A stretch of 64,000 nt of DNA from Methanosarcina horonobensis HB-1 = JCM 15518 (GTDB taxonomy: Archaea > Halobacteriota > Methanosarcinia > Methanosarcinales > Methanosarcinaceae). Positions 1 through 64,000 of the stretch are shown here, one piece after another. How positions within the stretch are numbered: the first letter of the stretch is position 1; each line of letters begins with the position of its first letter. The notes beneath the pieces are model-generated. The model was given only the letters and a program-made list of their open reading frames with translations. It had not been told where the DNA came from and made no database searches. The DNA lies in NCBI RefSeq assembly GCF_000970285.1, contig NZ_CP009516.1:4381036-4445035 (forward strand), in the 5' to 3' direction. The translations under genes were made by a program, and so were the position numbers.

Positions 1-192
1 AAAAGCAGATATACCGGAGATCATATCAATGTCCTTATAAAAGGAAGTATAAAAAAGAACAAGGGCCTGAAGGAGCATGAAATTATCCTTGTCGAAACAC
101 CTCTTTTTGGATATGTTTTTGAGGGTTCGGACAGTAATCGCCAAAAAGAAACCTGTTACTTTGATCATCAATTGGCTGGTATATGTGTGTGA
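1..192 (+). CDS. C-terminal fragment of an unidentified protein (5' end outside window)
   Basis: Frame 1 is open from the first base to a TGA at 190-192 and gives 63 residues of ordinary composition, with a Lys-rich start and the segment EIILVETPLFGYVFEGSD. Codon use resembles the neighbours. No start lies inside the window, so this would be the end of a gene running in from the left. I do not recognise the family. The open frame is short enough to be chance, so the call is tentative. Confidence 0.4.
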   Translation, partial: KSRYTGDHINVLIKGSIKKNKGLKEHEIILVETPLFGYVFEGSDSNRQKETCYFDHQLAGICV

Positions 193-485
193 ACTCCAAA
201 AAAAGAACGTTTGCAAGTGTGTGAGATCTTTATAACCAATCAAATGTAACCGTATCTCACCGGCATTTTATTTACTTTCTTTTATTTAATACTGAATTCC
301 CTTTTCTCTCTTTTGCAAACTCTATAGTGAATTATAGTGAATAGATGGTTGTCAGGATCTCTTTTTTTCAAAACGTACTCAATATGCAAAGTCAGATTTT
401 GGTTTCAGATATTCTGAGCGTTAAAAATAATAAATATGACCTGGTAATAGGGTAAAAAAAGATTTCAAACTAAGGGGAGATAAAT

Positions 486-977
486 ATGAGTTCCAAAGAC
501 AACCTTAAAGCTGCATTTACCGGCGAATCGATGGCAAACAGGACATACCTTGCCTTTGCGAAAAAAGCAGACGAAGAAGGATATCCTCAGATAGCCAAAC
601 TCTTTAGAGCCGCTGCTGCCGCGGAAACAGTCCATGCTCTCAATCACCTTCAGCGTATGGGAGGGATTGGAACTACAATGGACAACCTGAAAGATGCCAT
701 TGACGGGGAAACATACGAATTCACTAAAATGTACCCAGAATTTATAGAAGAAGCAAAGACGGAAGAGGACAAAAGGGCTCTCTGGAGCTTTGAGGTGGCA
801 AATAAAGTAGAAAGGATCCACGCAATGCTATACGAAAAAGCACTGGAAGAAATCGGAAATAACAAAGAAGTTGATTATTACGTATGCTCTGTCTGCGGAC
901 ATACTATAGAAGGCGAGCCTGAAGGTAACTGTCCGATCTGTGGGGCAGCCGCATCCAAGTTCAACAAAATCGACTGA
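486..977 (+). CDS. Rubrerythrin
   Basis: This is a non-haem diiron peroxidase that reduces hydrogen peroxide in the cytoplasm of anaerobes, using electrons passed through its rubredoxin-like domain. Residues 1-125 form the ferritin-like four-helix domain with the expected metal ligands: E14, the E47/H50 pair, and E109/H112 in the last helix. Residues 130-163 are a rubredoxin-type knuckle with CxxC at 134/137 and 149/152. At 163 residues it is slightly shorter than classical rubrerythrins of about 190. The ATG at 486 follows a GGGGAG Shine-Dalgarno sequence at about 475-480. The gene stands alone and is followed by a hairpin terminator, so it is probably monocistronic. Confidence 0.95.
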   Translation: MSSKDNLKAAFTGESMANRTYLAFAKKADEEGYPQIAKLFRAAAAAETVHALNHLQRMGGIGTTMDNLKDAIDGETYEFTKMYPEFIEEAKTEEDKRALWSFEVANKVERIHAMLYEKALEEIGNNKEVDYYVCSVCGHTIEGEPEGNCPICGAAASKFNKID

Positions 978-1022
978 AAACTGCGACAGGACAGCGGCTT
1001 CTTTGGCGGTCAGCATAATAAA

Positions 1023-1063
1023 GAGAGCTAACGGATAAGAAAAAGCTCTCTATCTACTTTTTA
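1023..1063 (+). terminator. Hairpin terminator after rubrerythrin
   Basis: AGAGAGCT (1023-1030) and AGCTCTCT (1045-1052) form a perfect 8-bp stem with a 14-nt loop. It is followed by a T-rich stretch ending near 1063. It lies about 45 bases after the rubrerythrin stop. The rest of the gap up to 1313 shows no coding signal. Confidence 0.6.
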
Positions 1064-1313
1064 CTGCCAAATGACTCTTTTTTTCTGCACAAAAGCAGAC
1101 TGAAACCCATTAATGACCTTGTCTTGTTGTTTTGTTTTCATGAGAACATCAAGCAAATTACAGATTTAAACAAATTACAAATTGGTTGTTCAAGTTCTCT
1201 GGTTATCTGGTTTTTGTGTAGTTCTACTTTCCTAATCTCACAGAGCCATACAAATATCTTTATTTGTAAAACCCAGATAATAGAAGGAAATTGAAAAGGG
1301 AGCCCTGAATTCA

Positions 1314-1484
1314 TTGAAACTGAACAAAAAATTGATGAAATATTTTGACCGCAGAAGAACAGGCAAATGGACAGGTGAGGTAAGTACGTATGATTTCACA
1401 GTCCGCCTTCTCGGCTTTATCTCCTTTGCAATCCTTGTGATCTTAATACTTGCGGGGATAATCTATTTCCTTTTAATGTACTGA
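1314..1484 (+). CDS. Small single-pass membrane protein (56 aa)
   Basis: A TTG at 1314 preceded by GGGAG at about 1298-1302 opens a frame of 56 residues. The N-terminal half is polar and basic (KKLMKYFDRRRTGKW). The C-terminal 23 or so residues form one hydrophobic helix ending FLLMY just before the TGA. The likely topology is N-terminus inside with a membrane anchor. An in-frame ATG at 1335 is an alternative start. I do not recognise the family. It sits between rubrerythrin and tRNA-Trp in a stretch otherwise free of genes. Confidence 0.55.
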   Translation: MKLNKKLMKYFDRRRTGKWTGEVSTYDFTVRLLGFISFAILVILILAGIIYFLLMY

Positions 1485-1597
1485 AAAAGGAATAATGACT
1501 TTATAAAAATAATAAAGTTTTAAAATTTTTATTCAGAAACACTCTTTTCTGCCGTTAACTATTTAAGAGAGAAGGGCTATTTCACTATCCTTGTAAA

Positions 1598-1789
1598 GGG
1601 GCTGTGGCCTAGCCCGGCATGGCGATGGGCTCCAGCGGATAAATGATGAACAACGGGTCTACCGAGTCTTTCCCGACGGGGCAGGACAATGAGGAACCGT
1701 TGGAGCACTGATAGATGCTCACCAGAGAACTGTTAAAGCAGTTGTTCGGAGATACCCGTCGATCGTGAGTTCGAATCTCACCAGCCCCA
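1598..1789 (+). tRNA. tRNA-Trp (CCA) with a 118-nt intron
   Basis: The acceptor stem GGGGCTG (1598-1604) pairs with CAGCCCC (1782-1788), with A73 at 1789 and no encoded CCA. The T-arm is GTGAG-TTCGAAT-CTCAC. The anticodon CCA is at 1632-1634. Exon 1 ends at G37 (1635) and exon 2 starts at A38 (1754), so the intron lies at the canonical 37/38 site. The spliced anticodon arm ATGGG-CTCCAGA-CCCGT is regular. A T-rich tract follows from 1791 and probably ends transcription. Confidence 0.95.
1636..1753 (+). ncRNA. Box C/D guide RNA inside the tRNA-Trp intron
   Basis: The intron holds box C ATGATGA (1643-1649), a D'-like CCGA (1662-1665), a C'-like TGAGGA (1690-1695) and box D CTGA (1708-1711). The guide before D (TGGAGC, 1701-1706) is complementary to tRNA positions 31-36. 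By the N+5 rule it points at C34. The guide before D' (ACGGGTCT, 1653-1660) is complementary to spliced tRNA positions 36-43 and points at C39. These are the two positions known to be 2'-O-methylated in haloarchaeal tRNA-Trp by an intron-borne guide. The D' guide pairs fully only across the spliced junction. Confidence 0.85.
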
Positions 1790-1999
1790 CGTTTTTATTC
1801 TTTTTCTTTAATTTTGATATTCACTTTTTGAAATATTCATTTCCTAACCTGTTATATATTTGGAGAAACCGAGTAGGGAAACCTGTAGTTTAGGGAATAA
1901 TTACTTTCACAAAGCTCCCCCAATGATTATTACCTCCAAAGTATAATCTTCTTCTAAGATCCGATTTTTTATATTCATTTAAAAGACCGAGGTTCTTCT

Positions 2000-2806
2000 T
2001 TGAAGCGAGAAAAAGAAGAAATTGCAGTCCTTGTCAGAGCTACTCCGGAGAAAAGCAAAAGAAACGGGGATGGATATGCTGTTGGAGTGACCGGTATCAA
2101 CAAACATGGAGAACTCCTCAGGCTTTATCCTTTCAGGTTCAGGTACGGTGAAGGGCTGGTAGACTTCAGGAGAAATGACCTGCTTGAAATTACGGTTACC
2201 AGGCCCGAGAATGACCTCAGATTGGAAAGCAGGAAAGTCCTTGACTACGTCAACCTGGAAAGGCATGCAAAGGACAGAGAAATGAAAGAGCTTATCCTGC
2301 CGCTGGTGACTTCTTTAGAAAGGCTGAACATCGAAGGGACAAGCCTTGGAGTGGTAAAGCCGAAGCTTCTTAATATTGAGGTGAAGGTAAATAGTCTTGA
2401 GATTTTTGACCGGCAGCAGTACTTTGATACGATAGGGAATTTTCTGGAAAAAGGGGAAAAAGCCGGAATGCCCGTTGAGATAAAGTATACTTTCAGGTGC
2501 GAAGGAGAAGAAGCCTGCAGAGGACATAAAATAATCCTGCTTGACTGGGAACTCAATGAAACCGTACGGAATATCATAAGGAAAGAGAAGGAACCTCAGG
2601 CTGTGAAAAAGAGAATAAGAGAACAGCTCTTTGAACACTTGAAAGAAAAAGAACTCTACTTTATCATGGGGACTCATTTCACGTACGGAACCTGGTTGAT
2701 CACAGGAATTTTCTATCCTGAAAAAGAAAGTGGTAATCAGAGAAGCATCTTAGATTTCAGGCAGAAGAGAACATCTGCTGAAGTGAAAAAAGAACAGCCT
2801 GCGTGA
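2000..2806 (+). CDS. Conserved hypothetical protein, possible dual OB-like fold
   Basis: A 268-residue soluble protein starting at TTG 2000, preceded by CGAGG. The pattern ELLRLYPFRFRYGE near residue 47, a Cys pair before HKIILLDWELNE near residue 180, and YFIMGTHFTYGTWLITGIFYP near 230 resemble proteins that databases describe as having a dual OB-containing domain. I infer this from memory of the pattern and am not sure. No catalytic motif is visible. The gene has its own flanking spaces and no clear partners. Confidence 0.7.
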   Translation: MKREKEEIAVLVRATPEKSKRNGDGYAVGVTGINKHGELLRLYPFRFRYGEGLVDFRRNDLLEITVTRPENDLRLESRKVLDYVNLERHAKDREMKELILPLVTSLERLNIEGTSLGVVKPKLLNIEVKVNSLEIFDRQQYFDTIGNFLEKGEKAGMPVEIKYTFRCEGEEACRGHKIILLDWELNETVRNIIRKEKEPQAVKKRIREQLFEHLKEKELYFIMGTHFTYGTWLITGIFYPEKESGNQRSILDFRQKRTSAEVKKEQPA

Positions 2807-2913
2807 TAACAGATAAAATCCAGCAGTGTAATGAACCCTGTAAATAGAGGTGATGAGTTTAAATATCAGTTACAAAAAATAAATACTCATCATTAAAAAC
2901 GAAGGGGTCCTCT

Positions 2914-3912
2914 ATAAAGAGCAAATCTAACCTTAATAACCTTAAACCTGCACGCATCAGGAAAGCCTTTTCCTGCATAATATTTTCCTTTCTGATACTT
3001 ATTTTAGCTGTCAGCCCTGCATTTGCGAATGCGGCTGCTGAAGGTTCCGATACTTCAGGCCTCGGTACTACAGGTGTCCAGCAAAACAGTTCCGCAGGTG
3101 AAGAGACCGAAAACCCAGATGCAGCGGAAAAAGAGAGTTATGGGAAAATCGAGATTATAACAATCCCGAACGGTTCTGAGATCTACATAAACGAAAAGCC
3201 TCTGGGAAAGAAAACCCCGGCTCTCATAGAGAAAGTACCTCCCGGTTTTTATGAAGTAGTATTGAGGAAGGAAGGATATGAAGATGTTTTTGCGCGAGTA
3301 AGCGTTGAACCCGGTAAAACGTTTTCACTCACAAAAAAGCTCAGTATAAGCAAACGGGTGTGCAGCATTTCTTCAGTCCCTTCAGGAGCAAGTGTCTACC
3401 TTGACGGAAAATACAAAGGAGTAACTCCTGTAGTATTTCACGTAGAGGAAGGACGGCACAAACTGACCATAAAGAAATCTGGATACAGCACGGTTTCAAA
3501 AGAGATCAATGCCTCATCTGAGACAGCATCTGTAATAGAGGAAAAACTTCACTTCAGTCTCTTTACTTACTTTACTGCAACCCTGATTATGCTGGTTACG
3601 GGCATTATTTTAAAAAGAAATCCCGAAAAGCTAAAATTTAAGTTTCCAATAAAAACTCCGGAAGATGGCAGAGTACTTAAAAAGCTTCAGGAGGGAGCAG
3701 GGAAAAGAGAGGTAAAAGTGAGGGTAGAGGAAAAAACGACAAAAGAAACAGAAATAACAAAAGAAACGGAAATCGAAGAAAATAAAAAGCCAGCCAGAGG
3801 AGATGAAAAATTGGGTGAAAAAACTCCAGATACTGGTGGTCTTGTAGAATTGGAGAATCTTTCAGAGCCGGACTTTAAGTATACGGTAAAGAAGAAAAGC
3901 CAACAAAAATAA
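2914..3912 (+). CDS. Secreted, membrane-anchored protein with two PEGA domains; apparent ATA start
   Basis: The frame that ends at 3912 continues upstream of the first TTG (3262) without a stop to 2863, and the upstream part is clearly coding. It gives a basic N-region, a hydrophobic core and an AFA-like cleavage site (residues 1-38), then a first PEGA domain (about 72-135: ITIPNGSEIYINEKPLG) and a second (about 140-210: SSVPSGASVYLDGKYKG). One transmembrane helix (about 213-233) and a Lys/Glu-rich tail follow. PEGA domains are found in surface proteins. No ATG, GTG or TTG precedes the signal peptide. ATA at 2914 lies 6 nt after AAGGGG (2902-2907) and is the best start candidate. A start at 3262 would cut the first PEGA domain in half. 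Confidence 0.8.
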   Translation: MKSKSNLNNLKPARIRKAFSCIIFSFLILILAVSPAFANAAAEGSDTSGLGTTGVQQNSSAGEETENPDAAEKESYGKIEIITIPNGSEIYINEKPLGKKTPALIEKVPPGFYEVVLRKEGYEDVFARVSVEPGKTFSLTKKLSISKRVCSISSVPSGASVYLDGKYKGVTPVVFHVEEGRHKLTIKKSGYSTVSKEINASSETASVIEEKLHFSLFTYFTATLIMLVTGIILKRNPEKLKFKFPIKTPEDGRVLKKLQEGAGKREVKVRVEEKTTKETEITKETEIEENKKPARGDEKLGEKTPDTGGLVELENLSEPDFKYTVKKKSQQK

Positions 3913-4030
3913 AGAAAAAGTCTGATGAAAATCTATAAAAAACCTATTAAAAAATAGGCTAGAAAAATCAATTAAAATTACTTAGAAAAATTAATAAGCA
4001 GAAAGTGACCGCTGCCTTATCCGGAAGCCC

Positions 4031-5215
4031 TCATCCTTCAAGTTCTTTTGCCAGAAAAGCTTCCAGCCGGTCCATGCCTTCTGCAATGTTTTCCAGGCTG
4101 TTGGCATAGGAAAAGCGCAGATAGCCTTCTGCCCCGTTTCCGAAGTCTATGCCTGGAGTTACTGCCACCCCTGCCTCGTTGAGTATACGGCGGCTCAGTT
4201 CAAGGGAGTCGCTGCCGTACTTGCGGGCGTCGGCAAGGACATAAAAAGCTCCCATTGGCTCTTTGCGGACCTCAAGCCCCATGCCGAGAAGCCTTTTTAG
4301 CATGTACTGGCGGCGAGTATTATAGGTCTGGACCATTTCAGCAACGTGTTCCTGAGAACCTTTCAGGGCTGCAATACCTGCTTCCTGCACAAAAGAGTTA
4401 GCACAGATAAAGAAGTTCTGGTGGATCTTCTGAAGCGCACGTACACATTCCGGAGGGCAGATAATATAGCCGAGCCTCCAGCCGGTCATTGCATACAGTT
4501 TGGAAAAACCGTTCAGGACGAAAGCGTTTTTAGTATATTCAAGTATACTGTGTTCTTCTCCGCTGTAGATCAGGCCCTGGTAGATCTCGTCCGAAACAAT
4601 AGGAATCCCTCTTTCCTCAGCTATCGCGGCAAGCCCCTGAAGGCTTTCATGAGACATGACATGCCCTCCGGGATTTGAAGGACTGTTGATAAGGATGGCT
4701 TTCGTATTCGGGCTCAGGCACTGCCTTACAGTTTCCGGTTCAAGAGCAAAGCCGTTTGCCTCACTTGTGTAAACAAAAACAGGAGTCCCCCCCAGATGCT
4801 TTACAAAATTAGGATAGCAGGCGTAGTGAGGGTTTGACATAATTACTTCATCCCTCTTTTCAAGCAGAGCCATAAAAACCATCAAAAGACCCGGGCTTGT
4901 CCCCGAAGTAACAATGACCTGACCGGGATCCAGGTCAACTCCAAACTTCTGATAGTAAGACTCAACTATTGCCTCTCTAAGAGCAGGCAGTCCCTGGCTA
5001 TGAGTATATTTTGTTAATCCCCGACCAATAGCAGCACAGGCGGCTTCACATATGTGGGGAGCAGTAGGGAAGTCAGGCTCTCCGACCTCAAGGTGGATTA
5101 TATGCCTGCCCTGAGCTTCCAGAGCCTTGGCACTTTCCAGGACTTCCATCACATAGAAAGGGGGAATATCTTCTGATTTTTTTGAAAGGATACATTCGGA
5201 GTTTATCGAAAACAT
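4031..5215 (-). CDS. Class I/II PLP-dependent aminotransferase (AspC/AspB type)
   Basis: A 394-residue fold-type I aminotransferase. Visible motifs are the N-terminal LEVGEPDFPT, the NPGG at 181-184, DEIY at 209-212, and the PLP lysine K239 in GFSKLYAMTGWRLGY with the phosphate-binding R247. The C-terminal YLRFSYANS provides the arginine that binds the substrate carboxylate. Such enzymes transfer amino groups from aspartate, alanine or aromatic amino acids to 2-oxoglutarate. The substrate cannot be read from the sequence. The gene is monocistronic, with 214 bases to the next gene end. Confidence 0.9.
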   Translation of the reverse strand: MFSINSECILSKKSEDIPPFYVMEVLESAKALEAQGRHIIHLEVGEPDFPTAPHICEAACAAIGRGLTKYTHSQGLPALREAIVESYYQKFGVDLDPGQVIVTSGTSPGLLMVFMALLEKRDEVIMSNPHYACYPNFVKHLGGTPVFVYTSEANGFALEPETVRQCLSPNTKAILINSPSNPGGHVMSHESLQGLAAIAEERGIPIVSDEIYQGLIYSGEEHSILEYTKNAFVLNGFSKLYAMTGWRLGYIICPPECVRALQKIHQNFFICANSFVQEAGIAALKGSQEHVAEMVQTYNTRRQYMLKRLLGMGLEVRKEPMGAFYVLADARKYGSDSLELSRRILNEAGVAVTPGIDFGNGAEGYLRFSYANSLENIAEGMDRLEAFLAKELEG

Positions 5216-5429
5216 AAAAGACCTTCTGAAAAATGATTACTATAAAAGCCATAAGCTAAAAGCAAACAATAACACTGAATATGTACCTGAAACTGCGTAT
5301 GCTTTCAATATTTAAATATTCTGTGGGAAAAACAAAAAGTCAAAACTGAGGAAATAAAAGGGAAATTAATTTCCAGAAAAAACTGGAAAGAGAAAGTAAA
5401 CTCTATGGCTGGATAGTTTCTACAGAAAC

Positions 5430-6068
5430 TTAATCTTCCGGCATAATTTTTTCAACAACTTTTACATCCGGCCCATCCCATCCCTGATTTTCAAGTGTCT
5501 TCGAAAAATCACGTTGCAGGGTCTGGAACTTTTCAACGTTTTCAGGGACAACATTAAGAAATTCATAATCGCCATAAGCTCCTGTAAAAAAGGAGGCAAC
5601 CGTTTCTTCGAACTTTTCTTCTATCCTTTGTGGATACCAGAACCCGTATTGAGAAAGCAAAACAAAGTTAGGGTCAGGCACAGGAGTCTCTTCCGGATAG
5701 ACATAAAGACCTATAAAAACCTCTTCTCCAGACTTCGCAAGAACAAGTTTTTTTTCAAATTCAGGCTTCTGAAGTTTGAGAAACCATTCTCCCTTTAAAA
5801 GGTCTTCAGTCTCTTTAATAACCCCATGGGCTTTCAGAATCCTTTCAGCTACCTGCTGAATCTCCAGAAGCATGCTCTTACGCTGTTCCTCAGGCATATT
5901 CAGACAGGAGACACAGAACTCTTCTGAGGGAACTCCTGATTGAATATCAGGCTTTTTTCCCTGCGTCTCCCGCTCCTCAGCCTTTTCCTCATAATTTTCA
6001 GGATTTTCCTCATCGCTCTGAATATCCTTCCTTTCCGGTCGTGTTTCGATCTCAGGACGTTCTGCCAT
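5430..6068 (-). CDS. Hypothetical acidic protein
   Basis: The open frame reaches back to 6140, but I place the start at ATG 6068, after GGGGGTG. The 24 residues further upstream look non-coding. The resulting 212-residue protein has a charged, disordered N-terminal 50 residues, then a CVSC pair. A globular C-terminal part follows that is rich in aromatic residues (GEWFLKLQKPEFEKKLVLAK, QYGFWYPQRIEEKF). No signal peptide or transmembrane segment is present. I do not recognise the family. A TATA-like ctatatatta lies just upstream. Confidence 0.7.
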   Translation of the reverse strand: MAERPEIETRPERKDIQSDEENPENYEEKAEERETQGKKPDIQSGVPSEEFCVSCLNMPEEQRKSMLLEIQQVAERILKAHGVIKETEDLLKGEWFLKLQKPEFEKKLVLAKSGEEVFIGLYVYPEETPVPDPNFVLLSQYGFWYPQRIEEKFEETVASFFTGAYGDYEFLNVVPENVEKFQTLQRDFSKTLENQGWDGPDVKVVEKIMPED

Positions 6069-6192
6069 GCTTAGCACCCCCGTTAATATATAGGACGGAG
6101 GTGTCCATAAGCATTGGGATTGATCCATAAAGGTCAGCATTCAGTTCAACCTGTAATCCTGAGTCGGATTTGTTTCAGGAACTATGCATTTC

Positions 6193-6876
6193 CTAACTTT
6201 TAACCAATCCTGTTTCCCTGTTTTCCTCATGAGATGAAACCTCTTTTACATCTTCGGAAGCAAGCCACCTGACTCCAAGATATACAAACGGAGTATCAAG
6301 AAGAGCGAAAATTATCTTAAGAGCCCAGAGCGGTAAAACCATATAAAAGATTGAGACTGCTCCAAGCTCGGGAGTCGCATGATAGAAAGCAATAAACGTG
6401 AAAATTATAGAGTCGAGCAGCTGGGAAACAATTGTTGAAAGGTTATTTCTGAGCCATAGATATTTCCCATTTGTTTTTTTCTTCCAGAAATTAAAAGCCC
6501 ATATGTCATAGTGCTGGCTTATAGTGAAGGCGATCATGCTTGCCAGAATAATTCGTAAGGAACTTGAAAAAACGTAATTATAAGCCTCATTATGCGGATA
6601 TAGGGGGGAAGGAGGCAGGCCAGTGCTTACAAATACGAAAAATGCAGCAATACAAAGTGCAAGAAAGCCTGCATGTACGAAAATTTTTGTTACTTCCTTT
6701 CCCCTAACCTCTTCGACTATGTCCGTAATAAGAAAGGTAGGCGGATATCCTAGAAGGCCGACTGAAGTCACGATTCCGAAGATCTCAATTAGCTTGCTGC
6801 CGAGAAGGTTCCCAAGGAGTAAAGAGCTGACGAACATCGTCAACAAAAGCTGAATTTTATAATCTATGGGTTTCAT
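6193..6876 (-). CDS. Queuosine/archaeosine precursor transporter (YhhQ/VUT family)
   Basis: A 227-residue protein with about six transmembrane helices. The family signatures are present: TDIVEEVRGKE after the second helix, SQHYDIWAFNFWKK in the middle loop, and LRNNLSTIVSQLLDSIIF before the fifth helix. Members of this family (DUF165) import 7-deazaguanine precursors such as preQ0 or preQ1 in bacteria. In archaea the product would feed archaeosine synthesis in tRNA. No other deazaguanine gene is in the window. The C-terminus is a short hydrophilic tail. Confidence 0.88.
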   Translation of the reverse strand: MKPIDYKIQLLLTMFVSSLLLGNLLGSKLIEIFGIVTSVGLLGYPPTFLITDIVEEVRGKEVTKIFVHAGFLALCIAAFFVFVSTGLPPSPLYPHNEAYNYVFSSSLRIILASMIAFTISQHYDIWAFNFWKKKTNGKYLWLRNNLSTIVSQLLDSIIFTFIAFYHATPELGAVSIFYMVLPLWALKIIFALLDTPFVYLGVRWLASEDVKEVSSHEENRETGLVKS

Positions 6877-7011
6877 GGATTCTCAGGGTTTAAGTTGGGT
6901 TTGGGGTTGGTATAGGCGAATATACTATAAGCGAAATGCTTTGATTTACACGATACCGGTTCACCGGGTTTCGGAAGGCGAACTGTAAAGAACGGTTTCA
7001 GAAGCAGAAAG

Positions 7012-7839
7012 TTACCTGAAACGCTCTGCTCTTTTGAAAAGGTTTTGAGGCGATCGGTCTACCTCATCACATATGATCTTATGAGGAATAGAAGAGGGAA
7101 GGATAGAGCATGCCTGACTGTCCGTACCTCGCAGTCCCCAGGTATCGTCTGTGAGAAGGAAGTAGGAGTTTTCGAGTCTGACCCCTTTTGCTTTAAGGGA
7201 AGAAAGAATTTCCAGGTTTGAGAGGTCTTTTCGAATTTCCTCAGCAGCTTTTACCTGGGTGCCCGGACCTCCTTTTTTTATGGAATAAAACCGGTCATCA
7301 GAAAGGACTTTTTCCATCGTGCGAATTACCAACCTATAACAGGTTTTTTTATTTGTGGACATTTTCGGTACTTTCTCAAGATAGAAAACACTGCTTTTGT
7401 TACGGGCAATATCAGAGAGGATATCTTCCCGTCTTGAAAAGGATTCAACACGACATGTAGCTGTACTTGAGAAAAAAACAGGAAACTTTTTAGACAGGCT
7501 GTCTGCAGCTGCCTGATTCACTTTTTCGCGGGGAATGTACTCGAAGCTAACTCTGGAACCCGAAAACTCCTTTTCTACTTCCTGCACCCTTCCCTGAAAA
7601 ACTTTTACGGCTTCAGTAGAATCGTTATAAACAACTATTTCTTTATCGCCTTCGGAAAAAATTCCGACAAGAGAGATAGCAAAATCAAGGGCTGAAAGTT
7701 CACAATCAAGATTATTGCGAGGATCACCAAGGACTTTGGTTGTTGATTGGTGGATCTGCATATCGTTCCTGAGCACCACGCAGCCGATGTAGGAGTCTTC
7801 ACCTTCATTATAAGATGAGTCACAGTAGACTTCAAGCAT
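7012..7839 (-). CDS. RNase H-like domain protein
   Basis: A 275-residue protein. Residues 1-120 have the ribonuclease H fold pattern with acidic residues at the usual places: D7 on strand 1 (VYCDSSYN), E47 on helix A (CELSALDFA), D73 on strand 4 (VYNDSTEAV) and D113 (NQAAADSLSKK). The remaining 150 residues are basic and Ser-rich with no recognised domain. It may act on RNA-DNA hybrids, but this is inferred from fold alone. The ATG at 7839 follows an AGGTGA sequence. Confidence 0.7.
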   Translation of the reverse strand: MLEVYCDSSYNEGEDSYIGCVVLRNDMQIHQSTTKVLGDPRNNLDCELSALDFAISLVGIFSEGDKEIVVYNDSTEAVKVFQGRVQEVEKEFSGSRVSFEYIPREKVNQAAADSLSKKFPVFFSSTATCRVESFSRREDILSDIARNKSSVFYLEKVPKMSTNKKTCYRLVIRTMEKVLSDDRFYSIKKGGPGTQVKAAEEIRKDLSNLEILSSLKAKGVRLENSYFLLTDDTWGLRGTDSQACSILPSSIPHKIICDEVDRSPQNLFKRAERFR

Positions 7840-8140
7840 TTTTTAATTCACCTGTTACCAAGAGAATAATTTACGCTAAATGATGAATATATTAAGTATT
7901 GTAATGGACTATTGATTAATAGTCTTACATAAGTACTATAACGACTGAAGGAATAAAGTTAAAAAATTTATTAAGAAACTGGAAACAACGACACTTTGTT
8001 TCGCATAAAGAACCTCATTAAATAATCTTAAACATGCCAGGCCCTTCTGGCAGTCTTCTGACAAAACCAAACTGCTCATAAAACCCGACGTTTCCTTTGC
8101 TGCCATCAAACCTACAAAAGTCCCAGGGAAAGTATGGGTA

Positions 8141-8244
8141 GTGAACTACCCCTCCCTGCCTGATGGCGAGGAAGGGGCTTCTTGCTTCATCCCTTGAACT
8201 ACTGTTCACAAGTCCACAAGCCCATCCCCGTAGTTCCTACGGTG
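8141..8244 (-). ncRNA. Predicted omega RNA (guide scaffold) at the right end of the IS element
   Basis: Downstream of the tnpB stop is a short hairpin CCGTAG-GAA-CTACGG (8242-8228). It is followed by a large terminal hairpin in which CCCCTTCC pairs with GGGAGGGG around GCC-ATCA-GGC. This is the usual 3' end of TnpB guide RNAs. The RNA would start inside tnpB, so the 5' limit given here is only the non-coding part. The bases that follow the right end, TACCCATACTTTCCC, would act as guide. They match the empty GNAT site preceded by TTTAA. Confidence 0.6.
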
Positions 8245-9360
8245 TCAGATAACTATAAGATTTTGATCTTGCAGAGAGAATTTTTTGATATTGATTGCAG
8301 CATTTATGTCTCTATCATGCTTTGTTTTGCAATCGGGACATACCCATTCTCTATCCTTTAATGTCAATTCTGAATTATGATAACCGCAAACATTACATAT
8401 CTTAGAAGAAGGCTCAAATTTTCCGATCCTTAGAATAGTCTTTCCTAACCATTCAGCTTTATACTCTAATTTTGTTACAAAACTACTCCACGAAGCATCG
8501 GAAATAGATTGAGCCAGACAATGATTTTTTACCATACCTTTTACGTTCAGAGTTTCCAGTGCAATAGCTTGGTTCTCACTGATAAGTTTAGAAGAGATTT
8601 GGTGCTGGAAATTGTTTCTCTGATTGCTTATTTTCTCATGGATTTTAGAAAGACGTTGCCTAGCTTTGTTTCGGTTATTAGAACCTTTAACTTTCTTTGA
8701 AACTCTCTTTTGCAAACATTTCATTCTTTTAAGAGAATTTTTGAGGTATTTAGGATTCTCAACTTTTTCTCCATTAGAAAGAATTGCAAAATCTTTTATA
8801 CCTACATCTATGCCTATTGTATTTGATTCTGATATTTCTTGTTTTTCAGGTGTTTCTTTTCCATCGTCAACAAGAATACTTATGAAATATTTTCCTGTAC
8901 TTGATTTAGAGATAGTTGCAGTTTTCATTTCACCTTCAAATCTTCTGTGAAGAACTGCATTTACTTCTCCAATTTTGGGAAGTTTGATAATATTTCTATC
9001 AAAATTTACCGTGTAATGTTGTGGCATTTGATAGGACTGCACTGGATTTTTCTTAGATTTGAACTTTGGGAATCCAGTTTTTTCTCTAAAGAATTTTGTA
9101 AATGCTGATTCTACATTTACCAAAGAGGCGAGTAGAGCCTGTGAATTAGCTTTTTTCAACCATTCGTTAGAAGGCTTTATTTCGTGAACTAAAATCTTTT
9201 GTAAGTCGAATCTTGATATTGATTTATTTGATTGTTGATATGTTTTTATCTTCTGTTCTAAAGCCCAATTATAGACAAATCTACATGCGCCAAAATGAAC
9301 TTTGATTAGTTCTTTCTGATCATTGTCTGGGTAGATTCGGTATTTATAGGCTTTTAACAT
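8245..9360 (-). CDS. tnpB: TnpB RNA-guided endonuclease of an IS200/IS605 element
   Basis: The protein has 371 residues and looks intact. The N-terminal helix-turn-helix region begins KAYKYRIYP. The RuvC nuclease residues are D185 in GIDVGIKDFA, E269 in AIALETLNVKGM and D351 in KHDRDINAAINI. The zinc ribbon cysteines are C322, C325, C341 and C344. TnpB proteins use the element's right-end transcript as guide RNA to cut DNA next to a short target-adjacent motif, which keeps the element in the population. The RNA and the motif are described in the neighbouring entries. Confidence 0.95.
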   Translation of the reverse strand: MLKAYKYRIYPDNDQKELIKVHFGACRFVYNWALEQKIKTYQQSNKSISRFDLQKILVHEIKPSNEWLKKANSQALLASLVNVESAFTKFFREKTGFPKFKSKKNPVQSYQMPQHYTVNFDRNIIKLPKIGEVNAVLHRRFEGEMKTATISKSSTGKYFISILVDDGKETPEKQEISESNTIGIDVGIKDFAILSNGEKVENPKYLKNSLKRMKCLQKRVSKKVKGSNNRNKARQRLSKIHEKISNQRNNFQHQISSKLISENQAIALETLNVKGMVKNHCLAQSISDASWSSFVTKLEYKAEWLGKTILRIGKFEPSSKICNVCGYHNSELTLKDREWVCPDCKTKHDRDINAAINIKKFSLQDQNLIVI

Positions 9361-9904
9361 AATAAATATTATATGTTTTAGAGAGATAAATAGATTTTGT
9401 TAAACTTGCTTTGTCGGGAAGTTGACGGCTTTCATCCCCCACCTGTCGCTTCGCTCCGAGGAAGGGGACTTCCCGCCTTAAAGTTAAAATAGTTCATAAC
9501 TGCACACATGATATGTTTTCCAATTCCATGTCCCTGAAATTCGGGCAGTACGATAATGTCCTGGATATATAAGTAAATCCCTCGGTCCCCGATGACTCTT
9601 CCAAAGTCTATAATATTGTTTTCTGACATAACATATATGGAAAAAAGAGAGTTGTTTAAAGCGAGTCTAATAGCTTCAGAGTTTTTAGTGCCCCATCCAA
9701 CTTCAGCACGAAGCTTTTGATATTCTTCAACATCAGGCACGCGCTCTAATAATATGTATTTCTCGTTAAGTTTTTCGTATATAAGAACTATTCCTTACAT
9801 GTAAGCGAAAAAAACACTATCGATAAGTGAAAAGAGCAGGTTAAAGATTGGGTTTTGAGCAACTACTCCTTAAATGGATACAGGAAAAAAGGAAAAAGAT
9901 GCAA

Positions 9905-11521
<1,617 letters not shown>

Positions 11522-11672
11522 TCACCTGAATTAAGATCAAATTTACCGAATTAAATCGATTTATCGAAGTCATTATTTGCCTGAATTCATTTTGCCTGAC
11601 ATTGATCTGAGTCATGATTTACTGATTTTCGTGATTGTCTGATATGAGATTCAGAAAATGGCTCATTCAATG

Positions 11673-11951
11673 TTATTCTTCAACAACTGTTGCCAGGATA
11701 TCTTTGAAGTCAACAAAAACGTATTTTTCATCGTCGATTTCAATCTCATCGGCCTGGTATCCTCCGTAAATTACATGGTCACCCTTCTTCAGGGGGAGTT
11801 CTTTCCCATCTTCAAAGGTCCCCACAGCGATAACAATTCCTTCTTTCTTTTCCTGTCTTGCAGATTCCGGGATATATATCCCACCTTTAGTGACTTCTTC
11901 TTTCTTCTGGTGCTTGAGTAATACACGTTCGCCAATAGGTTTGACAATCAT
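11673..11951 (-). CDS. groES: Co-chaperonin GroES
   Basis: 92 residues forming the heptameric lid of the GroEL chamber. The N-terminal VKPIGERVLLKHQKKEE, the mobile loop (EEVTKGGIYIPESARQEKKEG) and GDHVIYGGYQADEIEIDDEKYV are all present. The start ATG 11951 follows AGGAGG. A TATA-like AAATATAAG lies about 130 bases upstream. It is the first gene of the groES-groEL pair. Confidence 0.96.
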   Translation of the reverse strand: MIVKPIGERVLLKHQKKEEVTKGGIYIPESARQEKKEGIVIAVGTFEDGKELPLKKGDHVIYGGYQADEIEIDDEKYVFVDFKDILATVVEE

Positions 11952-12207
11952 TTTTTGTTCCTCCTATATGTAAGCGACCTTAATATTAGCTGAAGATTAA
12001 CCGGCTGTTATAGGCCAGTATGAATAGGTGAATTATTGAGCTATTTAGCGCCCAACTATCTGCATATAATGCAAAACTTATATTTAAAAATTACCAGCAA
12101 AGTTGAGGTCATTTATCAATAAAATAAGTATTATCGCAATAAAATAGATATGATATCTACAAATCTAAATAAAGTTTATATATCTGAATATCTAAAAGAA
12201 TAAACAG
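11952..12207 (+). promoter_or_regulatory. Divergent promoter region between groES and a winged-helix gene
   Basis: The 256-base spacer holds a TATA-like element for the minus strand (TTTAAATATAAG, near 12077-12088). It also holds one for the plus strand (GTTTATATATC, near 12175-12186), about 25 bases before the plus-strand ATG. Between them is a repetitive AT-rich segment (AATAAAATAAG and AATAAAATAGA near 12118 and 12140) that could bind a regulator. I see no known heat-shock operator. Confidence 0.5.
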
Positions 12208-12615
12208 ATGGTTCAGCAAATTATCCTCAGAAGCCTTGAAAAACCCCGTATTAAAAGCCTTGAAGAAGACCTTATATGGTTCTGTGACAGCTTTGGCTTT
12301 TCTTCGGGCAGGGATATCGAAAACACAGCCAACAGGATAATTTTCAGCCTTATTGAAAAGCTCTCAAATGACATGGAAAGTTCATCAGAAGCTCTGGCTG
12401 AAGACCTGGATATGAAAATCTCAAGAATCAACCATCATCTCCGGAACCTTAATGAGTCCGGGCTCCTGTACAGAAAAAAACGCCTGATTTATTTGAGAGG
12501 AGGCAGCCTTAAAGCTGCAGTAAGGGAGATGAGGAAGGATTCGGAAAGAATACTGGATGAGCTGGAAAACATAGCTGAAGAAATAGATTTGATGATGGGC
12601 CTTAAAAACAGGTAA
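12208..12615 (+). CDS. Winged-helix DNA-binding protein, ArsR-like
   Basis: 135 residues. The N-terminal 45 residues are helical, followed by a winged helix (about 50-105: EALAEDLDMKISRINHHLRNLNESGLLYRKKRLIYL) and a C-terminal helix rich in Glu that could mediate dimerisation. The recognition helix lies around residues 72-84. It is transcribed away from groES, with the TATA box so close that the transcript would be almost leaderless. Position suggests a role in controlling itself or groESL, but nothing in the sequence proves it. Confidence 0.75.
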   Translation: MVQQIILRSLEKPRIKSLEEDLIWFCDSFGFSSGRDIENTANRIIFSLIEKLSNDMESSSEALAEDLDMKISRINHHLRNLNESGLLYRKKRLIYLRGGSLKAAVREMRKDSERILDELENIAEEIDLMMGLKNR

Positions 12616-12736
12616 AAAAACAGAGACATGAGAAGTACTTAAAACAGGATATGGAAAATGCCTAAGAAAGCAAGACATAGAGTACTTAAAAAGTAAAATC
12701 TATTAAAAACTATAAAAAATATTAAAAAACTTACAT

Positions 12737-13930
12737 ATGGATAATAAACCGAAACAACGGACTCAAACCGGAAAAGAATTCAATAATTACCTCTATTCAT
12801 TTTCAGTAATGAATAAAGTCTCCATAATTCCCTGTTCTGATTATTCCAACGCAAAAGAAGCAATAGCCCGGGCTATTGACCTGCTCGGAGGTCTTGAAAA
12901 CGTAATTGATCCGGGAGATAGCGTACTTCTAAAGCCAAATATCCTTGCAGCAAGCCCGCCGGAAACTGCCACAACTACCCATCCGACTGTGGTAGCAGCA
13001 ATGTGTGAATTCGTGACCAGTGCAGGAGGAAAGCCAGTGGTCGGAGACGGAGCAGGAATCTCAAGACCTGGAGCTACTGCAAAAGCCCTGAAAGTCTCGG
13101 AAATAGAAGAGGCTGCCTTAAAAGCAGGAGCAAGGGTTGTGAATTTTGAGACTGCGGGTTTCACCCTTGTAGAAGTTCCAGAACCTCTTCAGTTCCGAAA
13201 ACTATACATTGCGAATCCTGTCCTTGAGGCCGATGTGGTAATATCTCTTCCGAAACTGAAAACTCATGAGCTTACATATTATACAGGCGCGGTCAAGAAC
13301 TTCTTCGGAACTCTTCCTCTTAAGTGCCGAAAAGAGACTCACCTTCTTGGAAAACGAGACCTCTTTGGCGAAGCTGTCGCTGATGTATATTCGATTATCA
13401 GGCCTGATTTTGCGGTTATGGACGGGATTGTTGGCATGGAAGGAAACGGCCCTTCCCATGGAAAGCCCGTAAACTCAGGAGTAATTTTGGCAAGCCGGGA
13501 TTGTGTTTCCCTGGATATTGTTGCGGCAGAAATGATAGGCTTTGATCCCCTGAAAATTCCTACGACCGCAGGTGCCCTTAAGAAAGGCTTTGGAAACCAG
13601 TGTCCTGTTGTGGTAGGAACACCGTTGAAAGAGGTAAAAAAGAAATTCAAACCATCAAGCGGAGGAGTCAGCACAGCCCCGCCTTTCCTGAAACGCAGCC
13701 TCGGAAAATACTATACTATTTACCCCCGAATTAACCAAAGAAAATGTACTCACTGTGCAGCATGCTACAACAATTGCTCTCCTCGTGCCGTGGAGATGCT
13801 TGAAGACGGGAGTTTCAGGGTCAATCAGGAGAAATGCATTTTATGCTACTGCTGTCGTGAACTCTGCCCAAATGATGCGGTCGAAATCAAAAAATCACTG
13901 CTTGCATCCCTTTTGACAGCAAGAAAATAA
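12737..13930 (+). CDS. DUF362 protein with two [4Fe-4S] clusters
   Basis: 397 residues. Residues 25-310 form the DUF362 domain (VLLKPNILAASPPE, SLPKLKTHELTYYTGAVKNFFG, MDGIVGMEGNGPSHG). The C-terminal 60 residues hold a bacterial-type ferredoxin pair, CTHCAACYNNCSP and CILCYCCRELCP, able to bind two [4Fe-4S] clusters. Family members are thought to be redox proteins, but their reaction is unknown. ATG 12809 (MNKVSIIPCSDY) is an equally good start, since the 24 residues before it look disordered and neither ATG has a clear Shine-Dalgarno sequence. Confidence 0.88.
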   Translation: MDNKPKQRTQTGKEFNNYLYSFSVMNKVSIIPCSDYSNAKEAIARAIDLLGGLENVIDPGDSVLLKPNILAASPPETATTTHPTVVAAMCEFVTSAGGKPVVGDGAGISRPGATAKALKVSEIEEAALKAGARVVNFETAGFTLVEVPEPLQFRKLYIANPVLEADVVISLPKLKTHELTYYTGAVKNFFGTLPLKCRKETHLLGKRDLFGEAVADVYSIIRPDFAVMDGIVGMEGNGPSHGKPVNSGVILASRDCVSLDIVAAEMIGFDPLKIPTTAGALKKGFGNQCPVVVGTPLKEVKKKFKPSSGGVSTAPPFLKRSLGKYYTIYPRINQRKCTHCAACYNNCSPRAVEMLEDGSFRVNQEKCILCYCCRELCPNDAVEIKKSLLASLLTARK

Positions 13931-14116
13931 ATTAATTTATAATATCTGGGCAAGAAAAATAAAGAATCGGAATAAAGAGACCTAAGTAATTAAGAAATTT
14001 AAAAACAAGAGCCTAAAATATTTTTACTTTTTGAGACCATTTCAAGAACAAACTCATACTCTACAGTAAAATCAGTTTAGTTCAGGAAGACATGTGATGC
14101 CTCCCTGAAATTTTAA

Positions 14117-16111
14117 TTACTGATATTTACGTTCCCGTCTCTCTGCGATCGTACGCTCTCTTTCTAGCCGTTCCCGCTCTTCGTTATCTGTCTCTTTTTC
14201 CTCCATCCGTTCAAATCTTTCTTTATCCTGCTCTGCCATTTTCTCTTCTGCGGTTTTTAACTGCGCGCCTCTCTCTCTTTCTGTCCGGGCCATCCTTTCT
14301 GATTCTGCCCTGGGCATTCCTCCGGTTGTTTCAGCCGTTCCTCCCTGCCAGTAAGGCTGGTATCCATAGTAAGTATATGTCCTTGAGAGTTCATCGCGGG
14401 TTAAGGGCCACCTGTCCTTATCGAAACCTTCTGCGTTTTCCAGGACATCTTTGGAAATGTCAAGGGTGAAGGCGTGCTCATGCACATTACATTTAAGGGA
14501 ATTCCAGGGAATAGCAAACAGCTTATCGCTCATACCCATGAATCCGCCAAAAGACAGGACTGCATATGCGACCCTGCCGTTGTCGAGATCGATCATTAAC
14601 TCTTCAATCCTTCCAAGGTCTTCTCCAGCTGTATTGACAACTCTGTCCGACTTTATTGTGCTTGCTGACAAAAAGTCTGGCATCTCCCTGGTCTCCACCC
14701 GTGTCTCTACTTCGGTTCTCTCTCTTTCCAGCTGAGCCAGTCTCTCTCTCTCTTCCTGTGCCCGTCTCTCCACTTCGGTTCTTTCTCTCTCAAGTTGAGC
14801 CAACCTCTCCCTCTCAGCTTCTGCCTGTCTTCTTGCCTCGGTACACTCTCTCTCCAGTTGAGCCAGTCTGTCCCTGCGGGTTTCTTCCTGTGTATGTACT
14901 TCTCTCAGCTCTGCCTCGAGCCGGGTTACTCTTTCTGTCTCTTCCTGCCTCCTTGCCTCTTGGAGCTCTCTCTCCAGTTGAGCCAGCCTCTGCCTTTCGG
15001 CCTCTGCCTGTCTTTCTACCTCAATACGGTCTCTCTCCAGCTGAGCCAGCCTCTCTCTCTCATTTTGTGCCTGACGCTCTCTTTCCATCCGTTCTTTCTC
15101 TAGCTGCGACAGCTTCTCTTCCTGTTCACCTCTTAGCCCTTCCAGCCTTTCTCTTTCCTGCCGCGCCCTTATCTCTTCATCAGTTTCTACTACTTCCGTT
15201 CTCTCTCTTTCTGTCCAGACGACCTTTTTTGTTTCTGCCTCTCTAGTTTCTGTCTCTCTAAGCACTCCTCCCGAAACCGCGGCTTTCTCCATCTTTCTTG
15301 TCGAAACTTCTGGTTGTTCTGCTGTTACAATCTCCCAGTAAGGCTGGTATCCATAGTTAGTATAGGTCCTGGAGAGCGTCTCACGGTGTAAGGGCCAGTT
15401 GTCCTTATCAAAACCTTCTTCTTTATCGAGGGTCTCTTTAGGAACATCGAGTAGGAACTTGTGTTCATGAACCCTCAGTTGAAGAGCCTGCCATGGAACT
15501 GCAAATAATTTGTTGCCTATACCCAGGAACCCACCATGTGAGACTACGGCATATGCTACCTTTCCATCCTGGAGATCAATCATTAACTCTTCAATCTTCC
15601 CAACGTCATTTCCAGCTCTATTGACAACCTTGTCCCCTGTTATAGTGCCTGCTGACAGAAAGTCAGGATTTTCCCTGCTTGACGTCCTTTCCATCCTCGC
15701 TGCTCTTTCAGTCCTGGTTTCTCCGGGAACTCCGGTTTGTCCCGTTACTTCAGTTTGCCAGTAAGGCTGGTAACCATAGTAAGAGTAGGTTCTGGAGAGT
15801 TCCTCACGGGTAGTTAGAGGCCAGTTATCTTTGTCAAAACCCTCTGCATTCTCAAGAGTTTCTTTAGGAACATCGAGTAAGAATTCGTGATCGTGCAATC
15901 TCAGTTGAAGAGCCTTCCAGGGTATAGCAAACAGTTTATCGCCCATACCCAGGAATCCGCCAAAAGAGAGCACAGCATATCCTACTCTTCCATCCCGGAG
16001 ATCGATCATTAGTTCTTCAATCTTCCCAATGTCTTCTCCAGCTCTATTGACAACCTTATCCCCTTTCAGTGTGCTTGCTGACAAAAAATCTGGATTTTCT
16101 CGACTTACCAT
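14117..16111 (-). CDS. Protein with three PRC-barrel domains and a long coiled coil
   Basis: The start at ATG 16111 follows GGAG at 8 nt. The frame further upstream is probably not translated. The 664 residues comprise PRC-barrel 1 (about 1-95), PRC-barrel 2 (about 140-235), a charged coiled coil of 21-residue repeats (about 310-490), PRC-barrel 3 (about 490-585) and a basic/acidic tail. Each barrel has the pattern ENPDFLSA, GDKVVN, IEELMIDL, FGGFLGMGDKLFAIPW and GYQPYW. PRC barrels bind RNA or proteins, for example in RimM and photosynthetic reaction centre subunit H. The role here is unknown. The adjacent gene on the same strand is a two-barrel paralogue. Confidence 0.85.
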   Translation of the reverse strand: MVSRENPDFLSASTLKGDKVVNRAGEDIGKIEELMIDLRDGRVGYAVLSFGGFLGMGDKLFAIPWKALQLRLHDHEFLLDVPKETLENAEGFDKDNWPLTTREELSRTYSYYGYQPYWQTEVTGQTGVPGETRTERAARMERTSSRENPDFLSAGTITGDKVVNRAGNDVGKIEELMIDLQDGKVAYAVVSHGGFLGIGNKLFAVPWQALQLRVHEHKFLLDVPKETLDKEEGFDKDNWPLHRETLSRTYTNYGYQPYWEIVTAEQPEVSTRKMEKAAVSGGVLRETETREAETKKVVWTERERTEVVETDEEIRARQERERLEGLRGEQEEKLSQLEKERMERERQAQNERERLAQLERDRIEVERQAEAERQRLAQLERELQEARRQEETERVTRLEAELREVHTQEETRRDRLAQLERECTEARRQAEAERERLAQLERERTEVERRAQEERERLAQLERERTEVETRVETREMPDFLSASTIKSDRVVNTAGEDLGRIEELMIDLDNGRVAYAVLSFGGFMGMSDKLFAIPWNSLKCNVHEHAFTLDISKDVLENAEGFDKDRWPLTRDELSRTYTYYGYQPYWQGGTAETTGGMPRAESERMARTERERGAQLKTAEEKMAEQDKERFERMEEKETDNEERERLERERTIAERRERKYQ
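14690..15170 (-). repeat. In-frame 63-bp repeat array encoding 21-residue coiled-coil units
   Basis: The segment encodes about seven units of the form ERERLAQLERERTEVERRAQ, each 21 residues or three heptads. At DNA level it appears as CT-rich repeats on the plus strand with a 63-base period. The units differ by point changes, and the more diverged ones lie in the middle of the array. Such arrays change length by unequal recombination. Confidence 0.75.
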
Positions 16112-16261
16112 ACTTTCAACTCCTTGAGTTCTGAAAATATATATTTTAAAGCCTGCACCCCCAGGCAAAACTTCAAAACGTTTTCTCCAATTAAGTTTTT
16201 CTCAACCGCCTGATTTGCCAGTAAGGTTGATGCCTTTACCTGTTTTCGAAATTAAGAAAGG

Positions 16262-17089
16262 TTAAATGTTACCTGGTCGATTTTCAATCCTTTCTTTTTC
16301 TCTTTGCCAGTAAGGCTGGTATCCATAGTAACCGTATACAGTAGAAAGCCACTCACGGTTAGTTATGGGCCAGTTATCCTTATCAAAACCCTCTGCATTT
16401 TTCAGAGTTTCTTTGGGAATATCAAGTAAGAATTTGTGCTCGTGAACTCTCAGTTGAAGAGCTTTCCAGGGAATAGCAAATAATTTATCGCCCATACCCA
16501 GGAACCCGCCAAAAGACAGGACTGTATATGCTATTCTTCCATCCTGGAGGTCAATCATTAACTCTTCAATCTTCCCTAGATCCTCTCCGGCCCTATTGAC
16601 AACCTTGTCCCCTTTTATAGTGCTTGCTGACAAAAATTCAGGGTTTTCTCTACCTGCTGTACTTTCTGTCCTGACCATTCTTTCAGACCCGATGGTTTCT
16701 CCAGGCAATCCGATTTGTTCTGTTACTCCAGTCTGCCAGTAAGGCTGGTAACCATAGTAAGTGTAGGTTCTGGAGAGTTCCTCACGAGTAGTTAGAGGCC
16801 AGTGATCTTTGTCAAAACCTTTTGCGTTCTCAAGAGTTTCTTTAGGAATATCGAGTACAAAGGCGTGATCGTGCACTCTCAGATTCAGGGCCTGCCACGG
16901 AATGGCAAATAATTTGTCGCCCATACCCAGGAATCCGCCAAAAGAGAGCACAGCATATCCTACTCTTCCGTCCTGAATGTCAATCATTAACTCTTCAATC
17001 TTCCCAAGGTCTTCTCCAGCTGTATTGATGACCTTATCCCCTTTTATCGTGCCTGCTGACAAAAAATCTGGATTCTCTCGATTTGCCAT
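16262..17089 (-). CDS. Protein with two PRC-barrel domains
   Basis: 275 residues consisting of two PRC barrels (about 4-95 and 145-240), each with IEELMIDL, FGGFLGMGDKLFAIPW and the C-terminal YGYQPYWQ, joined by a Thr/Glu-rich linker. The start ATG 17089 follows GGGAG. It is a paralogue of the downstream three-barrel gene 150 bases away. The two probably arose by duplication and may be co-transcribed. No signal peptide is present. Function is unknown. Confidence 0.85.
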   Translation of the reverse strand: MANRENPDFLSAGTIKGDKVINTAGEDLGKIEELMIDIQDGRVGYAVLSFGGFLGMGDKLFAIPWQALNLRVHDHAFVLDIPKETLENAKGFDKDHWPLTTREELSRTYTYYGYQPYWQTGVTEQIGLPGETIGSERMVRTESTAGRENPEFLSASTIKGDKVVNRAGEDLGKIEELMIDLQDGRIAYTVLSFGGFLGMGDKLFAIPWKALQLRVHEHKFLLDIPKETLKNAEGFDKDNWPITNREWLSTVYGYYGYQPYWQREKERIENRPGNI

Positions 17090-17598
17090 ACTTTCAACTC
17101 CCTAAGCTTAGAAGATATGTAGTTTAAAGTCTGCATCCCCCAAGGTACAGCTTTAAAACCTCTTCCCCATTGATTATTATTTTTTTAATGTTACTTAAAA
17201 CTACCGGAGTCATTAAAAATATTATTTTATGTTATCAAGAGAAAAAGAGATAGATAAAATTTAGTAAGAATTTTGAGAAAAAAAGCTATTTTTTTTGTAA
17301 ATGTTATCCTTTAGATCCAGAGGTAGAGGATTGAAAAACAGGCATCAAATATACCGATAAATAAGCTACTGCAGGTCAAAGTTCTCAGGAACAGGAAAAT
17401 AAAAGGAGTGAAGCGGTACAAAACTTATTGGTCAAGTATAAAGACCAAACTTTTATTTAGTTCTTAAATTCTCTTAAGAACTTTTTGGAACAGAAATGAA
17501 AAAAATGGGCAGGTAATGAAAAAGAATTGGCAATTACATTATAACACTTTCCTTTTTATCTTTTTGAAAGATCTTATAACCCAGAAAGCTGAAAATAT
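17090..17598. other. Gene-poor spacer upstream of the PRC-barrel genes
   Basis: About 500 AT-rich bases with no convincing open frame. The only structure I see is the pair of hairpins listed separately at 17428-17486. Confidence 0.5.
17428..17486 (+). ncRNA. Two adjacent hairpins ending in a T-run: terminator or 3' end of a small RNA
   Basis: TTGGTC (17428-17433) pairs with GACCAA (17443-17448). GTTCTTAA (17460-17467) pairs perfectly with TTAAGAAC (17474-17481) and is followed by TTTTT. No plus-strand gene precedes it: the gene at 17089 points the other way. The structure therefore either ends an unannotated RNA or protects the downstream gene at 17634 from read-through. Confidence 0.35.
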
Positions 17599-17633
17599 AT
17601 GTTAAAAAGATCTTTGCCCAGACAAATTACCCT

Positions 17634-17879
17634 GTGCTCGTAAGTGAAGAAGGTGATGAGGTGCTCTATACCTATGTCGATACTGAGTATGCCCCGGAAA
17701 AATGCTCTCTTTGTAATGGAACCGGGCTTTCTGAAGGTGGAATCTGTGAAGCCTGTGGAGGACAGGGGAACGTTCTCGTTGCCCAGCCTGCAATAATATG
17801 CCCGCTCTGTAACGGATCAGGGAACCTTGAAACAGGAACCTGCAGGGCCTGTGGTGGAAGCGGATGGGCTCTTTTCTGA
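17634..17879 (+). CDS. Small protein with DnaJ-type zinc finger motifs
   Basis: The protein carries four CxxCxGxG motifs (CSLCNGTG, CEACGGQG, CPLCNGSG, CRACGGSG), the cysteine-rich zinc-binding arrangement of DnaJ, but without J-domain or substrate-binding domain. With GTG 17634 it has 81 residues. The frame is open back to 17580, and the residues just upstream (YVKKIFAQTNYP) look coding. The true start may therefore be further upstream at a codon other than ATG, GTG or TTG. It probably binds two zinc ions and may help protein folding or redox repair. Confidence 0.75.
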   Translation: MLVSEEGDEVLYTYVDTEYAPEKCSLCNGTGLSEGGICEACGGQGNVLVAQPAIICPLCNGSGNLETGTCRACGGSGWALF

Positions 17880-17967
17880 AGAAAACCAGGAAACGTTTTA
17901 AGACTTATGAATAGAAACCTGGAGCCAAACTGTGATTGTTCAGTAACAATTTATCAGGGGACTGCCT

Positions 17968-18591
17968 TTAGTTCTCCAGATGACTCTTTTTTTCTTTTTG
18001 CTTTGCCAGAATATCTTTCTTTTTCTCTTCAGGCAGGCAGTCAAAACAGGTTTCGTATCTTGAAGACTTATACTTTTTTCTGCAAACCGGACAGATATCC
18101 ATGCCTCTCAAACTTGCAAAATGGCAGCGTTTGCAGAGCACAATCGCATGTTCCAGAGATGCGCATTCCTCCTCTGCTTTTTTGATTTCCTCTTCAATGA
18201 GTTCTTCAATCCCGTTTTCCTCAAGCCATTCATGATAAAGCGTTTTAAAGTTTCCTTCGCCTGTATCCTCTACAAGCTGTTCTATAAACTGCTCTTCAAG
18301 ATCAGTATGGTCAGGCTCGGTTTTATGTATTGTCGAGGCTTTATGCCAGGAAGGATGGCTTTTATGGCGGTGTTTGCCTGTCAGGGTGTACTCAAACTTT
18401 TGGTATTTCTGCCTGTATACTTCTCTGAATCTGGCATAAGCGAGATTGTAAGTTCCTGAACGAATTTCTGCCGGAGAAAAAGCTCCGGGAGTATGAACAC
18501 ACAGACGATCAGAAGAGCCGCACCAGGAGCATGTCTTACCTTTAATAAACTTAGCCCTTTTTTCTTTCCATTCCTTAGATGTTCGCTTCAT
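17968..18591 (-). CDS. Cysteine-rich HNH-like zinc-binding protein
   Basis: 207 residues. The N-terminal part has KGKTCSWCGSSDRLCVH, and the C-terminal part has VLCKRCHFASLRGMDICPVC followed by another CFDC. The spacing of a CxxC, a central His and a later CxxCH resembles HNH-type zinc folds, but the catalytic His-Asn-His set is not obvious. Nuclease activity is therefore uncertain. The middle is helical and acidic. No close partner gene is apparent. Confidence 0.65.
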   Translation of the reverse strand: MKRTSKEWKEKRAKFIKGKTCSWCGSSDRLCVHTPGAFSPAEIRSGTYNLAYARFREVYRQKYQKFEYTLTGKHRHKSHPSWHKASTIHKTEPDHTDLEEQFIEQLVEDTGEGNFKTLYHEWLEENGIEELIEEEIKKAEEECASLEHAIVLCKRCHFASLRGMDICPVCRKKYKSSRYETCFDCLPEEKKKDILAKQKEKKSHLEN

Positions 18592-18673
18592 TGGGATACC
18601 TGGAATACCGTAATCGCAATAAAAGGTGTTTAAAATCGGATCTGTGGTATTTCGAACTAAAGATCCTTTGACC

Positions 18674-19516
18674 CTATTTCAGATTCTGGAGAGTTCTCTG
18701 ACTATCAGAACCGGAGTCCGGATAATCCATTGAGCAGACTTTCTCTGATCTCCCTACATAATATTCAAAAAGTTCTCTACCCCAAGCAAGGCTGCTAGGT
18801 TCGAAACTGAGCAGGTATTGCCCTTCGAATTTCCCCTTTTTATTGAAAAAACCGAAAAACAACGCATTTTCCGAAATAGCAATCAATGCAGGAATTTCAA
18901 GTGGGGACCCTGAATACACAAAAATAGAGGCATTTTCATTCATCAGGATTCTCTCTCCCGCATAACGGAAATCCCCTGCAAACCTGTCAAATGAATCTTT
19001 GCTAAGGAGAAGCTGAATATTAAAACCTTTTTCTGCGAATTTTAGAGAAAAAGACGGAATCTGAGGGTGAAAATAAGAGAAAAGAAGCATAACCTTTGAA
19101 GACCCGATAAAACGATTAACCAGTTCGGGAAATATATCAAACCCTTGAGCAAGCCCGGGTTCGATAAGCTGACTTTTTTTAAGATCTCCTATCCTTTTTA
19201 ACAGGTGAAAAGGGATAGAATCCAGTTTCCTGTGACTCCAGAAGTAATCATTGTCCTCAAACATGCTGGCTGCATCCAACAAGGGTCTGGCTTTTTTGAC
19301 CAGTATGTCACCTATTATGGAAAGATAATATACATCTTCTTTCTGAACAATTAACCCTTCTTCTTTCAATTTTTTGATCTGAGGAAGCAGAGAGATTCTG
19401 GAGATCTGAAGCAGATCAAGGATTTCATCAATATTCCTGGGCCCTTCTGCCAGCAGTAACAACAAATTTTTCCTTTTTTCGGAAAACAAAAGGAGATTGA
19501 CAAGTTGTAGCTTCAT
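18674..19516 (-). CDS. Winged-helix regulator with FilR1 (DUF1724) domain
   Basis: 280 residues. The N-terminal winged helix (about 10-75: NIDEILDLLQISRISLLPQIKKLKEEGLIVQ) is followed by a roughly 180-residue effector-type domain (LLKRIGDLKKSQLIEP, LLLSKDSFDRFAGDF, IALLFGFFNKKGKFEGQYL-like). This architecture is common and expanded in Methanosarcina. It is divergently transcribed from the lipoprotein gene at 19817, across 300 AT-rich bases that could hold its operator. Confidence 0.85.
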   Translation of the reverse strand: MKLQLVNLLLFSEKRKNLLLLLAEGPRNIDEILDLLQISRISLLPQIKKLKEEGLIVQKEDVYYLSIIGDILVKKARPLLDAASMFEDNDYFWSHRKLDSIPFHLLKRIGDLKKSQLIEPGLAQGFDIFPELVNRFIGSSKVMLLFSYFHPQIPSFSLKFAEKGFNIQLLLSKDSFDRFAGDFRYAGERILMNENASIFVYSGSPLEIPALIAISENALFFGFFNKKGKFEGQYLLSFEPSSLAWGRELFEYYVGRSEKVCSMDYPDSGSDSQRTLQNLK

Positions 19517-19816
19517 CTGGTTTATGCCTTCTAATGTAAATCAGCATCAATTGGTAGACACAATAGTATAAAGATCTCAAATAAATATAACATTGGTATA
19601 ATCATTAGTGTACAGATATAAATGTTATCTTGAGTCTGAAGATCAGAAAAAGATCAAGAAGTTAGGTAAAAAAGAGAATATGTCTACTACAAGTCATCAT
19701 CAGCCAGCTCAAATCGGAACGAAAAAGACATATTTAAAAAATACTATATTAAAGTAAAAACTTTAATTCAAAATTAACCCGAAAAGTAGAACTTTGGGGA
19801 GAAGGAGGATATTCTC
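19517..19816. promoter_or_regulatory. Divergent spacer between the FilR1 regulator and the lipoprotein gene
   Basis: 300 bases with no open frame. It contains TATA-like sequence for the plus strand around 19731-19755 (TATTTAAAAAATACTATATTAAAG) and AT-rich sequence near the minus-strand start. No clear palindrome is seen. Confidence 0.4.
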
Positions 19817-20935
19817 ATTAATAAAACATTTCCTGTACTACTTATACTGGTATTAACTTTTATAGCCGGATGTGCCGAGAAGCAAACAGGTATCCTGGAG
19901 AATCAAACAGATATCTCAGAGAATGCGACCATAACCCACAGGACATACGGAGCTTTCACACTCCCGGAAATGCAGCTGCAGGAATTAACAGTAAACAGCA
20001 CGACGGTTGTGTTTACAACATCGGATAACGACGGAAATTTCAAGAAAACATACGAAAAGCCTTTCAACGAAACTGCCTTCAGAGAACTTATCGATTTATT
20101 TGAAGAAAATGGGTTCCTTCAGATGGAAGAAAGCTATGTTCCGCAGGAAGGGCAGCCTATAGTTACAGATGTTGGTACACTCGAAATTAGCCTGCTAGAG
20201 GAAACCCGTACAAAGACCGTAACTGTAGATCCTTATTATTCCGAATATATGCCCGAAGGTCTTCAGGAAATAGATGCCACACTGGTTGAACTGAGGGGTT
20301 ACGCCCTGTCCACATCTCCTGAAGAAGCTGAAAGGATAGCCGAGACCTGGATAGAAACCTCACCCACTTACAGTTTTGATGGTTTTGACCTCAAACTAGA
20401 AAGCCATGAGGTAATCGAGACATTCCCAGAGCAGCATATACTTAATTACACTTTTACTAGCAGGCACGGTGGCTACGGAAACCGGACAGACCAGATTGTA
20501 ACCGAAGTTCTCACACCTCACAGCATAGAAGTCATTGTTTCCGAAGGAGCAGTAAGATCTGCTGTAATCGATGGAGAATGGGATGAAATTGCCCAGCGAC
20601 CCCTTGAAGAAGATCCTGATACTGCCGACAATACTACAGGAGTTTCAGGAGCTGAAGGAGATCTTGTAGAAATGAAGTATCCGGTATCCGAAGAGAAAAC
20701 ACCCTGGGACAGCTGGTATAAAGAGGGAAACATCCAGTTTATTAAAGCTCCCACGCAGGCAGAACTGATAGTCGCTTATTACGGAACCGTGTACGATATA
20801 GAGGTTTCCGATACCCAAACGGTTGAAGACTGTGATCCTGGCTATCCGTGCGGTGAGTTTTACATAGTAAAAGTAAAAGAAAACGATTCCGCAGAGATGA
20901 GAGACCTGGGATGGACAGTCTTCAGGAATGATTAA
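19817..20935 (+). CDS. Secreted lipoprotein, family unknown; apparent ATT start
   Basis: The frame ending at 20935 is coding well upstream of its first ATG (19970). It supplies a lipoprotein signal, INKTFPVLLILVLTFIAGC, with a lipobox IAGC at about residue 18. GGAGG (19804-19808) lies 8 nt before ATT 19817, and no ATG, GTG or TTG precedes the lipobox. The mature protein of about 350 residues has an N-terminal part with a VVFTTSDNDGNFKK beta segment and an FRELIDLFEENGFLQ helix. The C-terminal part carries a Cys pair (DCDPGYPCGEFYIV). I do not recognise the family. It is probably anchored to the outer face of the membrane. Confidence 0.78.
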   Translation: MNKTFPVLLILVLTFIAGCAEKQTGILENQTDISENATITHRTYGAFTLPEMQLQELTVNSTTVVFTTSDNDGNFKKTYEKPFNETAFRELIDLFEENGFLQMEESYVPQEGQPIVTDVGTLEISLLEETRTKTVTVDPYYSEYMPEGLQEIDATLVELRGYALSTSPEEAERIAETWIETSPTYSFDGFDLKLESHEVIETFPEQHILNYTFTSRHGGYGNRTDQIVTEVLTPHSIEVIVSEGAVRSAVIDGEWDEIAQRPLEEDPDTADNTTGVSGAEGDLVEMKYPVSEEKTPWDSWYKEGNIQFIKAPTQAELIVAYYGTVYDIEVSDTQTVEDCDPGYPCGEFYIVKVKENDSAEMRDLGWTVFRND

Positions 20936-20993
20936 GTCCTGAAGAAAAAAGGTCCTGAATAAAAAGAAAGTATTGGAAAAGAAAACCGAGAAA

Positions 20994-21023
20994 AAAAGCA
21001 CCCTGGTTATTCGGGGTGCTTTT
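20994..21023 (+). terminator. Strong bidirectional hairpin terminator
   Basis: AAAAGCACCC (20994-21003) pairs perfectly with GGGTGCTTTT (21014-21023), a 10-bp stem with a 10-base loop. A-runs and T-runs flank it on both strands. It lies between the convergent lipoprotein and AIM24 genes and could end both transcripts. Confidence 0.75.
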
Positions 21024-21180
21024 CCATTCAATTTTCATTTATCAGGTTTTCCTGTTAGACTCTCTATTCGTGCCTTTTACATTTGACTTTTCGTATGCAG
21101 GCTTTTCCTATAGGACTTTTTCCACCGGACTTATTTTGTTCAGGCAAAGTAAAAAACTCTACTCAAATTCGAAAAGAAAG

Positions 21181-22020
21181 TCAGTCGTCACTGCTGCTGC
21201 CGGTGGCTCTTGGAGTCCTCGGAACAGGAGGATAAGAGCACCTTGAGAGAGCTCCATAGACAAACTGGGTGGGAGCCATCCAGACTATTCCCGTACCTTC
21301 AAAAGTCTGAAGAGCTCCATCGCCACTTGTAAGGTTCCCGACAAGACTCTTGGCAGACCTCTCAACCGTAAAGTTAAGGGAAGCCGACCTCAGGAACACA
21401 AAATTACCATCCACCTGCAATCTCTCGTTATTAAGTTCATACTTCAGAACCTCTGAAGGAGGCACAGGAACTGCAAGGACACATAGTCCTGTCCCGCTAA
21501 TTTTTGTCTGGAACCAGCCTTCTCCCCCAAACAATCCGGAGGAGAGGTTTTTCTGGGATGAAACCTCCACATTGATCCCGTTTTCACAGCAATAGAACAT
21601 TCCCTTATCTACAATAATCGCATCATTGTTCAGCTCCAGGAGTATGTAGTGACTGAAGCCCGGTTCAAGGAAAATCTCTCCTGTACCCGAATAAGTAGGA
21701 GTAAATGCAGACTCGTTGGTAAGCTTATTTTTAATTAATTTTTTCGCAAGTCCCCCGACTCCCCCAGTCTCACATGAAGCACAAATATTCCCCTTGTGGA
21801 AGTACAGAGCTCCTCTTTCGGTAGTTACCGCACTGTTTGTAAGAGTGATTTTTACCTGCTTGAGGCTCATGCCTGCTTTCTCAAGATAATAAAGATTTTC
21901 CGCAAGGCAGACATCCCTGAGTCCACGCAGTGTTTTATACTCAAGGATCTCTACCTTTATTCCGTTTTTCTCAATGCATTCCAGAACATTGATGTTATCA
22001 TAGAATTTTTGCTCGATTAT
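21181..22020 (-). CDS. AIM24/DUF124 family protein; apparent ATA start
   Basis: The C-terminal 229 residues are a typical AIM24-type beta domain (ALYFHKGNICASC, GTGEIFLEPGFSHYILLEL, GGEGWFQTKISGTGLCVLAVP, GTGIVWMAPTQ). The open frame extends 50 codons upstream of the first ATG (21870) with good coding character (LECIEKNGIKVEILEYKTLRG). GGTGGAG lies 5 nt before ATA 22020, and no ATG, GTG or TTG occurs in the extension. The protein would be 279 residues. The bacterial family is poorly understood. The C-terminus is Ser/Asp-rich. Confidence 0.8.
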   Translation of the reverse strand: MIEQKFYDNINVLECIEKNGIKVEILEYKTLRGLRDVCLAENLYYLEKAGMSLKQVKITLTNSAVTTERGALYFHKGNICASCETGGVGGLAKKLIKNKLTNESAFTPTYSGTGEIFLEPGFSHYILLELNNDAIIVDKGMFYCCENGINVEVSSQKNLSSGLFGGEGWFQTKISGTGLCVLAVPVPPSEVLKYELNNERLQVDGNFVFLRSASLNFTVERSAKSLVGNLTSGDGALQTFEGTGIVWMAPTQFVYGALSRCSYPPVPRTPRATGSSSDD

Positions 22021-22285
22021 AGGCTCTCCACCTTTGAATTTACTTAAAGATAGTCTTACGGATTGTGCTTAACTCCAGAGAATATTTGCTGGATTTAGCT
22101 TCCGATTTAAGTAAATATATTAATAGAAGTATTATAATATTTTTGTACAGTATTCGCTTTGTGTTGTCGGAACAGGAGAATTAGCGAACAGACACAATCG
22201 AAGGAATGCATTTAAATTGGAAGCTCTCCGGCCAGTAAATTGAATAAAAAAGAAGTCGGAGCCGGTAATAAAGTCACATTAGATC

Positions 22286-22392
22286 TTAACTTCCACCGCC
22301 TCCCTTCATAAGTGTCCCCAGCAGTTCTTTTGCATTACTTTCCAGTTCTTTTACATCGCTTTCCAGTTTTTTTACATCACTTTTTCACTCAT
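22286..22392 (-). pseudogene. Small coiled-coil protein gene with a -1 frameshift
   Basis: ATG 22392 begins MSEK. After a run of five A the frame must shift by one base to continue as SDVKKLESDVKELESNAKELLGTLMKGGGGS, ending at TAA 22286. With a sixth A the gene would encode an intact 35-residue heptad coiled coil with a Gly-rich tail. Either the gene is decayed, the sequence has an error, or the ribosome slips at the A-run. Confidence 0.5.
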
Positions 22393-22422
22393 CAGAGAGT
22401 TGCTATTCCCTGCTGTCAAACA

Positions 22423-23640
22423 TCAAATTACGAGACTCCCGTTATCAGGAGAAGAGACCTCAAGGAGTTCACTGAGTTCACGAACTGTTTCTTGACTCAC
22501 TTCTCCGCCAAGAATCCATGCAAAATTGAACACCTGATGGCTGGGGTAAATTGGTTCTGGTTGAATGATCTGCAGGTAAGAGCGTGCAGACTCGGGCAGT
22601 TCACCATTGGGCTCTGTCAGGATAAGGAACCCATGTTTTCCCATATGGGACAGCACTCCGCTTGGAACTGTTATCCTCCAGTCGGGAGTTCCCAGAAGAA
22701 GATTGTGCCCGGGCTCCGCATAGCCCCATCCGACGCTGCGAGGTCTGTAACCTACAAGCCAAGAAGTCCGATGCCCGCTGTCCTTATATCCAGCCCACCT
22801 TACTGCCATTTCCTGGGGTGTGCTTCCAGGGATACGCTGGACATGCCCGTACTGCGAAAGCTCTGCCATTATCTCGTGATCGACAACTGAAGAAGGAGCA
22901 AACACGTATATGTAAGGATAATACGGCCAGCGTCTTTCAAGCATCCTTCTTGTTTCTTCAGGCACTCCTTCGGGAGTTACGTAAGCCATGGCATCTCCCA
23001 TATGAGCATTCCAGTTGGAAGCAGGATATGCGTACTCAAGGGCATCTGTGGAAGCTATGAAGACAATCTGCCTGTGATTAGATTCCAGCACAGAGATATA
23101 CTCGTCCAGGACTTCTGCATAACTGATAGGGTCCGATGCATATATTCGGCGGGTTTTCAGTTTTAGTTTCTCAACCTCATCGACTACACTCTGGTCAATA
23201 TCCCCGGCAAGGTAAACCTGCACGTTACCGTCCATCATGACCCCCTCAGGCCTTAACCTCTCGAGCTCTTTCCGGGTTGCCTCGGGAAGTACGGTACCAT
23301 TTTCAGTAATAAACAACATGGGTGCGTTTACCGGAAAATGCTGGAGGCGTGTTGTAACGAGTGCGGTTGCAGGGTCATCGTCCCTCACAAGAACAACTGC
23401 GCCAGGTCTGTCCTTATCCTGGGCAGCAGGATAGATTGCCTGGGAATAAGCAGTAGCCGTTTCAATATAAGTCTCACCTGAAAGCCTGGCAGTGGTGCCC
23501 GTTAACCCTAACAGTTCATCGTTTTTCATTGTGCTTGCATCAAGAGGTTTTCCCTGGGGTTCCCACATTGAGATATATCCGAGGATAAAAAGAACCGAAA
23601 GAGCAGTTACTGCAAGAAAAGTATACGCAGGCTTTATCAC
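22423..23640 (-). CDS. Secreted or membrane-anchored protein with cell-wall-binding-repeat-2-like segments
   Basis: The start is placed at GTG 23640, 6 nt after GGAGGG. It overlaps the stop of the upstream gene as GTGA, which indicates translational coupling. An N-terminal hydrophobic helix (residues 5-25) anchors or exports the protein. Two CWB2-like stretches are visible: about 75-175 (VNAPMLFITENGTVLP, LAGDIDQSVVDEVEKLK) and the C-terminal about 290-400 (SHMGKHGFLILTEPNGELP, AWILGGEVSQETVRELSELL). CWB2 domains bind surface polymers in bacteria and halophiles. It forms an operon with the membrane protein upstream. Confidence 0.72.
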   Translation of the reverse strand: MIKPAYTFLAVTALSVLFILGYISMWEPQGKPLDASTMKNDELLGLTGTTARLSGETYIETATAYSQAIYPAAQDKDRPGAVVLVRDDDPATALVTTRLQHFPVNAPMLFITENGTVLPEATRKELERLRPEGVMMDGNVQVYLAGDIDQSVVDEVEKLKLKTRRIYASDPISYAEVLDEYISVLESNHRQIVFIASTDALEYAYPASNWNAHMGDAMAYVTPEGVPEETRRMLERRWPYYPYIYVFAPSSVVDHEIMAELSQYGHVQRIPGSTPQEMAVRWAGYKDSGHRTSWLVGYRPRSVGWGYAEPGHNLLLGTPDWRITVPSGVLSHMGKHGFLILTEPNGELPESARSYLQIIQPEPIYPSHQVFNFAWILGGEVSQETVRELSELLEVSSPDNGSLVI

Positions 23641-25652
23641 ATCTCTCCCTCCTTCCATCCGGCTTTAACCATAATGTAGTTAGGAACAAGGGCAGCGAAA
23701 AGGCCTGCAGCTGCGGAAATCCATAAAGGAGTCACCCAGAGCCATAGGTCTTCGTTGGTCATCCAGTCCCTCCACTGCATAACGTACCATGCGGTTACGT
23801 ACATCCCTATGGAAGCACTGACCATGGAAAGGACAACTATGGGAAAAGCCTGCTTTACTCCTTCCCAGTACTTTTTCTGATGCATATCCCCCATCATCGG
23901 CCCCATATAAAACAAAGAGGAGACAATAATGGCAGGGATAACCATTATCAGCCACATTATGGTAGTCATGGGAGAACCTAGCCAGTATAGCCATGTAAAC
24001 TCAAAACTCAGTGAAAGCGGCATGCCAAAAAACTCAAACAGATACATGGAGGCTATCATGAGTGCCATCCCGATTCCCGTGCTCATAATCGTACCCGATA
24101 AAGCTCTCGCCCATGGAGGACGGCGGAATTTCACCATATTGTCCATGTACATAACAGGTCTTTCGTGATAAGCCAGAAGGAAAGCCAGAATTCCGACAGG
24201 TCCGAAAACCAGCATTGCCATAGGCCAGTAAATCCTAGGATAAAAAGAGCTGTATGGCAGACGCTTCGGCATAATAAAGAGGGCCCAGATAGCTCCGAAA
24301 AAGCCTATGAAAAACCAGGACCATCCAAGGAAAGCAAGTCCGCTTACTCCGGTCATCTGGTCTTTAAAAGAGTGGACTTCCAGTGCAAGGTCAGCTCTCG
24401 CCTGGGTATTATAACTCACACTTTCCGGACCTCCTACAACCCTTACGTTCATGAAAGGACCGTCAGAAGGAAAGGCAAAGTAATCAGGAGAAAGCCTCCA
24501 GAAGTACTGGTCAACTTCGTCATTCAGATCTTCACTTTCGGTATAAAGTAATGGCCCGTAGTTGCTCTGGTAAGCTATAGGCAGACCTGCTGCTGCAAAC
24601 TCCGGGGTCTCAGGGTTTGCAAGTGCAAAATTATAGTATGCATCGAAATGGAAATCTTCATCAATACCCCATCCGAAATCACCCCAGCGGCTCCTTGCCC
24701 ACACAAGAGCGTGCAGGTAAATGTTTTCGTCTGCGACACGGTTTACTTCTCCGAAAGCCTCCAGTTCTTCAAGAAACCTATCCGAAAGGAGACTCTCAGG
24801 GGCGGCCACAAAAAAAGTCTTTTCTTCTCCGTTTTCAAGTAAAGTTTGCAAACTCTGAGGAACGGACCCCTCTTCAACAGGAACTACAGGTACCCTGAAA
24901 TACGCTGCAGCATATGCTGCAGGCAGAGCATAGGCAGGTTCTTCTGCCGAAACGATCACAATTACGGGTCTATCTCCCAGAAGGGAGAGGGATTCCTCGA
25001 CAAGGGCTTCCAGGTCAACCTCACCGCCCTCCTCCGCACCGTAAACAAGTATCTGGCCTCTTGAAGCAGCCACCGGTGCCATCACTGCGGCTGCAATCGG
25101 GTCAGCAGGCACTTCAAGAGGTTCAGCTGCATACATATCAACCATTGAATTTCCAACCTGAACAGGCGTATCACCGGGTACTCTCTGTACATTTTTCATA
25201 GTATACCCTATACGTGAGTCCTGGTCGGACCCGTTTCCGTAAGCAGCTGAAAGAATCCAGATATATCCGGTAGCACTGAGGATTATTGCAGCAGTCAGGA
25301 CTGCAATTCCCCATGTAAACCATTTTTTCAGGTTCATTCCGGCTCCGGCTTCTTGAGTACCTTCACTCCGGTGAAGCGGGTCTGCAGAAGCCAGAGAGGC
25401 AAATACCGAACCGAGGCTTGCCCCGAAAATAATAAGGAAAATAGTAACAGAACCGTAAGGCGCTGCAAAAAGAGGTTCAAGTCTGGGTAATGTAAGAGTT
25501 CCGTTTTCCGCAAAATAACCCACCAGCCCGAAAACAAGCCCTCCCAGAAGAGCTCCGATTAAAGTGATAAGAAGTGATTTTGAAGTAAAAATCCTGCTTT
25601 TCCCAAGATTTTTTGAGCTGTCATCTCCATTATTGTTACTATCTTCAGTTAT
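23637..25652 (-). CDS. Polytopic membrane protein with extracellular CWB2-like domain; apparent ATA start
   Basis: 671 residues if translated from ATA 25652, which follows a run of seven G after a 5-nt spacer. The only GTG (25523) is inside the first membrane helix, so it is an unlikely start. The order is a charged N-terminus, a helix (about 27-50), a second helix pair (to about 130), and a roughly 250-residue extracellular part with repeat-like segments (VIVIVSAEEPAYALPAAYAA, KTFFVAAPESLLSDRFLEEL). Five to six helices at the C-terminus follow (MPKRLPYSSFYPRIYWPMAM onward). It is the first gene of a two-gene operon. I do not recognise a named family; a transport or surface-assembly role is only a guess. 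Confidence 0.72.
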   Translation of the reverse strand: MTEDSNNNGDDSSKNLGKSRIFTSKSLLITLIGALLGGLVFGLVGYFAENGTLTLPRLEPLFAAPYGSVTIFLIIFGASLGSVFASLASADPLHRSEGTQEAGAGMNLKKWFTWGIAVLTAAIILSATGYIWILSAAYGNGSDQDSRIGYTMKNVQRVPGDTPVQVGNSMVDMYAAEPLEVPADPIAAAVMAPVAASRGQILVYGAEEGGEVDLEALVEESLSLLGDRPVIVIVSAEEPAYALPAAYAAAYFRVPVVPVEEGSVPQSLQTLLENGEEKTFFVAAPESLLSDRFLEELEAFGEVNRVADENIYLHALVWARSRWGDFGWGIDEDFHFDAYYNFALANPETPEFAAAGLPIAYQSNYGPLLYTESEDLNDEVDQYFWRLSPDYFAFPSDGPFMNVRVVGGPESVSYNTQARADLALEVHSFKDQMTGVSGLAFLGWSWFFIGFFGAIWALFIMPKRLPYSSFYPRIYWPMAMLVFGPVGILAFLLAYHERPVMYMDNMVKFRRPPWARALSGTIMSTGIGMALMIASMYLFEFFGMPLSLSFEFTWLYWLGSPMTTIMWLIMVIPAIIVSSLFYMGPMMGDMHQKKYWEGVKQAFPIVVLSMVSASIGMYVTAWYVMQWRDWMTNEDLWLWVTPLWISAAAGLFAALVPNYIMVKAGWKEGEM

Positions 25653-25852
25653 GTTAACCCCCCCGGATTATCAGCTTCTTGACTATGATGTTTTCAATAC
25701 AAGCATGTCTACAAATAACGGTTTATTAATAATTAGATTTAGATATTATAAATATCCGGGCGTTTTAAAAATAATAAATAAGCTACAATACTATAACTGG
25801 TAAAAAATAAGTTAAATTAAAGAAAAATACAAAAGAGGATAAGATGAGTCTA

Positions 25853-27277
25853 TCATTTTCGGCCAAAGTACAAAAGTCCCGTTCCTATCCAGAAAGACAT
25901 GATAATAGTTGTCAGAATAAGCACGTAAATCGGACCAAGATTGAGGATTAAGGGGACTGACATAGCTGTAAACAGTCCTCCTCCTACAATTGGCTCAAAC
26001 ATTAGCTGCTTATACCCAAAGCTCTCAAGTGCGGGAGATTTGCTATGGGGATCCGCAATTTTCATCAGCAGGAGTCCGCTTGCAGTCATACCCATGGACT
26101 GCCCGAAATCTCCTATTCCTCTTTCAAACCAGTATGAGGGTATCATTCTGGGAGCGAGCAAAAGAAAAGCTGCTACGTTCCAGACAATACCAACAATGCT
26201 CAGTATAATAAATGGCTCCAGGTTGCTTCCTATGACATCAAGAGAGAGAGTTGCAATAGCACTAGCTATGAGGATATCCAGGGAAAGACCCTGTATCCTC
26301 ATCACCAGGTTTCTATCAAGTGTTTTATATTTGTCAAACCTGTCAAGAAACAGCTCGAGAATAATCCCGCCAATCATTGCAAGAGGAAAAAGAGGGACAT
26401 GTTCAAGGAGATATACGCCTGTCATTCTTCCCCATGTCAGTTCCTCTATAAGCTGGAGGGCCTGAAGAATAATATAGCCTACTCCTATAGCCACTCCGAC
26501 ATAGGCAAAATGGAGGGAGAAAGGTTCAATAGATTCGGGTCTTGTTGTGATTTTGCCTGCTGACTCCCTTGCATCGAAACCAACTATTCCTGCCCGCTCA
26601 CTTTTATCAAGCGAGATTTCGCCAGGGCTCTGCAAAATAGCTGTTTTTCCTGTCTTTGCGCCATAGTTTAGAAGTACAATTCCGAGAATTACACTGAAGA
26701 GCAGACCTATGGTAGCAAGGCCGAGTGACAGGTCTGCTCCCTCATGGAACCCGACCTCTTCAAAAGTGGAAGCCAGGCCTGCTGCAGTCCCGTGGCCTCC
26801 TTCAAATCCGATCTCAATAAGTGAACCTGCCATCGGGTCGATACCAAAGAAAGGCGTCAATATAAGAACGGTTATCAGTATCCCGAAAACATACTGCCCC
26901 CAGGCCACTGTCTGCCCAAATGCTACCTGGGGTCCGGCTATATGCCAGATTTCTCTAACTCCAGGAAGTTTTTTCCCAAGAAAGAGTGTTGCAAAAATAA
27001 CATTTATGAAAAGTCCGGGAAGAGTAGCCCAGACAGCCAGCATATCTTCAGGAAATATCCCGCCTGCAAGAAGGGAAAGTACGGTATCCTCATGTTCTGA
27101 CCATTCAACCAGGTTACCAAGGACCTGCGGCCCGAAAACGAGCCCCAGAAATCCGCCGATTAAAGAGCTGGGAATAAAGAGCTTCTGAAGATAAGAAGTA
27201 GTTACCCTTATCCATTTTCCAAGGAGCAGAAGTAGCCCCAGAACTAGAAAACTCATCCCTACCGCGGAGGGTGTCAT
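25853..27277 (-). CDS. Sodium/glutamate symporter-like protein (GltS, ESS family)
   Basis: 474 residues with about ten membrane helices. The two inverted reentrant-loop signatures of the ESS family are visible: GFEGGHGTAAGLASTFEEVGF near 158-178, and GDFGQSMGMTASGLLLMKI near 385-403. These proteins couple sodium entry to glutamate uptake in bacteria. Glutamate is an osmolyte in methanogens, but the substrate is not proven here. The ATG at 27277 follows GGAGA. The gene is monocistronic. Confidence 0.88.
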   Translation of the reverse strand: MTPSAVGMSFLVLGLLLLLGKWIRVTTSYLQKLFIPSSLIGGFLGLVFGPQVLGNLVEWSEHEDTVLSLLAGGIFPEDMLAVWATLPGLFINVIFATLFLGKKLPGVREIWHIAGPQVAFGQTVAWGQYVFGILITVLILTPFFGIDPMAGSLIEIGFEGGHGTAAGLASTFEEVGFHEGADLSLGLATIGLLFSVILGIVLLNYGAKTGKTAILQSPGEISLDKSERAGIVGFDARESAGKITTRPESIEPFSLHFAYVGVAIGVGYIILQALQLIEELTWGRMTGVYLLEHVPLFPLAMIGGIILELFLDRFDKYKTLDRNLVMRIQGLSLDILIASAIATLSLDVIGSNLEPFIILSIVGIVWNVAAFLLLAPRMIPSYWFERGIGDFGQSMGMTASGLLLMKIADPHSKSPALESFGYKQLMFEPIVGGGLFTAMSVPLILNLGPIYVLILTTIIMSFWIGTGLLYFGRK

Positions 27278-27496
27278 CTCGATTTGTCTCCATGTCCGTT
27301 ATTAGGGTATTCATAAAAATGTTTACACCGGTTCACTAAAGTTCTTTTATTTTACAAATTATATATAGTTTATATCTAAACGAAAACTGCAACATTTCAA
27401 TATAATTTAGAAAAGTTTAAGAAAAAAGTGTGTCCAGGAACTCCTAATCCCTGTACCCGAGCTATAATGATATTACTTTCCCTGGATTTTTCAGCC

Positions 27497-29536
27497 TTAC
27501 TTTCCTTCGTTGTTGAACCGAATAGTGAACTCAGTTCCCTGATCCCTGTTAAGTTCAATACAGCCGTCTATCTGTTCAACAAGAATAGTTATAAGCTGAA
27601 GTCCGAGAGAATCAGTGGTCTGGAAATCCATTTCTTCAGGGATTCCTTTTCCGTTATCTGCAACGATCAGTATATAATGGAACCTATTATTCTCCAGACA
27701 GTCCGGGTCCGAACCTGAAATTTCATCCTTTGGGGCAGGATTTTCTCCATTCATTTCTCCGTTTCTCAGGCTTATGCGGATTTCTCCGTCACTTTTACCT
27801 GAAAAAGCATGTTTCAGGGAGTTTGAAACCATTTCATTGACAATAATTCCGAGGGGGATTGCAGTATCCATGCCAAGCCAGACATCTTCAAGCTCAAGTT
27901 TAAGGTTTATTCCATCTTTACCTACACGGTAGGAACTGAAAAGATCTGCAGTCAGTTTCTGCAGATAATCTGCGAAATCAAGGGTATCAAGGCTTTTTCC
28001 TCCGTGAAGTTCTTCATGGATCATTGCTATGGATGTTACACGGTTCTGGCTTTCCCTGAAAGCTTCAATCACTTCTTTGTCTTCGAATTTTTCCGCCTGC
28101 AGGCTGAGCAGGGATGAGATAACCTGAAGGTTATTCTTTATCCTGTGATGAACCTCTTTTACCCGAATCCGGTCTATTTTCTCGAGAGCTTCTTCAGCCA
28201 TTTTACGTTCAGTGATATCATAAACCAGGCCCTGGAAATTTCCTGAATCTCCAGACCTATCCTGAATCTTCCGGGTAATTTCCCTGACCCATTTTATCTC
28301 TCCGTTTTTTTTGCGGATTCGAAATTCATTCTCAACTACAAATTTAGGATTTGATTTTAATTTCCGCTGGTTTTCAAGAATTGAAAGCTGATCTTCAGGT
28401 ACGATTATTTCCAGAAAATTCATTTTTCCGGACAGAAGCTCTTCCTTTCCGTATCCTGTCATTTCTTCTACAGGCCCCTGTATGAATACCGGTAAGAAAT
28501 TCTCGTCAAGCTGGAACCCGATCCCTGGAAAATGCTGTGAAAACGAATGGTAACCTTCCTGATCTTTATCCTCAGAAGGGCTTTTGTTTTTCTGCTCAGA
28601 ATCCCTGTTTACTCCAATCATCCTGCATATGTGGTTATACTCGTCCCCGAGGAAAATTGCTTTTTGCCTGAAGTCTTCTTCCCTGTGTTTTAGTTCCCTG
28701 AAAAGCAGACTGCAAGGCTCTTCAAATCCGAGGTATACAACAGCTTCGTATATCAGGTAAAAAGACAGTAATTTAAAATAGTGGCCTATGAGGTTTGGAA
28801 ATTCATCTACATGAGCATACAGGGCAAAAGAAAGTTCTCCGAAGATCGTAAGGATTATAGAAGCTGCAAGCAGTCTGAAAACTTTATCTTCAAATCGGTC
28901 CCGATTTATATACAGAAGAAACAGGGAGCAGAGAAGTATGAAGGAGATTAAGTATTCGCTCAGGATTTTGAAAAGAGTAAGCCCCGAACCCTCAATATAA
29001 ACAACCGGAAAATTCTTGAAAACAAAGATTGAGAGCAGGCAGGAAATAGTGATCACTGAATATACGAGAAATACTTTCCAGGCAAATGCAGAGTCCTCAA
29101 GAGATTCTCTGTACCTGTTTTCAGCCTCTTTCATTCCGGGTCCTCTGTTGCTTATCAGGAACAGCGGGGCAATTAAGAAGGAAATGGCTTCTAGGTATCT
29201 TGCAACTAACCAGAGCCGGATAGTAAGATTAATTCCAGGAACCCTGAAAACTTCCATTCCTCTGAATGTAAGGGCATGCAGAAAGTCAATGCTGCCGATG
29301 AAAAAAAAAGCGACCCCTATGAGTATAAGGTATCTGTTTTCCAGACGAGCTCTTGATTTCCATACTATCAAAAATATTACGTATGCAACGTAGACACTGA
29401 ACAATTCTACCAGAGTATGGAAGAGAAGGTAATTACCAAGGCTGATTAAGTAGAGCAGACCTGTTATTGCTATCCAGACCGCTGCCTCATAAAAACTTAC
29501 TTTAAATGTATTTCCGTTAATGTATGATATATACAA
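27497..29536 (-). CDS. MASE3-PAS-HisKA_2 sensor histidine kinase
   Basis: The open frame reaches 29734. The start is probably TTG 29536, because the protein then begins about 14 residues before the first helix, as in the paralogue at 30054. The 679 residues comprise a seven-helix MASE3 membrane sensor (about 12-235), a linker, a PAS domain (about 325-440, ending GLVYDITERK), a HisKA_2 dimerisation helix with the phospho-acceptor His in VKEVHHRIKNNLQVISSL (about 468), and an HATPase_c domain (N-box NEMVSNSLKHAF, G1 VADNGKGIP, G2 SLGLQLI). The ligand is unknown. No response regulator is adjacent. Confidence 0.9.
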   Translation of the reverse strand: MYISYINGNTFKVSFYEAAVWIAITGLLYLISLGNYLLFHTLVELFSVYVAYVIFLIVWKSRARLENRYLILIGVAFFFIGSIDFLHALTFRGMEVFRVPGINLTIRLWLVARYLEAISFLIAPLFLISNRGPGMKEAENRYRESLEDSAFAWKVFLVYSVITISCLLSIFVFKNFPVVYIEGSGLTLFKILSEYLISFILLCSLFLLYINRDRFEDKVFRLLAASIILTIFGELSFALYAHVDEFPNLIGHYFKLLSFYLIYEAVVYLGFEEPCSLLFRELKHREEDFRQKAIFLGDEYNHICRMIGVNRDSEQKNKSPSEDKDQEGYHSFSQHFPGIGFQLDENFLPVFIQGPVEEMTGYGKEELLSGKMNFLEIIVPEDQLSILENQRKLKSNPKFVVENEFRIRKKNGEIKWVREITRKIQDRSGDSGNFQGLVYDITERKMAEEALEKIDRIRVKEVHHRIKNNLQVISSLLSLQAEKFEDKEVIEAFRESQNRVTSIAMIHEELHGGKSLDTLDFADYLQKLTADLFSSYRVGKDGINLKLELEDVWLGMDTAIPLGIIVNEMVSNSLKHAFSGKSDGEIRISLRNGEMNGENPAPKDEISGSDPDCLENNRFHYILIVADNGKGIPEEMDFQTTDSLGLQLITILVEQIDGCIELNRDQGTEFTIRFNNEGK

Positions 29537-30053
29537 TTGCCCCCCGTAAAATGTACTTTCTGGAAGTGTTGATTGCTTTATATAAAACTGCATTGAATTG
29601 TACCTGTGAAGTACCGGAGGGTTGTAAAGCCCTGATTTTTCGCATTGCGGTACAAAATTGGAAGAGAAAAGAATAATAACAGCAGAGCAAGAAGAAGCCC
29701 GGAGACTCTGTGTCCCTTCTACCGGATTCCCCAATACAGCAGTCCCGAAGATATACTCTCCTAAATATACTGGTCCAGAGCAGGATCAGTGATCTCCAGG
29801 CAGTTCTTTACTTATTTCATACCCTCTAACTTCCTAACTTCACGAATATAATATTATATCATTGGCTATTTTAAATTAATTACTTAAAAGATTCTTTCCA
29901 ATTAAAAAATAGTTTCACATAAAAAATTTCAAAATAAGCATAAAATTAAGTATGAATTTACGTCCTGCTGAAAGTAATTGAGTATTTCCTGCCCATTCAG
30001 ATTTCCGTTCAGGTTTCTTCATTTTAAACTCCATTTTTTCTACATTTTAAGCC
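29537..30053. other. Spacer between two sensor kinases
   Basis: About 500 bases. The first 200 are an open extension of the kinase frame with poor coding character. The rest is AT-rich, and I see no gene, RNA or repeat in it. Confidence 0.4.
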
Positions 30054-32072
30054 TCATTTATTCTCGGGATTGTTAAACCAGATAGTGAACTCCGTTCCAT
30101 TATCTCTTTTAAGTTCAACATAACCGTCTATCTGTTCAACAAGGATATTTATGAGCTGAAGACCAAGGGATTCAGGGTTCCGGAAGTCCAGTTCTTCAGG
30201 AAAACCTATTCCGTCATCCGCTACTGTAAGTATGTAATGGAAATCTTTTCCATCCTGAAAGCTGCAACCTTTGCCTGGACTGTCCGGTTCTGGAGTATAG
30301 TCTTCAGTCGGATGCAAACTGATTCGGATTTCACCTTTTCTGCCTGAAGGGAAAGCATGCTTAAGAGAATTTGAGACGAGCTCATTAACAATAATTCCAA
30401 GAGGGACTGCAGTGTCCATTCCAAGATAAACCTGTTCAATATCCAGATTGAGGTTGACACTTTCGGTTTCCACGAGATATGAACTGAACAGATCAAGGAT
30501 TAGTTTTCGAAGGTAGACCGAAAAATCAATCGTATCCATACCTTTGCCTTCATAGAGTTCTTCGTGGATTAAAGCCATTGAAACAACGCGGTTCTGGCTT
30601 TCCCTGAAGGCTTCAAGTGTTCTTTCGTCACTGAACTTTTCAGCCTCAAGACTCAGGAGAGAAGAGATAACCTGTAAATTATTTTTTATGCGGTGATGAA
30701 TTTCCTTTATCCGGGCTTCCTGTATTTTCGTCAGAGTCTCTTCTGCAGTTTTACGCCTGGTAATATCACGAATAAGGCTCTGAGTCTGGCCTGCTGTTCC
30801 AGAATGCTCTGGAAGTTTCTGGAGAATTTCTCTTATCCATTTAGTTTCTCCATTTTTTCTGCGTATTCTATATTCAATTTCTCTGGAGAGATCCGGATTA
30901 GATACTGCTGTTTTTATATTGTCAAAGAATAGGGGCAGGTCTTCAGGGAGAATTATTTCCGTCCATTTAACCCTGCGGGAAAGAAAATCTTCTTTACTGT
31001 ATCCTGTGATCTCTTCAACAGACCCGTCCATAAGTATGGGTTCAAAACTCTGGTTAAGCCGAAAAACAAGGAGTCCCTCTATGTTTTGTACAAATGAATG
31101 GTAATCTATCTCATCTATCGGGACCTCTTCCACAGATGATTTGATTTCAAAATTGTTTTCCTTTAAACCAAGTAGTCTGTAAAGATGACCCTGATCATCC
31201 TTGAGAAAAATTGTTTCCTGCCTCAAAGCCTCTTCCCTGTGCTTAAGTTCCCTGAAAAGAAGGCTGAAAGGATCTTCAAACCCTGTTTCAACTATTGCTT
31301 TATAGATCAGGTAGAAAGATAGAACTTTGAAGTAGTGACCTATCAGATTAAAAAATCCACTTACACCTTCAGAGGCCCATAAGCTCAACTCCCCCAGGAC
31401 TGTCAGAATAATAGATGCTGCAAGCAGTTTAAAAACATTGTTTTCAAATCTGTCTTTGTTTACATAGAGAGCTATCAGTGAACAAAAAAGAATAAGAGAG
31501 ATGATATATTCACTTATCGTCTTAAAAGGAGTGAATCCAGAGCTTTCAATATAGGCGACAGGGAAATTTCTGAAAACAAGAATAGAGGACAGGCAAATAA
31601 GAGTGATTCCTGCGTACGCCAGAAAAATTTCTCGGGCAAACCTGGCTCTCTCGGTATGTATATTACTCTTTATCAGAAATTTCATACTTATGTCTGTTAA
31701 AAGCAACGAGGCTAGCAGAAAAGATATACTCTCCATATACCTTGCCACAATCCAGAACTGAGCGTGTATGTTTGAATTAAACTCAGGAAATACACCCATT
31801 CCTTCGTAAGAAAGTGTATATAATAGGTCAAGACCCCCGATAAAAAAATAAGCTATTCCCAGAAGCAGAAGATACTGGTTTTCCAGGCAGTCTCTTGATT
31901 TCCATACAACAAGGAATATCACGTAGGCGACATACACACTGAAAAGCTCTACCAGAATCTTGAAGAGCAGGTAGTTGTTAAGGCTGATAATATAGAGTAC
32001 ACTGAGTATGGCTACCCATAGTACCACTTCATAGAGCTCGGCTAATGCCCTCTTCCCTTCAAAATTTGCCAT
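30054..32072 (-). CDS. MASE3-PAS-HisKA_2 sensor histidine kinase (paralogue)
   Basis: 672 residues, collinear with the kinase at 27497 and clearly a tandem duplicate. It has a MASE3 seven-helix sensor (about 12-235), a PAS domain (about 325-440), the His motif ARIKEIHHRIKNNLQVISSL, and an HATPase_c domain with NELVSNSLKHAFPSG and VADDGIGFPEELDF. The sensor parts differ more than the kinase parts. The two may share a phosphorelay while sensing different cues; this is inference. ATG 32072 follows AGGGGCGT. Confidence 0.92.
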   Translation of the reverse strand: MANFEGKRALAELYEVVLWVAILSVLYIISLNNYLLFKILVELFSVYVAYVIFLVVWKSRDCLENQYLLLLGIAYFFIGGLDLLYTLSYEGMGVFPEFNSNIHAQFWIVARYMESISFLLASLLLTDISMKFLIKSNIHTERARFAREIFLAYAGITLICLSSILVFRNFPVAYIESSGFTPFKTISEYIISLILFCSLIALYVNKDRFENNVFKLLAASIILTVLGELSLWASEGVSGFFNLIGHYFKVLSFYLIYKAIVETGFEDPFSLLFRELKHREEALRQETIFLKDDQGHLYRLLGLKENNFEIKSSVEEVPIDEIDYHSFVQNIEGLLVFRLNQSFEPILMDGSVEEITGYSKEDFLSRRVKWTEIILPEDLPLFFDNIKTAVSNPDLSREIEYRIRRKNGETKWIREILQKLPEHSGTAGQTQSLIRDITRRKTAEETLTKIQEARIKEIHHRIKNNLQVISSLLSLEAEKFSDERTLEAFRESQNRVVSMALIHEELYEGKGMDTIDFSVYLRKLILDLFSSYLVETESVNLNLDIEQVYLGMDTAVPLGIIVNELVSNSLKHAFPSGRKGEIRISLHPTEDYTPEPDSPGKGCSFQDGKDFHYILTVADDGIGFPEELDFRNPESLGLQLINILVEQIDGYVELKRDNGTEFTIWFNNPENK

Positions 32073-32272
32073 ACGCCCCTGCTCCTGCTGCGTCTATACA
32101 GTAAGAATAGGTCACCCAGTATAAGAATTATATCAAATTTTTCTTTAGATTAATATCTACGGGAGATTTAAGTAATTTTATAATAATCTATACATTTAAG
32201 AGTTTGAAGAATACTATAGATTAACGAAGCCTATTATAAGAATTAATCCGATTCAATATGGGGTTGAAGGGA

Positions 32273-32929
32273 ATGATGGCAATTTTTAGAGATCGAGTAG
32301 ATGCAGGAAAAAGGTTGGCAAAAGAACTTTCAAAATACTCAAACCGTCCAGACGTACTGATACTGGCACTTCCGCGGGGAGGAGTCCCGGTAGCTTTTGA
32401 AGTTGCAAAAGAACTGAATGTAAAAATGGATGTATTCATAGTACGGAAACTCGGAGTTCCTGGCAACGAAGAACTGGCAATGGGAGCAATCGCATCTGAT
32501 GACATTCGTGTCCTGAATGAAGATATCGTAAGGTCCTATCAGATACCGGACAGGGTAATTGCTACAGTGGCTGCAAACGAACTAAGGGAACTTGAACGCC
32601 GTGAGCGCAAATATCGTGGAGACCATCCAAAACCGGACATAAGCGGTAAGATCGTAATCCTGATAGACGACGGGCTTGCAACCGGAGCAACAATGCATGC
32701 AGCAGTTGAAGCCATTAAAACTAAACATCCGGCTAAACTGATCGTTGCAGTTCCCACGGCTTCCCCGGATATGTGCGAGTTCTTCAAAGACATAGTGGAT
32801 GAAATGATCTGTGCTACCACGCCTGAGCCATTTTATGCAGTAGGAGCCTGGTATGGAGATTTCAGCCAGACCACGGATGAAGAAGTCTGCGAAATACTGA
32901 ACAAGGCAAAGAATCTTCCATCAGAGTAG
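32273..32929 (+). CDS. Phosphoribosyltransferase family protein
   Basis: About 218 residues starting MMAIFRDRVDAGKRLA; an ATG at 32258 is possible but leaves no Shine-Dalgarno sequence. The PRPP-binding loop is VILIDDGLATGATM near residue 122, preceded by the LALPRGGVPVAFEVA loop. This type is usually found next to, or fused with, a dienelactone-hydrolase-like protein, as here with the gene at 33063. The substrate is unknown. Confidence 0.9.
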   Translation: MMAIFRDRVDAGKRLAKELSKYSNRPDVLILALPRGGVPVAFEVAKELNVKMDVFIVRKLGVPGNEELAMGAIASDDIRVLNEDIVRSYQIPDRVIATVAANELRELERRERKYRGDHPKPDISGKIVILIDDGLATGATMHAAVEAIKTKHPAKLIVAVPTASPDMCEFFKDIVDEMICATTPEPFYAVGAWYGDFSQTTDEEVCEILNKAKNLPSE

Positions 32930-33062
32930 GTTCGCGTAGACATGAAAACCGGCTTACTGCAAGGTCACAGGCAGAACTGCTATTCATAGTTAATTCAGAC
33001 GTAAGTTTGCTATTTATGCATCTTATACCGTAACTTCTAAAGTAAGTTTTTTGGGGGATAAT

Positions 33063-33740
33063 ATGGAAGAATCATTAAGAATGGGAAGAGAGAGTATAGA
33101 AGTCCAGATTCCGATTGACTCGATCTATCTTGAAGGAAACCTGGATATTCCTGGAGGAGCCAGCGGAATTGTCGTATTCGTGCATGGAAGTGGAAGTAGC
33201 CGCCACAGTCCGCGTAACCAGTACGTCGCAAAGGAAATGCAGAGAAAAGGTCTTGGAACTCTTTTATTTGACCTTCTAACAGTCGAAGAAGAGAGAGTAG
33301 ACATGGTGACGCGCCATCTACGTTTTGATATTGACCTGCTTTCAAAACGTCTCATCGATGTCACTGGGTGGCTTTTAAACAGACAGGACACTAAAGACCT
33401 GAATATAGGTTATTTTGGTGCCAGTACAGGGGCTGCAGCCGCACTCATAGCTGCAAAAGAGCATGCAGATACTGTAAAAGCTGTTGTTTCGAGAGGAGGA
33501 AGACCGGACCTTGCCGAAAGTGCTCTGATGTATGTAAAGGCACCGACATTGCTTATCGTAGGCGGGGAAGACACTCAGGTAATAGACCTCAACCAATGGG
33601 CTTTAGACAGGATGGTCATACCGGAAAAGGAACTCAAGATTGTTCCGGGCGCTACCCATCTTTTTGAAGAGCCTGGAACATTAGAAGAAGTTTCCAGATT
33701 AGCCGGGGAGTGGTTTAAAAGATATCTTTCGGAAGAGTAA
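33063..33740 (+). CDS. Alpha/beta hydrolase, dienelactone-hydrolase-like
   Basis: ATG 33063 follows GGGGG at 5 nt, so the upstream TTG 33051 is not the start. The 225 residues have the oxyanion region VVFVHGSGSSRHSPRN, the nucleophile elbow GYFGASTGAAAAL with Ser near residue 122, the acid in GGEDTQV and the base in GATHLFEEPG. The gene lies 133 bases after the phosphoribosyltransferase, its usual partner. The substrate of this pair is not known. Confidence 0.88.
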   Translation: MEESLRMGRESIEVQIPIDSIYLEGNLDIPGGASGIVVFVHGSGSSRHSPRNQYVAKEMQRKGLGTLLFDLLTVEEERVDMVTRHLRFDIDLLSKRLIDVTGWLLNRQDTKDLNIGYFGASTGAAAALIAAKEHADTVKAVVSRGGRPDLAESALMYVKAPTLLIVGGEDTQVIDLNQWALDRMVIPEKELKIVPGATHLFEEPGTLEEVSRLAGEWFKRYLSEE

Positions 33741-33935
33741 GAAAATTACTACTCAGAATTATACATCTGAGAATTAGCAGAAGAGAGCATCTAACAATAT
33801 AAATAGTTCATGAACTTCTGAAAGAGAACCTTTATATCTGTTAATCACTTACGTAGGTTTTCCTATCTAACGTATATAATAGGAGTATCAATTCTAAATT
33901 TATTTTTAATTAAATCGCGGCTTTTCTGAGAAATT

Positions 33936-34928
33936 ATGAGAGGAACTGATAGTGCGGATGATAAAATTCTCTCTCGCTCCAAGGAGACTGAAGATACACG
34001 ATATTCCCAGGCAATTCACGTGACAAAGGCCGGGATGGCTTCAAACATTTTGCTGACATGTTTGAAGTTTTTTGCAGGGATAATGGGCAATAGTTCGGCA
34101 ATGATTGCTGATGCCGCTCATTCCACATCGGACTTCATGACTGATATCGCAGTAATAGCAGGCTTGAAAGTTGCAAGAAAACCCGGAGACAGCACGCATA
34201 ATTACGGGCATGGGAAAGTCGAGACTCTATCTGCTGCGTTAATAGGACTGGTACTAATTATTGTGGCTTTCGGAATATTCTGGGGCGGACTCCAGAAGGT
34301 TATTGCTTTTTTCCAGGGAGAAGTACTGCCAGTTCCCGGCAGAATCGCTCTTGTTGCAGCAGTCCTTTCAATTGTGATAAAAGAATGGCTGTACCGTTAT
34401 ACAATGATATATGCACGGAAACTCAGGAGTGATGCCCTTACTGCAAACGCCTGGCACCATCGGTCTGATGCTTTCTCTTCCATAGGGACAATGATAGGAA
34501 TCGGGAGCGCAATCCTTCTTGGAGGCAGGTGGGTAGTACTTGATCCTGTAGCTGCAATTATATTGAGTTTCTTCATTTTCAAAGTGGCATTCGATATTTC
34601 ATACAAAAACCTTAACGAATTACTGGAAGCGTCACTCGATTCGGCAACCTATAAAAACATTGAAGAGACCCTGATGTCCATAGATGGCGTTCTCGGTTTC
34701 CATGAATTAAAGACCCGTAAAATAGGTAATGCAATGGCTGCAGATGTACACATCGAGGTAGACAGAAACCTGAACATCGTAGATGCACACGAAATTTCAG
34801 TGCAGGTTGAAGACAGGTTAAAGGAAGTCTGTGGCAAAAACGGTTACTTTTCAATTCATGTAGAACCCTGTTCTGACCCTGAATATTCGGAATACGAAGG
34901 GAAAAACAAAAAACAGGAACTCTCCTGA
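33936..34928 (+). CDS. Cation diffusion facilitator metal exporter
   Basis: 330 residues with six membrane helices and a C-terminal cytoplasmic domain. Metal-site residues lie in helix 2 (ADAAHSTSDFMTD) and helix 5 (NAWHHRSDAFSS), the HD...HD arrangement of zinc-type CDF proteins. The C-terminal domain (SIDGVLGFHELKTRKIGNAMAADVHIEVD) is the usual ferredoxin-like sensor. It exports divalent metals such as zinc, iron or manganese in exchange for protons. The gene is monocistronic. Confidence 0.93.
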   Translation: MRGTDSADDKILSRSKETEDTRYSQAIHVTKAGMASNILLTCLKFFAGIMGNSSAMIADAAHSTSDFMTDIAVIAGLKVARKPGDSTHNYGHGKVETLSAALIGLVLIIVAFGIFWGGLQKVIAFFQGEVLPVPGRIALVAAVLSIVIKEWLYRYTMIYARKLRSDALTANAWHHRSDAFSSIGTMIGIGSAILLGGRWVVLDPVAAIILSFFIFKVAFDISYKNLNELLEASLDSATYKNIEETLMSIDGVLGFHELKTRKIGNAMAADVHIEVDRNLNIVDAHEISVQVEDRLKEVCGKNGYFSIHVEPCSDPEYSEYEGKNKKQELS

Positions 34929-34974
34929 AACAGGATGTTCCTTTTAAACTATATGTTACCTTATTATAAGCCAC

Positions 34975-35160
34975 CCTCAACTTTCTTTTTATTGTTTTAA
35001 AAAGAGAACATATAACCTGCAAATAATTCTTGATTTTGTGATGGATTTCTTTTATACGGGCTTCCTCAGTTTTTTGAAGAGCCTCCTCTGCCTTTTTACG
35101 TTCGGAAATATCATGAACAAATTTCTGAAACTGCCAGGAAGTTCTTGATTCTTCCGAAAA
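34975..35160 (-). pseudogene. Remnant of a PAS/HisKA_2 sensor kinase
   Basis: On the minus strand the segment reads ELPGSF, then in another frame FVHDISERKKAEEALQKTEE, ARIKEIHHKIKNYLQVI. This is the end of a PAS domain joined to the phospho-acceptor helix, as in the three intact kinases nearby. There is no HATPase domain, and the stretch breaks off at LFKTIKRK. It is a dead piece of a fourth paralogue. Confidence 0.75.
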
Positions 35161-35394
35161 ATCTTCTCAACAGCTCTACTTATAAAAAGTATATATAAAA
35201 ATTGATCCTGTTTGTTTATCAAATCGGCAACCTATAAGGCCCTTGATATTTTGTAGCAGTGAAAAGTAGGCTCTTTCAGGCAAAGTCAAAAATTCTAAAG
35301 CCAGACAACAAATATAAGTTTATAAAAGTGCTTTGTTTTCCAAAAAAGTTAGAGTTTTAGGCAACTGTAGATTAAATGTGACAGACAGCAAAAA

Positions 35395-37806
35395 TCAGAA
35401 ATCTTCTCCTTTATTGATTCGTATTATGAATTCCGTTCCATTATCCTTCTTAAGTTCAAGATCTCCATCCAGCTGGTTTACCAGAGTACTTACCAGTTGA
35501 AGACCAAGTGTATCAGGATTTTCGACATCGACACTTTCTGAAATACCTATTCCGTTATCGGAAACAGCAACATAAATACCTTGAGATTCAAATGCTTTGT
35601 TTTTAAATCCTTTATCTTTAGCTCTATCAAACATGATTTCGTTTTTTACCGTTTTATTTAGCCTCATACGAATTTCCCCTTTCCTCTGTCCGGGAAATGC
35701 GTGTTTTAAGGAATTGGAAACAAGTTCATTGATAATGATTCCCAGGGGAATTGCGGTGTCCACATTAAGAAAAACATCTTCCTGCAGATCTGTTTTCAGG
35801 TCTACGCCTGGGTGATCAAGCCTGTAAGTCTGAAAAAGGTTTTCACTCAGTTTCTGAATGTATGCTGCAAAATTCAGGGTCTCTGCGCCCTTTTCCTGAT
35901 AAAGTTCTTCATGGATAAGAGCCATGGATATAATTCGGTTCTGGCTCTCCCTGAAAGCTTCTCTAACCTTCTCATCTTCGAAATTTTCAGCCTGGAGACT
36001 GAGCAGGGATGAGATGACCTGCAAATTGTTTTTGATCCTGTGGTGGATTTCTTTGATGCGGGCTTCTTTCATCTCAGCAAGGGCTTCTTCAGCTTCTTTT
36101 TTTTCGGTAATGTCATAAACCGCTCCCTGGTATTTATCTGGCTTTCCATCTTTTCCGGGAATCTTCTGATATAATTCATTTACCCATACTGATTTTCCGC
36201 TTTTGTGTATTATTCTGTACTCAAACTCAGTATCGTGAGCACGAGGAGAATTTTTAATCCACATTACCTGTTTAAGTACGGCAGGCAGGTCTTCGGGATG
36301 AACTATATCCATCCACCAGACTCGTGTGGACATGAAATCCTCTTCGCTGTATCCGGTTAGTTCTTCAACAGCCCCGTGAGTGAATTCAGGAATAAGGTTT
36401 TCATCAAGCTGGAACGCAATTCCTTTGAAGTTCTGTGTAAATGAACGATATTTTTCCTCACTTATCTCCAGCCTTTCCTGGGCAAGCTTTCTTTCAGTAA
36501 TGTCTTTTATTACTCCAAGGAGTTTGTAAGGCTTGCCGGTTTCGTCCAGAAGGCAGACTCCATTATCCTCAGCACAAAAATAAGTTCCGTCTTTTTTCCT
36601 GAACCTGAACTCTATCCTGTACTTTCCTCCCCGCTTCCAGGCTCTTTCAAGCTCTTCAGTCGTGTGCTTCAGATCTTCAGGATGAATATATCCTATCCAG
36701 ACATTTTTAGGAGTTTCGTAGAAATTCTGAGGAAGATAGCCAGTAACTTTTTCGACCGCACCTTGAAGGTAGCCCCTGTTACTTCTAAAATCGTAATCAT
36801 ATACTATCTGTTCTGTCTGTTCCATAACAATTCGGTACTTCTCTTCATTTTTTTCTAATTGATTGCGGACAAGTTTTTGTTCCGTAATATCCTTCACCAC
36901 TCCAAGAACCCTATGAGATACTCCATCATGGTTTAGTAGATAAGTTCCCGTATCTTCAACGTCAATGTAAGCTCCGTCCTTTCTTTTGAGCCTGTACTCA
37001 ACACGATCTCTTCCACCTGTTCTTCTGGCCTGCATGAATTTTTCTAGCACGTATTTCCTATCATCAGGATGAATATGCCTGACCCAGTCATCCAGGTCAA
37101 ACTTCTTTACTTCGCCTATACCATACCCGAAAACCTCTTCAACAGCCCCTGCCAGAGAAAGTTTATTATTGTCAAGATCGTTATCGTATACGAGCTGCCC
37201 TGTCTGTTCGGTAACGATTCTATATCGCTCCTCATTCTCCTCAAGAGCTTTTTCTGACATTCTAAGCTCAGTAATATCCTGGAGGACCGTAACAAGCCCC
37301 ATGACTTCTCCATTTTCATCCCTAAAGGTCGACCTGTTCACAAGAAATATTCCGCTGGTGCCATCCGCAAATGTCACTTCCTGCTCGTGAGTTTTGTTCC
37401 CTCCGGATTTCAGAATATGTTTATCCAGTTTATCCCACTCTTTACAAATATCAGTAAAACACTTTCCGCTTACCATAGACCTTTCAGGAAATGTCTCTAC
37501 AAATATTGTACAGACTTCAGGTAAAGTGTGCCCAATGACTTTTTCCTCAGGAAGACCGAAGAGACGCCTGGAGAAACTTTCATTGATTCCAAGATATACC
37601 CCGTTTTTATCTTTATAAGAAATCGGATTAACCATTGTGTTAATCATACTTTTAAGAAACTGAGAGTCGACCTGAGCTACCGGTTCTTCTTTTGGTCCTT
37701 TGTTGACATTTGCGGGAACCGAACTGCAGAATACGTCACTTGTAACCTGTAATTTTTTGATTCCCCTGCCTACCAATCCATGAGACTGCTGCTGGTTATT
37801 TGTCAT
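35395..37806 (-). CDS. Soluble multi-PAS HisKA_2 sensor histidine kinase
   Basis: ATG 37806 follows GGGAGAAGGG at 8 nt, which I prefer over the ATG 45 bases upstream. The 803 residues contain four PAS domains in tandem (about 45-175, 185-310, 315-435 and 440-560). A HisKA_2 helix follows with ARIKEIHHRIKNNLQVISSL, then an HATPase_c domain (NELVSNSLKHAFPGQ, VSDNGIGISE, GLQLVSTLVNQLDG). No membrane segment is present, so it senses a cytoplasmic signal. Its kinase part is closely related to the two MASE3 kinases upstream. Confidence 0.93.
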   Translation of the reverse strand: MTNNQQQSHGLVGRGIKKLQVTSDVFCSSVPANVNKGPKEEPVAQVDSQFLKSMINTMVNPISYKDKNGVYLGINESFSRRLFGLPEEKVIGHTLPEVCTIFVETFPERSMVSGKCFTDICKEWDKLDKHILKSGGNKTHEQEVTFADGTSGIFLVNRSTFRDENGEVMGLVTVLQDITELRMSEKALEENEERYRIVTEQTGQLVYDNDLDNNKLSLAGAVEEVFGYGIGEVKKFDLDDWVRHIHPDDRKYVLEKFMQARRTGGRDRVEYRLKRKDGAYIDVEDTGTYLLNHDGVSHRVLGVVKDITEQKLVRNQLEKNEEKYRIVMEQTEQIVYDYDFRSNRGYLQGAVEKVTGYLPQNFYETPKNVWIGYIHPEDLKHTTEELERAWKRGGKYRIEFRFRKKDGTYFCAEDNGVCLLDETGKPYKLLGVIKDITERKLAQERLEISEEKYRSFTQNFKGIAFQLDENLIPEFTHGAVEELTGYSEEDFMSTRVWWMDIVHPEDLPAVLKQVMWIKNSPRAHDTEFEYRIIHKSGKSVWVNELYQKIPGKDGKPDKYQGAVYDITEKKEAEEALAEMKEARIKEIHHRIKNNLQVISSLLSLQAENFEDEKVREAFRESQNRIISMALIHEELYQEKGAETLNFAAYIQKLSENLFQTYRLDHPGVDLKTDLQEDVFLNVDTAIPLGIIINELVSNSLKHAFPGQRKGEIRMRLNKTVKNEIMFDRAKDKGFKNKAFESQGIYVAVSDNGIGISESVDVENPDTLGLQLVSTLVNQLDGDLELKKDNGTEFIIRINKGEDF

Positions 37807-38248
37807 AGAATTGACCCTTCTCCCACTTATTAAGTTCCTGCTGTTAAGCAAACGGATAAAACCCCGAAATTTTCCCTATTAAATTATCCGGTAAACTCCA
37901 GAAATCTTGCCAGCAATAGATTAGATTTTCAGACCTTTGCATAAAACAAAGTTACATGTTCAATATACGTTCAATTAATTCTATGTTTTTTATAAATTTA
38001 TATGTATACATTATGTTACCCCGTTATCAGATCACTAACTTATAGATTAAATTGCAATCCGGAAGACTAAGCAACGCAGAGTTCAAGAAAAAGTAGCTTA
38101 GTTTCAGAAATTAAATGATCAAAAGGATAGGGTTAAGGGAACAGAGACCTAAGGGACCCGGTTTACAAGAGATAAAAGTCAGAAATACTGGCTGTTAGAG
38201 CTATTAATAACTTAAATAGATAGACAAATATTAAATTGGGGAAAACTT
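37807..38248. promoter_or_regulatory. Divergent spacer between sensor kinase and peroxiredoxin genes
   Basis: 442 AT-rich bases without an open frame. TATA-like elements are seen for both directions (TTTATAAATTTATATG near 37989-38004; TTAAATAGATAG near 38211). No repeat or RNA structure stands out. Confidence 0.4.
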
Positions 38249-38716
38249 ATGACAAACAAGATAAAAATAGGGGAAACAATCCAGGACTTTAGGTTAAGGG
38301 ATCAGAAGAGGGAAGAAGTGCATCTTTATGACCAGAAAGGAAAAAAAGTCCTCCTGTCATTTCACCCGCTTGCCTGGACACAGGTCTGCGCACAGCAGAT
38401 GAAATCACTTGAAGAAAATCATGAGCTTTTTGCCGGACTGAATACAGTACCCTTTGGTATAAGCGTAGATCCCATGCCTTCAAAAAAAGCCTGGGCAAGG
38501 GAGCTTGGAGTTACCTATATCAAATTTCTTTCGGATTTCTGGCCGCATGGAGAAGTTGCCAGAACTTACGGAATATTCAAGGAAAAAGAAGGCGTCTCTG
38601 AAAGGGCGAATATAATTATTGACGAAAACCAGAAAGTGATATATTTCAAGAAATATCCGGGGCACGAGCTTCCGGATATAAAAGAGATCATAGATGTTCT
38701 GAAAAAACATCAGTAA
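38249..38716 (+). CDS. Peroxiredoxin (AhpC/TSA family), single-cysteine type
   Basis: 155 residues with a thioredoxin fold. The active site is PLAWTQVCAQQM with Thr44 and the peroxidatic Cys47. There is no second cysteine anywhere, so it would work as a 1-Cys peroxiredoxin resolved by an outside thiol. The C-terminal segment ERANIIIDENQKVIYFKKYP is typical of the family. ATG 38249 follows TTGGGGA. It detoxifies peroxides and complements the rubrerythrin at 486. Confidence 0.88.
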   Translation: MTNKIKIGETIQDFRLRDQKREEVHLYDQKGKKVLLSFHPLAWTQVCAQQMKSLEENHELFAGLNTVPFGISVDPMPSKKAWARELGVTYIKFLSDFWPHGEVARTYGIFKEKEGVSERANIIIDENQKVIYFKKYPGHELPDIKEIIDVLKKHQ

Positions 38717-38869
38717 GTAGATAAAAGAATTTTTGATTTCATAGCAACGACTCCGTGAACTCAATACTTTTTAAACAGATCTTCGTTTATAAAAATAGAT
38801 TTGGGAACTAAAGTGACCTAGACTACACGTAAATATTGAACATAATTAGAAAGATAGCTTCCACTTCTA

Positions 38870-39262
38870 GTAATTAATTTTTTTAAAGTTTTAAGTGATG
38901 TAAGAGGATAATATTTTTGAGTTTCTGTAATAAAATTTGCTTTTTAATTTTAGTCTAGAACTGAAAGTTAATTGTTGCATTTGTATTATGTAAGGATGCA
39001 AAGATATATGAAGATACAAAGATATATTAAAATGCGAGAATATTTTTTTAATAAAGTTGACGGTGAATAAGACCATATAACAAAATTCATAAATTTAATC
39101 TTTAAAAAGAGGAAACAGAAAGATATCTTCAAAATAAGAAAAATATGCATTCTGCAGTGCCAAGGGTTTAGTCAGGGCATATTTCCTGCCAAAAAGGGTA
39201 GGATTTGACCAATGGCTCCAAAATTAACTAGACATCACATGAAAATTACTTAGAGAGATTAT
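38870..39262 (+). promoter_or_regulatory. Leader region of chitosanase copy 1
   Basis: This segment aligns along its length with the regions in front of the other three chitosanase genes (shared blocks AAAGTTTTAA, TATGCATTCTG, GGATTTGA.CAATGGCTCCAAA). Unlike the others it lacks the TTTATAAAG box at the upstream edge, and the corresponding bases are ATTAGAAAGATAGC. The promoter of copy 1 may therefore be weak. The 150 bases before 38870 show nothing I can name. Confidence 0.6.
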
Positions 39263-40060
39263 ATGAAGATTGATAAACATTTTATATGGTTTCTTGCTCT
39301 TTTTGTTCCATTCGCTATGATAGTTACTGTTGTGCCCACAGTAGCTGCCGAAGACACCTCAAACATGAAAAAAATAATACTCCAGATGACCATAACATTA
39401 GAAAACAGTGATACTCAGCTACATTTTAATTATGCCGAAAACCTTGGGGACGGGCGTGGTATTACACTTGGATGTATAGGGTTCTGCACCGGGACTTATG
39501 ATGGAAACATTCTAATAAAACACTACACAGAACTGAATCCTGATAATGCCCTGGCAAAACACATACCTGCTCTGAATAAAATCGACGCTGGTTCTCACAA
39601 TGCAGCAGGTGGAGACGGAAATCCAAGCACGGCAGGTCTTGATGGTTTCATTAAAGATGTACAGAACTGTGATGACCCTCTTTTCAAGAAAGCTCAGATT
39701 GATAAGCTTGACGAGCTGTACTATAATCCTGCAATGAAAATTGCAGATTCCATAGGCGCCAAAAATGCACTTACTAAAGCTTTTATCTATGATATGTGTG
39801 TCAGGCATGGAGTTGACGGGGCAGAAAGAATTGTAAAGAATGCAGGCACAAACCCAAAACAGGGAGCTGATGAGAACACATACCTTCAGAAACTAATTTC
39901 ACTCAGGGATGAAAAATTAAAGCAGGAGGGACTTGGGGACGTAAACAGAAATCAGGGATATAAAAATGTCCTGAACAGCGGAAATGTTAATCTTAACACA
40001 CCATTTACGTTCGTTGCTTATGGAGAATCTTTCACTATTGATGGTAACTTAAATCTATAA
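39263..40060 (+). CDS. Secreted GH46 chitosanase-like protein, copy 1
   Basis: 265 residues with a signal peptide (about 1-29, ending VAAE). The rest is the GH46 fold: E47 in TLENSD and D63 in GDGRG are the expected general acid and base, with the 16-residue spacing seen in Bacillus chitosanase. Also visible are GFCTGTYDGNILIKHYTELNPDN and AFIYDMCVRHGVDGAE. GH46 enzymes cut beta-1,4 linked glucosamine polymers. It ends soon after FTIDGNLNL. The Shine-Dalgarno sequence is weak. It is the first of four tandem paralogues. Confidence 0.88.
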   Translation: MKIDKHFIWFLALFVPFAMIVTVVPTVAAEDTSNMKKIILQMTITLENSDTQLHFNYAENLGDGRGITLGCIGFCTGTYDGNILIKHYTELNPDNALAKHIPALNKIDAGSHNAAGGDGNPSTAGLDGFIKDVQNCDDPLFKKAQIDKLDELYYNPAMKIADSIGAKNALTKAFIYDMCVRHGVDGAERIVKNAGTNPKQGADENTYLQKLISLRDEKLKQEGLGDVNRNQGYKNVLNSGNVNLNTPFTFVAYGESFTIDGNLNL

Positions 40061-40071
40061 ATGAATTCTAG

Positions 40072-40131
40072 CAAAAAATTACTGAAGATGTAAACGATTC
40101 CAGTAGTGCTGTAATAAATAATAAGTATTAA
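40072..40131 (+). other. Vestigial linker codons after chitosanase copy 1
   Basis: Out of frame after the stop, the sequence still reads QKITEDVNDSSSAVINNKY then TAA. This matches the QQETTDEEEDNSSDDVI linker of copies 3 and 4. It shows that copy 1 once had the longer C-terminal extension. The remaining 350 bases up to the next leader hold the conserved 3' flank (TTTAGCCATAAATGACTTCTGCTG) and the palindromes listed next. Confidence 0.6.
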
Positions 40132-40382
40132 GATCTAACCGGGTTAAACTTGATTGACTTACTCTTTTTTAGAGTATTTAGCCATAAATGACTTCTGCTG
40201 CCATCAGTCTTTTAACCATATTGGTGAGATAGTCATATCTTACAACGTACCTCTTTTTACTGGATTCAGATAGCAGCTTTAATTAAACTTTGAGTCTCTT
40301 CTTCTTATAAACATCAGTATTGTACTAACTTTTGAAAGACTATTGCATAGGCAAGAACTCTTATGTTTATTCAAGAATTTTT

Positions 40383-40457
40383 ATTGTTATTAAATAACAA
40401 TAAAGTTGCGCTGGCGCACCCTGCTGCAAACAAAGGGGGTATGTTCCGCGCCAGCGC
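40383..40457. repeat. AT palindrome followed by a GC-rich hairpin
   Basis: ATTGTTATT-A-AATAACAAT (40383-40401) is a perfect palindrome. Seven bases later GCGCTGGCGC (40408-40417) pairs with GCGCCAGCGC (40448-40457) around a 30-base loop. The GC-rich arms are out of character with the AT-rich surroundings. The matching spacer between copies 2 and 3 lacks them, so this looks like an insertion. It could be the scar of a palindromic mobile sequence or a terminator. Confidence 0.55.
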
Positions 40458-40489
40458 TCAAAAAAGGATTAGGAACTATTGTTTGTACG

Positions 40490-40878
40490 AAAGATATTTA
40501 TAAAGGAAAACTCTCTTTACATTGATGAATTTTTCTAAAGTTTTAATCAATACCGGGATATCTCTGCGTTTCTACAATATGTTTTGATACTTAAATCAGT
40601 TTAAAATCAGAAATTAATTGAAGCAATTATGTTATATGAGAAAGCAGCGATGTTTTCCTATTTTTTAGAAAAGTTCGAGAAAAATAAGGTAACAGAATAA
40701 AATGCATAAGTTCACGCCGTTAACAGGAAAAAACAAAAATAATCTAGGCAATAGGAAAATACGCATTCTGTAGTTTCAGAAGTTTGATCCGGGTATATTT
40801 CCGTAGCTAAAATGGGTTGGATTTGATCAATAATTCTCAAATCAACTAACATCGGAAGGTTATTTGGAGAAAAATAGT
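40490..40878 (+). promoter_or_regulatory. Promoter and long conserved leader of chitosanase copy 2
   Basis: TTTATAAAG (40497-40505) is a good archaeal TATA box. Transcription would start about 25 bases later, giving an untranslated leader of about 350 bases. The whole segment aligns with the leaders of copies 3 and 4, including CATTGATGAATTTTTCTAAAG, GCATTCTGTAGTTTCAG and GGGTTGGATTTGATCAAT. Confidence 0.65.
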
Positions 40879-41685
40879 ATGAAAATTGATAAACATTTAA
40901 TATGGTTTCTTGCTCTACTTGCCCTACTTGCCCTATTTGTTGTGATGATTACTTTTATACCCACAGAAACTACCGATCATCCATCAAATATGAAAAATGT
41001 AATACTCCAGATGACCTCGACACTGGAAAACAGCGATACTCAGCTACAATTTAATTATGCTGAAAACCTGGGAGATGAGCGTGGTATTACGTTTGGATGT
41101 GTTGGGTTCTGCACCGGGACTTACGATGGGAACATCCTTATAAAACACTATACAGAACTAAATCCTGATAATACTCTGGCAAAATACATACCTGTCCTGG
41201 ATAAAATAGATACTGATTCTCACGACGTAGCAGATGGAGACGGAAATCCAAGCACAGAAGGTCTTGATGGTTTCATAGAAGATGTACAGAACTGTGATGA
41301 CCCTCTTTTCAAGAAAGCTCAGATGGACAAAGTGGATGAATTCTATTATAATCCTGCAATGGAAATTGCAGATTCTATTGGCGCAAAAAATGCACTTACT
41401 AAAGCTTTTATATATGATATGTGTGTCAGGCATGGAGTGGACCAGACAGAAGGCATCATAAAGGATGCTGGCACAACCCCAAAACAGGGAGCCGATGAGA
41501 ACACATATCTCTGGGAATTAATTTCACTCAGGGATGAAAAATTAAAACAGGAAAATATCGGAGACGTAAACAGAAACCAGGGATATAAAAATATCCTGAA
41601 CAGCGGAAATGTTGATCTAAAGACTCCATTTACGTTCGTTGCGTATGGAGACCACTTCACTATTGATGGAAACTTAAATCTATAA
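40879..41685 (+). CDS. Secreted GH46 chitosanase-like protein, copy 2
   Basis: ATG 40879 follows TTGGAG at 10 nt, and the TTG 15 bases upstream is part of that Shine-Dalgarno sequence. The 268 residues have a signal peptide with an unusual repeated LALLALLALF core. The catalytic pair is E50 and D66. The residue after D66 is Glu instead of the conserved Gly (GDERG instead of GDGRG), which could alter activity. This is the most diverged of the four copies. It ends at FTIDGNLNL with no extension. Confidence 0.87.
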   Translation: MKIDKHLIWFLALLALLALFVVMITFIPTETTDHPSNMKNVILQMTSTLENSDTQLQFNYAENLGDERGITFGCVGFCTGTYDGNILIKHYTELNPDNTLAKYIPVLDKIDTDSHDVADGDGNPSTEGLDGFIEDVQNCDDPLFKKAQMDKVDEFYYNPAMEIADSIGAKNALTKAFIYDMCVRHGVDQTEGIIKDAGTTPKQGADENTYLWELISLRDEKLKQENIGDVNRNQGYKNILNSGNVDLKTPFTFVAYGDHFTIDGNLNL

Positions 41686-41696
41686 ATGAATTCTAG

Positions 41697-41756
41697 CAAA
41701 AAACTACTGAAGATGTAAACGATTCCAGTAGTGCTGTAATAAATAATAAGTATTAA
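41697..41756 (+). other. Vestigial linker codons after chitosanase copy 2
   Basis: After the stop the sequence reads, in another frame, QKTTEDVNDSSSAVINNKY then TAA, matching the linker of copies 3 and 4. Bases 41757-42315 carry the duplicated 3' flank (TTTTTTAGAGTATTTAGCCATAA) and AT-rich sequence without a gene. Confidence 0.6.
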
Positions 41757-42315
41757 GATCTAACCAGGTTAAATTTGACTGACTTGCTCTTTTTTAGAGT
41801 ATTTAGCCATAAGTAACCTCTACTGCCATAGTTCTTTAAACAAATTAGCGAGATAGTCTCATCTTATAATATAGTCCTGAAAAACTTCTGATTTTCCGTT
41901 TTACCAGATAACAGGTGTTTTTATTCATATTACTTTTATTTTTCTGGAGTAGGGCACTCTCAACTCCGAAAAGAATTAGCAGTCAAAAAATAAATTGACA
42001 TCATAAGATTTAATCTGTCTCAGGGCATCAATTTTTCTGGACAAACTTCCCAATATCTGCCTATTCTTGCTGAAGTTTGTACCTTTGAGTCTCTTTCTAT
42101 AATAAACATCAACATTTTACTCTTTTTTGGAAGACTATTACACGGATAAGACATCATATATTTATTTAAGAATTTTTATCGTTATTTAATAGAATAAATG
42201 AAAAAAGTGAAGAATCTGGAATATTTAATATTTGCTTCATAAGTTTACATCCAAAAATCGAGAACGTAAGAGCTTATAGAAACTAGAAAAGAGTCAAGAA
42301 CTATTTATTTGTACG

Positions 42316-42709
42316 AAAGATATTTATAAAGAAAAAATCTCTTTACATTGATGAATTTTTCTAAAGTTTTAATCAATACCTGGATGTATCTCTGCGTTTC
42401 TATGATACGTTTTGACACTTAATTTTAGTTTAAAAGTATAAGTTAATTGCTTCAATAATGTTATATGATAACGCAAAGATATTTTCCTGTTTTTTAGAAA
42501 AGTTCGAGAGAAATAAGGCAATAGAATGAATTGCATAAATTTAAGCCGTTAACATAAAAAAAACAAAAATGCTCTCGGCAATAAGAAATATGCATTCTGT
42601 AGTTTCAGGGGTTTGATCCGGGTATATTTTCGTGGCTAAAATGGGTTGGATTTGATCAATAGCTCCAAAATCAACTGAATATCGGAAAAATTATTTGGAG
42701 AAAAACAAT
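42316..42709 (+). promoter_or_regulatory. Promoter and long conserved leader of chitosanase copy 3
   Basis: A TTTATAAAG box lies at 42323-42331, followed by a leader nearly collinear with that of copy 2 (shared CATTGATGAATTTTTCTAAAG and GCATTCTGTAGTTTCAG). Predicted 5' untranslated length is about 355 bases. Confidence 0.65.
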
Positions 42710-43765
42710 ATGAAAATTGATAAACATTTAATATGGCTCCTAGCTCTATTTGTTTTGATGGTTACTGTTATACCCACAGCAGCTGCCGAAGACACATCAA
42801 ACGTGAAAAAAGTAATACTTCAGATGACCACAACGTTAGAAAACAGTGATACTCAGCTACATTTTAATTATGCCGAAAACCTGGGAGACGGACGTGGTAT
42901 TACATTTGGTTGTATAGGGTTCTGCACCGGGACTTATGATGGAAACATTCTAATAAAACACTACACAGAACTGAATCCTGATAATACCCTGGCAAAATAC
43001 ATACCTGCTCTGAATAAAATCGACGCTGGTTCTCACAATGCAGCAGGTGGAGACGGAAATCCAAACGTAGAAGGATTATCCGGATTTATAAAAGACGTTC
43101 AGTCGTGCAATGATCCTCTTTTCAAGACAGCTCAGATGGACAAACTGAATGAGCTCTATTATAATCCTGCAATGAAAATTGCAGATTCTATAGGTGCAAA
43201 AAATGCACTTACTAAAGCTTTCATCTATGATATGTGCGTCAGGCATGGAGTTGACGGGGCAGAAAGAATCATAAAGAATGCAGGCACAACCCCAAAACAG
43301 GGAGCCGATGAGAATACATATCTTCAGAAACTAATTTCACTCAGGGACGCAAAATTAAAACAGGAAGGTGCAGGGGACGTAAACAGAGATCAAGGATACA
43401 AAAACGTCCTCAACAGCGGAAATGTTAACCTTAACACCCCATTTAAGTTCGTTGCATATGGAGAATCCTTCACTATTGACGGTAACTTGGATCTTGGTGA
43501 ACAGCAGCAAGAAACCACAGATGAAGAAGAGGACAATTCCAGTGACGATGTAATAGATGAAACAGATGAAGAAGAGGACAATTCAACTGATGATGTAACA
43601 GATGAAACTGAGGATGAGAACAATTCCGGGGATAAAACAAAGAATAGATACTCAGACAGAAATTACAAACATTCATATAAGGATTATGGAGACTCAAACA
43701 AGAATTATAGATATTCGGAAAAGACCTATAAAAAAACAACTAGTACATGCGCAAAAAGACACTAA
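42710..43765 (+). CDS. Secreted GH46 chitosanase-like protein, copy 3, with acidic and Tyr-rich tail
   Basis: ATG 42710 follows TTGGAG. The 351 residues have a signal peptide (1-26) and a GH46 domain with E44 and D60. After FTIDGNLDLGEQQQ comes an acidic repeat (DEEEDNSSDDVIDETDEEED and a second unit). A tail of about 40 residues rich in Tyr, Lys and Asp (RNYKHSYKDYGDSNKNYRYS) then ends at CAKRH. The GH46 part is almost identical at DNA level to copy 4. The basic Tyr-rich tail may bind the envelope or matrix; this is inference. Confidence 0.88.
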   Translation: MKIDKHLIWLLALFVLMVTVIPTAAAEDTSNVKKVILQMTTTLENSDTQLHFNYAENLGDGRGITFGCIGFCTGTYDGNILIKHYTELNPDNTLAKYIPALNKIDAGSHNAAGGDGNPNVEGLSGFIKDVQSCNDPLFKTAQMDKLNELYYNPAMKIADSIGAKNALTKAFIYDMCVRHGVDGAERIIKNAGTTPKQGADENTYLQKLISLRDAKLKQEGAGDVNRDQGYKNVLNSGNVNLNTPFKFVAYGESFTIDGNLDLGEQQQETTDEEEDNSSDDVIDETDEEEDNSTDDVTDETEDENNSGDKTKNRYSDRNYKHSYKDYGDSNKNYRYSEKTYKKTTSTCAKRH

Positions 43766-43810
43766 TCCTCAAATCATTGATGTTTCCAAATTTATAGTCA
43801 ATGAATAAGT

Positions 43811-43850
43811 GAAATCCCCCTCCTATTTTCAGAAGTAGGAAGGGGACTTC
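43811..43850 (-). mobile_element. Possible solo end of an IS200/IS605-type element
   Basis: A hairpin on the minus strand starts GAAGTCCCCTTCCT, identical over 14 bases to the left-end hairpin of the IS at 8141-9477. It closes with TAGGAGGGGGATTTC. No transposase is nearby. It lies 46 bases after the stop of chitosanase copy 3. It could also be a plain terminator. Confidence 0.4.
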
Positions 43851-44442
43851 ATAACTTAGAATTAAATAGGTGCTTGCTGTTGAATGCGAAATCAGAGAAT
43901 CTGAAGAGGTAAACTTTGATTGCTTACTCTTTTCTATACTATTTAGCCATAAGTGACTTATGCTGTCATTAATGCCATTTAACCAAAATTAGTGAGATAG
44001 TCATGCCTTGCAGTGTACCTCTTTTTTTCAGATTCAGATGTCGCTTATAATCAAAATGTGTCCTAAAAAATTGGGTTAATATCAACTTTTCTATTGGAAT
44101 CTATTGCCGGAGTAGTGCACAGCCAGTTCCTAAAGGGGCTCGCAGTCAAAAGATAAATCGATACCATAAGATTGCATCTATTTCAAGACATTAATTTTCT
44201 CAGACCAACTTTCCAATCCCTTCCAGTCATAGCTGAACCTTGCACCTGCGAAACTCTTTTCTCATAAACATTAGTATGTACCTATTTTTGCAGAGGATTA
44301 TTACACAGGCAAGGCCGCTTATGCCTCCTTTGAGAACGTTTCGTTTCATTCATCAGAACACATGAAAAGTGTAAAGCTCTGCAATATTCAATATTCAACA
44401 TTTAACTCTTAAGTTTTTGCGTTATAAAATTAAGTACTTAAA

Positions 44443-44550
44443 GACCTGCATAAGCTGGCAGAAAATGAAATTATTAAAGCTCATCCTAAAAATTCAGAAC
44501 TGTTTCTGGAATTTGATCTTCGGAGTAATAACTCAAGTTCAGAAGCATGA
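44443..44550 (+). pseudogene. Possible remnant of a tyrosine-recombinase N-terminus
   Basis: A 35-codon open stretch reads DLHKLAENEIIKAHPKNSELFLEFD and is preceded in another frame by RYKIKYLK. The wording resembles the N-terminal core-binding part of Methanosarcina-type site-specific integrases. No catalytic domain follows. The remaining bases of the 43766-45097 gap carry the duplicated 3' flank and AT-rich spacer. Confidence 0.3.
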
Positions 44551-44705
44551 GAAAATTGTGTAAAAATAAATGGGAAGTAAAATTGACTAATAATTTTTTA
44601 ATTTTGTGACGAATTACCCCATAATTTACGACTATATTTATTATCAATCTTATTATATATAAACAAATTCATAAATTTAGATAACTAAGAACTATAAATA
44701 TAAAG

Positions 44706-45097
44706 AAAAATATTTATAAAGTTATGTTCAATTTCTATTCATGAATTTTTCTAGAGTTTTAGATCATATAGAGAATATATTTTGCGTTTCTATAGCATGT
44801 TTTTACTTTTGACCTTAGTTAAAAACCGCAAGTTAACTGCTGTAAATATGATATGAAAACGCAAAGATAATTTATCAAATTTTTAGAAAAGTTCGAGATA
44901 AACCAGATCGGAGATTAGAATTCATAAACTTAACCTGTAGAAATAAAAAAAACAAAAATGTCCTTGACAATACGAAAATAGGCATTCTGTAGTACTGGAG
45001 TTTTAATCCGGGTATATTTCAGAGCCAAAAAGAATTGGATTCGATCAATGGATCCCAAATTAACTAAACATCGGAAAAAATTAGTTGGAGAGACAGT
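44706..45097 (+). promoter_or_regulatory. Promoter and long conserved leader of chitosanase copy 4
   Basis: A TTTATAAAG box lies at 44713-44721. The leader aligns with those of copies 1-3 but is more diverged (GGCATTCTGTAGTACTGGAG, GGATTCGATCAATGG). Predicted 5' untranslated length is about 350 bases. Confidence 0.6.
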
Positions 45098-47713
45098 ATG
45101 AAAGTTAATAAATACTTAACATTTTTCCTAGCTCTATTTGTTTTGATGGTTACTGTTACGCCCACTGGAGCTGCCGAGAATACCTCAAACGTGAAAAAAG
45201 TAATACTTCAGATGACCACAACGTTAGAAAACAGTGATACTCAGCTACATTTTAATTATGCCGAAAACCTGGGAGACGGACGTGGTATTACATTTGGTTG
45301 TATAGGGTTCTGCACCGGGACTTATGATGGAAACATTCTAATAAAACATTACACAGAACTGAATCCTGATAATACCCTGGCAAAATACATACCTGCTCTG
45401 AATAAAATCGACGCTGGTTCTCACAATGCAGCAGGTGGAGACGGAAATCCAAACGTAGAAGGATTATCCGGATTTATAAAAGACGTTCAGTCGTGCAATG
45501 ATCCTCTTTTCAAGACAGCTCAGATTGATAAGCTTGACGAGCTGTACTATAATCCTGCAATGAAAATTGCAGATTCCATAGGCGCCAAAAATGCACTTAC
45601 TAAAGCTTTCATCTATGATATGTGCGTCAGGCATGGAGTTGACGGGGCAGAAAGAATCATAAAGAATGCAGGCACAACCCCAAAACAGGGAGCCGATGAA
45701 AACGCATATCTTCAGAAATTAATTTCGCTCAGGGATTCAAAATTAAAGCAGGAGGGACTTGGGGACGTAAACAGAGATCAGGGATATAAAAACGTCCTCA
45801 ACAGTGGAAATGTTAATCTTCAGACTCCCTTTAAGTTCGTTGCATATGGAGAATCTTTCACTATTGACGGTAGCTTGGATCTTGGTGAACAGCAGCAAGA
45901 AACTACAGATGAAGAAGAGGACAATTCCAGTGAGGATGTAATAATAGAAGCTGGCAACCGTTTGCGTGAGGCTTCTCCTGATATTGTCTACAAGAGTTCA
46001 TCCTTTATTGACGTGGGTGGAATGAACAGTGTCAGATATAGAGACATAATGTTATTTAACCTGAGTGAATACACCAATGCATCCCAGATTGGAAATGCAA
46101 CCCTTTCTCTCTACTGGTATTATCCTGAAGGAAGTACCAGACCTCAGGATACTATAGTTGAAGTTTACAGACCAGCTTCTTCCTGGAACGCAAATTACGT
46201 AAGCTGGAACAAAAGGGACAAAAACGTTGCGTGGAATAACGCAGGAGGAGACTGGTATGACAAAAACGGCATCTTGCAGGGCAGCACTCCATATGCTACA
46301 TTTACCATAAAAGGCAGTAGTATTCCTGACAACAGGTACTATCAGCTGAATGTAACAGACCTTGTAAAAGAATATGTTAGCGGCAAGTACGAAAACACGG
46401 GATTCCTGATAAAAGCGCGTAGTGAGAGTAATAACTATATTGCATTCTACAGCAGTGACTGGACAAATGAAAACCAAAAACCAAAGCTTAACGTGACAGA
46501 GGAAGCAGCTTCAGTAATTGTGCCTGAACCTGATGTAAATGCAACTGTTACCGATGTAAAGGATAACCGTCTCAGGGAAGCATCTCCCGAGATAGTTTAT
46601 CAGGACAGTTCCTTTATTGATGTTGGAGGAATAAGCGATGTCGGCAGATACAGAGACGTTATGTGGTTTAATCTGAGTGAGCATAATAGTTCTGAAGTCA
46701 GTAATGCAACCCTTTCCCTTTACTGGTATTACCCTGAAGGAAGCTCAAGGGCACAGGATACTATAATTGAAGTTTACAGGCCTGCTTCATCCTGGAATCC
46801 GGCCTATGTAAGCTGGAACAAAAAGGATAAAGGCATTGCATGGAATAACGCAGGAGGAGACTGGTACGATAAAAACGGAGTTGCACAGGGCAGTACTCCT
46901 TATGCCATACTCGTCATTAAAGGCAGTGAACTTCCTGACAACAGGTACCATCAGCTGGATGTAACCAATCTAGTAAAAGAATACGCCAGCGGGAAATACG
47001 AGAACACTGGATTCCTGATAAAAGCGCGTACAGAGAGTAGTAACTATATAGCTTTCTACAGCAGTGACTGGACAAATGAAAACCAGAAACCAAAGCTTAA
47101 CGTGACAAAGAAAGTATCTGTAACTCCAACTGTAAATGCAACTCTCACAGGTGCAACGGACAACCGTTTACGTGAGGCTTCTCCCGACATTGTCTACAAG
47201 AGTTCATCCTTTATTGACGCAGGTGGAATGAACAATGTCAGATACAGAGACATGATGTGGTTTAACCTGAGTGAGTACACCGGTTCTACCGAAGTTAGTA
47301 ATGCAATCCTTTCCCTTTACTGGTATTATCCTGCAGGAACCTCAAGACCGAATGACACCATAATAGAGATTTACAGGCCTGCTTCTTCCTGGAACGCAAA
47401 CTACGTAAGCTGGAATAAGCGGGACAAAAACGTTGCCTGGAAAAATTCCGGAGGAGACTGGTACGATAAAAATGGCGTTTCTCAGGGTAGCATTCCGTAT
47501 GCTACAATAACTATCAAGGGAAGTAGTCTTCCTGACAACAAGTACCACCAGCTGAATGTAACAGACCTTGTAAAAGAATATGTTAGTGGAAAGTATGAAA
47601 ACACAGGATTCCTAATAAAAGCACGCACAGAAAGCAATAACTATGTTGCATTCTACAGCAATGACTGCGGAAACGAAAGTCAGGTGCCAAAACTTCAACT
47701 GGTATACAGCTAA
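45098..47713 (+). CDS. Secreted GH46 chitosanase fused to three DNRLRE domains, copy 4
   Basis: 871 residues. A signal peptide (1-26) is followed by the GH46 domain (to about 265) with E44 and D60, then the acidic linker GEQQQETTDEEED. Three repeats of about 180 residues follow, each starting NRLREASP.IVY and containing SLYWYYPEGS, VYRPASSWN..YVSWNK, AWNNAGGDWYDKNG and TGFLIKARTESNNYIAFYSSDW. DNRLRE domains are known from Methanosarcina disaggregatase and related surface proteins and are thought to bind polysaccharide. The fusion suggests an enzyme held on an extracellular polysaccharide, possibly the cell's own methanochondroitin matrix. The substrate is inferred, not shown. Confidence 0.9.
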   Translation: MKVNKYLTFFLALFVLMVTVTPTGAAENTSNVKKVILQMTTTLENSDTQLHFNYAENLGDGRGITFGCIGFCTGTYDGNILIKHYTELNPDNTLAKYIPALNKIDAGSHNAAGGDGNPNVEGLSGFIKDVQSCNDPLFKTAQIDKLDELYYNPAMKIADSIGAKNALTKAFIYDMCVRHGVDGAERIIKNAGTTPKQGADENAYLQKLISLRDSKLKQEGLGDVNRDQGYKNVLNSGNVNLQTPFKFVAYGESFTIDGSLDLGEQQQETTDEEEDNSSEDVIIEAGNRLREASPDIVYKSSSFIDVGGMNSVRYRDIMLFNLSEYTNASQIGNATLSLYWYYPEGSTRPQDTIVEVYRPASSWNANYVSWNKRDKNVAWNNAGGDWYDKNGILQGSTPYATFTIKGSSIPDNRYYQLNVTDLVKEYVSGKYENTGFLIKARSESNNYIAFYSSDWTNENQKPKLNVTEEAASVIVPEPDVNATVTDVKDNRLREASPEIVYQDSSFIDVGGISDVGRYRDVMWFNLSEHNSSEVSNATLSLYWYYPEGSSRAQDTIIEVYRPASSWNPAYVSWNKKDKGIAWNNAGGDWYDKNGVAQGSTPYAILVIKGSELPDNRYHQLDVTNLVKEYASGKYENTGFLIKARTESSNYIAFYSSDWTNENQKPKLNVTKKVSVTPTVNATLTGATDNRLREASPDIVYKSSSFIDAGGMNNVRYRDMMWFNLSEYTGSTEVSNAILSLYWYYPAGTSRPNDTIIEIYRPASSWNANYVSWNKRDKNVAWKNSGGDWYDKNGVSQGSIPYATITIKGSSLPDNKYHQLNVTDLVKEYVSGKYENTGFLIKARTESNNYVAFYSNDCGNESQVPKLQLVYS

Positions 47714-48301
47714 AGGCTCAGATGTCCTTTAAGGAAGTACTCCGAAACGCTGGCTGCAGAAAAGATTAATTCTCCAATGCTTGCTTTTCGGAAAAACCCT
47801 TTTAGTTTTTGATAATATAACCTATTTGGCTTATTCTTTTCCAGAATATTACCCATAGTAACTTCTGCGGCTATTAATGTTATTTAATCAAAATTAGTGA
47901 GTAGCCTCTACCTCCAAAACACCTATTTTTTTAGGATTAGGGTGTCATTTAAAATCAATCAATTCTAAAAAATTGATTTATAATTTTGCTTTTTTGTTCC
48001 CAGAGTTGCCTCAATCAGTGCCTGATACCAGAAACTTTTTCAAAAAATCCTGAAATAGATATTCGGCCCGACGTCAAATTCATGAAGATTTTGGAGGACT
48101 TCTGTGAAATAAGCAAAAATAATTCCCAGCGAAATAGCGAATTTTAAAAACTTTAATAAGTTTTTACATTAATTTCATGCAATCGCTACCTTATTAAGAA
48201 TCAATTTATCCGATTTTATTTGTGGAATCAAATGGACTTTTACGACGCTCTTAAGGTAAAGCACGCTCAACCTACTAACCTTTTTTAAGACCATCTTAAG
48301 C
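47714..48301. other. Spacer with the duplicated 3' flank of chitosanase copy 4
   Basis: Bases 47830-47990 match the 3' flanks of the other copies (ACCCATAGTAACTTCTGCGG). A 33-codon open stretch near 48050-48147 (IDIRPDVKFMKILEDFCEIS) may be a coding remnant, but I cannot name it. Confidence 0.4.
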
Positions 48302-48643
48302 TCATTTACGGAAACAGTTTATTATTAATATACTCAGAATTATAAATAAATATGGAAAGATAGATTCCACTAAAGATAAAAAAATTGATACAATAATAAA
48401 GTCATTAAAAGGTATAGAAAATAAATTACGTGAACTGGTATAAATAATATACAGATTATAAATAAATAATAGGATGAATGTAGCAATAAATAATTTTGCG
48501 TAACTCGATTTTTTCATAGAATATCTAGGTTTTCTCTTCATTCTACATAATAAATATAAAATAAATAATATTATTAAAACAACAATTACAATGTAAAAAA
48601 TGGGTATTTCATAAAATGTTTTAGCGTGGAATACTTCTATCAT
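48302..48643 (-). CDS. Small polytopic membrane protein
   Basis: 113 residues with three to four hydrophobic helices (IPIFYIVIVVLIILFILYLL, LFIATFILLFIYNLYIIY, FIIVSIFLSLVESIFPYLFI) and a basic loop RMKRKPRYSMKKSSY. ATG 48643 follows GAGG. The base composition is very AT-rich. I do not recognise the family, and no neighbour suggests a role. Confidence 0.6.
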   Translation of the reverse strand: MIEVFHAKTFYEIPIFYIVIVVLIILFILYLLCRMKRKPRYSMKKSSYAKLFIATFILLFIYNLYIIYTSSRNLFSIPFNDFIIVSIFLSLVESIFPYLFIILSILIINCFRK

Positions 48644-48734
48644 TTATTTGAACCTCAATATTAAAAATTTGAATATTCAGACATTCCTGTTAATATCTGA
48701 ATATCAAAAGACCTATATGTCTAAAAATGCCGAA

Positions 48735-49223
48735 TTAAGCGTAAACATCGCATGTTGTAATACCATGACCTTCTTGTGATGTACAGCCAAGAGGCAATAC
48801 TGAATAGTGTTCAGTTACTAAATTTGCGTAGTTCCGCAAAAATCGACTTTTACATACGCTGGAGATATGACAGACGAATATGCTAATCTGTAAATGCCAA
48901 ACCTTGAATTTATATCACGAGGCTGGACTATCGCTTTTGCTTCTTGTGGAGTCTTCCAACTTATTTTTTGTTTTTGAAGGTTTTTGACAATATCTTTTGG
49001 AAGCGTTTCTAGATATCCAGGGCCTACTTCCTCCATGAATTCAGCAATAGTCATATATTTCCCCAGAATGAAGCTATAAGTGTACTGTTATCTGTGGAGA
49101 AATAGAAAGACTTTGCTTTATTATTCTTTGTCGCTGTATTGACATTTCCACTTGCTGTTGCTAAGGAATTAGCAAAATTGCCAAAATGAATATTCCGATT
49201 ACAAGATTTTTACTTATTCTCAT
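48735..49223 (-). pseudogene. Decayed gene for a secreted protein (three frame breaks)
   Basis: ATG 49223 opens a signal peptide (MRISKNLVIGIFILAILL). The sequence then continues in a second frame (SGNVNTATKNNKAKSFYFS), a third (MTIAEFMEEVGPGYLETLPK ... AYSSVISPAYVKVDFCG) and a fourth segment (NLVTEHYSVLPLGCTSQEG), which ends at TAA 48735. Together they describe one secreted protein of about 160 residues with two late cysteines. I do not recognise the family. A TATA-like TATATATAAG lies just upstream, inside or next to the duplicated leader. Confidence 0.65.
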
Positions 49224-49260
49224 TTACCTAACTTATATATATTTTTACTAGGAAGGTAAT

Positions 49261-49885
49261 ATCAAGCAAGCTTAAATATATGCAAAGCTAATCCGATAAT
49301 GCTTCTTAGGCAGATATTATGGAGTTCAGGTGATTCTGGAAAAATCTTTTTTGAACTCTATAAATTCCTCTTACTTAACTCTTTATAAGTTTTGTGTCCA
49401 CAGTCTCGAACTATGCGATTTTCAGATTCAAAATGAACCTGAAATTATTCTTCGATCTTTGTCAGTTGGATGATTTGGCCAATAACTTTATGTGTGAACA
49501 TATTGCCTTAGCTCATATTCAAATATATAAAAAATAACTGATACAATTTTACAGTCAAATAATTCGATATTTAGAGAAATCTATATTAAATCTAGACATA
49601 TGCATTAATTAATCGTAATATACTGATGAATAAATTCACGTATAAGGCATTCTCCAATGAATTACAAGCTCCGAGTTGAGAGATCATCCCGTTCTAGGAC
49701 TATCAATAACACCATTTTTTATGAGTCTATTAATTATGAGTTTAGACTGAAAATAGTCGTAATACTTTCCATATAATCAGCAAAATGTCAAAACTCTGTC
49801 ACTAAAAAAGTTGAGATATCACAACTAAGAAGTTTTTCCTTTAAAACATTAGGAAAAAATAGTTGAGCTTTTGAAGTGAGGAGGA
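49261..49885 (-). repeat. Duplicated leader segment, copy 1
   Basis: This segment matches 53652-54299 over its length in the same orientation, with short insertions and substitutions. Each copy lies just upstream of a minus-strand gene for a secreted protein. The best-conserved block, about 49413-49495, includes a hairpin (49420-49444) identical in both copies. Read on the minus strand the hairpin has a G-U pair where the plus strand would have an A-C mismatch, so it fits a minus-strand leader RNA. Confidence 0.7.
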
Positions 49886-49921
49886 TTGATTGATTATACC
49901 TTGAAACACCGAAGATTCAAA

Positions 49922-50773
49922 TTATAAACGCTTGACTATCAGAGACGATAAAACTCCTAGAATGACTATTATTGAAGTAAATCCAGGCGTTTGGTGTGTT
50001 GATGTTTCACGATCTGTGCCCTCTTTATCTTCATCAGATGATTTTGCTTGTTCCCCTTTATCAAAAATTATCTCTTCGCCTTTATCAGGTGATTCTACCA
50101 TTTCCTCTTCACCTAAAATGATCTCTTCACTTTCATCAGGAGAATCTGACGGTTCAGCTTCATCTAAGGTTATTGTTGTAGACTTCATAAAAACGACTGG
50201 TACTTCACTTATTCCTTCTTGTTCACAGTGATCATTTATTATTAAATATATTTCATCAAAGAAAGAATCATTAACACTTTCCGGAGATTTTTCATCGATA
50301 AACACATTTAGATATCCCGCAAAGAAATAACCAAACCCAATCAATGGTACACCATTGGATTTCATGTAAGGCTGAAGTTCATCCCTGAAACTATGGATAC
50401 ATTTCTCTGCTTTTTTTTCCCATTCAGCTTTTTCAGCAGCATTGGTAATTACAGGCATTGTCCCCCGAGTAGTTATGAACCAGCGTTCATTTTTAATTTT
50501 CTCAAAAATCTCAGGGTCGTAATTAAATGCAGGGAGCTCGTCATCATATTCTGAATCATTTAATTGTTCGTCATCTGCATTTGCAGAAACAGTTAATGTA
50601 TAAAGAAATAACGTAAATATTAACAATAACATAGGTATCGAGACTCTGCCAGTTTTACTTTTCTTGAGCAGTTTACCAGCTCCGAAAATATATTTTATCC
50701 AAGAATAGTACGGTTTCCAAATTTGTTGAATTGCTGCCAATAGTTTCCTGACGATTATCCAACTTATATTCAC
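49922..50773 (-). CDS. Secreted PGF-CTERM surface protein with one protease-pro-region-like domain
   Basis: The frame is open from ATG 50773, but the signal peptide only starts around residue 35 (LKKSKTGRVSIPMLLLIF, cleavage near SANA). Translation probably starts later, possibly at CTG 50671, which lies 8 nt after GGAG. The mature part has one domain of about 100 residues (TTRGTMPVITNAAEKAEWEK, PYMKSNGVPLIGFGYFFAGY, FFDEIYLIIND, EVPVVF). An acidic Ser/Asp/Glu stalk follows, then TPGF, a hydrophobic helix and KR. That tail is the archaeosortase signal known as PGF-CTERM. The same domain occurs in the two genes downstream on this strand's upstream side. Confidence 0.75.
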   Translation of the reverse strand: MNISWIIVRKLLAAIQQIWKPYYSWIKYIFGAGKLLKKSKTGRVSIPMLLLIFTLFLYTLTVSANADDEQLNDSEYDDELPAFNYDPEIFEKIKNERWFITTRGTMPVITNAAEKAEWEKKAEKCIHSFRDELQPYMKSNGVPLIGFGYFFAGYLNVFIDEKSPESVNDSFFDEIYLIINDHCEQEGISEVPVVFMKSTTITLDEAEPSDSPDESEEIILGEEEMVESPDKGEEIIFDKGEQAKSSDEDKEGTDRETSTHQTPGFTSIIVILGVLSSLIVKRL

Positions 50774-50926
50774 AAGTCATTAATTCGATGAGAATATATA
50801 ATCTATCTAGGCATAACTAAAACCTTAAGGGATAAACCAATTCAGTGATTTTTTCTTCGATATCAATAGATCCAAACTTTTTGGTATACCGTCAATATCT
50901 GGCAGAATTTCTGATATGAAACAATG

Positions 50927-51052
50927 TTATGTGTGAACTATACTCACAGAGATACTGTGTGGTTCTGGAATGAGATAATACACGATAGCAATTATAGCAA
51001 TCAAGATTGCAACAAAAAGTATCAATATAGTACTCTTTTTGGAAAATTTCAT
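50927..51052 (-). CDS. Small membrane peptide (41 aa)
   Basis: ATG 51052 opens MKFSKKSTILILFVAILIAI with a 20-residue hydrophobic helix and a short tail ending SIVHT. The sequence looks like a signal anchor. No clear Shine-Dalgarno sequence is present. It lies between two PGF-CTERM genes in a 380-base space with no other content. Confidence 0.4.
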   Translation of the reverse strand: MKFSKKSTILILFVAILIAIIAIVYYLIPEPHSISVSIVHT

Positions 51053-51155
51053 ATTTTTTATTTTTAAGGATTTCTACAGAGCCGATTATCCTTTGTCTCA
51101 GAGATAATATCCTGAAAGCCTGTAAGCTCTAACTTATGTGAATTCAAATCCTGTA

Positions 51156-52301
51156 TTAGTTCTTCCTAAATTTCCACCCTCCATAAAGACAGGTCAAGCC
51201 ACCCAATAAACTGAAGCCTGGAGTAGAGCTAATTTCACTTGATTTACCCCCATTATCAGATTCAGAATTACTATTATTAGACTTATTAAGTTCTGCAGTG
51301 TTTTCGTCTTTAGATGCTGATAAATTTGTCTCTTCAGATGCCTCTATATCTTCAGTCTCGATTTCATTAACAAATACTCCCTCGTCAAAAATGACAGGAA
51401 CATCATTTACATTTTGTTTTCTTGCTTCTTCATTAATGATCTGGTAAATCTCTTTAACTATAGTATTCTTTTCTTCATCAGGCAAAGTTTCATTAATTCC
51501 GACTTCTAATCTAGTGAGCTCTATTCCGTATATTATTACCTGTCCTCTTTCCATATATGGATTGATTTCATCCTGGGTGCTACCAGCAATTGCAGACAGC
51601 TTATCCGCCCAGGCAATTATCTCATTCTGGTCTTTTAATAGAGGAATTTTCCCATAAGCTGCAATATTTTTATACAATGGTATCGTCGGCTTTTTCTTCA
51701 TAAATTCTTCAAGAGCATGCATCTCTGATTCAGAAAGATTATTTGTACTTCCTCCAAACTCGTGAATAATACCCTGTTCTATATCCAATATAATTTCTCG
51801 ATTTCCGTAAGTTCCATATCCAAACTCCACAGGAATATTTTGTATACCCATTTCTTTTGCAGAATTGTCTACTGAAGTGTATACTTCATTCATTAACGTC
51901 TCATCAACATTACCATACTTGAACAAAATCACAAAGTATCCCTTGGTATTAATTCCGCAGGAAATTACCTCTCCATGAGGATACATATATTTGGAAGCAA
52001 GAGTGTCTTTTAACTTATTACTGAGCTCTTCAAGGGTTGAATTCCAATTTTCTTTTTGTTCTTCAGTTTCCAGTATAGGAAGTTCTCCGTGTCTGGTAAT
52101 TACAGTATTCCCTTGTGAGCTCATACCAAAAAAGTAATTATAATAGTCATAATCCACATTACTCACTTCTGAATACAAGTAATCACCCGACCTAACTGAC
52201 TCATTATCATCATAATTAATTCCAAAGGCAGTGCCAATGGTGCAACAAAATATCAAAAGAAACTCTATTAAATATATAAAACCAGACTTTGAGATTGTCA
52301 T
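51156..52301 (-). CDS. Secreted PGF-CTERM surface protein with two protease-pro-region-like domains
   Basis: 381 residues with a signal peptide (1-26). Two copies of the domain shared with its neighbours follow: residues about 66-163 (ITRHGELPILETEEQKENWN, YMYPHGEVISCGINTKGYF, NIPVEF) and about 214-310 (AAYGKIPLLKDQNEIIAWAD, PYMERGQVIIYGIE, EIYQIINEEARKQNVNDVPV). A Ser/Asn/Glu stalk and STPGFSLLGGLTCLYGGWKF complete the protein, giving a PGF-CTERM anchor. ATG 52301 follows AAGGGA. The domain is not one I can name. Confidence 0.78.
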   Translation of the reverse strand: MTISKSGFIYLIEFLLIFCCTIGTAFGINYDDNESVRSGDYLYSEVSNVDYDYYNYFFGMSSQGNTVITRHGELPILETEEQKENWNSTLEELSNKLKDTLASKYMYPHGEVISCGINTKGYFVILFKYGNVDETLMNEVYTSVDNSAKEMGIQNIPVEFGYGTYGNREIILDIEQGIIHEFGGSTNNLSESEMHALEEFMKKKPTIPLYKNIAAYGKIPLLKDQNEIIAWADKLSAIAGSTQDEINPYMERGQVIIYGIELTRLEVGINETLPDEEKNTIVKEIYQIINEEARKQNVNDVPVIFDEGVFVNEIETEDIEASEETNLSASKDENTAELNKSNNSNSESDNGGKSSEISSTPGFSLLGGLTCLYGGWKFRKN

Positions 52302-52489
52302 ATATATCCCTTGAAAAATACTATATAGCTTGTGAAGTTGAATTAATGATCATAACAATAAAATTTAAACTATCTAAGTGATTAACTTAACCATAACATC
52401 CATTAAACTTGATTTTAAACCTCAAATGCCGTGAGCTCTAAAATTTTTACTAAATTATTAAAAAAGAAAAGGCTAATTTAAGTGCCTTT

Positions 52490-53616
52490 TCAAGCTGTGA
52501 GTGGGGTAACACCTAAATCGGATATTACTCCTGAATTTGGCGAGAACCACCTAGAACTGTAAAAAGTGCCCTTATGAACCCCTACCAGTCTATATTCATT
52601 GGTAGTAGGTATTACTCTGTAGACTGGAGCTCCACTATCTCCGGGCTGGGAAATATAATTGGCCTTTACCATATTAATATATGTCATTTGCCCATCGGTT
52701 AAGTTTTGAAAACCCACTACATTTCCACTTTTTACGCCTGAGGTAGTCCCAGACATATATACTCCCCAACCACTCCATGAATTAGATGGGGCTGAAGATA
52801 CATAACTGTTGACATTTTTAGTTACTCCGCTACCAACATGAATTTTTGCAGCCACATTGCTATAGGGGACGAAGCATGCATCTGCATAATGACCACTGAT
52901 TTTGCTAACACTCCCTGCCGCATCAGATGTTGGCTGATACATATCATAGCCTACGTAAGTTCCAAGGTGTTGTACAGTTACATATCCTTTAGTTCCAGAA
53001 CCAGTTTGAGCAGCATACCCTATTGTTCCACAGGCACCAGTTTCACCGGTAACCTTTATAGCGCCAATTATTGGACGATAATAGCTATCATAACCACTCA
53101 CTTCATCCTGGATAAAATCGCTTTTACCGAATACAACAGGAGCTTCCTTTATAGATACTTCACTTGCTCTTTTACTTATTACATTGTATATTTCATTAAT
53201 TTGGGAATCTGTAACATTCATACCTTCATAAAACACAACCTCAAAATAGCCGTTAATATCAAAACCATAACCAATTACTGGACCTTTTGGATATACATAT
53301 GGCTCCATACATCCCCTAGTTTAAGTCTAGCCTTATCAAGCTTACCAAGCCAGTTTCGTCTTTCTGCTTGAGTAGTATACTGTGGGATTTGTCCCTTTGT
53401 CGTCAAGACTTTGGAATCTTCTTTCAAAGAATCTAAAGTTTGGGGACCAAAATCAGGTATCTGCATGTCATTTAGTCCTGGTTCATTTATTCCCGAAACT
53501 TCACCTTCTGATGAGACGACCGTCAAATCGTCTGCAGACGCCGAAGCTACAAATACTACTTCGATAAGTAGCATTGCCAAAACAAATATACCTGTTCCAA
53601 TTTTATTACGATTCAT
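52490..53616 (-). pseudogene. Secreted chymotrypsin-like serine protease with pro-region; frameshifted
   Basis: ATG 53616 follows AGGAG and opens a signal peptide (IGTGIFVLAMLLIEV, ASASA) and the start of a pro-region (LTTKGQIPQYTTQAERRNWL). At about 53308 one base is missing, and the rest continues in another frame: MEPYVYPKGPVIGYGFDING, then the protease. The triad residues are His in GYVTVQHLG, Asp in HYADACFVPYS and Ser in QPGDSGAPVYR (H114, D143 and S225 counted from the ATG at 53308). Two cysteines could form a disulphide. The pro-region domain is the same as in the two PGF-CTERM proteins next door. The gene is recently broken, or is read by frameshifting. Confidence 0.75.
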
Positions 53617-53651
53617 ATTCTTTCTCCTGTTTAGCACCCAGGAGGCAGAAT

Positions 53652-54299
53652 CAGGTAAGCTAAGCCTTAAATATACGCAAAGCTAACTTTATTGTGCCTC
53701 TTAGGGCAGATATTATAGAGTTTGCGGGATCTTGGGAAATCTTCAAACTCTATAAACTACTTTTTATCAACTCCTTATAAGTTTTCTGTGTAATTCTCAA
53801 ATTATGCGATTTTCAGATTCAAAATGAACCTGAAATTATTCTTCGATCTTTGTTAGTTGGATGATTTGGCCAATAATTTTATGTATGAGCATATTGCTCT
53901 AACTCATATTCAAGTATATATATATAAAAAATAACTGGTAAGATTTTGCAGTCACATAAATCGATAATTTAGTTAGTCCATGTGAAGCCTAGACTGATAT
54001 GTTCTTTAATAGTAATATACTAGCAAATAAATACACATGTTGAAGTTATTCTTCGATGAATTATATGTTTCAAGTTAAGAAATCGTCTCACTCAGGTTCT
54101 CAATCTATAACGCCTTTTCTTATGAGCCCACAAATTATTTTATAAATTATAAGTTTAGCCTAAAAATAGACATTGGGTTTTCCATATGGTCAGCAAAATG
54201 TCAAAACTTTATCATTAGAAACAGCTGAGATATCATAACCTCAGAAGCTTTTCCTTTAAAACATTAGGAAAAAATAGTTGAGCTTCTGAAGTGAGGAGT
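53652..54299 (-). repeat. Duplicated leader segment, copy 2
   Basis: Partner of 49261-49885. It begins 36 bases upstream of the protease start and includes the identical hairpin at 53811-53835. The distal end shares CTTTAAAACATTAGGAAAAA and AAGTGAGGAG with copy 1. No open frame is present in either copy. Confidence 0.7.
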
Positions 54300-54400
54300 A
54301 TTTAATGGCTTATTGGAATCAAAATATTGGAAGAAGGTACTGATGATACTTCCATTGTCTCACAGTTCCAGAAAGTAGGCTTTGAACCAAAAAAACCGAT

Positions 54401-54472
54401 AGCCGCCGGAGGGATTTGAACCCTCGACCTGCTGATTACGAATCAGCCGCTATACCGCTAAGCCACGACGGC
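54401..54472 (-). tRNA. tRNA-Thr (CGT)
   Basis: The acceptor stem GCCGTCG (54472-54466) pairs with CGGCGGC (54408-54402), with discriminator T73. The anticodon stem GCTGA-TTCGTAA-TCAGC gives anticodon CGT (54440-54438), and the T-arm is GAGGG-TTCAAAT-CCCTC. There is no intron and no encoded CCA. Confidence 0.95.
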
Positions 54473-54636
54473 ACATGGATTGAAGAATAAGCAGACTTAA
54501 AAGAGCGATTAAGAATTTAACTATTTCGCTCGTAAGAGTTATCTCTTTCCTTCAAAATGAATAATAAGAGGAAGAAAAACAAAAGCTATTGGTTACTTTT
54601 TAACTCTTTTGGTTTATTTAAACTTAATTTCAACTA

Positions 54637-54735
54637 TTATTTTCCTCTTTTTTTAAAGTACCGGAGGTAAAACCATACGAATATAAGAACAATAAGAATT
54701 GAAACGCCTAACATGATATAGGCAAATGTGGACAT
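54637..54735 (-). CDS. Small membrane peptide (32 aa)
   Basis: ATG 54735 follows AGGGAG at about 10 nt. The peptide MSTFAYIMLGVSILIVLIFV has one hydrophobic helix and ends YLRYFKKRGK, a typical inside-positive single-pass topology. It lies between tRNA-Thr and Trm5. Its good Shine-Dalgarno sequence and charge pattern make it more than a chance frame. Function is unknown. Confidence 0.5.
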   Translation of the reverse strand: MSTFAYIMLGVSILIVLIFVWFYLRYFKKRGK

Positions 54736-55032
54736 CTGAAACCAGCTCCCTGTACGTATATAATTAAAGAATTACAATTTAATTAAAGAATTACAATTAT
54801 AAAATATAATATATTTGCCCGCAAATCAGGCAGCTATTAAGCATTTTATTGAAATTGACATGCAAATGTTTAAGCATTTCTTTTATGTACGGCTCTTAAT
54901 TCCAGTCCTGCAATTCTTTCTTTCCCGCCTTCAAGGAATTCTTTACTGGTACATTATCCCGGATGCCCATGAGTGCCGGCGCACAAGCGGACTCATACTT
55001 CGAAACTCAGGAAGCCGACAGCAGGCAAGATT

Positions 55033-56043
55033 TCAGAGAATCTTTGCCTCGATGCATATATTGTACTGGTGAGGAGCATATGAGCGGACTACCCTTTTCT
55101 CCAGAACTTCAATCTTCCTTCCTACTTTTTCCGCAGCTTCTCGGATGAGTTCGATAGAACTTTCGAAGAGATCATCTTCAGGGGTTATTCCGTAGTAGTG
55201 GATAATTCCACCTGGCTTTGTAAGGAGGACAGCAGAGTCAAGGAACTCGTGGGCGCTGTGGGGGAGGTTCATGATCACGTGGTCGGCAATTCCTGCAAAC
55301 CTTTTTGCCTCTTCCCTGGCATCGCCTTTTATTGCTTCAATGTTTTTTACGGAGTTAAGGGAGATATTTTCTTTCAGGTAATACACTGCATCAGGGTTTT
55401 TATCGATTGCTATAACTTTTGCAGGCTTTTTACTTTTTGCAAGCAGGATACTGTAAGGACCTACTCCGGCAAACATATCGACAACAGTATCACCATCTTT
55501 AACCCAGGAAAGGATTCTTGAGCGCTCAGTAGAAAGGCGAGGAGTGAAATAAGCCCTTGCAAGGTCAACTTTGTAGCGACAGCCGTATTCTCTATGTATA
55601 GTTTCGGTCCTGGGCTCGCCTGCTATTACCTCAAACTCTCTTATCCGGAATTCTCCGATAACAGGAGTGAGAGGCCTGACCACGGATTTTATATTTGGCT
55701 GAGTCCTGAGGAGGGCATCAGCGATCTTTAAGGCTGTCTGTGCGTCCAGATTCTCGTCTTCGAGGAGAGCAATATCCCCTATGACATCATAAGCAGGGTT
55801 AAAGCCGAGAAGGTCTTCAGGGACAGGTTTTTTCTCCAGGAGCTCGAAATCGAAATCTGTAAGCTCGAAGCCTTCAGGCAGGCTTTCCAGTTCCTCAGGG
55901 GCAGGTTCTCTGGAAAGCGGGAGATAAAGAAAGGTTTCATCCGAACCTATTTTCAGTGAGTTGTCCAGAATTTCAAAACTGAGAAGTACCCTTCTTGCAG
56001 GTTCTCCTTTCTTTTTGGAAATTTTTATGCATTGCCGCTTCAT
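55033..56043 (-). CDS. trm5: tRNA (guanine(37)-N1)-methyltransferase Trm5
   Basis: 336 residues. The N-terminal D1/D2 domains end around residue 120, and the catalytic Rossmann domain has the SAM motif DMFAGVGPYSILLAK near 192 and the NLPHSAHEFLD motif near 265. Arg and Tyr of REYGCRYKVDLARAYFTPRL precede it, as in archaeal Trm5. The enzyme methylates N1 of G37 in tRNAs with AdoMet, which prevents frameshifting. In archaea it also starts wyosine synthesis on tRNA-Phe. The gene is monocistronic. Confidence 0.93.
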   Translation of the reverse strand: MKRQCIKISKKKGEPARRVLLSFEILDNSLKIGSDETFLYLPLSREPAPEELESLPEGFELTDFDFELLEKKPVPEDLLGFNPAYDVIGDIALLEDENLDAQTALKIADALLRTQPNIKSVVRPLTPVIGEFRIREFEVIAGEPRTETIHREYGCRYKVDLARAYFTPRLSTERSRILSWVKDGDTVVDMFAGVGPYSILLAKSKKPAKVIAIDKNPDAVYYLKENISLNSVKNIEAIKGDAREEAKRFAGIADHVIMNLPHSAHEFLDSAVLLTKPGGIIHYYGITPEDDLFESSIELIREAAEKVGRKIEVLEKRVVRSYAPHQYNICIEAKIL

Positions 56044-56187
56044 AGAGCTCCTACCTTCTGAAACTCTAAAGCTATCCTTTTGTTATTAAGTTTTCTCAAT
56101 CAGAAATCGAACAGGAAACTTGGTTAAAAATTTTGCTATAAAGACATATTTATATATTGAATTATGTAAAATATAAATAATTAAAAA

Positions 56188-56619
56188 ATGTTAAAATGGA
56201 AAGGAAGGGGTAATCTGGCACTTGAAATGATCATATATAACCTGAGAACGATATCACTGGGACTGCAAATTGTGGTTTTGCTGATATTTTTGCTAAGCCT
56301 GATAGTATTACAAAAGAAAACAAAAAAAGGAAGCATAAAAAGACACGGAAAACTAACAACCGGAGGATACGTCCTTGCAGTATTATCGGTCCTTTTTATG
56401 CTTTATTCGGCCTACAACGTGGCAATTGCCGGAAGGGCTCTTTCAGTTATATATATTCATGGTCTTTTTGGAGCCATATCCCTGATTTTTGGCTTTATTT
56501 TCGTTATTAACAGATGGAAATGGAAAACCCGTAAAAATATGAGAATACTGCTGGCTTTATGGGTACTCACATTCAGTGGAGGAGTATTGATCTATCTGAC
56601 CTTTATTGGAAAGCTCTGA
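56188..56619 (+). CDS. Four-helix membrane protein
   Basis: 143 residues with four hydrophobic helices and two histidines near helix ends (KRHGKLTTGGYVLAVLSVLF, YIHGLFGAISLIFGFIFV). This arrangement recalls small haem-binding or DUF420-like proteins, but no family is clear. A TATA-like TTTATATATTG at 56149-56159 lies about 30 bases upstream, so the message would be nearly leaderless. ATG at codon 14 is an alternative start. Confidence 0.65.
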   Translation: MLKWKGRGNLALEMIIYNLRTISLGLQIVVLLIFLLSLIVLQKKTKKGSIKRHGKLTTGGYVLAVLSVLFMLYSAYNVAIAGRALSVIYIHGLFGAISLIFGFIFVINRWKWKTRKNMRILLALWVLTFSGGVLIYLTFIGKL

Positions 56620-56676
56620 GGAAAATACTGAAAAAAAAGGAATTCTTTGGAAATAAGAAAAAATAAAGGTCTTACT

Positions 56677-57330
56677 TCACGACAGCTGAATGGGATTATT
56701 AAAGTTAAGCATGAAATAAAAACCGAAAATCACCAAAAACCCTCCGCAGGCGTACAGGATAATTTCATGAGTACGCTCGGAGAACAGAGTTTTTCCACGG
56801 CTGAAAGACCCGGATACTGCAGTAAACCAGCTAAGGTCCGCTGTCCAGTGTCCGAGAATATAGGCTATTGAGACAAAAAGCCCCAGTTCATACGCCCTCA
56901 GCACAAGCGCGCTGCCCGCAGTCAGCCACCAGATCCAGAAGTAAGGGTTGGAGACTGAGGTTATCAGGCCTAACACCACTGGATTTGAAGTCAATTTCAT
57001 GTCTGACTTTTCAGGAGAAATACCCGCGGAAGCAGCAGCTTTTGCATCCTTTACCGTAAGCAGTCCGAAGACTGCAAGGGCAAGCCCACCAATAACGGAA
57101 ATAGCTGAAATTGTGCTGCTGCCGACAAATGAAGCAAATCCAAGAAGGATTAGAACAGAGAGAAAAAACTCAACCAGCATATGCCCGAGTACAACCTTCG
57201 GACCTGCAAACCAGCCTTTCTTGAGAGAAAGCTCTATGGTTGCAAAAAACATCGGTCCTGGAACCAGGGCACCTGTAAGCCCGATAGTGAAGCCAAGGAG
57301 AATGGCTCTTAAGATCTCGATTGTCAGCAT
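56677..57330 (-). CDS. LysE/RhtB-type exporter
   Basis: 217 residues with six helices. The family signature GLTGALVPGPMFFATIELSLKKG lies at residues 17-39. The loop after helix 3 (VKDAKAAASAGISPEKSDMK) is cytoplasmic, and SVSNPYFWIWWLTAGSALVL begins helix 4. Members export amino acids such as lysine, threonine or homoserine. The substrate here is unknown. It is convergent with the gene at 56188. Confidence 0.9.
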   Translation of the reverse strand: MLTIEILRAILLGFTIGLTGALVPGPMFFATIELSLKKGWFAGPKVVLGHMLVEFFLSVLILLGFASFVGSSTISAISVIGGLALAVFGLLTVKDAKAAASAGISPEKSDMKLTSNPVVLGLITSVSNPYFWIWWLTAGSALVLRAYELGLFVSIAYILGHWTADLSWFTAVSGSFSRGKTLFSERTHEIILYACGGFLVIFGFYFMLNFNNPIQLS

Positions 57331-57530
57331 TATAACCCGAAGTTTTTATAAATCTACTCATTTTTTACAAATATATACCTTAAAAAAAGAAGGATGCTCG
57401 GAAACAGAATATATAAGTACGCTAAAAAGATCAGTTCTAAAGAAAAGGGAAGAAAAAGAGGGAAAACTTAAACCCTCCACCCACCTGAAGAACCTATAAT
57501 CAGGCTGGCTGAATAAAAAAGAAGAAAAGT

Positions 57531-58544
57531 TTAGAGAATGATCTCTATGTCCAGTTCTTCTGCAAGTTCTTTATACCTGTTCCTGATGGTAACTTCCGTG
57601 ACTCCGGCAACATCTGCGACTTCACGCTGAGTCCTGCGCTCTCCGCAGAGAATGGACGCAATGTAAATTGCAGCTGCGGCAACTCCTGTTGGCCCCCTTC
57701 CGCTTGTGAGTTCTTTTTCTGAAGCCTGCCTGAGGATTTCAACACTCTTTGACTGGACTTCTCCTTTAAGGTTAAGCCCTGAGCAGAACCTCGGAACATA
57801 GTCGATTGGAGAAGTTGGCATGAGCTTTAAGGCAAGTTCTCGAGAAATGAAACGGTAAGTCCTTCCGATTTCTTTCCTGCTTACCCTGGAAACTTCTTCG
57901 ATCTCGTCAAGTGTCCTCGGGACACTGCACTGGCGACAGGCTGCATAAAGAGCTGCTGCGGCTACACCTTCAATGCTCCTTCCGCGGATAAGATTCTTGT
58001 CCACAGCTTTTCTGTAGACGACTGCTGCTGTTTCCCTGACAGTTCTGGGAAGACCAAGAGCAGAAGCCATTCTGTCCAGTTCGGAAAGGGCAAAAGCGAG
58101 GTTTCTTTCAGTTGCGTTACTTACACGAATTCTACGCTGCCATTTTCTTAAACGATAGAGTTGAGCACGGTTTTTGGAAGATATGGACTTTCCGTAGGAG
58201 TCACGGTTTCTCCAGTCAATCATTGTGGAAAGACCTTTGTCGTGTATTGTATATGTCATGGGCGCACCCACACGGGAACGCTTCATACGCTGATCGTGAT
58301 CGAAAGCTCGCCATTCCGGTCCTTCATCCACAAAGTCGGCATCAATGACAAGTCCGCAGTCCCCACACACGAGCTCCGCTCTCTCATAGTCGTGAACTAG
58401 GTTTCTGCTACCGCATTCTGGACACACGGCCTTTTCGGTCTCAAAACTTTGCTCCTTTTGTTTTTCTTTGCGAGCTTTAATCATGGCACGTATTTTTTCT
58501 CTTTCAAGAGTGTCCGAATAGCGAACTCTTTCGACTTCTACCAT
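57531..58544 (-). CDS. tfb: Transcription initiation factor TFB
   Basis: 337 residues. The N-terminal zinc ribbon has C41, C44, C60 and C63. The B-reader/B-linker region follows ([20 protein letters not shown]). Two cyclin-like repeats lie at about 145-230 and 240-330, the second ending in a helix-turn-helix ([20 protein letters not shown]) that reads the BRE element. TFB recruits RNA polymerase to TBP-bound promoters. ATG 58544 follows AGGTGA. It is downstream of gar1 on the same strand. Confidence 0.97.
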
Positions 58545-58734
58545 ATTATATCACCTTACAAATTAACATGACCATATGTTTATCCCTGAATTTCAAGTCT
58601 GCATCATATAAATTACAGTATATATATAAAAGAAGGGAGAAGAAAACTCGCGGCTATAACTAGCGAAAAACTTATAAACCTGTTAAAGTTAGACCATAAC
58701 AAAGGATTAAAATCTTCATCGAATGTCAGAGATC

Positions 58735-59004
58735 TCACCGAATATAGACCCTTTCATTGACGAGAGCCCGAGTTTCTGAATCAGGAATTCGCTTAAAGCC
58801 CTTCACTAAAAAATATGGATGGTTCACAGGTCCAAAGACACTGACAATTGTACCAATCCGGTTCAGAGCCTTGTCAACAACAACCGAATTCAATTTTGGA
58901 AGACTACCTGAGACGTTATCGGGTTTTACCTCATCCCCTCTAATTATCAGGTTTCTAACACCTGACCTGTGCAGCACGGTACCGAGTCGTTTCATATCAG
59001 CCAC
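58735..59004 (-). CDS. gar1: H/ACA ribonucleoprotein subunit Gar1
   Basis: 89 residues forming the beta-barrel of Gar1: MKRLGTVLHRSGVRNLIIR, VVDKALNRIGTIVSVFGPV and NHPYFLVKGFKR. It is a core subunit of the H/ACA particle for RNA-guided pseudouridylation, with Cbf5, Nop10 and L7Ae. The start may be GTG 59004 or ATG 58995. The gar1-tfb order is common in archaea, and the 190-base gap allows one transcript. Confidence 0.88.
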   Translation of the reverse strand: MADMKRLGTVLHRSGVRNLIIRGDEVKPDNVSGSLPKLNSVVVDKALNRIGTIVSVFGPVNHPYFLVKGFKRIPDSETRALVNERVYIR

Positions 59005-59316
59005 GAATAGTTTATGCCTCTATACTCAGGGCAGAAATACCCCGGTTTCGAGTGGATTAAACTGTCAGTCCCGAATAAGAATATATATCATAGACTGAAA
59101 AGCATATGTAGTCTATGTTCATTATATATAAAGATATCGCAAGACCTATATTATACATAGAGTTTAAATAATTTAAAAGAGTAAGGTATAAAATACGGGG
59201 AAAGTAAACCACAAGCTTATATATTAAATGGACATTGTTGGCAACAACCAGACCTACAGTCTAGGAATGTTTGACTCTAACTCCGATTAATGATCTCGAT
59301 CCAGGGAGGAGAATCA
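59005..59316. promoter_or_regulatory. Divergent promoter region between gar1 and PPDK
   Basis: The 312 bases carry a plus-strand TATA element (AAGCTTATATATTAAATGG, about 59213-59231), so the PPDK leader is about 60-80 bases. A minus-strand AT-rich element for gar1 (TATATATAATG, rc of about 59122-59132) is also present. No operator is recognised. Confidence 0.5.
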
Positions 59317-61968
59317 TTGTCCAAGTTCGTATATTTTTTTGGAAAGGATGTAACTGATGGCAAAAGTAGTATGAAAGACCTGCTTGGAGGTAAGGGTGCA
59401 AACCTTGCCGAGATGGCAAATCTTGGAGTTCCCGTACCACCAGGTTTTACAATTACAACCGAAGTCTGTGTACTTTATCTTAAGGAAGAAAAATATCCAG
59501 ATGAGGTGCTCAGACAGGTAGAAGAAGCAATCGATAAACTGGAAACATTAAACGATAAAAAACTGGGAGATCCCAAAGATCCGTTGCTTGTTTCCGTAAG
59601 ATCCGGAGCCAGGGTGTCCATGCCAGGGATGATGGACACAGTTCTGAATCTGGGACTTACGGACAAATCGGTAATCGGACTCGCAAACAAAGTCAATGAT
59701 GAAAGATTCGCTTACGATTGCTACCGAAGATTTATTGCCATGTTTGGGGACGTGGTGCTTGGGGTTGAATTTAGAAAATTCGATTCCTTAATCGAGGACA
59801 AGAAAAAGGAACTGGGGGTTAAATCCGACACTGACCTTGATTCAAAAGCATTAAAGGAATTAGCAGAGAGATTTAAGGAAATAATCAAACTCGAAAAAGG
59901 GTTTGAGTTTCCACAGGATCCCAAAGTTCAGCTCCAGATGGCAATCAACGCTGTTTTTGACTCATGGAATAATCAGAGAGCCATTACCTACAGGAAGCTG
60001 AATAATATTGATGACAGCTGGGGCACAGCCGTCAATGTACAGACAATGGTCTACGGGAACAGAGGAAATACCTCAGGTACAGGTGTTGCTTTTACCAGAA
60101 ACCCGTCTACCGGTGAAAAGAAATTCTTCGGGGAATACCTCATCAATGCACAGGGCGAAGATGTAGTTGCAGGAATAAGGACTCCGGATTTCATAAACAC
60201 CCTCGAGGACAAAATTCCGGAAGCCTATGCTCAGCTTGTGGACATTTGTCAGAAGCTTGAAGCCCACTTCAAGGACATGCAGGACATAGAGTTTACAATC
60301 CAGGAAGGAAAACTCTACATGCTGCAGACCAGGACCGGAAAGCGCACAGCTGCTGCAGCCGTGAAAATCGCAACCGATATGGTAGAAGAAGGGCTCATTG
60401 ACAAAGAAACTGCTGTAAAACGAGTTAATGCGGAGCACATTGACCTGCTTCTGCACCCGAGGATTGACCCGACAGTAAAACTTGAAGTAATAGCAAAGGG
60501 TCTTCCCGCATCTCCAGGAGCTGCTGTCGGAAAGGTGGTCTTCACTGCCGAATCTGCTGAAGAAATGGCAGAACTCGGAGAAAAGACAATCCTTGTTCGT
60601 ACAGAAACCTCCCCTGAAGATATAGGAGGAATGGCAGCTGCACAGGGAGTCCTTACCGTTCGCGGAGGAATGACTTCTCACGCAGCAGTCGTTGGAAGGG
60701 GCATGGGCAAACCCTGCGTAGTTGGTTGCGGAGAAATCTCAATCGATATTAAGAGCTCCCTCTTCATGGTTAACGGCTTCACAATTAAAGAGCACGACTA
60801 CATCACGATTGACGGCAGCATAGGAAGCGTCATTATCGGGAAAGTAGACCTGATCGATGCCGAAATAAATGAAGACCTTAAAAAGCTCCTCATCTGGGCT
60901 GACGAGATCAGGACTCTCGGAGTCAGGACAAATGCAGACAACCCTGCTGATGCAGCTCTTGCCCGTGAACTCGGTGCAGAAGGTATCGGGCTTTGCAGGA
61001 CAGAGCACATGTTCTTTGGAGAAGACAGAATCCCCGCAGTTAGGGAAATGATCATGGCCGAAGACGAAAAATCAAGGAAGAAGGCCCTCAAGAAACTGCT
61101 CCCAATGCAGAAAGAAGACTTCCTTGGAATCTTCCGCAGCATGGAAGGTCTGCCTGTAACTATAAGACTCCTTGACCCGCCTCTGCATGAATTCCTTCCG
61201 GACAAAGAAGAGCTCGATGAAAAGCTCAGAGAACTTGAAGCTTCAGGAGACTGTGGAAAGATCGATGAGGTAAAGAAAGTTATCCAGCGTGTAGTTTCCC
61301 TTAAGGAACTCAACCCCATGCTCGGGCACAGGGGCTGCAGGCTCGGAATTACCTATCCTGAAATCTACAACATGCAGGTGCGCGCAATCATGGAGGCTGC
61401 CTGTGAGCTTACTGCCGAAGGACTGAAAGTTATTCCTGAAATAATGATCCCGCTCGTTGGCCTTGTAAAAGAGCTCACTCTCACCAAAGAGGAAGTCTGC
61501 AAGACTGCAGAAACCGTAATGGCTGAGAAAGGCATGAAGATTGACTACAAAGTAGGTACCATGATCGAACTGCCCAGAGCCGCAATTGTTGCAGACCAGA
61601 TTGCTCAGGAAGCTGACTTCTTCTCCTTCGGGACAAATGACCTGACCCAGACAACCTTCGGGTTCAGCAGGGACGACGTGTCCAAATTCGTGCCCATCTA
61701 CCAGAAGGCAGGCATCCTTGAACACGATCCCTTCGCAGTCCTTGACCAGGAAGGTGTTGGCGAGATCATGAAGATCGGTATACAGAAAGGCCGCTCCGTC
61801 AAACCCAAACTCAAGATGGGAATCTGCGGAGAACACGGCGGAGAGCCGAGATCCATTGCCTTTGCCCACAAAATAGGCATTGACTATGTGAGCTGCTCAC
61901 CATACAGGGTCCCGATTGCAAGACTCGTAGCTGCTCAGAGCACAATGGAAATGAGAAACGCAAAATAA
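59317..61968 (+). CDS. ppdK: Pyruvate, phosphate dikinase
   Basis: The TTG start at 59317 follows GGGAGGAG at 5 nt. The ATG at 59290 lies upstream of this Shine-Dalgarno sequence and is unlikely. The 883 residues comprise the ATP-grasp domain (LLGGKGANLAEMANLGVPVP, RSGARVSMPGMMDTVLNLG), the swivelling domain with the phospho-histidine H455 in GGMTSHAAVVGRGMG, and the PEP/pyruvate TIM barrel with Cys837 in MGICGEHGGEP. It interconverts pyruvate, ATP and phosphate with PEP, AMP and pyrophosphate. In a methanogen it feeds gluconeogenesis. Its length matches the family. Confidence 0.97.
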   Translation: MSKFVYFFGKDVTDGKSSMKDLLGGKGANLAEMANLGVPVPPGFTITTEVCVLYLKEEKYPDEVLRQVEEAIDKLETLNDKKLGDPKDPLLVSVRSGARVSMPGMMDTVLNLGLTDKSVIGLANKVNDERFAYDCYRRFIAMFGDVVLGVEFRKFDSLIEDKKKELGVKSDTDLDSKALKELAERFKEIIKLEKGFEFPQDPKVQLQMAINAVFDSWNNQRAITYRKLNNIDDSWGTAVNVQTMVYGNRGNTSGTGVAFTRNPSTGEKKFFGEYLINAQGEDVVAGIRTPDFINTLEDKIPEAYAQLVDICQKLEAHFKDMQDIEFTIQEGKLYMLQTRTGKRTAAAAVKIATDMVEEGLIDKETAVKRVNAEHIDLLLHPRIDPTVKLEVIAKGLPASPGAAVGKVVFTAESAEEMAELGEKTILVRTETSPEDIGGMAAAQGVLTVRGGMTSHAAVVGRGMGKPCVVGCGEISIDIKSSLFMVNGFTIKEHDYITIDGSIGSVIIGKVDLIDAEINEDLKKLLIWADEIRTLGVRTNADNPADAALARELGAEGIGLCRTEHMFFGEDRIPAVREMIMAEDEKSRKKALKKLLPMQKEDFLGIFRSMEGLPVTIRLLDPPLHEFLPDKEELDEKLRELEASGDCGKIDEVKKVIQRVVSLKELNPMLGHRGCRLGITYPEIYNMQVRAIMEAACELTAEGLKVIPEIMIPLVGLVKELTLTKEEVCKTAETVMAEKGMKIDYKVGTMIELPRAAIVADQIAQEADFFSFGTNDLTQTTFGFSRDDVSKFVPIYQKAGILEHDPFAVLDQEGVGEIMKIGIQKGRSVKPKLKMGICGEHGGEPRSIAFAHKIGIDYVSCSPYRVPIARLVAAQSTMEMRNAK

Positions 61969-62249
61969 AAAGACGTTTAAAATAAATCTTAAATTTGAAT
62001 TCTGGCAGGACTAAATCCTGCCTTCAATCCTCTTTTTTGAAAAATACTTTCCTGAGCGTAGAGAGCCTCCTGTATGGTCTCAACTTTGAAAGTTCTAAAT
62101 GTTTTATTTTCTCATAAGCTACTCATCAAAAGAGTATCTGATATTGATCAATTGATCACAGTAGTAATTGATATTGATCAAAAAGAAAGTGGGAAACAAA
62201 ACAAAAAAATTAGAAATTGAGATATGGATGAGCCAGAATCAGCTCATCC

Positions 62250-63224
62250 TCAATATTCTCTTGAGATCATATAGTCAGCAATCTGAAGGAGAAGAGTTTT
62301 TTCGGGACAGTCCCTGAGGACATCCAGTTTTGCCTTACCTTCATTGATATATGAGATTGCAAGATTTTTCACATAACCGATTGACCCACATTCGGTCAGA
62401 GTCCGAACGGCTGTTTCTGTTTCAGAGATAGTAGCTTCACCTTTTCCAAAGATGCCCAGCTCCACGCCTTTTCCGAAAGCATCAATGACAATGAGTGTGT
62501 GTTTCCCTTCCATTAAGTCACTGCCCCTTACCTTTCCGAGCACTTCTTCAGGCGCGATCATATCAAGGACATCATCATACATCTGGAAGCCTATTCCTAT
62601 AAGACGCCCATATTCGGATAAAGCCTCGGCAACTTCGTCAGAAGATCCTCCGAGGAGGGCACCGATTTTGGCTGCGGCTGCATAGAGGACAGAGGTCTTC
62701 TTTTCCACCATCTCAATATACTCGGATTCCGTAACCTTTTCCCTTGTTTCGAAGTCCATATCAAGCCATTGCCCTTCACAGATTTCGGTACAGGTCTTTG
62801 AGAGGATATCCATACACTTTAGAACCCTTACAGGCTCATTTTCGACTTTTGAGAGGATTTCGAAAGCTTTGGAATAAAGAGTGTCGCCTGCAAGAATTGC
62901 TCCGGCTTCACCCCATCTAACATGGACTGCAGGCATTCCTCTGCGGATATCGTCTTTATCCATTATATCATCATGGATCAGAGTGAAATTATGTACAAGT
63001 TCAACAGCGACTGCTGCAGGCAAAACGGACTTGAGATCGGAACCGACAGCTTCTGCTGCCAGGATGAGAACTGCCGGACGAAGGCGCTTTCCCCCGGCAT
63101 CCACAAGGTAACGGGAAGCTTTGTACAGCTCCTCGGGGCTGGTCACCGGAAGCAATTCATCAATTGCAGCATCAACATGAGAACTTCTTTTTTTAATTTC
63201 ATCAACAAGCGTCATAAGCATCAC
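62250..63224 (-). CDS. idsA: Geranylgeranyl diphosphate synthase (short-chain polyprenyl synthase)
   Basis: 324 residues. The first Asp-rich motif DDIMD lies near residue 89, with Phe at position -5 as in archaeal GGPP synthases. The second is DDVLD near 217. KRLRP binds diphosphate. The enzyme condenses IPP with allylic diphosphates to the C20 chain of archaeal lipids. MTLVDEIKKR (three codons in) is an alternative start. It follows the RNase J gene by 26 bases on the same strand, an order seen in the methanogen mevalonate/isoprenoid cluster. Confidence 0.93.
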   Translation of the reverse strand: MMLMTLVDEIKKRSSHVDAAIDELLPVTSPEELYKASRYLVDAGGKRLRPAVLILAAEAVGSDLKSVLPAAVAVELVHNFTLIHDDIMDKDDIRRGMPAVHVRWGEAGAILAGDTLYSKAFEILSKVENEPVRVLKCMDILSKTCTEICEGQWLDMDFETREKVTESEYIEMVEKKTSVLYAAAAKIGALLGGSSDEVAEALSEYGRLIGIGFQMYDDVLDMIAPEEVLGKVRGSDLMEGKHTLIVIDAFGKGVELGIFGKGEATISETETAVRTLTECGSIGYVKNLAISYINEGKAKLDVLRDCPEKTLLLQIADYMISREY

Positions 63225-63250
63225 GAGATACGGGGTTTTTCATTATAGGG

Positions 63251-64000
63251 TTACTCTTCTATATATAACACTTCGCCGTTTCTGAGAAGGTGTACGGTAT
63301 CTCCGAGTACATACCCCGCATCTTCTGCCATTTCGATGTAGTGCCCGTGCATTTCCATATCTCCGTGGGCAGGAATCACATGTTCGGGATTAATCATGCG
63401 CAGAAGTTCCCAGTGGTCTTCCCTGTATGCGTGCCCTGAAACGTGGACGTTGTCATAGATCCTGCCGCCCTTCATTTTGAGTTTGGTTTCAAGAGCATAG
63501 CGGTTTGCCTGAGTCATCGGGCTCGGGATCACGTTTGCAGAGAAAATGATCTTGTCCCCAGGCTCAACTGTATAGGGAGTTTCCCCGTTTGCAACCCTCA
63601 CAAGAATGGAACCTGGCTCCCCCTGGTGTCCTGTGACAATAGGCAGATACTTGTTTTTGCCTTCCTGCATGATGCGCTTGAATGCCCTATCGACATCCTT
63701 TCTCGTGCCGTAAATCTCCACATTGGAAGGAAGCTCAAGATAACCGACATCTCTGGCAGCACCCACATAACGTTCCATTGAGCGCCCCATAAGCACCGGA
63801 ATCCTGCCCATCTCTTCGGCAGCCTCGATAATCGCTTTGAGCCTGGCAATGTGAGAGGCAAAGGTCGTAATGATCATACCGACATCAGATTCTTCCGTAC
63901 CGAGAAGGACATCCCTTACCATGTCTTTTGCAATCTGTTCGGAAGGAGTCTTGCCCGAGCGTCCGGCATTCGTGCTCTCTGTAATCATTGCAATGACCCC
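63251..64000 (-). CDS. RNase J family metallo-beta-lactamase ribonuclease (C-terminal part)
   Basis: The frame runs from the stop at 63251 to the window edge, so the 5' half with the main metal-binding HxHxDH motif is outside. The visible 249 residues include TESTNAGRSGKTPSE, the beta-CASP domain (FASHIARLKAIIEAAEEMGR, PIVTGHQGEPGSIL) and the final HVSGHAYREDHWELLRMINP and VIPAHGDMEMHGHY motifs of RNase J. It degrades or trims RNA, mainly 5'-3' in euryarchaea. It is probably co-transcribed with idsA. Confidence 0.92.
   Translation of the reverse strand, partial: GVIAMITESTNAGRSGKTPSEQIAKDMVRDVLLGTEESDVGMIITTFASHIARLKAIIEAAEEMGRIPVLMGRSMERYVGAARDVGYLELPSNVEIYGTRKDVDRAFKRIMQEGKNKYLPIVTGHQGEPGSILVRVANGETPYTVEPGDKIIFSANVIPSPMTQANRYALETKLKMKGGRIYDNVHVSGHAYREDHWELLRMINPEHVIPAHGDMEMHGHYIEMAEDAGYVLGDTVHLLRNGEVLYIEE

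What the first reader, a model, noticed from the sequence alone, without database searches (positions are those of the whole stretch)
48735..54299. Possible surface protease and pro-domain partner system
A roughly 100-residue domain (TT[RK]G.[LM]P ... W..KL ... PYM..G..I.G ... EIY..I ... [IV]PV.F) occurs four times in three adjacent minus-strand genes. It is the pro-region of a secreted chymotrypsin-like protease (triad H/D/S visible), it occurs once in one PGF-CTERM surface protein and twice in another. A protease pro-region that also exists as separate, cell-anchored proteins suggests inhibitors, folding helpers or targeting partners of the protease. I know of no described family with this layout in methanogens.
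Basis: partly seen in the sequence, partly recalled or inferred. Interest (0 to 1): 0.8.

Follow-up and report, generated by a model that had tools for sequence, protein, structure and literature searches.

The report
Secreted archaeal protease with anchored pro-domain partners
Methanosarcina and related methane-cycling archaea carry a secreted digestive-type protease next to a gene for a cell-anchored protein built from copies of that protease's own pro-domain, which looks like a surface-bound brake or shield against the enzyme; no described archaeal family with this layout was found.

Summary
Four copies of a ~100-residue domain lie in three adjacent genes. An HMM built without this genome finds all four; shuffled controls score nothing. 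One copy is the pro-region of a streptogrisin/alpha-lytic-type serine protease with an intact H/D/S triad. In this genome a frameshift splits that copy; relatives have intact genes. The other copies are in PGF-CTERM-anchored proteins.

The pairing is conserved. In Methanosarcina 14 of 17 catalytically intact proteases are followed by an anchored pro-domain protein; in a second genus, 13 of 13. Each protease clade has its own partner clade (Mantel r 0.81). One genome has two split loci: a protease without pro-domain beside a separate anchored pro-domain protein. Partner genes often outlive broken proteases and stay under purifying selection. Some composites join the pro-region of an unrelated C39-like protease to these domains, without a catalytic domain. 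These points favour surface-tethered cognate inhibitors; anchored folding helpers remain possible.

Limits: the domain also occurs without protease (including on HEAT-repeat proteins), the window's third gene is not part of the conserved pair, and no interaction was tested.

Side finding: a ~280-nt structured leader is shared by many secreted-protease and partner genes.

The parts
53640..53927 (-). Conserved ~280-nt leader upstream of the protease start, with a hairpin at 53714-53754
   Evidence: 26/31 Methanosarcina genomes carry copies
53275..53637 (-). Protease gene, front ORF: signal peptide (Met at 53616) and first third of the pro-domain; frame breaks near 53310
53108..53412 (-). Pro-domain copy of the protease (split over two frames)
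52490..53308 (-). Protease gene, back ORF: rest of pro-domain and the whole catalytic domain
52490..53071 (-). Catalytic domain, streptogrisin/alpha-lytic type, starting at IIGAIKV; H 52969-52967, D 52882-52880, S 52636-52634
51156..52301 (-). Cognate partner: signal peptide, two pro-domain copies, acidic linker, PGF-CTERM anchor; 188 bp after the protease
51807..52106 (-). Pro-domain copy, tandem 1
51369..51668 (-). Pro-domain copy, tandem 2
51159..51224 (-). PGF-CTERM tail of the tandem partner
49922..50773 (-). Second anchored pro-domain protein (one copy); belongs with partners of another protease clade, so an orphan partner
50171..50479 (-). Pro-domain copy, single
49925..49990 (-). PGF-CTERM tail of the single-copy protein
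49254..49531 (-). Paralogous leader (77% identical over 645 bp) upstream of a decayed secreted-protein gene
48735..49240 (-). Decayed secreted-protein gene, unrelated to the domain; relatives of 206 aa elsewhere

Best explanation
The locus is a secreted streptogrisin/alpha-lytic-type serine protease with a new kind of pro-domain, followed by a cognate, cell-anchored protein made of copies of the same pro-domain. The protease is most likely made as a zymogen whose pro-domain helps it fold and then covers the active site until it is cut away outside the cell. The anchored partner, exported and held at the surface by its PGF-CTERM tail, most likely rebinds mature protease near the producing cell and inhibits it, protecting S-layer and surface proteins, while diffused enzyme stays active. 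Partner copies without a local protease would guard against related proteases from neighbours or paralogs. Shown by sequence: protease family, pro-region position, anchoring signals, conserved adjacency, clade-specific pairing, natural split loci, purifying selection on orphan partners. Inferred: physical binding, inhibition, protection. In this genome the protease copy is frame-broken, so the window's partners currently look like survivors.
For: Protease: profile matches SFase-2 (E 3.6e-12), SGPB and alpha-lytic protease; fold match to the same group; triad invariant. Adjacency: 14/17 proteases in Methanosarcina and 13/13 in genus g6 have a same-strand downstream domain protein. Cognate pairing: Mantel r 0.81, higher than between the catalytic domain and its own pro-domain (0.68); separate partner clades for each protease clade, also inside single genomes, and for the window clade as far as Methanoperedens. 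Trans action: two loci in G364 have a protease without pro-domain directly after a separate anchored domain protein. Anchoring: PGF/PGL-type motif in 73/89 stand-alone proteins and 0/30 proteases. Inhibitor rather than helper: seven broken proteases beside intact partners versus one reverse case; 13 genomes with domain but no protease trace; orphan dN/dS 0.25-0.39; composite orphans join the pro-region of a C39-like protease (60-64% identity over ~243 aa) to two copies plus anchor. Precedent: stand-alone subtilase propeptides are potent inhibitors (PMC6993865).
Against: No binding or inhibition was tested. Proteases in other families (f26, f15) lack an adjacent partner, so a partner is not required. 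Two proteases of this genome have none within 5 kb. The 7:1 decay asymmetry is small and partly from draft assemblies. HEAT fusions suggest additional roles. The Mantel test does not remove shared ancestry. The partner structure model is weak (mean pLDDT 58.8).
Confidence: 0.5

Rival explanations
1. Anchored folding helper or display factor: the partner supplies pro-domain in trans so that the protease folds, or holds it on the cell surface, rather than inhibiting it.
For: The split loci in G364 need a separate pro-domain for folding if the family behaves like alpha-lytic protease. Partner follows the protease immediately and tracks its clade.
Against: Fused proteases already carry their own pro-domain. 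Partners persist intact and under selection where the protease is broken or absent. Composite proteins combine pro-regions of two unrelated proteases without any enzyme.
Confidence: 0.25
2. Generic surface module: the domain is an adhesion, S-layer or structural module that was recruited both to surface proteins and to the protease, with no partner function.
For: Most Methanosarcina genomes with the domain have no intact protease. It is fused to HEAT repeats, a beta-helix and other surface modules.
Against: Conserved immediate adjacency, clade-by-clade pairing and split loci. The domain lies precisely at the pro-region position. In more distant families the fused protease exists without adjacent partners, so the pro-region role does not depend on surface proteins.
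Confidence: 0.15
3. Effector-immunity system: the protease is released against competing cells and the anchored partners, including orphans, are immunity proteins.
For: Orphan partners of clades whose protease is missing from the genome, as in effector-immunity arrays. Multiple divergent clades per genome.
Against: No delivery system, target or killing activity is known. Other secreted proteases sharing the same leader (C39-like, M10, M12 types) argue for a general extracellular proteolysis programme.
Confidence: 0.2
4. Chance repeat or assembly artefact.
For: The window protease has a frame break.
Against: Leave-out HMM E-values down to 5.5e-33, conservation in 85 of 393 genomes of the phylum sample, intact homologs.
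Confidence: 0.01

Closest known systems
Streptogrisin / alpha-lytic protease group (peptidase family S1: SFase-2, SGPB, alpha-lytic protease)
   Same: Chymotrypsin fold, H/D/S triad, mature N-terminus at I-x-G-G, N-terminal pro-region
   Different: Pro-domain not detectably related to the known alpha-lytic pro-region in Pfam or PDB searches; archaeal; paired with an anchored pro-domain protein
Stand-alone subtilisin propeptide inhibitors (MEROPS I9: Pleurotus peptidase A inhibitor 1, yeast peptidase B inhibitor, Arabidopsis SPI-1; Plasmodium SUB1-ProM next to subtilisin-like genes, PMC6993865)
   Same: A protease pro-domain that exists as an independent gene, in one case adjacent to the protease genes; predicted beta-alpha-beta-beta-alpha-beta order resembles these propeptides (from own knowledge)
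   Different: Protease family is S1, not S8; cell-anchored; often tandem; no sequence relation found; inhibition not shown
PGF-CTERM archaeosortase substrates
   Same: Signal peptide, PGF motif, hydrophobic stretch, basic end
   Different: Content is repeated protease pro-domain rather than the usual surface modules
Effector-immunity pairs with orphan immunity genes (for example T6SS arrays, PMC5361080)
   Same: Cognate pairs and orphan second genes
   Different: No known delivery, toxicity or competition evidence here

Membership tests
Streptogrisin/alpha-lytic-type serine proteases | Catalytic H, D, S in the correct order and context | tested here: met
   Invariant in 14 relatives; present in window
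Streptogrisin/alpha-lytic-type serine proteases | Sequence profile similarity and fold | tested here: met
   SFase-2 E 3.6e-12 by profile; Foldseek E 3.7e-13, TM about 0.74-0.84 to targets of this group
Streptogrisin/alpha-lytic-type serine proteases | Classical alpha-lytic pro-region (PF02983) | tested here: not met
   No Pfam match in the pro-domain; the domain profile matches no PDB pro-region
I9 stand-alone propeptide inhibitors | Homology to subtilisin propeptides | tested here: not met
   No Pfam match to an I9 model
I9 stand-alone propeptide inhibitors | Ferredoxin-like beta-alpha-beta-beta-alpha-beta fold | tested here: inconclusive
   Secondary-structure order fits in both models, but no significant PDB structure match for the partner
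I9 stand-alone propeptide inhibitors | Tight inhibition of the cognate protease | not testable with these tools
   Needs biochemistry
PGF-CTERM archaeosortase substrates | Signal peptide plus PGF-TM-basic C-terminus | tested here: met
   Motif in 73/89 stand-alone proteins, 0/30 proteases; window tails
PGF-CTERM archaeosortase substrates | Archaeosortase A in the genome | not tested
   Not searched
Effector-immunity systems | Adjacent cognate pair | tested here: met
Effector-immunity systems | Protease harms competitors and the partner protects | not testable with these tools
   Needs competition assays

The most novel reading that the evidence does not exclude
Methanogens coat their cells with anchored anti-proteases assembled from pro-domains, single, tandem or joined across unrelated protease families, that disarm their own and their neighbours' secreted proteases. 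Proteases and shields are expressed together through one shared structured RNA leader, forming an extracellular proteolysis regulon with orphan immunity.
Probability: 0.3. Interest if true: 0.8.

Novelty: new variant of a known kind. Interest (0 to 1): 0.62.

Why it matters
Stand-alone pro-domain inhibitors are known for subtilases in eukaryotes, and protein protease inhibitors are described as sparse in prokaryotes (PMC6993865). A conserved S1 protease plus cell-anchored pro-domain pair in archaea would give a first handle on how S-layer cells survive their own exoenzymes. It supplies a new pro-domain family without a Pfam entry, natural fused, split and composite versions of one interaction, and relatives in which it can be tested. 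A 2008 survey of serine proteases listed no trypsin-family member in M. acetivorans or M. mazei (PMC2605481), so this protease group appears to have been overlooked in the genus.

Tried and rejected
Known-family filing: Pfam and NCBIfam gave nothing for domain or protease, and PDB sequence searches with one protein or the domain profile gave nothing; only the protease profile matched.

Relation to the alpha-lytic pro-region: not detected.

Fold search with the partner model: no significant match.

Programmed frameshift: rejected as the likely reading because homologs are open through the site; a sequencing error cannot be excluded.

Three-gene unit: rejected, since relatives keep two genes and the third groups with another clade.

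Viral origin: no viral contig relative for the tandem partner.

Bacterial occurrence: one 3.2-kb 'Bacillota' MAG contig (L187) carries the same pair as two archaeal genomes of family f7 and is probably mis-binned.

The search for related loci with the 14-protein alignment failed for lack of conserved stretches; a 5-protein alignment found only 8 loci.

Full report
CHECK. The three minus-strand genes and the four domain copies are real. The protease is read in two overlapping ORFs (53637-53275 and 53308-52490) because of a frame break inside the pro-domain. A model trained only on other genomes finds every copy, and 200 shuffles score no better than E 4. The first alignment shows 13 invariant columns among the four window copies.

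WHAT THE PROTEASE IS. Pfam and NCBIfam do not name it. A profile of 14 relatives matches SFase-2 (3.6e-12), streptogrisin B and alpha-lytic protease, and aligns the first residues of the mature enzymes to the point just after the domain. The AlphaFold2 model of the intact relative L182 (mean pLDDT 75.7) matches the same group by Foldseek. H, D and S are invariant. So the domain occupies the pro-region of a streptogrisin-type zymogen. Its predicted order is beta-alpha-beta-beta-alpha-beta, and the same order appears twice in the tandem partner model, which is weaker (mean pLDDT 58.8) and has no significant PDB match. The domain profile matches no PDB sequence.

DISTRIBUTION. The genome has 11 hits in 7 places. 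The domain is found in 27 of 31 Methanosarcina genomes and in 85 of 393 genomes of the phylum sample, 19 of 136 genera. Named relatives include Methanosarcina spp., Candidatus Methanoperedens and a Methanosarcinaceae MAG. No viral relative of the tandem partner was found.

PAIRING. A profile of the catalytic domain alone gave an unbiased protease census. In Methanosarcina, 17 proteases have a catalytic domain open over most or all of its length (one, G000 at 2684758, has an altered C-terminus). Fourteen, the window included, are followed on the same strand within 700 bp by a domain protein. The exceptions are two loci of this genome (L072, L073) and L104, where a partner lies nearby on the other strand. 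In genus g6, 13 of 13 fused proteases have a downstream partner. In family f26 none of three do, and none of three inspected in f15, so the pairing is a lineage trait. Outside these two genera the other pairs listed were picked because hits were adjacent and are not a fair sample.

CO-EVOLUTION. In the domain tree each protease clade has its own partner clade. The window's clade pairs with the tandem type in Methanosarcina, two other Methanosarcinaceae and Methanoperedens. Over 30 pairs, tree distances of catalytic domain and partner correlate at r 0.81 (p 1e-4), against 0.68 for the catalytic domain and its own pro-domain. Shared ancestry inflates such tests, but several genomes hold pairs of different clades.

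SPLIT LOCI. Genome G364 has two loci in which the protease has no pro-domain. In L223 a protease with its own signal peptide starts 14 bp after a separate anchored domain protein; L218 has the same order but no clear start codon for its signal peptide. This is the strongest comparative sign that the domain acts on the protease in trans.

ORPHANS. Seven broken proteases stand beside intact partners (window, G010, two in G028, G005, G270, G345), one intact protease beside a broken partner (G002), and one locus has both decayed (G001). Thirteen Methanosarcina genomes have domain proteins but no protease trace. Orphan partners are under purifying selection (dN/dS 0.25-0.39). Five composite proteins of 558-590 aa start with the whole pro-region of a C39-like secreted protease (60-64% identity over about 243 residues, catalytic domain replaced), followed by two copies of this domain and an anchor. 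Others join HEAT repeats or further surface modules. The window's single-copy gene groups with partners of another protease clade.

MECHANISM. Shown: export and anchoring signals, pro-region position, pairing, split loci, persistence. Established knowledge: pro-regions of alpha-lytic-type proteases catalyse folding and inhibit the mature enzyme (own knowledge), and stand-alone propeptides of subtilases inhibit at nanomolar levels (PMC6993865). Inferred: the anchored copies rebind mature protease at the surface and inhibit it. A folding or display role fits the split loci equally well but explains the orphans and composites less well.

REGULATION. The leader upstream of the window protease is one of a family (5-18 copies in many Methanosarcina genomes). 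Copies sit close upstream of S1, C39-like, M10 and M12 protease genes, of partners and of other secreted proteins. Its core has a hairpin with a few compensatory changes. Rfam gives only sub-threshold matches to M. mazei sRNA162, antisense in the window but on the leader strand in L083, so this link is tentative; sRNA162 is known to be antisense to the 5' UTR of MM2442 (PMC3510493).

VERDICT. Real, conserved, undescribed as far as the held literature and libraries show, and testable. It is a new variant of a known idea: a protease pro-domain used as a separate protein.

Noticed in passing
53640-53927 (minus) and 49254-49531 (minus): A ~280-nt leader with a conserved hairpin is shared by many secreted-protease, partner and other surface-protein genes in 26/31 Methanosarcina genomes; a candidate RNA-leader regulon.
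   Followed up: partly
49301-49488 and 53706-53815 (plus strand); L083:7352-7430: Sub-threshold Rfam matches to sRNA162, antisense to the leader in the window but on the leader strand in L083.
   Followed up: partly
L090, L094, L098, L112, L129: Composite anchored proteins: pro-region of a C39-like protease plus two S1 pro-domains plus PGF-CTERM, no catalytic domain.
   Followed up: partly
L072, L073, L076, L080, L104, L128: DUF3160 lipoproteins (PF11369) lie next to proteases or partners, mainly of one clade.
   Followed up: partly
L074, L025, L132, L149, L150: Surface proteins with HEAT repeats followed by one copy of the pro-domain; function unexplained.
   Followed up: no
48735-49240 (minus): Decayed gene for a small secreted protein; a 206-aa relative lies elsewhere in the genome.
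   Followed up: partly
45098-47713 (plus): GH46 chitosanase-type domain with three disaggregatase-related repeats in a secreted protein.
   Followed up: no
L271:11595-11694: PYLIS_5 pyrrolysine insertion element of a transposase gene.
   Followed up: no
L187: A 'Bacillota' MAG contig that carries the archaeal protease-partner pair, probably mis-binned.
   Followed up: no
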